Origin: a virus
Reading direction: 5' to 3' (one strand)
Virus record (IMG/VR): IMGVR_UViG_3300027985_000604
Coordinates: 1-23,055 of that record
DNA: 23,055 nucleotides
Position 1 is the first letter of the stretch; each line of letters opens with the position of its first letter. The translations under genes were made by a program, and so were the position numbers. Shown one piece after another: positions 1 to 23,055 of the stretch. The notes under the pieces were generated by a model, which searched no databases, was not told where the DNA came from, and saw only the letters and a list, made by a program, of their open reading frames with translations.

Positions 1-103
1 CCGCGCCCGCGCTGATCAGCGTGGTCACGGCGCCCCCCATCACGGCCTGCATTGCTTCGATCAGCCCTCGTGTCGTATCCTCTGCCACCTTCGTCTCCGG
101 CAT
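1..103 (-). CDS. Partial late phage protein, N-terminus only
   Basis: This reading frame is open from an ATG at 103 down to the window edge, so only about 34 residues are visible (beginning MPETKVAEDTTRGLIEA, then a Met/Ala/Gly/Val-rich stretch). It directly follows an intrinsic terminator, whose U-tract ends two bases before the ATG, so the usual Shine-Dalgarno space is missing. A downstream ATG at 52 is an alternative start. The small-residue, hydrophobic second half and the position after the tail genes would suit a holin or another lysis-module protein, but this is inference from position and composition only. Too little is visible to assign a family. Confidence 0.4.
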   Translation of the reverse strand, partial: MPETKVAEDTTRGLIEAMQAVMGGAVTTLISAGA

Positions 104-104
104 G

Positions 105-129
105 AAAAAGCCGCCCACGAAGGGGCGGC
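105..129 (-). terminator. Intrinsic terminator after the spike base-like gene
   Basis: On the minus strand a 7-bp perfect stem (GCCGCCC / GGGCGGC, hexanucleotide loop) is followed at once by five U residues (TTTTTC in DNA). It lies about 50 bases after the stop codon of the gene at 180-437 and so probably ends the late structural transcript, or attenuates it before the next gene. Confidence 0.75.
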
Positions 130-179
130 GCAGGCGGGGCACAGGTTGGCGCCCCACGGTGATGTTAGGGGTGCTGGCC

Positions 180-437
180 CTAATCGAGACCGATCACGGT
201 TGCCGTGGTGCCGGTGGCCAGCACGCGCACGACGCGGATCGGGATGAATGCGCCTTGGATGACGTAAATCACTACCTCGGTCCCTGCTGCATCACGGATC
301 GCCAGATCACCACTTGCCTGCACCCACAGCGCGCGCGGGATGACCGGCAGATCTGCGTCATCATTCGGCGTGATCAGGTGCATACGAGATGCCGGAGATT
401 CGAGACTCTCCATGTGGTGTTTGAACTTGTCCGCCAT
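180..437 (-). CDS. Spike base-like protein (RCAP_Rcc01079-type)
   Basis: The 85-aa product contains SPASRMHLITPNDDADL near residues 14-28, an RALWVQASGDLAI stretch and a C-terminal VVRVLATGTTATVI. This layout (SPA, then ITPnD, then RAL, then a final TGTTAT) matches my memory of small spike base proteins found in Rhodobacter gene transfer agents and related alphaproteobacterial phages. I could not search to confirm it. In the GTA such proteins belong to head spikes; here the gene lies after the tail fibre, so it may instead decorate the virion or act at the tail tip. The start is well supported: AGGAG lies six bases before the ATG at 437. A terminator follows the stop. Confidence 0.6.
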   Translation of the reverse strand: MADKFKHHMESLESPASRMHLITPNDDADLPVIPRALWVQASGDLAIRDAAGTEVVIYVIQGAFIPIRVVRVLATGTTATVIGLD

Positions 438-475
438 GATTGGCTCCTGTTTTCATTGTTTTTGAAACTTCCCGA

Positions 476-571
476 TCAAGCGCTCTCGCTGATCACGATC
501 AGGTTGACGTGCTGGGCATAGGTCTCAGCGCTCGGCACCGTGACAGGCCAGCTCATATCGCCAGCGCTCAC
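476..571 (-). CDS. Possible 31-aa small protein between tail fibre and spike base genes
   Basis: The 182-bp gap between the tail fibre and spike base genes holds a short minus-strand frame. It can start at GTG 571 (GGGGTG four bases upstream) or at an internal ATG at 556, which would give a 26-aa peptide beginning MSWPVTVPSAETYAQH. Composition is protein-like and the direction agrees with the operon, but ribosome-binding evidence is modest and no family is recognised. It may be a genuine micro-gene or a remnant of a longer fibre-associated gene. Confidence 0.3.
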   Translation of the reverse strand: MSAGDMSWPVTVPSAETYAQHVNLIVISESA

Positions 572-619
572 GTGACACCCCAGGACGATGTAACTGGTCT
601 AAATCAGACGATGGCCGGA

Positions 620-1732
620 CTACTTCCAGGCGATGATGGCCGTGCCTGCGTCAAAGCTTCCCGCGCCCGCGATGATGGCGATCTGCGAGATGTCGCCGCC
701 GATATCGACGTATCCGCCGCCGCCGCCGCCCCTGGGGGCTACGGAATCGACAAAGAACCCAGATCCGGCCCAGATATTGCCGGAGACGCGGTTCAGAACC
801 ATCGTTCCAGTGATCGATGCGGAAGTACTCGTTTGACCCGAAACGGGAATATCGGTGCTGCTGGATGATGCGCTTGTGGCGCCCGAGTTTCCGTTTTGCG
901 ATGCCGCTGCGGAATACCCTGTGGAGACGATGCCCCCAGACGTTCCGAGCCGGAGCGAGATAAGTCCACTCGATGAGAGCGAGGCGCCGACCAACGTCAC
1001 CTCGACATGGTTCGCGCCCACCGGAATGCCCGAAAATATGACAGACGATCCGGCAAGAGCCTGCGGCTCCGCCATGCCCCGCGGGCCTATTGTGGCTGCC
1101 AGCTGCGCCGGGCTGATCGTGGCTTGCCCGCTGTCGGCTCCGGAGATCCACGTCGCATCCGATTTGTAGAAATCGAGCGCATCCAGCGTTGCCAGATCGC
1201 CGAGCCCGAGATTTGCCCGGGCGGTTGCGGCATTGGTCAGGTCCGCCAGGTTGCTCGCGGCAACGAGCAGGCCCTCGGCGGAGACATAGGCGGCCACCCA
1301 TGCCGAGCCGGTCCACAGCATCATCTTCTCGCTGGTGCTGTCGAAATAGAGCGATCCCGCCACCAGCGGCGCGCCGTCATTGTCCACAACGGGGGGTGCC
1401 GATTTTGCCCCAAGATAGCGATCATCGAAACTGTCATAGGCCGCGAGCGTCGCATCCCTTGCGGCGGCGGCAGCCGCAGCGGCGGCGCCGGCCGTGCTTG
1501 CCGCGCTCGAGGCCCCGGTCTGCGCCGTGCTGGCGTCCGAAGCCGACGCATCTGCGGCCTCTGCCGCGGCCAGCAGCTGTGCGGACAGGGTATTGAGGCC
1601 GGACACCAGGTCGTTGAGCCCGTCCACAAAAGGCGCAAAATATGCCATCATCGCATCTGCGGCGGCCGGGAATGTCACCGGGTTGTTCCGGCTGGGCGCC
1701 GCGGGCGGCGGTGTGATCGTAGGCAATGTCAT
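620..1732 (-). CDS. Tail fibre protein
   Basis: The 370-aa product has the mosaic look of a phage tail fibre. A Pro-rich N-terminus (residues 1-20) is followed by an Ala/Ser-rich segment likely to form a trimeric coiled coil (about 50-95). Then comes a YLGAKSAPPVVDNDG...GSLYFDSTSEKMMLWTGSAW block (about 106-145), typical of fibre shafts, and an NLADLTNAATARANLGLG motif (about 161-178) also common in fibre proteins. The C-terminus is Ser/Gly-rich with a GGGGGG run, as expected for a beta-rich receptor-binding tip. The ATG at 1732 overlaps the TGA of the upstream gene by one base (TGATG), indicating translational coupling. Receptor specificity cannot be read from the sequence. Confidence 0.8.
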   Translation of the reverse strand: MTLPTITPPPAAPSRNNPVTFPAAADAMMAYFAPFVDGLNDLVSGLNTLSAQLLAAAEAADASASDASTAQTGASSAASTAGAAAAAAAAARDATLAAYDSFDDRYLGAKSAPPVVDNDGAPLVAGSLYFDSTSEKMMLWTGSAWVAAYVSAEGLLVAASNLADLTNAATARANLGLGDLATLDALDFYKSDATWISGADSGQATISPAQLAATIGPRGMAEPQALAGSSVIFSGIPVGANHVEVTLVGASLSSSGLISLRLGTSGGIVSTGYSAAASQNGNSGATSASSSSTDIPVSGQTSTSASITGTMVLNRVSGNIWAGSGFFVDSVAPRGGGGGGYVDIGGDISQIAIIAGAGSFDAGTAIIAWK

Positions 1733-2622
1733 CAGGTCAGGCCCTCCACTTCAAGGCTGCCAAAGCTGACCGTGGTGGTCAGCGGGATCGAGAAATCCTG
1801 GAAAAATCCGTAGACGGTGGTGCCGAACTGGCCCGTCTCGTCTCCGGCGTAATAGACGGCGGGGATGGCGCGCAGCCCCGCGAGGATCTTGCGGATGCGG
1901 CGGGCCTCGCCGGTGGGAAAGCTGAAGCGGAACTTCGTGGTATCGGAATAGGCGCGCTCGACGATGACCGCATTGCCCCATGCATCGCGCTCCTTCACCG
2001 AGAAGTCCTCGAAGCCGATCTCGGTCTCGGTCAGCGTTTCCCCAAGCGCCTGCGACTGGCCGAGCACGATCTGCCCGACCTCGGTGATACCGTCCGAGGT
2101 CAAGGTGATGTCGATCTGCGTGCCGGTGTGGGCGGGGATGCCCGCGGAGACATCGTGATCGACGATGATCACCGGCTCGACAAAATACGACCACCAGTCG
2201 GTGACCGCGCTGTTGTCGACGAGACTGTGGCTCTGGTCATGGATCACGCCATCGACCGGATCGGTGACCGTGACGCGGATCGCGGCGGCGGCGACTCCGA
2301 AGAAAGCAATGGCATCGACGCGGCGATCGGGCCGCAGCCGATAGGTGATCTCACCCGCCTGCATCACCGGATCGGAGATCAGCCGATCGAAGGCCTTCCA
2401 GCGGTTTGTCGCGCCGAGGCGGACCCAGAAGGCGCTGGCAGCATCGGCGAGAGGATCCTGCCCGGTGTTGTCGGTGACCGCCTGATAGAGGGCATGGCCG
2501 CGCACGACCCGTTCCCCGGTGGTGTAGCCCGCCCCCGCATCCCAGGTGGGCGCGTCGGTCTCTGCGACATTCGACGACAGCAGCATCGCCTCGGTGATGG
2601 TGATCGGTTCGATGATCCTCAT
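1732..2622 (-). CDS. Tail-tip / baseplate-like protein with carbohydrate-binding-like N-terminal segment
   Basis: The 296-aa product begins MRIIEPITITEAMLLSSNV. Residues about 27-58 show the spacing W..G..Y..G..V......Y.....N.G..P, seen in carbohydrate-binding segments of many phage tail proteins. The rest has no motif I can name but looks like a beta-rich structural protein. The ATG at 2622 overlaps the tape measure stop by four bases (ATGA), and its own stop overlaps the tail fibre start by one base, so it is translated as part of a tape measure-tip-fibre unit. Because no lambda M, L, K, I or J homologue follows the tape measure gene, this may be the main distal tail protein. That is inference from position. 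Confidence 0.6.
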   Translation of the reverse strand: MRIIEPITITEAMLLSSNVAETDAPTWDAGAGYTTGERVVRGHALYQAVTDNTGQDPLADAASAFWVRLGATNRWKAFDRLISDPVMQAGEITYRLRPDRRVDAIAFFGVAAAAIRVTVTDPVDGVIHDQSHSLVDNSAVTDWWSYFVEPVIIVDHDVSAGIPAHTGTQIDITLTSDGITEVGQIVLGQSQALGETLTETEIGFEDFSVKERDAWGNAVIVERAYSDTTKFRFSFPTGEARRIRKILAGLRAIPAVYYAGDETGQFGTTVYGFFQDFSIPLTTTVSFGSLEVEGLT

Positions 2623-5600
2623 GGGTTGGTCTCCTGTACGGGCGGCTGCCCGATGGCATCCCATTTGCGCGTGATCTTCGCGATGCTGCGGGTGTTGTCG
2701 GCGGTCTGCAGACCAAGCTGGCGGCTCTCATCCTTGAGCGCGCACAGCTCCTCGCGCAGGGCCCGCAGCTCTTCGACCACCTGCCGGTTGTCGAGCATCG
2801 AGCGCGTCTCGGACGGGTTGTAGACCCGCGAGGGCGCGACGAGCTCGAGGTCATTCTCGCCGATATAGGCCGGGCCACCGTCATGGGAGCCGCCGCGCGC
2901 GAAGGCCGGGAACTGCTGTGCCGCCAGATAGGCCGCCTCCTGGCTGCCGGTCGGGTCGTAGATCGTGCTGCCGACCAGGTCGGCCGCATCATAGCCCGCA
3001 ATCGACTGGTGGATCTGATCTGCCGTCTTGCCGCTGCTGTCATAGCCGATCAGGCGGGCCATCTCGGCCAGATCCGCGTCGGTCACGAAATACGCCCCGC
3101 TCGCATCTGCGGTCAGACCGGCGGCATAGGTGTTCAGCCGCGTCACGGCAGTGTCGTGCGCCGCCCGTGCCGTCTCGGCCTGCATTGCCGCCGCCAGCGC
3201 CTCGAGCGCGCCCTGCAGCGCGACCAGCGGCGCCGCGTCGATGCCGGAGGCACCGTCGAGCGCACCCAGGCCTGCGTTCAGCGTGGCGATCTGCGCGGCG
3301 CTCAGCGCATTGCCTGCGGCGATGGCGTCACGCACCTCGGTCATGAGATCGATCTGTTCCTGATAAAGGCCCTGCATCACCTCCCACTTCGCGCCCTCTG
3401 CCTCGGAAGCGCTCTGCACCGTGCCCAGATCCGACAGTACCCGTGCCTGCGCGAGGGCGAGTTCGACCGCCGTGCCGGCGGTTCCCGACAGATTGTCGAG
3501 ATAGGTCTGCGCGGCGCCGGTCAGCCCGCTCACGGCCTCCAGATCGCCCGCGCGCGCCGAGGCGAGCTGGTCGCGATACTGCGCCTGGGCGGCGTTCAGC
3601 GCCTGTGCCGGGGAGACCAGCGCACCCGGGGTCACCCGCATCGCGCGGATGAACTCTCCGATCGTCTCTGCGGCCTTGATCCAGTTGCCCGCCGCTGTCG
3701 CCGCGGCCCGTTGGCTGTCGGTCACCGCACTGATCGCCGCATCGAGGTGTGTCGATACCATCCCGAGCAGGGTCTCGAGTTCCGCGGTCAGCCCGGCCAC
3801 CGGTGGCAGGATCTGATCCATCACACCGGCCATCCCCACGAGGGCCGCCCAGAGCGCGCGCCCTGCCTCGGTGGTCAGATCCTGTGCGTCGATCAGGGCG
3901 CGATACTCGTCGCGCGAGCGCGGCAACGCGGCGTTGTAGGCCGCCAGCGCGGTCGCGGCCTGGCGCGTCAGGATCGCCTGTTGCTCAGCCTCGGAATAGA
4001 AGGTGCCCCAATAAGTCGAGACCGCCGAGGTGAAGCCGTCGGCGCCGCCGAGCAGATCCTGCAGCGCCGAGGACACCGCCGCCCCGGCAAGCCCCGCATA
4101 GCGCAGCGAATAGCCGAGCGTGTCGAAGGCACCGTTGACCGTGGTCAGCGCGGTGCTGAGCCGGGTGAGAGCCTCGGTCGCTGTCTCGCCGGTCGCGATC
4201 AGATCCTCGAGCCCGTCGATCATCAGCGCATAGGCGTCCGCCGCATCCGACATCGCCTGGGCCAGCGCCTTGCCGATCTCTTCGTCGCTGAGCCCCTTGG
4301 TCGACACCTTCAGCTCATAGGAAAAGGCGTCGAATTCGTCGGCGGCAATATCGAGAACAGAGGCCATCGACAGGATCGCGGCCTGCGTTGCATTGATCGC
4401 CTGGGTGATCGGATTGGCCACCTCTTCGCTGGCCGCGGTGCTGGTGGTCTTGGTCGAGGAGCTCAGCCCCCAGAACTTCGTCTTCTTGACCTTCTTGTAG
4501 GTCGAGACCAGCACATCGGTGTCGCTGATCACCGCCTTGATGCCCGCATCAAGAAGCTTGGTCTTGGTACGAAAGAAGCTGACCACCCCCGCGACGATCG
4601 CAATCGGGCCTGCGATAGCCCCGATGGCCGAGCCAAGCGCGCCGAGGGAGGAGACGATCGAGCTGCCGCTGCCGCTCAGCAGCGCACCCACATTGCCGGT
4701 GAGGTTTGCGAAGGCCCCTGTGACCGAAGCCGAAAGCCCCGCTAACCCGCCCGAAAAGGCACCGGTGATCGACCCCCAGGCAGCCGAGACAACCGAGCCC
4801 GCGAAATTGCTCATGCCCAGCGAGATCGCCGAGAAGGCCGTGCCGATCCCCGACATGGCGCCGCTGGTTGCGGCGGCTGCTGCGGTGCCGCCCGCCGAGA
4901 TGGACCCGGTCAGCCCCATGCTGATCACGATCTGGTTCTTCATCGCCATCGCGATCGCCTGCTTAAGCCAGGACTTGAGCGCATCCGTCATCGAGCTCAG
5001 CCCGCCCGTGAAGCCATCGACCAGCCCGGTCGAGATCGCATCGGCGAACTCGCCCACCAGCGGCAGGCTATCGGCGAGTTCGACATTCAGATCGCGGACC
5101 GCCTGCGCCCATTCGTCTTGCGACAGCGCCGCCTGCAGCGGCACAAGACGCGCGAGCTTTTGCCGATAGGCCTCGAGCGGATCGAGCGATGCCCTGAGTG
5201 CATCGAGCTCGCGCTCATGTTGCCGGGCAAGCCGCTCGGCCGCGCGCGTCGCCGATCCCGCCGAGCGTGCCTCGGCCCGGTTGCTCTCGATCAGCTGCTC
5301 CTTCTGGGCGAGCAGATCCTTGAGGGTGCCGATCTGCGCCATATCGGTGGCATAGCGCGCGTTGGCGATGACCAGATCGGCCCCGGCGGCGACGGCGGCG
5401 TTCCGGTTTGCCTGCGCCCGCGCCTCGAGCCCCGCGACCATCACGGCGTTCGCGGCATTCGCCTTGGTCTTGAGCGCCTCGATCTCGACACCGACCGAGG
5501 CAACCTGCGCATCGAGATTGACCGAGAAAGCCGCCGCCGAGGACAGGGCCGAGGCGAGTTGCTGCGCCGCGGTCTTCGCATCATCGAGGTTGATCGCCAG

Positions 5601-7013
5601 CCCGGCGGCCAGCCGTTCGGCCTGGTCGGTGTGGCCCGCATATTGCAGCGCGTTCACGGCAAGCTGGCCCGCCGCCTGGGCGGCATCGACGAGATCCTTC
5701 GGGAGGCTGCCGGATGCATCTCGCGCCTGCTGCAACCCGCCCAGGAACTTGGTCGCGGCGGACGCAACCGCGTCCATGTTGCCACTCGCCAGCGCGGCAT
5801 TCATCTCCTTGACTGCGCCGACGACCGAGGTCGCCTGAACAAGGGTCAGGCCATACTCCTCCTTGATCCCGGCAGAGAGCCCCTTGATCTGGTTCATCTG
5901 CACGACGCGGCGATCTTCGTTCTGGTAAATGCTGCTCGAGAGTTCCCCATAGGTCTCATAATCCTCGATCAGCCCTCCCATGAGGTCGCTGATCTTCTGG
6001 GTGGCCTCCTGCATCGCGCTGGTGGCCTTGATCTGGCTGAGCGCGAGCTGAGCTTCAAAGAGCTTCTGGGCCGTCTCGGCGCTGTCGCCGAACTCCTTGC
6101 GCAGCGCCGCCATCGGAATGGCCGCCTGTTCGACGGCGCCCTTCATGGCACCCACCGAGGACGACAGGTTGCCAATGATCTCATCGAGGGAGCGTGCCTT
6201 CTCGCTGGCCCCGAAGAGGCTCATGGCCAGCGGGCCAAGCACAGCGATGGCCCCACCTGCCAAAATGCCCCACATGCCGAACACGGTCAGCATGTCGGCG
6301 GCCTGCACGCTCAGCGCCTGCAGGTAGTTGCCGGTCACGGCGCCCTGTTGCGCCACCTGGTTCAGCTGGAAGGAGAACTGCTTCATCGCGTTTTGTCCGC
6401 CGCCAACGCTTGCGAAGAGCCCCTTGCTGGCGCGGGCTGCAGCGTTCGTTGCCGGTGCGATGCCGAGCATCTTCTGCGCGGCCAGATCCAGCACCTGGTT
6501 CGCCTGGGTCTGCGTGATCGCGCCGGTCTTGACGGCTGCCGTCATCGCCTCTTGCGCCGCCTCATAGCGCTTCGAACTCGCATAGACCGGATCGAGCGAG
6601 GCCCGCAGCGCCTCGTACTGCCCTTTCGAGAGCGCCACCGCCGCAGCATGTTCCTGCGCGCCCTGTTTTGCCCGCTCGGCTGCGGTGGCGACGCCCATGT
6701 AGCGGCTCGCCGCCTGCTCGAGCGCGATGTTGGCCGCGCGCTGCGAGGCATCGCCCCGCTCGACCATCGCAGCCAGATCCTGCTGGATCTGGCGATAGCG
6801 CAGCGTCGCCGCGTAGGCCGGATCGATTGAGGCGCGCAGCCGCTCGAAGGCAGCCCCCGAGCCCGCGACCGTGCGCGAGATCCCGGCGATGGACTGATTG
6901 ACGTTCGCCGCCATCTTCTGCGTCGTGGCCACCAGCGTGCGCGATCGGCTTTCGTATTGCGAGAGGTCAAGACCGACACTCGCCTGCATTGCTGCGGGGC
7001 TGCTCACCGACAT
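2619..7013 (-). CDS. Tail tape measure protein
   Basis: The product is about 1464 aa, Ala-rich and largely helical, as expected of the protein that sets tail length. Two hydrophobic stretches are visible, near residues 241-268 and near 790-815. The C-terminus carries FARGGSHDGGPAYIGENDLEL followed by a short APSRVYNP motif and a coiled-coil end (VVEELRALREELCALKDE), a classic tape measure tail. A short LRAS(I/L)DP motif recurs three times (about residues 59, 136 and 601). The start is uncertain: ATG 7013 has only a weak purine stretch upstream, and an in-frame TTG at 7034 would add seven residues. Coupling to the upstream tail chaperone gene is likely. If the usual length rule holds, the tail would be clearly longer than that of lambda, whose tape measure protein has 853 aa. 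Confidence 0.92.
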   Translation of the reverse strand: MSVSSPAAMQASVGLDLSQYESRSRTLVATTQKMAANVNQSIAGISRTVAGSGAAFERLRASIDPAYAATLRYRQIQQDLAAMVERGDASQRAANIALEQAASRYMGVATAAERAKQGAQEHAAAVALSKGQYEALRASLDPVYASSKRYEAAQEAMTAAVKTGAITQTQANQVLDLAAQKMLGIAPATNAAARASKGLFASVGGGQNAMKQFSFQLNQVAQQGAVTGNYLQALSVQAADMLTVFGMWGILAGGAIAVLGPLAMSLFGASEKARSLDEIIGNLSSSVGAMKGAVEQAAIPMAALRKEFGDSAETAQKLFEAQLALSQIKATSAMQEATQKISDLMGGLIEDYETYGELSSSIYQNEDRRVVQMNQIKGLSAGIKEEYGLTLVQATSVVGAVKEMNAALASGNMDAVASAATKFLGGLQQARDASGSLPKDLVDAAQAAGQLAVNALQYAGHTDQAERLAAGLAINLDDAKTAAQQLASALSSAAAFSVNLDAQVASVGVEIEALKTKANAANAVMVAGLEARAQANRNAAVAAGADLVIANARYATDMAQIGTLKDLLAQKEQLIESNRAEARSAGSATRAAERLARQHERELDALRASLDPLEAYRQKLARLVPLQAALSQDEWAQAVRDLNVELADSLPLVGEFADAISTGLVDGFTGGLSSMTDALKSWLKQAIAMAMKNQIVISMGLTGSISAGGTAAAAATSGAMSGIGTAFSAISLGMSNFAGSVVSAAWGSITGAFSGGLAGLSASVTGAFANLTGNVGALLSGSGSSIVSSLGALGSAIGAIAGPIAIVAGVVSFFRTKTKLLDAGIKAVISDTDVLVSTYKKVKKTKFWGLSSSTKTTSTAASEEVANPITQAINATQAAILSMASVLDIAADEFDAFSYELKVSTKGLSDEEIGKALAQAMSDAADAYALMIDGLEDLIATGETATEALTRLSTALTTVNGAFDTLGYSLRYAGLAGAAVSSALQDLLGGADGFTSAVSTYWGTFYSEAEQQAILTRQAATALAAYNAALPRSRDEYRALIDAQDLTTEAGRALWAALVGMAGVMDQILPPVAGLTAELETLLGMVSTHLDAAISAVTDSQRAAATAAGNWIKAAETIGEFIRAMRVTPGALVSPAQALNAAQAQYRDQLASARAGDLEAVSGLTGAAQTYLDNLSGTAGTAVELALAQARVLSDLGTVQSASEAEGAKWEVMQGLYQEQIDLMTEVRDAIAAGNALSAAQIATLNAGLGALDGASGIDAAPLVALQGALEALAAAMQAETARAAHDTAVTRLNTYAAGLTADASGAYFVTDADLAEMARLIGYDSSGKTADQIHQSIAGYDAADLVGSTIYDPTGSQEAAYLAAQQFPAFARGGSHDGGPAYIGENDLELVAPSRVYNPSETRSMLDNRQVVEELRALREELCALKDESRQLGLQTADNTRSIAKITRKWDAIGQPPVQETNP

Positions 7014-7032
7014 GTTGGATATCCGATCATGC

Positions 7033-7064
7033 AAAGGAAAACGGCGGGCCGCTCAGCCCGCCGT
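7033..7064 (-). terminator. Terminator-like hairpin between chaperone extension and tape measure genes
   Basis: A 9-bp perfect stem (ACGGCGGGC / GCCCGCCGT, hexaloop) is followed on the minus strand by TTTTCCTTT. The loop contains the TGA stop of the chaperone extension frame. It may attenuate transcription before the long tape measure gene, which is needed in few copies, or be read through by an antiterminated polymerase. Confidence 0.55.
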
Positions 7065-7424
7065 GCTGTCGTCGAGATCCACCGGCGCAATCGCCAGAGG
7101 GTCTTCTCCGGCCTTCAGCGCCGCGCAATAGCCCGCGCACATCGCCGCGAGCGTCTCGATCTCCCAAGGCTCGGAAAGCCGTTCCGTCGCCCTGGCAAAG
7201 GCCTCGATCTCGGGCCAGTCGGTGGCGCGGGCCTCGGCCAGCCCGGGCCGCATCGGCCCGACGAGCTGCATCGCCTCGATCAGGTAGCGCCCCGCATCAA
7301 GCACCGGCAGGCGCAGATCGCGCCCGCGCTTCTGGGCGAAGGTCAGCCGCGACACCTGCCAGCTCCTGGGCACCGAATGCAGGTGCCCGAGCTGGCGCGC
7401 GTAGAGGATCAGGAGGCGGCGGCG
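7053..7424 (-). CDS. Tail assembly chaperone, T-type extension made by -1 frameshift
   Basis: This frame continues, without any stop, from the GGGAAAC slippery site of the upstream chaperone gene to a TGA at 7053. It adds about 123 residues and makes a fusion of about 268 aa. The segment reads RRRLLILYARQLGHLHSVPRSW near the junction and ends in an acidic DLDDSTAG. A GTG at 7373 could allow independent initiation (106 aa), but no good Shine-Dalgarno sequence precedes it, which favours the frameshift. In lambda the corresponding gpG and gpGT help load tail tube subunits onto the tape measure protein. The position here, between the major tail and tape measure genes, is the same. Confidence 0.75.
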   Translation of the reverse strand, partial: RRRLLILYARQLGHLHSVPRSWQVSRLTFAQKRGRDLRLPVLDAGRYLIEAMQLVGPMRPGLAEARATDWPEIEAFARATERLSEPWEIETLAAMCAGYCAALKAGEDPLAIAPVDLDDSTAG

Positions 7425-7858
7425 TTTCCCAGGTAGCTGTCGCGCCGCGCGGCGAAGGCCAGCACCTGTTCTACGAAGGAGCGCTCGCCCTCCTGGCCGT
7501 TCACCATTTGCAGGTTCAGGAACCAGCGCAGATCGTCTTCGGCCAGCGTCAGCGCCGCCGCGCCGCGCGAGACATTCTCGAAGCCCGCGATCAGCGGCAC
7601 GGCGCTGTCGACCATCTGGGCGTGCAGGTCCTCGAGCATCTGCACATCGCCCTTCTTCGGCTTGGCCTTCATCCGCGCCTGCTGGGCTTCCCGCAGCGCC
7701 TTCTGCGCCGTGCGGCTCTCGGTGCCACGCACCAGCACGATACAGGGCTTGGTCTTCTCAGCGTCGGCATAGAGCTTGGCACCGGTCACCGGATGTTCCA
7801 GGTGAACGCGGCCGGGCTTCTCGGCCGCCGTGCGGCTGTCGAACTGCGCAAAATCCAT
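7409..7858 (-). CDS. Tail assembly chaperone (lambda gpG-type)
   Basis: The 149-aa product begins MDFAQFDSRTAAEKPGRVHL, contains a Lys/Arg-rich centre (QQARMKAKPKKGD) and ends YLGNAAAS. It lies between the major tail protein and the tape measure protein, where siphoviruses encode their tail chaperones. An AGAGGA stretch lies about nine bases before the ATG at 7858. The last codons before the TGA contain CTG GGA AAC, placing a slippery heptamer in the correct X XXY YYZ register, so a fraction of ribosomes should shift to the -1 frame and make the longer G-T form. Sequence similarity to named chaperone families is not obvious by eye; the assignment rests on position plus frameshift. Confidence 0.78.
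   Translation of the reverse strand: MDFAQFDSRTAAEKPGRVHLEHPVTGAKLYADAEKTKPCIVLVRGTESRTAQKALREAQQARMKAKPKKGDVQMLEDLHAQMVDSAVPLIAGFENVSRGAAALTLAEDDLRWFLNLQMVNGQEGERSFVEQVLAFAARRDSYLGNAAAS
7424..7430 (-). promoter_or_regulatory. Programmed -1 frameshift site GGGAAAC
   Basis: On the minus strand the heptamer reads G GGA AAC in the zero frame of the upstream gene, five codons before its stop (GCC GCC GCC TCC TGA follow). After a one-base backward slip the reading frame is open into the downstream extension. Lambda uses the near-identical GGGAAAG at the same place. No pseudoknot is obvious by eye. Confidence 0.8.
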
Positions 7859-7892
7859 CGTCGTTGTCCTCTGTCTCTTGTCTGTGTGGGAT

Positions 7893-7918
7893 GCCCTGCG
7901 CCCGATTTGGCGCAGGGC
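7893..7918 (-). other. Perfect 10-bp hairpin after the major tail protein gene
   Basis: GCCCTGCGCC and GGCGCAGGGC pair perfectly around a six-base loop, eight bases past the stop of the major tail protein gene. There is no U-run on the minus strand, so it is more likely to protect the 3' end of the message or to reduce read-through than to act as a strong terminator. Confidence 0.6.
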
Positions 7919-7925
7919 TCTGCGC

Positions 7926-8369
7926 TTAGGCGGCGACGCGCACGACGGCGCAGTTGATCCGGGCCTGCCCGCTCATGCCCTTCTGCGTCGAGGCGGTGCG
8001 CGAGCGGTCGCGCACGTTCGCGACCTTGCTGTGGAAATACGAGATCTCGCCGTCGGGGTCGGTGATCTTGAAGGACACGTCGTCGTTGGTGTTGCTCTTC
8101 GCGATCAGCAGCGCCTGGCCGGTGTCGGCGGCGCCGCTCAGCAGGAAGGTGAAATCGCAGGTGCCGCCATCGACGGCGCCGTTGGTATGCATCACCCGGC
8201 CCTTGAGCGTGGTCTCGGTCGAATCCTCCGAGGTATCGCCGATCTCGCCCCATTCGAGGATCTCGCCGATCTCGGCAAAGCTCAGCGCCGCGAAACCCGT
8301 GGCATCGATCGTCGCGGGCTTGCCCGCGGCGGCTTCGACGGTCGCGCCGATATAGGTCATGTTGGTCAT
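7926..8369 (-). CDS. Major tail (tube) protein
   Basis: The 147-aa product begins MTNMTYIGATVEAAAGKPAT. It has the size, Thr/Ala/Asp-rich composition and features (a VMHTNGAVDGGTCDFTFLL strand region, then DDVSFKITDPDGEISYFH) expected of a lambda V-like tail tube subunit. It sits immediately before the tail chaperone pair, the standard position. The ATG at 8369 follows the previous stop by two bases, and AAGGG lies six bases upstream, so the start is secure. A perfect hairpin follows the stop, consistent with the high expression this protein needs. The assignment is based on size, order and composition rather than on a catalytic motif. Confidence 0.75.
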   Translation of the reverse strand: MTNMTYIGATVEAAAGKPATIDATGFAALSFAEIGEILEWGEIGDTSEDSTETTLKGRVMHTNGAVDGGTCDFTFLLSGAADTGQALLIAKSNTNDDVSFKITDPDGEISYFHSKVANVRDRSRTASTQKGMSGQARINCAVVRVAA

Positions 8370-8371
8370 GG

Positions 8372-8608
8372 TCAGCCCTTCTTGTCAGTGCCCGAGGTCT
8401 CGGGCGTTGCGGGTTTTGCCGAGGCCGGGGCCATGGCCTCGGTCCCGGCGATCTCGATCACCTTGGCGGCCAGCCGACCGCACAGGAAATTGTGGTTATC
8501 GACAGTGCTCAGCACGGTCTGGTCGAGCTCAACCGTCTGGCGCGCGGGCAGCTTGTGGCCGGTCGGCAGGATCAGGTCGGTCTTCGTGGTGTTGGTGACT
8601 TTCGGCAT
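8372..8608 (-). CDS. Small phage protein before the major tail protein
   Basis: The 78-aa product begins MPKVTNTTKTDLILPTGHKL and ends in a low-complexity Ala/Pro/Thr/Lys-rich tail (PASAKPATPETSGTDKKG). Residues about 10-50 look like a compact beta fold. I do not recognise the family. Such proteins occur near tail tube or head genes in alphaproteobacterial phages and may decorate the virion. The start is very well supported by GAGGAGG five bases before the ATG at 8608. The upstream 113-bp gap carries two strong hairpins, so this gene and the major tail protein gene behind it may form a separately processed or stabilised section of the late message. Confidence 0.7.
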   Translation of the reverse strand: MPKVTNTTKTDLILPTGHKLPARQTVELDQTVLSTVDNHNFLCGRLAAKVIEIAGTEAMAPASAKPATPETSGTDKKG

Positions 8609-8627
8609 TGGCGCCTCCTCGAATGAA

Positions 8628-8685
8628 CAGGCCCCGCACCCTGGCGGGGCCTGCGAATGCCCCGGCCGCAGGACTGCGGCCGGGG
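8628..8685 (-). other. Two tandem perfect hairpins in the late operon
   Basis: CAGGCCCCGC / GCGGGGCCTG (8628-8653, 10 bp, loop of 6) and CCCCGGCCGCAG / CTGCGGCCGGGG (8660-8685, 12 bp, nominal loop of 2) lie six bases apart, between the tail terminator gene (stop at 8722) and the strong ribosome-binding site of the next gene. Neither has a good U-tract on the minus strand. They probably act as RNA processing or stability elements. Confidence 0.65.
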
Positions 8686-8721
8686 CGGTTTGTCATGATG
8701 GGCGCGGATCGTGCCGGGCCT

Positions 8722-9135
8722 TCAGCCGCCAATCGTGCGGCGGTATTCGAGCCCGAAGGTCACGACGACGGTGCCGATCTTCTGCTCACCCTCGCCGTTG
8801 AGCGTCGTGGTGACGTCTTCGGGCAGGCAACGGATGCCCTGCGCCTGCATCGCAGCTGTCACGCAGGCCTCGATCGCGTCGGCATCGAGATCGATCTCGT
8901 CTTCGAGGTCGGGGCCGCCGAGGCGCTTGGCCACGACCTGCAGGCGCAGCGCGCGCTGCATCTGCTTGAGTGTCAGCGGCGTCACCCGCTCTTGCGGGGT
9001 CACGACACCGATCACCGGCAGCAGCTCGGCATTGATGCCCCCGGCCCAGGCCGAGAGCAGGGTGAACCCAGACATCCGGGGATCACCCTCGAGGGCTGCG
9101 CGCGCGATGGCCCGGAAAGTGCCCCGCGCGCTCAC
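8722..9135 (-). CDS. Probable tail terminator / head-tail completion protein
   Basis: The 137-aa product begins (GTG) SARGTFRAIARAALEG and contains a PLTLKQMQRALRLQVVAKRL segment and a C-terminal KIGTVVVTFGLEYRR strand. Size and place, between the attachment protein and the tail tube genes, fit a lambda U-like tail terminator, which caps the finished tail. The proposed start is the GTG at 9135, which overlaps the upstream stop by four bases (GTGA); a start further upstream at 9159 would require a much longer overlap. Family membership is inferred from gene order and size, as no diagnostic motif is known to me. Confidence 0.6.
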   Translation of the reverse strand: MSARGTFRAIARAALEGDPRMSGFTLLSAWAGGINAELLPVIGVVTPQERVTPLTLKQMQRALRLQVVAKRLGGPDLEDEIDLDADAIEACVTAAMQAQGIRCLPEDVTTTLNGEGEQKIGTVVVTFGLEYRRTIGG

Positions 9136-9458
9136 GGCAAGATCCTTTCGAGCTCGCACAGCACAAAAGCCTCTTCATCGGGGGAGGCGCTCGGTCGGAA
9201 GTTGGTGATCGCATAGACGCGACCATTCCCGGGCTCGATCCGGTCCCCGCGGGCCAGTTCCGGCACGAGGCCGCCACGCACCTTCCAGGTCGGGATGCCG
9301 ATGATCACCGCGCGCCCGCTGTCATCTTCTGCATCCGCCAGTTCCTCGCGAAACATCGACTGCACCGGGCGCGCCGGGCGGCCCGCCGCGGTGTAGCTGA
9401 CCTGGTCGCCGAACAGCGCGTTGAGCGTATGCGCCATCCCGTCGAAGAAAGAAGCCAT
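9132..9458 (-). CDS. Head-tail attachment protein (lambda FII-like)
   Basis: The 108-aa product begins MASFFDGMAHTLNALFGDQV and continues with a short beta-rich fold: AVIIGIPTWKVRGG, then RGDRIEPGNGRVYAITNF. This organisation matches the small FII-type attachment proteins that join the filled head to the tail. The ATG at 9458 overlaps the stop of the capsid cement gene by one base (TGATG), and its own stop overlaps the next start, so head completion proteins are translated as a coupled set. The assignment is by size, pattern and location and is moderately secure. Confidence 0.65.
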   Translation of the reverse strand: MASFFDGMAHTLNALFGDQVSYTAAGRPARPVQSMFREELADAEDDSGRAVIIGIPTWKVRGGLVPELARGDRIEPGNGRVYAITNFRPSASPDEEAFVLCELERILP

Positions 9459-9790
9459 CAGCGGATGACGCCATCGAGCAGCACGCGACCGCTGGCCGCC
9501 CCGCCCGCGACCAGCGCGACGGAGGCGCCCACCAGCGTGTTGTCGGTGTCGGTGGTCGTCATCGCTTCTGCCGTCGCATCCCAATAGATCTTGGTGCCGA
9601 TGGCCCAGGCTTCGGCGGCCACCTTCGGCAGATCGAAAACACCGCGCCGCACGAGCACGACCTCTTCGCCCAGGGCCGCCGCCCCTTGGGCGACACCGCA
9701 AATAGCGCCGACTGCGACAAACGCGCCCGACGACACGGCCGAGGGGGCGGGAAGGGTGATATGCTCACCCGGGCTGATCCAGTTCTTCAT
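9458..9790 (-). CDS. Capsid cement / decoration protein (DUF2190)
   Basis: The 110-aa product begins MKNWISPGEHITLPAPSAVSS and continues with the GAFVAVGAICGVAQ and EVVLVRRGVFDLPK strands and an AIGTKIYWDATAEAM segment. This is the characteristic pattern of DUF2190 proteins, which bind the outside of phage capsids and stabilise them. DUF2190 genes commonly follow a capsid gene, as here. The ATG at 9790 has AGAGG seven bases upstream. The gap between the capsid gene and this one carries a strong hairpin, probably tuning the relative amounts of capsid and cement protein. Confidence 0.85.
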   Translation of the reverse strand: MKNWISPGEHITLPAPSAVSSGAFVAVGAICGVAQGAAALGEEVVLVRRGVFDLPKVAAEAWAIGTKIYWDATAEAMTTTDTDNTLVGASVALVAGGAASGRVLLDGVIR

Positions 9791-9821
9791 CTTTGATCCT
9801 CTCTGTTCAGGGTGCAGGAAC

Positions 9822-9852
9822 GACGAAGGGCGGCCAAAGCCGCCCTTTCGTC
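9822..9852 (-). other. Strong hairpin between capsid and cement genes
   Basis: The arms GACGAAGGGCGGC and GCCGCCCTTTCGTC pair over 13 bp with a single bulged T and a four-base loop (CAAA). It lies about 20 bases past the capsid stop. The minus strand after the stem lacks a clear U-run, so message stabilisation or partial termination is more likely than full termination. Confidence 0.6.
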
Positions 9853-9871
9853 AGATCATCAAAGGCGTCCC

Positions 9872-11989
9872 TCAGACGCCGGGGTTCTTCCAGGCGCCAC
9901 GATGTTCGACCGCGGCAGCGCCGAAGATATGGCGGGCGTTCATCACCACGGCATCGGGGTTCATGCCCTCGATCGTCTGCACCGTCGGCGCGGCATAGCC
10001 ATCGAGATAGGCGTGCGCGATCGGCGGCAGGTCGCTCGAGACCAGATACCACGCGGTATCCGAGCCTCCTGCGGCGGCGCCGAGGTTCGGCACCACGCCC
10101 GGGGTCAGCGTCGACTTGAACGGGTTCACCTTGCCGTCCTCGCCGGGCGTGGTGCTGGTCGCGAACTGCAACGCCACCAGCTCGAGGGCGGGCGGCACGA
10201 TCAGCCGGTCCGGCTCGACTTGCATGAAATCGTCCTTGTCGCTCGAGCCGAAGGGGCGCTGTTCCCACATCGCCTTGCGCCCGGCCGAGACACTGGTGAT
10301 CGAGATCGCCGCGGCGGGCGCCGCGAGGTTGCCGTGGTCGGCATGGAAGAGCGACTTGCCGTCGGACTTCAGCTTCGCATTGGCGCGGAAGAGCGACCAG
10401 ACCATCGAATTCTCCATGGCGCGCGCGGCCATCGCGAACTCGGCCGGGATCCGGTTGAAGGCGCCCATATCGTCATTCACCACAGCCTCGAAGGTCAGCC
10501 GGATCGTGCGTCCGCGCCGCTCGACCTTCAGCCCCTCGGCCTCGTCCGACAGGACCGCCTCCTCGTATTCGCCGTTCTCGCGCACCCGCTTGAGCGCGAA
10601 GTCACCACCGAAGCGCACCGCGTGCAGCTCGCGGAAGTCGGTCGCCGTCTGGGCCGCCCCGGTCACCAGCTGCCACGAGGCTGCCCGGCGCTGATAGGCC
10701 GCCAGCAGAGTACGGTTCATGACTTCGGTGGTGATATAGGCGAAGTCGCTGACGCCATAGGCGCCGCCCATCATCGTGGTCGAGGCCATCCCGCGCCGGA
10801 TCGACTCGAGATCATTGTAGCCGCGCGCGGGCCCGGCGAGTTCCATCGCCATATGCCGCAGGCGCATGCCGCGGAACATCGTGGCGGGCCCGTCCGCCTG
10901 CCCCATCAGCGCACCGATCATCCCCTCCATCCGGGTCTCGGTCTCGTCGCGCCCGATCCGCGCGGCGGGGGCGGCGCTGCGACCGGCGGGCTCGTTGGCC
11001 GCCATCGTCGCGAGGATGCGCGAGCCCGCATCGGCCACGCTCACGCCGCCGTCGATCAGCGCATCGAGATCGGCCTGCATGAACCGCCCGGCAGCGACAT
11101 GCGGCGCGGCCATCTCGCGGATCGCCTTCACCCGGGCACGCTCCTGCGCGATGCCATCAGCCGCACCGCCAGGCGCGGCCATCGTGTCGGGCGCGGGCGT
11201 CACCGGCGGCGTTTGCGGCGGCGTGGTGGTGGGCGCCGTCGACGTGGTCGTCTGGGTCTGGGTATTCATGTCGGTTTCCTTGTGTTGGGTGCCGCTGCTG
11301 ACGGCGGGGGTACGACCGGGCCGCGGGGCCCGCTCAGGGGTGGGTGCCGCCGCAAGCCGCGCCTGCAGCTTGTCGCGCGCGCTCATGTAGGCGGTCTGGA
11401 CAGTTGCCAGCGCGGGAACGGTCGGTGCGACCACGGCCACTCCCCCGTCGGCAATCCCGTCGGCAAAGCCGTTCTCGATCGCGGCCTCGGGCCCGAACCA
11501 GGTCTCGGCCTTCATGATCTCGCGGCACTCGACCGCGGACTTGCCCGAGGCGGCCGCATAAACGGCGGCATAGGTGTTGGCGGTCAGCCCGAGCTGGTCC
11601 GCCTTGCGGCGGGCCTCGGCCTCGTTGCCCCAGATCGCGCCCGAGGGGTCATGGATCATCAGGTGCGAGCCTGCCGACATCAGCCGTTCCGCCCCCGCCA
11701 TGAAGATCAGCGAGGCGGCCGAGGCGGCGACACCCTCGACCACGATCCGGCATCCGCCCGGGTGGCCGGCAAGGATGGCGCGGATCTGCTCGCCCGCATC
11801 GGCGTGGCCGCCCGGCGAATTGAGCCGCACCGTCACCTGCCCCTCGCCCAGGGTGGCCAGCGCCTGGCGCACCATGCCCGGGGCGAAGAACACGTCTTCC
11901 TCCCACATCCAGCCGACCCAGTCGTCGAGCAGCACATCGCCGCTCAGGATCAGCTCTCCGCCCACGATCAGGTCATTGCCCGTCCGCAT
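9872..11989 (-). CDS. Prohead protease / major capsid fusion protein (ClpP-like + Mu gpT-like)
   Basis: A single 705-aa frame joins two functions. Residues about 1-195 form a ClpP/S49-like protease: RLNSPGGHADAG, then VEGVAASAASLIFMAG with the likely nucleophile Ser90, then LMIHDPSG with His113. A third catalytic acid is not obvious. A Thr/Pro linker (about 241-265) is followed by a Mu gpT-like capsid domain: RGMASTTMMGGAYGVSDFA, AVVNDDMGAFNRIP and LKSDGKSLFHADHGNL. Cleavage by the protease domain presumably matures the head. The start at 11989 is secured by AAGGAGG six bases upstream and overlaps the portal stop by 17 bases. An internal start at Met241 could make capsid or scaffold protein alone. 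Confidence 0.9.
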   Translation of the reverse strand: MRTGNDLIVGGELILSGDVLLDDWVGWMWEEDVFFAPGMVRQALATLGEGQVTVRLNSPGGHADAGEQIRAILAGHPGGCRIVVEGVAASAASLIFMAGAERLMSAGSHLMIHDPSGAIWGNEAEARRKADQLGLTANTYAAVYAAASGKSAVECREIMKAETWFGPEAAIENGFADGIADGGVAVVAPTVPALATVQTAYMSARDKLQARLAAAPTPERAPRPGRTPAVSSGTQHKETDMNTQTQTTTSTAPTTTPPQTPPVTPAPDTMAAPGGAADGIAQERARVKAIREMAAPHVAAGRFMQADLDALIDGGVSVADAGSRILATMAANEPAGRSAAPAARIGRDETETRMEGMIGALMGQADGPATMFRGMRLRHMAMELAGPARGYNDLESIRRGMASTTMMGGAYGVSDFAYITTEVMNRTLLAAYQRRAASWQLVTGAAQTATDFRELHAVRFGGDFALKRVRENGEYEEAVLSDEAEGLKVERRGRTIRLTFEAVVNDDMGAFNRIPAEFAMAARAMENSMVWSLFRANAKLKSDGKSLFHADHGNLAAPAAAISITSVSAGRKAMWEQRPFGSSDKDDFMQVEPDRLIVPPALELVALQFATSTTPGEDGKVNPFKSTLTPGVVPNLGAAAGGSDTAWYLVSSDLPPIAHAYLDGYAAPTVQTIEGMNPDAVVMNARHIFGAAAVEHRGAWKNPGV
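11267..11281 (-). promoter_or_regulatory. Internal ribosome-binding site and ATG inside the protease-capsid gene
   Basis: AAGGAAA followed by CCGAC and an in-frame ATG at 11269 (Met241) lies exactly at the junction between the protease domain and the Thr/Pro-rich linker. Initiation here would give a 465-aa protein without the protease domain, similar in logic to lambda Nu3 inside gene C. The domain-border position makes chance unlikely, but it is still inference. Confidence 0.55.
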
Positions 11990-13442
11990 CGTCGTCCTCC
12001 TTGTTCGAGGCCTCGGCCTCCGGTTTGCGATTGCTGTTGGCTGCAGCGGGGGCCTCTAGGCCTGCGGCATTGTCGGCCTCGGCATCCTGCTTGCGCTCGG
12101 TGCGGATGCGCTCGGGATCGCGGCCCAGCTCGCGCTGCGCGCTCTGGCGGCTCACCAGCCCCGCGTCGATCTCCTCGATCATCGCCGGGATCTCGCGGGT
12201 CGGATCGACCATGATCCGCCGCGGCGGCGTCCAGTCCATGGTGAACTCGAGGCCCTGATGACCGACAAGCGCGATCCCCTCACGGAACCACCGTTCCATC
12301 CCGGCACCGAACTGCATGATCATCAGCCCGCGCTGCCACATCCGCACCAGCCGGTCGAACTCGTTGCGCCCCATGCGCGCGCTCGAGAAGTTCGCCTGGC
12401 GCAGGTTGCCTGTCAGCGACTCGAAGGTGATCCCGAGGCCCACCGCAATCGTGCGCAGCCCCCAGGTCATGAACTCGTCGTAGCCCTCGATCGAGGGCGG
12501 GTTCACCGGCACCGCGTCGGCCCCATCGGGCAGGCTGACAATCGCGCCCGGCGCGAGCTGGTCGAGCCCTGCGCCGCTGTTCGCCGGCCGCAGCGCGCCG
12601 CCGGTCCACTTCAACATCACCGCCATCAGCGACGAGATCTTCTGCTTCAGGATCTGCGCCTCCTGGTAGTCCGCGATCTCGCCAAGCGTCATCATCACCG
12701 GGGCAAGCCACGGGACCCCGCGCAGCTGGCCTGCGCGCTCGAAGCGGCGGATGTGGATCACATCCGACCAATGCACCCGGCTCGACTGCAGCGGCTTGCG
12801 CGTCAGCACCGCCCCGGGATGTTCGTTGAAGAGGTGATAGGCCTCGATTGCGCCGGTCGGGCCATATTCCACCCCCTCGATCACCTGGTTCTCCCCCCAG
12901 GACGAGACCGTGGTGTCGAGGCAATCGACTTCCAGCAACTCGACCTGATAGGGCAAGGGCAGATGTCGGCCATAGGCCCCGCGCCGCCAGCGCCGCCGCA
13001 GCAGCACCTCGCCATCGGCAAAGACGCTCGACATGCAGATCTGCTGCATCTCAAGGAGGTCATATTCCCCAAGCGCGCAAATCGCTGTGCTCAGCAAGTG
13101 GCGCTGCAGCAGATCCTCGACCGTTGCCTTCGCGTTCTCGCCCGCGGTGCTGCGGATCGAGGGCATGATCCCCTCGCCCACCACATTCGCCACCACCACG
13201 TCGCGTGCCCGCGTCGCATAGGCACGGTTGCGGATCATGTCGCGGCTGAGCTGGCGCAGCCGGGCGCGCGAGCCGAACGCCGCCGCATCAGCGGAGGTGG
13301 CTGGCGCTTTCCAGTCATAGGTACGCCGCCCGCGCGAGGCGGCGTCGTAGTTCATCAGGTTCGCGGTCTGCACCCGCGCCGCAACGCGTTGCAGCGCCAT
13401 CTGCGGCGCGAAGAACCCGATCGTCCGGTCGAGGATGTTCAT
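11973..13442 (-). CDS. Portal protein (lambda-type)
   Basis: The 489-aa product begins MNILDRTIGFFAPQMALQRV. It carries lambda portal-family landmarks: YDAASRGRRTYDW near residue 32, RQLSRDMIRNRAYATRARDV (about 62-81) and a NVVGEGIMPS motif just after. The central part has an ADGEVLLRR motif, and the later SLTGNLRQANFSSAR motif (about 330) precedes the long helical stem region. The Lys/Asp/Glu-rich C-terminus (NKEDDDADGQ) is typical of portal tails. The portal forms the dodecameric DNA entry ring to which terminase docks. The ATG at 13442 overlaps the gpW stop by one base; a GTG at 13445 giving a GTGA overlap is an equally possible start. Confidence 0.94.
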   Translation of the reverse strand: MNILDRTIGFFAPQMALQRVAARVQTANLMNYDAASRGRRTYDWKAPATSADAAAFGSRARLRQLSRDMIRNRAYATRARDVVVANVVGEGIMPSIRSTAGENAKATVEDLLQRHLLSTAICALGEYDLLEMQQICMSSVFADGEVLLRRRWRRGAYGRHLPLPYQVELLEVDCLDTTVSSWGENQVIEGVEYGPTGAIEAYHLFNEHPGAVLTRKPLQSSRVHWSDVIHIRRFERAGQLRGVPWLAPVMMTLGEIADYQEAQILKQKISSLMAVMLKWTGGALRPANSGAGLDQLAPGAIVSLPDGADAVPVNPPSIEGYDEFMTWGLRTIAVGLGITFESLTGNLRQANFSSARMGRNEFDRLVRMWQRGLMIMQFGAGMERWFREGIALVGHQGLEFTMDWTPPRRIMVDPTREIPAMIEEIDAGLVSRQSAQRELGRDPERIRTERKQDAEADNAAGLEAPAAANSNRKPEAEASNKEDDDADGQ

Positions 13443-13648
13443 CACAACCCCCGCGACGTGTGGACATAGCCCACCGAGAAGCCAGCCGCCGTCCCGATGC
13501 CGGTGAGCTCGGCCTCGATCATCCGCAGCGTCTCCTTCATGTCGGCCAGCGAGCGGAAGGTCAGCTCCTCGCCATTGATCCGCGCGTGCGACACGCCCTT
13601 TGCAATCGCCGCCCGCAGCCGGTCGGCGTCATCCTGTGTGAAAGCCAT
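13442..13648 (-). CDS. Head-tail joining protein gpW
   Basis: The 68-aa product (MAFTQDDADRLRAAIAKGVS, then FRSLADMKETLRMIEAEL) has the exact size and two-helix pattern of the gpW family, including the ARINGEELTFRSLADM hairpin between the helices. In lambda gpW stabilises packaged DNA and prepares the head for gpFII and tail joining. It lies between large terminase and portal as in lambda. The start at 13648 follows the terminase stop by five bases, with TAGGA four bases upstream. Its stop overlaps the portal start, so the two are translationally coupled. Confidence 0.93.
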   Translation of the reverse strand: MAFTQDDADRLRAAIAKGVSHARINGEELTFRSLADMKETLRMIEAELTGIGTAAGFSVGYVHTSRGL

Positions 13649-13653
13649 GGGTC

Positions 13654-15822
13654 CTACCGTCTCCGCAGGAAGTTGATGGATTGCGGCAAGGCCGCCGTCT
13701 CCGGGGTGTCGCTGGCACTCTCGGCGTCATTCGTGCGCGCCAGCGCCACCGCATTGGCGTTCGTGAGCCCCGCCACGCACCAGTCGGGCGGCGCCTCCCA
13801 GTTCACTCGGGCAAGGCCCAGATGCTCGGCCAGCGCCAATGCCTGCACCGAATGATCGAGCGTCTCGTTGCGCTGGATTCCGGGCTTCTTCTCCCAGCCC
13901 TTCTCGCCGCGCTGTTCGGCCAGAAGCTCGGCGAGGTGCTCGGTCTCCATCCAGGCCGCGACATGCTGCGCGTTGATCCGGGTGTCGTCGCGCTCGAGTG
14001 CGGCAAGAACCGAATCCTTGAGCCGGTCCACCGCCATGTTCAGCAACTTGATGCCGCGCGCCTTGCGCCCGCCCGAGGCCCGCTCGGGCGCCTCGTGCCA
14101 GACCCGGTCGGACTGCCGGAAGCCGCCGCGCCCGATCGACAGATAGAAACGCCCGCCCTGCCCGGCCCGCGCGCGTTTGCGCCAGAACTTCTCGGCATTG
14201 TCCGACCACCCCGCCGGGCCGTTGAAGTCAATCACGACGCCCACCGGCCTCAGCCCCCAGCCCTGCCCCTCGACCGGATAGACCCGGTCCTGCAGCTCGG
14301 CCAGCACTTCGGCATCCTCGGCATAGCGCCCCGGATCGACCGCGCGATACTTGCCGTCATCGCCCTTCGCCCGCGGCGCCGCGTCCGGCGGCTGATGGAT
14401 CGCGAAGCGGTCGATGATGATCCGCTCGCCATCCTCGCCGAAGGCCACCACTGAAACCTCGAAGCGGTTACCCTGCACGTCGACACAGGTCACGACGAAC
14501 CGCGCCCATCCCGGCGCAATCCCCTTGTCGAGCGGCCGTGCCCGGGCGCGCAGTGCATCCACCGTCAGCGCGTCTTCCTCCTCGGTCTTCGGTCGCCGGT
14601 AAGGCAGCCCGAGGTCGGTATAGAACACCCCCGCCAGGTCGATGTCGTCGCCCGAGATCGCGAAGGCGCGCCGGGCGCTCTCATAGCGTTGCACAAGCTC
14701 AGCCCAGTTCACGAAGGCCGCCGCGACCCCGTTGAGCGCATAGCTCGCATAGGCCGTGTGGCGCAGATCCGGGTCGTCGATGCGCACGAGGCGACGGCGC
14801 CCCGCGTCATCGAAGCTCCGGGCCTCGTGCAGCCAGCCGCCCCGCCCCTGCATCGCCCGGCGGTTCAACTCCACCTTCTGGCGGTGGCTGATCATGCAGC
14901 CGCAGTGCTGGCAGACCATCTGCGCCCGCACCCCCGCCTCACCGGGGTCGAGTTCCTCGGGATAGTCGAGCCGCTCGAAGGTCGGCTCGAAGAGCTCCGC
15001 GCAATCCGGGCATTCCCAATACCAGCGCCCGCGCGTGCCCTCGTTGTAGAGCTTCACGATCCCGCCCGTCACCTCCGGCATCCTGTGCGGCTCGAGCGCC
15101 ACGACTGGCAGCGGCTTGGTGTCATCGACCGGGAAGGCCGGGGTGCTTTCGGCCACGACGCAGCCGCGGCTCATGAAGGTGCGAATGCGCATCATTGCCA
15201 TGCCGAAGGGCGTGTTCTCGGGCGCGTCCTTCGGCCCGAGGCGCTGCGGCATGTGGTCGTAATCGGTCAGCAGCACCATGCGCTGCGAGCGCGAGGACAG
15301 CTGGTTCGCGACCGGATAGCCGATCCCCAGACGCACGCCGCGGAACCGCTTGCGGCTGAAGGTGCTGTCGTCGCGCGCCCGGCCGAGCCGCTCGAGGAGA
15401 AGCGGGCTGTTCTCGATTGCCGGATCGAGCTTCTCCTCCACCCAGGCGTTGGCATCGGTCTGGGTCATGTGGATCAGCTGCACCGGGCCCGGCGCGCAGG
15501 TCACCGCATGGGAAGCCACCGACAGCAGCATCTGGCTCTTGCCGCTCTGCGCGGGCCCGGTGAAGATCACCGCCTTGAACCGGCGCGACTGCGTCATGTC
15601 CTGCGGCTCGACCATATAGGGCGTGACCGCGCGGCTGTAATCCTCCCAGCGGCCCGCGACCGGAACCCGCAGCGCCCGTTCGGCCGCCTCGGTCACGCTG
15701 ATCCGACTCGGCGGATCGAGCAGCGGCAGCGCGTCGGCGATCATCTCCTCGGGCGTCACGAATGGCGGCAAAGGCGGAATCCGCGACAGCGCACCGATGC
15801 CGCGATCGACCATCTCCACCAT
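13654..15822 (-). CDS. Terminase large subunit (GpA-type)
   Basis: The 722-aa product is the packaging ATPase and nuclease. Walker A is FTGPAQSGKS (residues 87-96, Lys95), preceded by the family's EPQDMTQSRRFKAVIFTGP block. The Walker B-like strand is VLLTDYDH (183-190), where the usual DE pair reads DYD. A zinc-ribbon-like set CPDC ... CQHC lies at 270-273 and 303-306. The nuclease domain shows VTCVDVQGNRFEV (Asp448) and VVIDFNGPAG (Asp532). The length fits the GpA family, which in lambda cuts cos sites, so cos packaging is likely. The ATG at 15822 overlaps the small subunit's stop by one base (TGATG); a second ATG at 15813 is also possible. Confidence 0.95.
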   Translation of the reverse strand: MVEMVDRGIGALSRIPPLPPFVTPEEMIADALPLLDPPSRISVTEAAERALRVPVAGRWEDYSRAVTPYMVEPQDMTQSRRFKAVIFTGPAQSGKSQMLLSVASHAVTCAPGPVQLIHMTQTDANAWVEEKLDPAIENSPLLLERLGRARDDSTFSRKRFRGVRLGIGYPVANQLSSRSQRMVLLTDYDHMPQRLGPKDAPENTPFGMAMMRIRTFMSRGCVVAESTPAFPVDDTKPLPVVALEPHRMPEVTGGIVKLYNEGTRGRWYWECPDCAELFEPTFERLDYPEELDPGEAGVRAQMVCQHCGCMISHRQKVELNRRAMQGRGGWLHEARSFDDAGRRRLVRIDDPDLRHTAYASYALNGVAAAFVNWAELVQRYESARRAFAISGDDIDLAGVFYTDLGLPYRRPKTEEEDALTVDALRARARPLDKGIAPGWARFVVTCVDVQGNRFEVSVVAFGEDGERIIIDRFAIHQPPDAAPRAKGDDGKYRAVDPGRYAEDAEVLAELQDRVYPVEGQGWGLRPVGVVIDFNGPAGWSDNAEKFWRKRARAGQGGRFYLSIGRGGFRQSDRVWHEAPERASGGRKARGIKLLNMAVDRLKDSVLAALERDDTRINAQHVAAWMETEHLAELLAEQRGEKGWEKKPGIQRNETLDHSVQALALAEHLGLARVNWEAPPDWCVAGLTNANAVALARTNDAESASDTPETAALPQSINFLRRR

Positions 15823-16484
15823 CAGACCGACAGCTCCCCTTGCCGCGTCCCGAGCGCGATCACCGCGCCCGGCCGCGAGAACAGCGCCTCGATCTTCTGG
15901 CGCACCTCGTCGCGGGTCTGGTCACAGCGCATCTTCAGCTTCTCGACCTGGTCGGGCGAGATCGAGAACTCCATCTCGGCGAAGTCCGGAAGCGTCTCCA
16001 TTGCCGAGCCGAAGGTGATGAGGATGTCGTCGAGCGCCGCGCGCATCCGGTCGGCCCGCACCAGATCGCCGCGCTGTTCGGCCACGCGGTTGCGGTGATA
16101 CTCCGCCTCGGACCACTTGCGCAGTTCGTCGGCGGTCAGCGCGGCCTCTTCCTCCGCCTGGTCGTCGTCGAGGTTGCGGAAGGCAAGCGCCGCCTGTGCC
16201 GCCAGATGGTCGCCCCGCGCCTTCGTCGCCTGCAGCCGCTCCTCACGGTTCTGCCGCCAAGCATAGCACTGGCGCAGCGAGAACTCGTAAGAGACTCCGT
16301 TCTGCCCGCCCGACAGGACCGGCATGCCAAGGCTCACCCACTTGGTGATCGTGTTCTCGGACACGCTGAAAGCGCGCGCGAGCTGCACCCGGTTGAGCGG
16401 CGTGCCGTCATCATCCACCCCATCCGGCAACGGATAGCGCGCAAGATCGAGCACGCTCCCGTCGTCGAGCGTGATGGTGTTCAT
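15822..16484 (-). CDS. Terminase small subunit (Nu1-like)
   Basis: The 220-aa product has a winged helix-turn-helix near residues 31-55 (NRVQLARAFSVSENTITKWV, then SLGMPVL), with a following hydrophobic-basic segment CYAWRQ that resembles the Nu1/MerR-like DNA-recognition domain. The middle is a charged helical coil (about 80-140, rich in Glu, Arg and Ala) likely to mediate oligomer assembly. The C-terminus probably contacts the large subunit. It overlaps the large subunit gene by one base. In lambda the homologue binds cosB, which lies upstream of its own gene; the 150-bp gap upstream here is the natural place to look for cos. Confidence 0.88.
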   Translation of the reverse strand: MNTITLDDGSVLDLARYPLPDGVDDDGTPLNRVQLARAFSVSENTITKWVSLGMPVLSGGQNGVSYEFSLRQCYAWRQNREERLQATKARGDHLAAQAALAFRNLDDDQAEEEAALTADELRKWSEAEYHRNRVAEQRGDLVRADRMRAALDDILITFGSAMETLPDFAEMEFSISPDQVEKLKMRCDQTRDEVRQKIEALFSRPGAVIALGTRQGELSV

Positions 16485-16634
16485 GGATCATCCCCAGCAA
16501 TAACAACAACAACCCCAACACCAACAGGTGATTGAAGTTGCTCAGAAAAATGAAACAGGGTGCGAATTACCCGTGCGACGAGGTTGCCCGGGAAGGACCC
16601 GGGCGGGCGGGGCTGCGTGGTCGGGCCCTTTGTC
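16485..16634. other. 150-bp non-coding gap before terminase; candidate cos region
   Basis: No gene is seen. Next to the terminase start is an AAC-rich low-complexity stretch (about 16500-16526). At 16586-16604 there is a perfect 7-bp inverted repeat, GCCCGGG and CCCGGGC around AAGGA, followed by a GC-rich block. In lambda, cos lies just upstream of the small terminase gene, so this gap is the best candidate here. The sequence alone does not prove it. Confidence 0.35.
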
Positions 16635-17351
16635 CTAGCCGAGCCGCTTGTAGAACATCTTGCTCAGCGCCCGGGACAGATGCCCCTGCAGCCGCGCCTC
16701 GAAGATCGCCATAGCTTCCTCGTGGAAGCCAAGCCGTGGCGCATAGCTCGGCACATTCGCCGTGATGATCGCGACGATGCCAATATTGCCCGAGGCGTCC
16801 TTGCGGTAGATCCCCGGATAGAGACCCGATTGCGGCACGAAATAAGTCGCGCGTTTGCGCTTGCGCCCGCGCAGGGTCGAGCGCGCCGTGGCGTTCGCGG
16901 CATAGTCGCGCTGGATCTTCAGTGCCGACATCACCTGATTACGCTCGCCCGTCGACCAGTTGCCATGGGCATCGAGCCGCGCCTCGTCTGCCGGGATCAC
17001 TGCCGCGATCACGCCCTCATAGGCCAGCGCCCGCTGCATCTGTTGTTCGAACCCGGTCTGCCGCCGCGCGCCGCCCTCTTCTTCGACCTTCAGATAGTCC
17101 CGCGCCGCCCGCGTCGGGCGTTCCATCACCGTGGCCGTCAGATCGTCGGCACGCGCCTTCTGCACATAGAAGGCGTTCTCAGTGAACTTCGTGGGCCGGT
17201 CGAACACGACCGTCATCCGGTCCCGGATGTGATCGTTCGCCTCTTGCGCCGTGTCGTTGAGCGCCCAGGCCGCCGCGATGCGAAGATCGCGATCCGCCAT
17301 CACCTTGATCGCAGAAACGAAGCCCGAGACGTCCAGAGCACTGTCGGCCAT
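16635..17351 (-). CDS. Putative minor tail protein Z-like, first gene of the late operon
   Basis: The 238-aa product contains RIAAAWALNDTAQEANDHIR (about residues 28-47) followed by a FTENAFYVQKA segment, similar in pattern to lambda gpZ-type tail completion proteins with their ALN.TA helix. A basic RGRKRKRATYFVP stretch and a SYAPRLGFHEEAMAIFEARL C-terminus follow. The match is by eye and moderate. In lambda, Z lies after the head genes, so its place before terminase is unusual. The ATG at 17351 is preceded by GAGG five bases upstream; an in-frame GTG at 17357 would add two residues. It is the first gene after the candidate late promoter and terminator. Confidence 0.5.
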   Translation of the reverse strand: MADSALDVSGFVSAIKVMADRDLRIAAAWALNDTAQEANDHIRDRMTVVFDRPTKFTENAFYVQKARADDLTATVMERPTRAARDYLKVEEEGGARRQTGFEQQMQRALAYEGVIAAVIPADEARLDAHGNWSTGERNQVMSALKIQRDYAANATARSTLRGRKRKRATYFVPQSGLYPGIYRKDASGNIGIVAIITANVPSYAPRLGFHEEAMAIFEARLQGHLSRALSKMFYKRLG

Positions 17352-17363
17352 CTCCACCTCGCA

Positions 17364-17401
17364 GAAATAGAAACGCCCGGTCGGGTAGTTCCCGCCGGGC
17401 G
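17364..17401 (-). terminator. Intrinsic terminator at the head of the late operon (tR'-like)
   Basis: The arms CGCCCGGTCGGG and CCCGCCGGGCG form an 11-bp stem with one bulged T and loop TAGTT; on the minus strand it is followed by TTTCTATTTC. It stands between the Q-position gene and the first late gene and about 15 bases downstream of a predicted start of transcription, as in lambda tR'. Confidence 0.65.
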
Positions 17402-17422
17402 CTCGTGTAGATCATGGCAAAA

Positions 17423-17451
17423 GATATGGCGCCGCGTGGTCTAAGCGTCAA
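17423..17451 (-). promoter_or_regulatory. Candidate late promoter (pR'-like)
   Basis: On the minus strand TTGACG (17451-17446) is followed after 17 bases by CATATC (17428-17423). The -35 hexamer is almost consensus, the -10 is weak. A transcript starting near 17416 would meet the terminator after about 40-50 bases. The strong -35 in a gap just before the late genes supports a real promoter. Confidence 0.55.
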
Positions 17452-17466
17452 TCCCCTTTTTGCAGA

Positions 17467-18312
17467 TCAGCCACCATAGCCCTGCATCCGGTCGAGCGAC
17501 GCCCCGAGAGCATCGCGCAACATGTCCAGGCGACAGCCTTGCTTCGACCAGCCGTGCGCCGTCAGCACAGCCCCAAGATCCATGTCTTCCAGGCAAACCG
17601 CATCCACCAGCCGCCGGTCGAGGATGACCGAAGCCCCTGCCCCGCGCGCACTCGGGCGTACCCGGCGCACCACCATCGCCGCCCCGTCGCCAATCCGCCG
17701 CCGCAAGACCGCGATCTTGCGAGCCTCATCGAGCCGAAGATCCGTCACATCGACGCCACGGCCAGAACCGCCCGTCCGTCCCTCGAGGCTAGACAGCTTG
17801 ATCGCCCCCGCCTCGTGCCGCTCGACCAGCGTCCGGTAAAACCGCGCGACAGCGATCTGACCGGGCGTGAAGGGCGCGGGCTTCTTCGCAGCGCCCGCCC
17901 GCGCTTCCATCCTGTCGAACACATCCGCCGCGCACACCGCCTTGCGCGGTTGCACCTCGCCCGGGCCCTGATATCCCGTATCCTCGATCGTGTTGCGCGT
18001 ACCGGGCCGGACCTGCCGCATCGTGAACACCCGACACGCACCGCGCGCCGGCGCCGCCGGGATCTCGGGGCCGCAGGCCTCGGGGGGCGCGGCGCGGGAC
18101 AGGATATAGGCCTGCGACAGCGCCTGCATCTCGCCCAAGGTGTGCGGGCGCACGGCCCCGTCCCGCTCGGCCCAGACCAGCACCCGGCCCCAGGCGCGGC
18201 CCAGTTCCAGATCGAGCGGATGGAAGCCCGCAAGATCCGCCCCGCCCAGCACCGCCGCCAGAACCTCGACCGCCGGGCGGCGGCGGGCGTGAACAGCTGC
18301 CAGCCCCATCAT
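17467..18312 (-). CDS. Unknown protein in the lambda Q position (possible late regulator)
   Basis: The 281-aa product begins MMGLAAVHARRRPAVEVLAA. It has a Pro/Ala-rich middle, a FTPGQIAVARFYRTLVERHE helix (about 150-170) and a basic C-terminal part with ARKIAVLRRRIGDG, then RRLVDAVCLEDMDL and an ending of LDRMQGYGG. I recognise no named family. It is the last gene of the early operon and is followed directly by a candidate promoter and terminator and then the late genes, the place where lambdoid phages encode the Q antiterminator. A role in switching on the late operon is therefore a reasonable hypothesis. The ATG at 18312 overlaps the upstream stop by four bases (ATGA). Confidence 0.6.
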   Translation of the reverse strand: MMGLAAVHARRRPAVEVLAAVLGGADLAGFHPLDLELGRAWGRVLVWAERDGAVRPHTLGEMQALSQAYILSRAAPPEACGPEIPAAPARGACRVFTMRQVRPGTRNTIEDTGYQGPGEVQPRKAVCAADVFDRMEARAGAAKKPAPFTPGQIAVARFYRTLVERHEAGAIKLSSLEGRTGGSGRGVDVTDLRLDEARKIAVLRRRIGDGAAMVVRRVRPSARGAGASVILDRRLVDAVCLEDMDLGAVLTAHGWSKQGCRLDMLRDALGASLDRMQGYGG

Positions 18313-18887
18313 GCCACCTCGCCCGCAAGCGCTGCGATCTCGTGGCATTTGGCCAGCGCGGCCTGCCGCCGGGCGTGCCAGGCGCGGTCATCGGCGTGCA
18401 GCTCCTGCCCCGCCGCCAGCCGTTCTTCGAGCACGATCATCCGCCGCCGCGCCTCATCCGCCGCAGCCCGGATCTGCGAGGCGGCGAAACCGCCCGGGAA
18501 CTGCCGCACCCGGCGCAGGTTGCCCAGGAGTTCCGGCGCCCAGCCCTCGGCCAGCGCCTCGCGCCCGATCCGGCTGGCAAACACCGCCCGCATCAGCGGC
18601 GAGACGCTTTCCTCGGGCGGCTGGATCATCGCGGCCCAATCGAGGATCTTGTTGCCGATCGGCAGCCGGTCGCGGTCCTTGCCCGCCGGGTTGGCCGCCA
18701 CCTGTTCTTCGAGCGCCGCCAGATTGGCCGGGCTCATATAGGCCAGCCGGGCGCACAGATCCGCCACCATCGCCTCGAACTGCGCCCGCGTCAGGCTCGC
18801 AGGCCGCGCCAGCCCCCGCCGTTCCAGCGGTTCGATCAGGATCTCGCGCACCCGTTTCTCGGCCATCTTCTGCTCTGTGCTGTCCAT
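18309..18887 (-). CDS. Unknown early protein downstream of the putative origin
   Basis: The 192-aa product begins MDSTEQKMAEKRVREILIEP and is mostly helical and charged, with a LTRAQFEAMVADLCARLAYM segment (about 32-51) and a C-terminal coiled region (about 140-185, rich in Ala, Arg and Glu). No family is recognised and no catalytic motif is visible. It follows the origin-like gap and precedes the Q-position gene. By position it could be the partner of the DUF1376-like protein in replication, comparable to lambda P after O, but nothing in the sequence proves that. The start is well supported: AAGGAG lies nine bases before the ATG at 18887. Confidence 0.65.
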   Translation of the reverse strand: MDSTEQKMAEKRVREILIEPLERRGLARPASLTRAQFEAMVADLCARLAYMSPANLAALEEQVAANPAGKDRDRLPIGNKILDWAAMIQPPEESVSPLMRAVFASRIGREALAEGWAPELLGNLRRVRQFPGGFAASQIRAAADEARRRMIVLEERLAAGQELHADDRAWHARRQAALAKCHEIAALAGEVA

Positions 18888-18920
18888 CGCCTCTGTCTCC
18901 TTTTCTTCGCAAATCCCGAC

Positions 18921-18929
18921 TTATCCACA
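18921..18929 (+). other. Perfect DnaA box
   Basis: TTATCCACA matches the consensus high-affinity DnaA box exactly, and TTATCCACAG lies in the non-coding gap between two early genes. It is 75 bp from a cluster of short repeats and beside a pyrimidine-rich tract, the ingredients of a replication origin. Confidence 0.6.
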
Positions 18930-18956
18930 GGCGCCCCTCGGTCGATCGTCACGGTT

Positions 18957-19087
18957 GCGTCTGTCTGTTCTTGTCTTTTCTTGTCTCTTCTTCTCTACGC
19001 AGAACTGTCACACGACAGACGTGACTGTCCGCGGACTGTCCGTGACAGTCACAAACCGTCACGCGTGACACTCGCGGGACAGTCACG
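18957..19087. repeat. Pyrimidine tract plus GACTGTC/GACAGTC repeat cluster (origin candidate)
   Basis: From about 18957 to 18997 the plus strand is almost all T and C, with TTCTTGTC occurring twice and a near copy after it. From 19005 to 19087 the 7-mer GACTGTC occurs at 19023 and 19034 and its complement GACAGTC at 19044 and 19078, with near copies at 19004 and 19014. GTGACTGTC (19021-19029) and GACAGTCAC (19044-19052) form a 9-bp inverted repeat; GTCACGCGTGAC (19058-19069) is a perfect palindrome. This is iteron-like binding-site architecture. Together with the DnaA box it makes this gap the likely origin. An operator array for a phage regulator is the main alternative. Confidence 0.6.
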
Positions 19088-19094
19088 CCCCCGC

Positions 19095-19706
19095 CTAGAG
19101 CCACCTCTCGCGCCGCGCATGCAGCAGCGCCGCGCCATAGGATTGCCCGTCGCGCCGTCCGCGCACATGGGCGAGCATCCATTCATCCATGCGCTCGATC
19201 AGCATGTCGCTGGCCAGAACCGCGTCGGACAGCCCGAGCTTGCCCAAGCCCTCGCGCAGCCGCTCGCGCCGCTTGCGCACCGCCGCCGCTTCGCGCGACA
19301 TCTCGCGTGCCTCGCGCCGGTCGAGCGCATCGCGCACCTGTTCCAGCACCACCGGATGCATCAGCCGCACCTCATCCCCGCAACGGCAACGCCGCCACCC
19401 CCGGAACGGCCCGAACTCGGCCCGCCGCAGCTCCCCGATCCGCCGCCGCTCGACCCGCAGCATCACCGCGAGTTCATCGTCGTCGTCGGGCAAGGTGCCG
19501 ATCGGGCTTTCGGTCTGCGACATATCGAACAGCGCCCGCGCCATCCCCTGCGCCTCCCACGACGCCAGGCGGAAGGTGCGCGAGGACAGCCAGCGGTGAT
19601 GCCACCACTTCACGAAGGCATGCGCGTCGAGCCGTTCGTCGCGGCCGATCGGATATTCCTCGATCTCGTCCATCTGCACGAGCCTCGGCCTTGCCGGATC
19701 AATCAT
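19095..19706 (-). CDS. DUF1376-like putative replication protein
   Basis: The 203-aa product has a VKWWHHRWLSSRTFRLASWE segment (about 32-51), then a helix ending in GTLPDDDDELAVML (about 70-83). It continues with RRIGELRRAEFGPF and a HPVVLEQVRDAL, and a strongly basic helix (RKRRERLREGL). The order W.....L....F.L...E, then G.LPDDD..LA, then a regulator-like end is typical of DUF1376-type proteins, found in phage replication regions. It probably takes part in replication initiation; the origin-like repeats begin only a few bases after its stop, much as the lambda origin lies within or beside gene O. The ATG at 19706 overlaps the upstream stop by four bases. Confidence 0.65.
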   Translation of the reverse strand: MIDPARPRLVQMDEIEEYPIGRDERLDAHAFVKWWHHRWLSSRTFRLASWEAQGMARALFDMSQTESPIGTLPDDDDELAVMLRVERRRIGELRRAEFGPFRGWRRCRCGDEVRLMHPVVLEQVRDALDRREAREMSREAAAVRKRRERLREGLGKLGLSDAVLASDMLIERMDEWMLAHVRGRRDGQSYGAALLHARRERWL

Positions 19707-19927
19707 CTCACCCCCTCCTGAGCATCGGTTCCCCGCGCGCCCTGCCCTGCGGCCGTGTCGCCCACCTGCCCTGCCAGCATGTCGCGGATCTCGCGCACGC
19801 TCAGCGCGCCGTCCTCGCGCGGGAAGCGATGCGCCAGATACCCCGCCACCTCGGCCAGCCAATACCCGCAGGCGCGCAGCTCGCGCGCCAGATCCTGTTC
19901 TTCTGCTGTCCAGCGGCCCGTCATCAT
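19703..19927 (-). CDS. Small early protein with helix-turn-helix-like pattern
   Basis: The 74-aa product (MMTGRWTAEEQDLARELRAC, then WLAEVAGYLAHRFP, then ALSVREIRDML) reads as W..EE...A.ELR.cG..L.EVA.YL followed by a recognition-like helix, similar in layout to Myb/GcrA-like or homeodomain-like DNA-binding domains. The C-terminal 25 residues are Gly/Ala/Thr-rich and probably disordered. It may regulate early transcription or replication. The ATG at 19927 overlaps the previous stop (ATGA), and a second ATG follows directly. The DNA-binding reading is inference. Confidence 0.6.
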   Translation of the reverse strand: MMTGRWTAEEQDLARELRACGYWLAEVAGYLAHRFPREDGALSVREIRDMLAGQVGDTAAGQGARGTDAQEGVR

Positions 19928-20370
19928 AGACCACCCCCGAAGATCTGCGCCTCATAGCGCCCAAGGACGCCCGCGATCCGGCGCAGATCCCGCGCCGCTT
20001 TGCTGGTGTTCATAGCGCGCGCCAGAACCGGTCGGCTATCCGGCCCGTAAAGCGCACGGAGACCAAACTCGGACGGCCACAGTAGTACCTCAACATGAGA
20101 CATGGGCAGGCGCCTGACGGCCACGGGCGCCGCCACATCCACTAATCTGCGGGCATCCATTGCATCAGCAATGGCACGCGCCTGCGCCGCCATGCCACAC
20201 TCAATATGACCGCAAAAAAGAGCTCGCCCATCCCATGCGGAACCCGGCCACAGGCTGAACGTCACGCCGCCGTCGCGATGGTCGAAGATGCCGAAGCCAA
20301 GCGTGCCAAGCGGAAATCCAAGGCGATCATGCACGCGTGGGCGCGGAACGGAGGCAACCGGCGCGATCAT
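19924..20370 (-). CDS. Unknown early protein, 148 aa
   Basis: The product begins MIAPVASVPRPRVHDRLGFP and has a beta-rich first half (GFGIFDHRDGGVTFSLWPGS) with a CGHIECGMAAQARAIADAMD segment, then a helical C-terminus (AARDLRRIAGVLGRYEAQ). No family is recognised. Codon choice in the middle (20040-20330) uses more A/T-ending codons than its neighbours, so it may have been acquired separately. GGAGG lies seven bases before the ATG at 20370, and the start overlaps the upstream stop (ATGA), so it is very likely expressed. The neighbours are DNA-binding-like and replication-like proteins. Confidence 0.65.
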   Translation of the reverse strand: MIAPVASVPRPRVHDRLGFPLGTLGFGIFDHRDGGVTFSLWPGSAWDGRALFCGHIECGMAAQARAIADAMDARRLVDVAAPVAVRRLPMSHVEVLLWPSEFGLRALYGPDSRPVLARAMNTSKAARDLRRIAGVLGRYEAQIFGGGL

Positions 20371-20546
20371 GCCTGATCCTCCGCGTCTATCTCACGCAGA
20401 GCGGAACGCATCTGCGTCACCGTCACCGGGCTCACCCGCATGACGCGCACGATCTCTGCCTGCGACGATCCCTCGTCGAGCATGCGGCAGATTTGCAGAT
20501 CCCTCGAATCCAGATCCCCGTCACCTTTGCGGCGCTTGATGGCCAT
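20367..20546 (-). CDS. Small helix-turn-helix protein (sigma-4/LuxR-like fold)
   Basis: The 59-aa product is a single domain: LDSRDLQICRMLDEGSSQAE, then IVRVMRVSPVTVTQMRSAL. The pattern L..RDLQI...L..G.S..EI...M.VS..TV...R..L is that of LuxR or sigma region 4 DNA-binding motifs, with the recognition helix near SPVTVTQMRSAL. An acidic end (REIDAEDQA) follows. It probably binds DNA as a phage regulator or partner of a larger protein. The ATG at 20546 overlaps the DUF1937 stop by one base (TGATG), and its own stop overlaps the next start. Confidence 0.7.
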   Translation of the reverse strand: MAIKRRKGDGDLDSRDLQICRMLDEGSSQAEIVRVMRVSPVTVTQMRSALREIDAEDQA

Positions 20547-20995
20547 CACAGCGCCTCCCCGATCAGCACCGGAACCCGATGTGCGATCGCCCACTCGATC
20601 TCGGCACCCACACCGCGCGAGCGCGCCCACCCCAGCAACGGCGGCACATAGACCAAGCCGCAGGCCGAAAGCAGCGGCATGCACCAGGCGCTCCAGAAGG
20701 CCTGATCCAGCGGGTCCAGCGCGCGATCGGCATGGCACGCGTCCGTCGCCATCACGATAGGCGAAATCGCCGTCACACCGGCCCGCGCCAGCCGCCCGAT
20801 CTGGGCCGCGGCGACGACCGAGGCGCGCATCGAAAGGCCCCAATCCCAGGCGTCCGCCACCACGACCTCGCGGCTGTAGGGCGTGGCCAGATAAACTGCC
20901 CGCCCACCGCAGCGTGCGGCCACGTCATCGACTGTCGCGCCGATCAGCACGGCATCAGACCCGAACGCCCCCATCCAGTCCGGCCGATCCATCAT
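20546..20995 (-). CDS. DUF1937 protein (deoxyribosyltransferase-like)
   Basis: The 149-aa product carries the DUF1937 landmarks: VYLATPYS (about 34-41), SPIVMATDA (about 78-86), DQAFWSAWCMPLLSACGLVYV (about 97-117) and GWARSRGVGAEIEWA (122-136). These resemble the fold of nucleoside 2-deoxyribosyltransferases, in which a Glu in the last block acts as nucleophile; Glu132 would be the equivalent. The natural substrate of DUF1937 proteins is not established to my knowledge. A role in nucleotide recycling or modification for phage DNA synthesis is plausible. The ATG at 20995 overlaps the upstream stop by four bases (ATGA), with a run of G's four bases upstream. Confidence 0.85.
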   Translation of the reverse strand: MMDRPDWMGAFGSDAVLIGATVDDVAARCGGRAVYLATPYSREVVVADAWDWGLSMRASVVAAAQIGRLARAGVTAISPIVMATDACHADRALDPLDQAFWSAWCMPLLSACGLVYVPPLLGWARSRGVGAEIEWAIAHRVPVLIGEAL

Positions 20996-21339
20996 ACCGC
21001 CCCCCCATTTCTGCGGGCAGCCCGGTCCATGCGCTCGATCTCTGCGATCAAAAGCGCCGCAGCCTTGACCAGCATCCGGCGTGGCGCGCAGGGTTTCCAC
21101 CAGCGCGGCGACCATGGCCATGACCCGGACGGACGGACGAGCTCCGGGGTTACCTCTGGATGACGCCCACAGAACACCGCAGCCCGCAGGTATTCATCTG
21201 CGGCCTGAGACAGTTGAAATCCGACATGGTGGTCGTCGTGCGTGACCGAAAATCCCTCACGCGTGCTTTGGCCGCGACGCTCGTTCAGAATGTCCTGCTC
21301 TGCGGCGGTCAGTTGGTATCGCACCACGCTATCAGCCAT
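20992..21339 (-). CDS. Conserved phage protein of unknown function (WPW..WWKP motif)
   Basis: The 115-aa product contains EQDILNERRGQSTREGFSVT, then HDDHHVGFQLSQAADEYLRA, then SGSWPWSPRWWKP and finally a VKAAALLIAEIERMDRA helix. The order ERR.Q...EGF...HDD.H..GQL..AA..Y..., then WPW....WWKP, then ALI.AEIERLDR is a pattern I have seen in many small phage proteins of unknown role. The His/Asp cluster suggests metal binding (inference). The ATG at 21339 has GAGGG seven bases upstream, and its stop overlaps the DUF1937 start, so the two are coupled and may work in the same pathway. Confidence 0.8.
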   Translation of the reverse strand: MADSVVRYQLTAAEQDILNERRGQSTREGFSVTHDDHHVGFQLSQAADEYLRAAVFCGRHPEVTPELVRPSGSWPWSPRWWKPCAPRRMLVKAAALLIAEIERMDRAARRNGGAV

Positions 21340-21587
21340 CACAAAACCCTCACGGAAAAAACGGGCGAGACGCACCCCGCCAGAGATCCAACAGGAAGAC
21401 ACGCTTGACCCGGCGCGCGCGGGGTGGATGCACGGCGGCGCAGGGAGGAGAGAGGCGCCGCCGCGCCCATCCGGTGCGCAGCCCCATGCGCCACCAGATC
21501 GGAAGAAAAAACGGTGCGGCGGGCACGCAGCCCCACCGCACCGAGGCACCGCACCGCCGGGCAAGTGTGATCGGCGCGGGGAATCAT
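21339..21587 (-). CDS. Doubtful 82-aa frame across the early terminator
   Basis: This frame overlaps the upstream stop by four bases (ATGA at 21587) and the downstream start by one (TGATG at 21339), and GGAG lies seven bases before its ATG. These junctions look like those of real genes in this operon. Against it, its codon third positions are less GC-rich than those of neighbours, the product is Arg/Ala/Pro-rich with no recognisable fold, and a good intrinsic terminator lies inside it. The stretch may simply be a non-coding leader between the CII-like gene and the next gene. Confidence 0.35.
   Translation of the reverse strand: MIPRADHTCPAVRCLGAVGLRARRTVFSSDLVAHGAAHRMGAAAPLSSLRRRASTPRAPGQACLPVGSLAGCVSPVFSVRVL
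21506..21543 (-). terminator. Intrinsic terminator in the early operon
   Basis: On the minus strand an 8-bp stem (CGGTGCGG / CCGCACCG), with an inner GGGC/GCCC pairing in the 16-base loop, is followed at once by six U residues (TTTTTTC in DNA). It lies between the CII-like gene and the rest of the early operon and may limit early transcription until an antitermination event, like the lambda tR1 terminator. Confidence 0.65.
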
Positions 21588-22021
21588 GGGGTCTCTCCGG
21601 CTTCCAGCAGGCCGCGCGCCTGGAGGATCGCCGCAGCGGCCTCGTCCAGCTCGCGGATCGCCCGCGCCCGGTCCTCGGGCCGCGCACTGTCAAGCGCATG
21701 CAACAGCGCCCCCACCGCCTCGCCGACCTCGCGCGCCATCACGCCCGCCTGCACCGTCAGATTGGCCCCTCGCGGCGCCTCGGTCGCCCCGAACCGCCGC
21801 GCCAGGGCCTGCGTCACCGCATCGACGCCGAGCGCATCCTCGAAGGCCACCACATCGGCCACCGTCCATTCGAGCGAGCCGTCGCGCTTGCGCGAGATCG
21901 TGCCCTTCGACACCGGATCGCCCCACCGCGCCCCAACCGCAGCCGCAGCCCCCTCGACCCCGCCAAGCCGCTCGGACATCGCCCGCATATGCGCCCGAAC
22001 CGTCAGACGAACGTCATACAT
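21584..22021 (-). CDS. CII-like phage regulatory protein (CP76-like)
   Basis: The 145-aa product contains RLGGVEGAAAAVGARWGDPV, then SKGTISRKRDGSLEWTVADV and VAFEDALGVDAVTQALARRFG. The layout A..lG......S..TIS.K..g...wt..dv..fEdalG...v...LA resembles the CP76/CII regulator family of temperate phages, in which a helix-turn-helix is followed by a helical bundle. The C-terminal half (about 90-145) is a helical coil that could drive oligomerisation. It lies two genes after Cro, where lambda cII would be. The ATG at 22021 is chosen over an upstream frame extension because GGAGG lies six bases before it. Confidence 0.6.
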   Translation of the reverse strand: MYDVRLTVRAHMRAMSERLGGVEGAAAAVGARWGDPVSKGTISRKRDGSLEWTVADVVAFEDALGVDAVTQALARRFGATEAPRGANLTVQAGVMAREVGEAVGALLHALDSARPEDRARAIRELDEAAAAILQARGLLEAGETP

Positions 22022-22109
22022 CGGAAGCCTCCAAAACCTTGTTTTCTTGTGGAATGCCCGGACGAGGCCCATCTTGCGAGGCATCGAAAGGAGAAACGAA
22101 ACGCCGCAT
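22014..22109 (-). CDS. 31-aa small early protein downstream of Cro
   Basis: This small frame encodes MRRFVSPFDASQDGPRPGIP and a short end (QENKVLEASDV). The evidence for expression is good: its ATG overlaps the Cro stop by one base (TGATG), GAGGAGG lies seven bases upstream, and its TGA overlaps the start of the CII-like gene by eight bases. No family is recognised and the peptide is too short for a fold assignment. It may be a small regulator or anti-host peptide, or may mainly couple translation between Cro and the CII-like gene. Confidence 0.55.
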   Translation of the reverse strand: MRRFVSPFDASQDGPRPGIPQENKVLEASDV

Positions 22110-22312
22110 CACGCCGCCTCCTCGCGAAGCGGTGGATGGGCGGTCATGTAGCGGCGCACGCGGTCGACGCTCGACAACGTCGGGCTCGACTGGCCCGCGC
22201 GCCATGCATCCCAGGTGCCCCATTTCGCATTGATCGCGGACCGAAGCACCGCCTGAGGGGAGCGCCCGGTCGCGTCAGCGTATGCAGAGAGGTCGATGAT
22301 GAGTTGTTCCAT
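22109..22312 (-). CDS. Cro-like repressor
   Basis: The 67-aa product begins MEQLIIDLSAYADATGRSPQ and continues AVLRSAINAKWGTWDAWRAG, a compact helix-turn-helix pattern (TGRSPQAVLRSAINAKWGTWDAW, split here by position at residues 15-38). It is transcribed away from the S24 repressor across three shared operators, the defining arrangement of lambda Cro. An in-frame ATG at 22321 would add three residues. Neither start has a Shine-Dalgarno sequence, and a promoter with -35 TTGCCA (22350-22345) and a weak -10 CATACC (22327-22322) would begin transcription almost at the ATG, so a leaderless message is likely. Operator 1 would lie between the -35 and -10. Confidence 0.75.
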   Translation of the reverse strand: MEQLIIDLSAYADATGRSPQAVLRSAINAKWGTWDAWRAGQSSPTLSSVDRVRRYMTAHPPLREEAA

Positions 22313-22325
22313 GGGCACCATGGTA

Positions 22326-22399
22326 TGGGGGATTTCCCCCAAATTGGCAAGGGGAAAGACCCCCATGGCCCCAACGCCACTTGTGGGGCATCTTCCCCA
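22326..22399. promoter_or_regulatory. Triple operator GGGG-N6-CCCC between repressor and Cro genes
   Basis: Three sites share the form GGGG-N6-CCCC, each with A after the last C: TGGGGGATTTCCCCCA (22326-22341), AGGGGAAAGACCCCCA (22350-22365) and TGGGGCATCTTCCCCA (22384-22399). Their centres are 24 and 34 bp apart. The first is an almost perfect palindrome. The last ends one base before the repressor ATG, the first ends 14 bases before the Cro ATG at 22312. Binding by the repressor and by Cro at these sites would control both promoters, as in lambda OR. Confidence 0.75.
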
Positions 22400-22400
22400 T

Positions 22401-23055
22401 ATGCAGAAAAAGAACCTCGACGCCTTCGTGCGCGGCCTAAAAATCATCATGGATGCCGAGGGGTGGAAGATGAAGCCGCTCTCGGAAGCCGCGGGCATGG
22501 GCGAGTCTGGTATCCGCGATCTGTTCCGCTATTCCTCCGCCCCGAAGGTCTCCAATGCCTATGCGATCAGCCAGGTTCTAGGGCGCACGGTCGACGAGAT
22601 CATCCAGATCGGCAAGTCCGGGCAGTTATCAGATATCCCCGCGGTGCCACTCATCGCTGTCGCAGGACGAGTCGGCGCCGGGGCGGAAGTCGACTTGGTT
22701 GATGCCTTTGGCAAGGGAAACGGCTTGTTTCACATTGCCTGCCCGCCACAGCTGAACCCACACGGCATCGTGGCGGTCGAGGTCGAAGGCGACAGCATGT
22801 CCCCCGCGTATCCACCCGGGACGATCCTGTTCTACAGCCGAGATGCCCTTGGGGTTCCGACCGAGGCGATCGGCAGAGTTTGCGTGTGCGAGGACGTCAG
22901 CGGCAGGGCGTGGGTGAAGCACATTAAGCCGGGGCTTGAAGAGGGGACCTTCTCCCTTATTTCGCTGAACCCGCATCACGATCCGCAGCACGGGATGCGG
23001 CTGAAATGGGCGGCGCCGGTCAAATTCAGCCTGCCGCCTGAGTTCGTGAAGAGGG
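22401..23055 (+). CDS. S24-family prophage repressor (CI-like), C-terminus cut by window end
   Basis: About 218 residues are visible. An N-terminal helix-turn-helix (about 8-62, with LSEAAGMGESGIRDLF) is followed by a LexA-like domain. The linker has GRVGAG (89-94), with the probable self-cleavage bond Ala93-Gly94. The active Ser132 is in VEVEGDSM, and the Lys173 in WVKHIKP is the likely partner. The Ala-to-Ser and Ser-to-Lys spacings, 39 and 41, are close to lambda CI (38 and 43), so RecA-stimulated cleavage and induction by DNA damage are expected. The ATG at 22401 abuts operator 3 and lacks a Shine-Dalgarno sequence, suggesting a leaderless message as for lambda PRM; an in-frame GTG at 22383 is less likely. 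Confidence 0.9.
   Translation, partial: MQKKNLDAFVRGLKIIMDAEGWKMKPLSEAAGMGESGIRDLFRYSSAPKVSNAYAISQVLGRTVDEIIQIGKSGQLSDIPAVPLIAVAGRVGAGAEVDLVDAFGKGNGLFHIACPPQLNPHGIVAVEVEGDSMSPAYPPGTILFYSRDALGVPTEAIGRVCVCEDVSGRAWVKHIKPGLEEGTFSLISLNPHHDPQHGMRLKWAAPVKFSLPPEFVKR

Follow-up and report, generated by a model that had tools for sequence, protein, structure and literature searches.

A Q-position phage protein of no known family, linked to a conserved late promoter and leader hairpin, as a candidate for a new class of late antiterminator

What switches on the late genes of a phage when the gene at the Q position encodes a protein of no recognised family? The question is raised by the window, by which we mean the whole stretch of 23,055 nucleotides analysed here (positions 1 to 23,055 of IMG/VR record IMGVR_UViG_3300027985_000604), which comes from a phage whose hosts are of the Rhodobacter type. 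On its minus strand, a CII-like regulator (phrog_101) and the early genes are followed by a 192-aa gene (18309–18887), one of the genes with which the early operon ends, and by the 281-aa gene (17467–18312, an open reading frame with its ATG start at 18312), the two overlapping at ATGA. The late genes come next on the same strand: a minor tail protein as the first of them (16635–17357; phrog_1924, E 4.9e-48), the terminase small subunit (15822–16484; phrog_141, E 2.6e-23), the terminase large subunit (13654–15822; phrog_15, E 9.7e-148), portal, protease/capsid and tail genes. The 281-aa gene was originally predicted to close the early operon, and it does lie there, directly 5' of the late genes, as is expected of a Q system, with the minor tail and terminase genes 3' of it. 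Further upstream, the 192-aa protein carries the motif KDRDRxPIxNxIL, and the gap upstream of its gene (19000–19090) contains, as judged by eye, several GTGACTGTC-like repeats together with inverted repeats, perhaps origin iterons or an operator.

Inspection of the minus strand 3' of the 281-aa stop codon reveals TTGACG, 17 bp, CATATC, 6 bp, CATGATC, 5 bp and a hairpin. The −35 hexamer TTGACG (17446–17451), whose first five bases are nearly invariant in relatives, is adjoined by CTTA (17442–17445), which keeps a fixed register and forms the core of a proposed protein-binding element, binding being inferred. The −10 hexamer CATATC (17423–17428) is weak. CATGATC (17410–17416), an instance of the −10-like sequence YATNATC, occupies the predicted positions +1 to +7 and is proposed as a sigma-dependent pause site; it is present in the elements found and is the strongest single feature of the region, overlooked in the original prediction. 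The hairpin (17371–17404), recognised by folding energy and covariation, has its 5' arm from about +13, starts 19 nt and ends 52 nt beyond the −10 hexamer, and is followed by the T-rich tail TTTCTATTTC (17363–17372). Its folding energy is −26.6 kcal/mol (z −5.34), a value equalled by 0 of 200 shuffles. Both the TTGACG-17-CATATC promoter proposed just past the gene, confirmed at 17451–17423, and the hairpin with U-rich tract proposed some 15–50 bases farther on were thus recovered. The full element occurs once in the window against 0 expected in shuffles. A generic consensus scan of the window returned 0 promoters and 0 terminators, and missed the site because CATATC shares no more than 3 of its 6 bases with TATAAT and an internal bulge interrupts the hairpin. 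Taken from the window alone, the evidence for the element would therefore be weak, and its support is comparative.

The protein itself gave no match at E ≤ 1 in Pfam, PHROG or NCBIfam and none in PDB sequence searches, and 99 relatives compared with Pfam and PHROGs produced isolated chance matches only, with no antitermination family among them. The claim that it belongs to no recognised family holds to this extent, qualified by the remote link to DUF6456 described below. An AlphaFold2 model built from a 97-row alignment (mean pLDDT 85.7, pTM 0.75) contains beta structure in its central part, and the best PDB match of its C-terminal part is sigma region 4 (8x6g_H, Z 5.3, 75 residues, 3.4 Å), with 3vfz_A at Z 4.2; these Z values are modest. 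Foldseek of the model against the PDB found nothing at E ≤ 0.001, and among viral models it retrieved an RcRhea protein (E 1.8e-3, prob 1.0). The structural comparison with Q and other antiterminators suggested along with the original prediction thus yielded a confident fold with a sigma-region-4-like C-terminus, while no Q or AlpA structure figures among the structural matches listed, an absence that is not an exclusion. Homologs occupy the same position in other phages: the slot is kept in Psul1, Pthi1, RcapNL, Mae-JY02 and Pan4, where the neighbours differ and late genes always follow directly, and TerL lies downstream on the same strand in 74 of the 79 loci with enough sequence. In RcapNL, a prophage carried by R. 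capsulatus SB1003, the family member is gp01.

When relatives were gathered by the protein alone (87 non-redundant loci), the element was present in 85. It adjoins the gene in its strict form at 66 loci, was matched by eye next to the gene at L077, L080 and L081, and lies intact 0.5–3 kb farther downstream, behind inserted sequence, at 16; no element was found within the 4 kb examined at L045 and L059. Since the element remains intact downstream of the inserted sequence, its role is tied to the late genes, not to the 3' end of the 281-aa gene. The loci whose Q-position gene is set 0.5–3 kb apart from the late promoter by extra sequence (L022, L024, L026–L028, L036, L037, L040, L048, L051, L052, L056, L060–L062 and L069) may mark a hotspot for cargo in these prophages. 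Within the strict set of adjacent elements (42 clusters), the distance from TTGAC to CGCCC is 50 or 51 nt, the extra base sitting between TTGAC and CTTA, so that CTTA stays in register with the −10 and the hairpin. The element profile derives in part from filtered matches, in which TTG, A+2, A+5, T+6, C+7 and GCC were fixed by the search. Columns not so fixed are nevertheless conserved over the 83 clusters: C−22 in 72, C−18 in 65, A−11 in 66, T−4 in 72, A+11 in 74 and G+15 in 71. YATNATC was also recovered when the search was anchored on TTGAC and CGCCC alone. The −10 region of the same 83 clusters has no conserved T at −7. Between −35 and −10, CTTA and the C bases at −22 and −18 keep a fixed register, relaxed in one subgroup and without binding data; as CTTA is lost in some subgroups, the exact binding site remains unsure.

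The converse search used a pattern of 17 fixed bases holding no protein information. Run on 2.9 million viral contigs (IMG/VR), it matched at least 119 stretches. Among the matches listed, 112 are preceded by a family gene at a distance of no more than 1.5 kb; in nearly all of these the gene runs up to the element, and in five it stops 0.2–0.6 kb short of it. A further one (L199, on the same contig as L024) has its family gene about 1.5 kb upstream, just beyond that distance; four (L219, L220, L221 and L225) lie on contigs that end less than 180 nt upstream of the element, too short to tell, and two (L120 and L151) match the pattern without the hairpin motif. A family gene is thus found upstream of 113 of the 117 hairpin-bearing matches listed, the contigs of the other four breaking off too early. 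Among 293 Rhodobacterales genomes, 20 contained the pattern, with 24 matches in all, and the reversed control matched none. Profile search of these genomes, with coordinates compared by hand, placed a family gene just upstream of 23 of the 24 elements, and a degenerate remnant of one lies 1.3 kb upstream of the last. The pR'-Q-tR'-like order proposed from the window is therefore kept in dozens of diverged phages, one-to-one with the protein family.

The hairpin was analysed over 56 diverse sequences. Its covariation score of 0.297 compares with 0.139 ± 0.011 in shuffles, 0 of 500 reaching it, and falls to 0.114 or less once the strands are slid; 87.4% of cells are paired, and 10 of 13 pairs have changed on both sides. 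The hairpin is conserved as a structure and not as a motif. At L081 the entire stem is replaced (GCGCTCAAC/GTTGAGCGC). The 5' arm begins at +14/+15 in nearly all relatives, the 3' end is variable and the loop is not conserved. The U-tract is moderate (4–6 T of 9 in most relatives). Folding energy and covariation together qualify the hairpin as a promoter-proximal intrinsic terminator, termination itself being inferred.

It has been established that Q proteins depend on two DNA features, a Q-binding element placed between −35 and −10 and a −10-like sequence at the very start of the transcribed region, and that 21Q carries a sigma-region-4-like helix-turn-helix (PMC6606751). The present system resembles lambda Q and 21Q in that the gene ends the early operon, the late promoter follows at once, a terminator precedes the late genes, a −10-like sequence lies in the initial transcribed bases and bases between −35 and −10 are conserved; the C-terminus of the 281-aa model, moreover, resembles sigma region 4, as has been described for 21Q. 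On the other hand, the 281-aa family has no detectable sequence relation to lambdoid Q, and differs from it in its length of 281 aa with a beta-containing central part and in a hairpin starting from about +13. Its late genes begin with tail/HNH and terminase genes whereas those of lambda begin with lysis genes. The architecture is consequently not "exactly" that of lambda, as had been claimed. The same cis plan is found for AlpA of Pseudomonas aeruginosa, where PalpB has an element between −35 and −10, CACGAT at −1 to +5 and a downstream intrinsic terminator, tB (PMC9371919); AlpA, however, shows no sequence relation that we could find, and it regulates host lysis genes instead of the late genes of a phage. 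YATNATC at +1 to +7 corresponds to the sequence hallmark of loading of the Q and AlpA type.

A third comparison concerns gene transfer agents (GTAs). GafZ of the Caulobacter GTA has been shown to antiterminate; its site lies between −35 and −10, and a sigma-like helix-turn-helix is predicted for it (PMC11150451). GafA of Rhodobacter matches DUF6456 proteins and has been reported to exert its effect via the omega subunit of RNA polymerase (PMC9638019). What is proposed here for the 281-aa protein has a parallel in GafZ, which antiterminates a phage-like structural operon in Alphaproteobacteria from a promoter-embedded site, but GafZ works together with GafY and IHF, and its terminators are situated after the first gene. 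Alignment of hand-cut domains by hhalign with DUF6456 (PF20057; Alphaproteobacteria set) gave P 1.4e-6 to 1.8e-6 (probability 90) and a score of 45.8, column shuffles reaching at most 25.7, whereas full untrimmed alignments gave only P 6.5e-4 (probability 28). Foldseek relates a phage DUF6456 protein to the 281-aa model at E 0.021 (prob 0.99). PF20057 was above cut-off in none of five phage records, and at E ≤ 0.1 in none of 99 members. These comparisons suggest a distant relation of the family to DUF6456 (the C-terminal half of GafA, and GafZ via published homology), not membership. Whether the 281-aa family is the viral branch of DUF6456/GafA-GafZ, with a phage late antiterminator reading a site embedded in the promoter as the ancestor of the GTA master regulators, and with a third Q-type loading design beside lambda Q and 21Q/AlpA, is a proposal for which we see even chances.

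Starting from what was observed, namely the gene and its element, their linkage and fixed spacing, the covariation of the hairpin, the position before the late genes and the predicted fold, we consider it highly probable that the 281-aa protein is the phage's late antiterminator, acting by Q-like read-through of the hairpin. As the protein and a unit of late promoter, pause-like sequence and terminator hairpin are co-inherited, a late-gene switch by hairpin read-through is the protein's most likely role, and the best reading would be that of a new protein class in a Q-like job, with the cis plan of Q and a protein of no Q family. Promoter activity, pausing, termination, the binding site and antitermination are all inferred in the absence of transcript, binding or read-through data. 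In the proposed sequence of events, the protein would be produced from the end of the early operon. RNA polymerase carrying the housekeeping sigma factor would initiate just 3' of the 281-aa gene, at the late promoter, the sequence of which is conserved. Polymerase would stall within the first 20 bases, where sigma region 2 rebinds YATNATC at +1 to +7, a step inferred from the invariance of YATNATC and from the published lambdoid Q and AlpA mechanisms. Without the protein, transcription would stop some 50 nt downstream of the start, at the hairpin. The protein would bind the conserved CTTA and the C bases that follow between −35 and −10, probably through the sigma-region-4-like helix-turn-helix, and load on the paused polymerase, which, so modified, would pass the hairpin and transcribe the tail, terminase and head genes. 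In the open-access literature, to which our search was limited, we found neither the element nor the late control of these phages described.

The weak −10 hexamer and the absence of a conserved T at −7 would also fit a protein-dependent promoter. Together with the sigma-region-4-like C-terminus and the distant relation to GafA, for which an action via omega has been reported (PMC9638019), they speak for a protein that activates initiation at a weak late promoter in a GafA-like or sigma-like manner, the hairpin being a by-product or merely blocking leak-through from the early operon. This explanation, the best placed of the alternatives, we regard as improbable: it accounts neither for a covarying hairpin with a fixed start at +14/+15 nor for a −10-like sequence kept invariant within transcribed DNA, and the half of GafA homologous to the 281-aa protein is the counterpart of GafZ, for which antitermination has been shown (PMC11150451).

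Paracoccus phage Pben1 shares the tail-terminase module and has a gene similar to the one before the Q slot (p33, which by eye resembles the 192-aa protein in the same place); the Q slot itself holds an unrelated 213-aa protein of unknown function (p34, phrog_9306; L263:2643–3284). Downstream of p34 stand a different promoter and leader (TTGACTTTCCCCTGGCTTCCTTGACATTGTGCCGTTACCACACG), followed by a hairpin of the same kind (GTGCGCCCGGAGGAGAAATCCTCGCGGGCGC), an arrangement with which 8 of 9 related viral contigs agree. Between the 281-aa family and the Pben1 group, the upstream sequence, including the −35/−10 interval, thus changes with the protein while the hairpin is unchanged, which looks like the pattern expected of interchangeable Q alleles. 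This second Q-position family, which has a conserved late promoter and leader of its own, occurs in Pben1 and L266–L273 and also in two cyanophage records, and is likely another new antiterminator. In Pseudomonas phage vB_Pae_U8, a related minor tail and terminase module has an annotated Q-like antitermination protein upstream (L265:1–122). The Pben1 swap bears on the idea that the element works as RNA, be it a self-acting put-like RNA, a nut-like protein-bound site or a small regulatory RNA some 50 nt long. Conservation of a transcribed leader and hairpin is compatible with such roles, which we hold to be very improbable, given that the loop is not conserved and that the Pben1 group pairs the same kind of hairpin with an unrelated protein, the sequences upstream changing along with it.

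That the hairpin is merely the terminator of the early operon, its promoter likeness arising by chance, could draw on the failure of a simple scanner to place any promoter above threshold; the 50/51-nt geometry fixed in 42 clusters, the 24/24 linkage in genomes against a control of zero and the persistence of the element with the late genes even kilobases from the 281-aa gene make this hardly tenable. A packaging or replication site, suggested only by proximity to the terminase genes, can practically be dismissed, as it needs neither promoter spacing nor covariation and as the annotated cohesive end of RcapNL (1–26) lies upstream of the homologous gene, away from the element at about 915–1000.

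Late antitermination by the 281-aa protein, if borne out, would identify a late switch, both protein and site, for many temperate phages of Rhodobacter, Paracoccus and roseobacters. The 17-base signature would mark the start of late operons in unannotated prophages, and the natural protein-site pairs could be used for studying how unrelated proteins load on paused polymerase. Finally, a testable origin is offered for the regulators of gene transfer agents.

Follow-up and report, generated by a model that had tools for sequence, protein, structure and literature searches.

In the replication origin of phage lambda, an A+T-rich region of about 40 bp is nearly all purine on one strand, and the iteron plasmid origins of P1, F and RK2 combine helically phased repeats with an A+T-rich region and a DnaA site, as described in the accessible portion of PMC5043065. 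Two Paracoccus phages, vB_PbeS_Pben1 and vB_PsuS_Psul1, have the same slot, layout and downstream gene as the locus described here. Pben1_p32 was annotated as a replication protein and for Psul1 the authors guessed p21, and no origin is named for either phage in the accessible portion of that report (PMC6536676); the Psul1 homologue of the gene studied here is p22, not p21. No published description of an origin formed by this gene and the gap beside it was found in the open-licence literature, outside which most subscription journals lie.

We analysed an IMG/VR virus record of 23,055 bases (the whole stretch is hereafter the window), whose genes lie on the minus strand with the early genes to the right and a lambda-type terminase (Nu1-like and gpA) and a portal to the left. 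A gap of 207 bases (18888-19094) separates genes 19095-19706 and 18309-18887; along the transcribed (minus) strand, the initiator-like gene is followed by the repeat array, the purine tract, the DnaA box, a ribosome-binding-like site and then the next gene (Table 1). The product of the next gene has only a sub-threshold Pfam match (Phage_TAC_6, E 0.0038), and at least 87 relatives of its family were confirmed in viral contigs. The gap had been predicted to be a candidate replication origin, and this is supported by the layout of 51 homologous gaps, the confinement of the box to them, the least stable tract, the coupling between repeats and protein, natural swaps and replacement in the slot. 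On this comparative sequence evidence, we consider the gap to be very probably a phage replication origin that forms a functional and evolutionary unit with the upstream gene.

Table 1. Positions of the features of the gap and its flanking genes in the window.
Feature	Position	Strand	Basis or remark
Conserved downstream gene, 192 aa, no assigned function, slot marker	18309..18887	-	outside the swapped cassette
Ribosome-binding-like AAAGGAG, ahead of the next gene	18897..18903	-	read by eye
Perfect DnaA box TTATCCACA (TGTGGATAA on the transcribed strand)	18921..18929	+	sole copy in the window
Purine-rich putative unwinding element; pyrimidine tract on the + strand	18957..18998	-	stability and composition
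Repeat array, inferred binding sites of the neighbouring protein	19004..19087	.	GACNGTC near-palindromes and degenerate copies
12-bp palindrome GTCACGCGTGAC	19058..19069	.	within the repeat array
Candidate initiator gene, 203 aa, DUF1376-like fold	19095..19706	-	phrog_22470, AlphaFold2, BFVD

The locus resembles the lambda ori/O region in that a putative initiator gene and a repeat array stand together in the early region, with an easily melted purine-strand tract adjacent. The original prediction had likened the gap to the origin at lambda gene O, and this stands as far as the repeats are linked to an initiator-like gene, but the lambda iterons lie within the gene and span 19 bp, whereas the array of the window lies 3' of the stop codon, beside and not inside the gene, with a spacing of 10-11 bp. 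Unlike lambda, the window gap has a perfect DnaA box and no lambda P-like loader was found: neither a phage helicase nor a loader appeared among the 16 distinct window proteins scanned, and no product is named helicase or loader in Pben1 or Psul1, many of whose products are hypothetical. The layout shares with P1, F and RK2 the helically phased repeats, the melting region and a DnaA box alongside (the latter in 29 of 51 relatives), but it differs in having no Rep_3-type initiator by Pfam, in its short palindromic units instead of long direct iterons and in its phage setting.

Inspection of the gap recovered the individual elements that had been predicted there. The perfect DnaA box is the single match in the 23,055 bp, even when the looser TTATNCACA is counted. 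The pyrimidine tract, given as about 40 bp, has pyrimidines at 35 and A/T at 24 of its 42 plus-strand positions and holds the repeat TTCTTGTC twice, and the least stable 40-mer of the whole window (rank 1 of 23,016) starts within it at 18959. The four exact copies of GACTGTC/GACAGTC within 62 bp are present at 19023, 19034, 19044 and 19078, together with degenerate copies at 19003 (AACTGTC), 19054 (AACCGTC) and 19067 (GACACTC), and one further exact copy in the window lies at 20930; the 9-bp inverted repeat (GTGACTGTC/GACAGTCAC at 19021/19044) and the 12-bp palindrome are likewise as predicted. Both 7-mers are near-palindromic forms of GAC-N-GTC, so their direction means little. GACNGTC occurs four times in the gap, where 5,000 Markov copies of its sequence gave an expectation of 0.22 (P 0.0002), and in an unbiased scan 4 of 60 simulated windows had some 7-mer present four times within 62 bp. 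The bare 7-mer count is by itself only moderately rare, and it is therefore the comparative evidence that carries the case.

Relatives were collected by viral-contig searches with the 19095-19706 gene and its downstream neighbour, to which the two Paracoccus phages were added, and at least 82 loci with the gene gave 51 non-redundant gaps (similarity below 92%). Of these gaps, 29 contain an exact DnaA box, 30 boxes in one orientation with none reversed, and the remaining 499,343 bp of those loci contain not one; in the 29 gaps, the box follows the tract end at 23-39 bp, with a median of 32. The exact box is absent from the remaining 22 gaps, and a box with up to two mismatches follows the tract in only three of them, thus DnaA binding cannot be general; with two fifths of the gaps lacking an exact box, DnaA must be optional there or bind differently. 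Among 55 gene clusters tested, no family convincingly explained the box-less gaps (best uncorrected p 0.034).

A 35-mer with at least 0.8 purines on the transcribed strand occurs in 37 of the 51 gaps, compared with 0.6% of random 120-mers, and a 6-8-mer is present at least three times within 95 bp in 47, the purine threshold being missed by 14 gaps and the repeat threshold by four. At 27 of 51 loci, no 40-mer in the surrounding 5 kb is less stable than the lowest one in the gap, and at 46 the least stable 40-mer of the gap ranks in the top 2%. Autocorrelation of the repeats over the 51 gaps peaks, relative to shuffles, at 10 (z 9.9), 11 (z 3.5) and 20 and 21 (z 5.7); the repeats are phased at 10-11 bp, in step with the helix. 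Three loci (L016, L018 and L133) have a second copy of the array after the DnaA box, so that arrays lie on both sides of tract and box.

In the complete genomes of Pben1 and Psul1, the sole exact DnaA box of each genome lies in the homologous gap, which spans 12020-12265 in Pben1 and 9958-10123 in Psul1. The same layout is found at 29183-29447 of pP66_i (NZ_CP010714.1), a circular 33.8-kb element of Phaeobacter inhibens whose two exact DnaA boxes are both in the homologous gap. It is a complete phage-like element without a typed replicon and may be a phage-plasmid or an excised prophage; the layout is suggestive only, hinting that the fragment might replicate autonomously. Plasmid records matching three queries numbered 5, 5 and 7 and were mostly megaplasmids or large plasmids, on which the gene copies may be integrated prophages; in Sagittula p1, no comparable array was found in the 311 bp after its shorter gene. 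The genome records of close relatives (14 loci) are mostly of Rhodobacterales, namely Sinirhodobacter, Rhodobacter, Gemmobacter, Pseudogemmobacter, Falsigemmobacter and others. One record labelled Exiguobacterium profundum (CP059262.1, locus L179) holds a 63% relative otherwise seen in Rhodobacterales, and its label may be wrong. In Psul1 (MK291443), the gene at 2507-3661 is annotated as DNA polymerase III beta subunit, the sliding clamp.

The protein encoded upstream of the gap matches phrog_22470, 'replication protein', with an E of 3.8e-6, and the same match is obtained for 28 of 34 relatives. Its AlphaFold2 model (mean pLDDT 92.9, pTM 0.73) displays a helix-strand-helix-helix-strand-strand order, in which residues ~50-116 form a winged helix that is followed by a 39-residue helix (118-156); the putative recognition helix would lie at residues ~87-95. 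The description of this protein as DUF1376-like holds by fold, with matches to BFVD models named DUF1376 (E 1.2e-6 to 6.7e-4), but not by Pfam, since the window protein has no Pfam match at E up to 1 and so is not of Rep_3 type by that measure. Four relatives were also scanned; L020, L046 and L091 reach only 15-17.7 bits against the DUF1376 (PF07120) gathering score of 30.1, and L019 has no DUF1376 match.

Matches to solved structures are weak, with a best Foldseek E of 0.08 and, by VIA, a best Z of 5.4 for 4pql (rmsd 3.5 over 83 residues). Plasmid initiators are at the top of these matches, and ORC2, MarR/ArsR-type regulators and the centromere-binding AspA are also among them. PDB entries 4pql, 4pta, 4pt7 and 5kbj are what we take to be RepA_N plasmid initiators; the likeness is in the winged-helix arrangement, the best structural match although a weak one, with a Z of 5.4 at most over 83 residues, and is one of fold, not of sequence.

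The resemblance of the winged helix to MarR/ArsR regulators, the palindromic repeats and the position of the gap as the 5' leader of the next gene would also suit an operator, and autoregulation is frequent among iteron-plasmid initiators. The array would then belong to a transcription switch through which the 19095-19706 protein or another phage regulator controls the operon from 18887, with DnaA acting as a transcription factor or the box being incidental. We regard this as unlikely, because no sigma-70-like promoter was found in 18700-22800 (a search of the sigma-70 type only) and the box stands at a set distance from the least stable tract. Dual use of the array, as origin plus operator, is possible.

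The repeat letters differ by lineage (ACTGTC, CTGTTC, CACAGAA, CTGTTAC, GGACAGAA, CTGAAA). Over 49 loci, repeat content tracks the upstream winged-helix protein (r 0.676, partial 0.666) and is hardly related to the downstream one (r 0.177, partial 0.089); the weak tie of array similarity to the downstream gene has a permutation p of 0.016. Part of the correlation would arise by common ancestry in any case, because the array directly adjoins the upstream gene. Even so, at 50-70% protein identity, the 4-mer similarity of the array is 0.43-0.50 as compared with 0.28 for the spacer.

Stronger support for the coupling of repeats and protein than the correlation comes from natural swaps. Locus L036 and loci L094/L095 have flanks that are 95-99% identical and downstream proteins that are 98% identical, whereas their upstream proteins share 25% identity and the array similarity is 0.07. 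Between L036 and L095, 95% identity over 1,449 bp ends at the sixth base of the gene on one side and 97% identity over 863 bp starts ~160 bp past the gene stop on the other, and different genes and arrays stand between. A survey in which 156 loci were compared found such swaps in 111 locus pairs, involving 46 loci and 17 cassette types in 10 pairings. Gene, array and purine tract are thus swapped as one unit between relatives. In three of the 10 pairings, homology restarts right at the DnaA box, to within 3 bp; in the L133/L140 pairing the box is within the swapped piece and not at its edge, in L119/L120 an early end of the L119 gene match leaves the edge ill-defined (+832), and in the remaining pairings neither partner has an exact box.

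The swaps also bear on the lambda-type terminase encoded nearby. In lambda, cosB consists of repeats to which Nu1 binds, and with Nu1-like and gpA-like genes downstream the array could be a packaging site (cosB/pac-like) for this terminase. We find this extremely unlikely, as it is the adjacent upstream protein that the repeats track, and its gene, not the terminase, that is exchanged with the cassette, and as the layout also occurs with P27-type terminases (pP66_i, pORIO5); L036 and L094/L095 differ in terminase.

Folding of the 95-bp arrays raises a further alternative, an RNA leader element, since they fold more stably than shuffles with a median z of -3.79 (below -2 in 41 of 51). The opposite strand folds equally well (median z -3.46), however, as expected of palindromic DNA sites, and no Rfam match was obtained in the window at the gathering score; an RNA element was rejected on these two grounds. 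A partition site has in its favour that plasmid centromeres, too, can have repeats phased at 10-11 bp and that AspA is among the weak fold matches, but no ParA-like product is among the annotated genes around the gap in Pben1 and Psul1. Taken together, we consider it very unlikely that the array serves as an RNA leader or as a partition (centromere) site.

The reading as a replication origin gains further weight from the loci in which other genes occupy the slot. Among the matches listed, 77 loci have the downstream gene, and the upstream gene is of the same family in 69 and another gene in eight. All eight alternative genes contain at least three copies of an 8-12-mer within the gene, most of them ~23 bp apart, and they end no more than ~70 bp from the downstream gene or just before its start; no exact DnaA box was found in the stretch scanned at these eight loci. 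In a PHROGs scan, seven of the eight match 'replication initiation' families, several of them named O-like, and the gene of L112, which is cut at the contig end, has no PHROGs match; three that were scanned against Pfam match HTH_36. Hence, loci that lack the array have in its place a recognisable initiator with in-gene iterons, and this replacement, with so little room before the next start, also speaks against an operator.

GC skew was not used as an origin locator since it is confounded by the direction of transcription. With that confounding, the skew of the aligned loci does not change sign at the gap, and the detrended minimum is 350 bp from the gap in Psul1, 3.7 kb in Pben1 and ~5.9 kb in pP66_i.

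In light of these data, the best reading is that the initiator-plus-origin cassette would act like lambda O/ori and the iteron plasmids, with host DnaA taking part where a box exists. By analogy with these systems (the accessible portion of PMC5043065), the 19095-19706 protein would bind the helically phased GACNGTC-type repeats through its winged helix and wrap, bend or distort the array, and the neighbouring 40-bp purine-strand tract, on account of its lowest stability and the lambda precedent, would then melt. Host DnaA on the single box, at the far side of the tract, may help to stabilise the opened strand and to recruit the host DnaB helicase.

We also propose a broader generalisation, which could equally well prove right or wrong: DUF1376-fold proteins of tailed phages would be origin-binding initiators that recognise short palindromes, phased at 10-11 bp, as one uninterrupted array along the helix; having melted a purine-strand tract, they would pass the origin to host DnaA/DnaB with no need of a phage loader. 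The initiator would evolve together with its array and tract as an exchangeable origin cassette of Rhodobacterales phages, with a crossover edge at the DnaA box or the leader behind it, and O-type cassettes with in-gene iterons would compete for the slot. Such a role would assign a function to a protein family that has only the labels 'DUF1376' or 'replication protein', and it would define the origin of a large group of Rhodobacterales phages. In Psul1, where the replication gene went unrecognised, it points to p22 instead of p21 as the initiator. The natural pairs of initiator and array would be a ready library for how initiators choose origins, and with some gaps having a perfect box and others none, the part that host DnaA plays in phage replication can be tested within one family.

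The 16-mer CCTGTGGATAAGTCGG, an extended DnaA box, was tried as a marker of the cassette and rejected as unspecific: a scan with it gave at least 119 stretches, and the gene family is upstream in 21 of 80 loci among the matches listed. In five viral contigs without the 19095-19706 gene family (L189, L200, L216, L229 and L242), CCTGTGGATAAGTCGG adjoins short tandem units, for example GTAGGGGCA or GTAGGGTCA, and these sites are possibly other phage origins. One detail of the original prediction, that the gap is the largest non-coding gap in the early genes, was not borne out, as 21355-21583 is longer (229 bp if the minus-strand gene begins at 21354). This longer gap carries two strong terminator-like hairpins on the minus strand. 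The gene at 20992-21354 encodes a 120-aa protein that aligns with the C-terminal end of phage proteins of several far longer families, for example with positions 572-669 of the 685 of phrog_6628 (E 3.6e-31), as if the domain stood alone.
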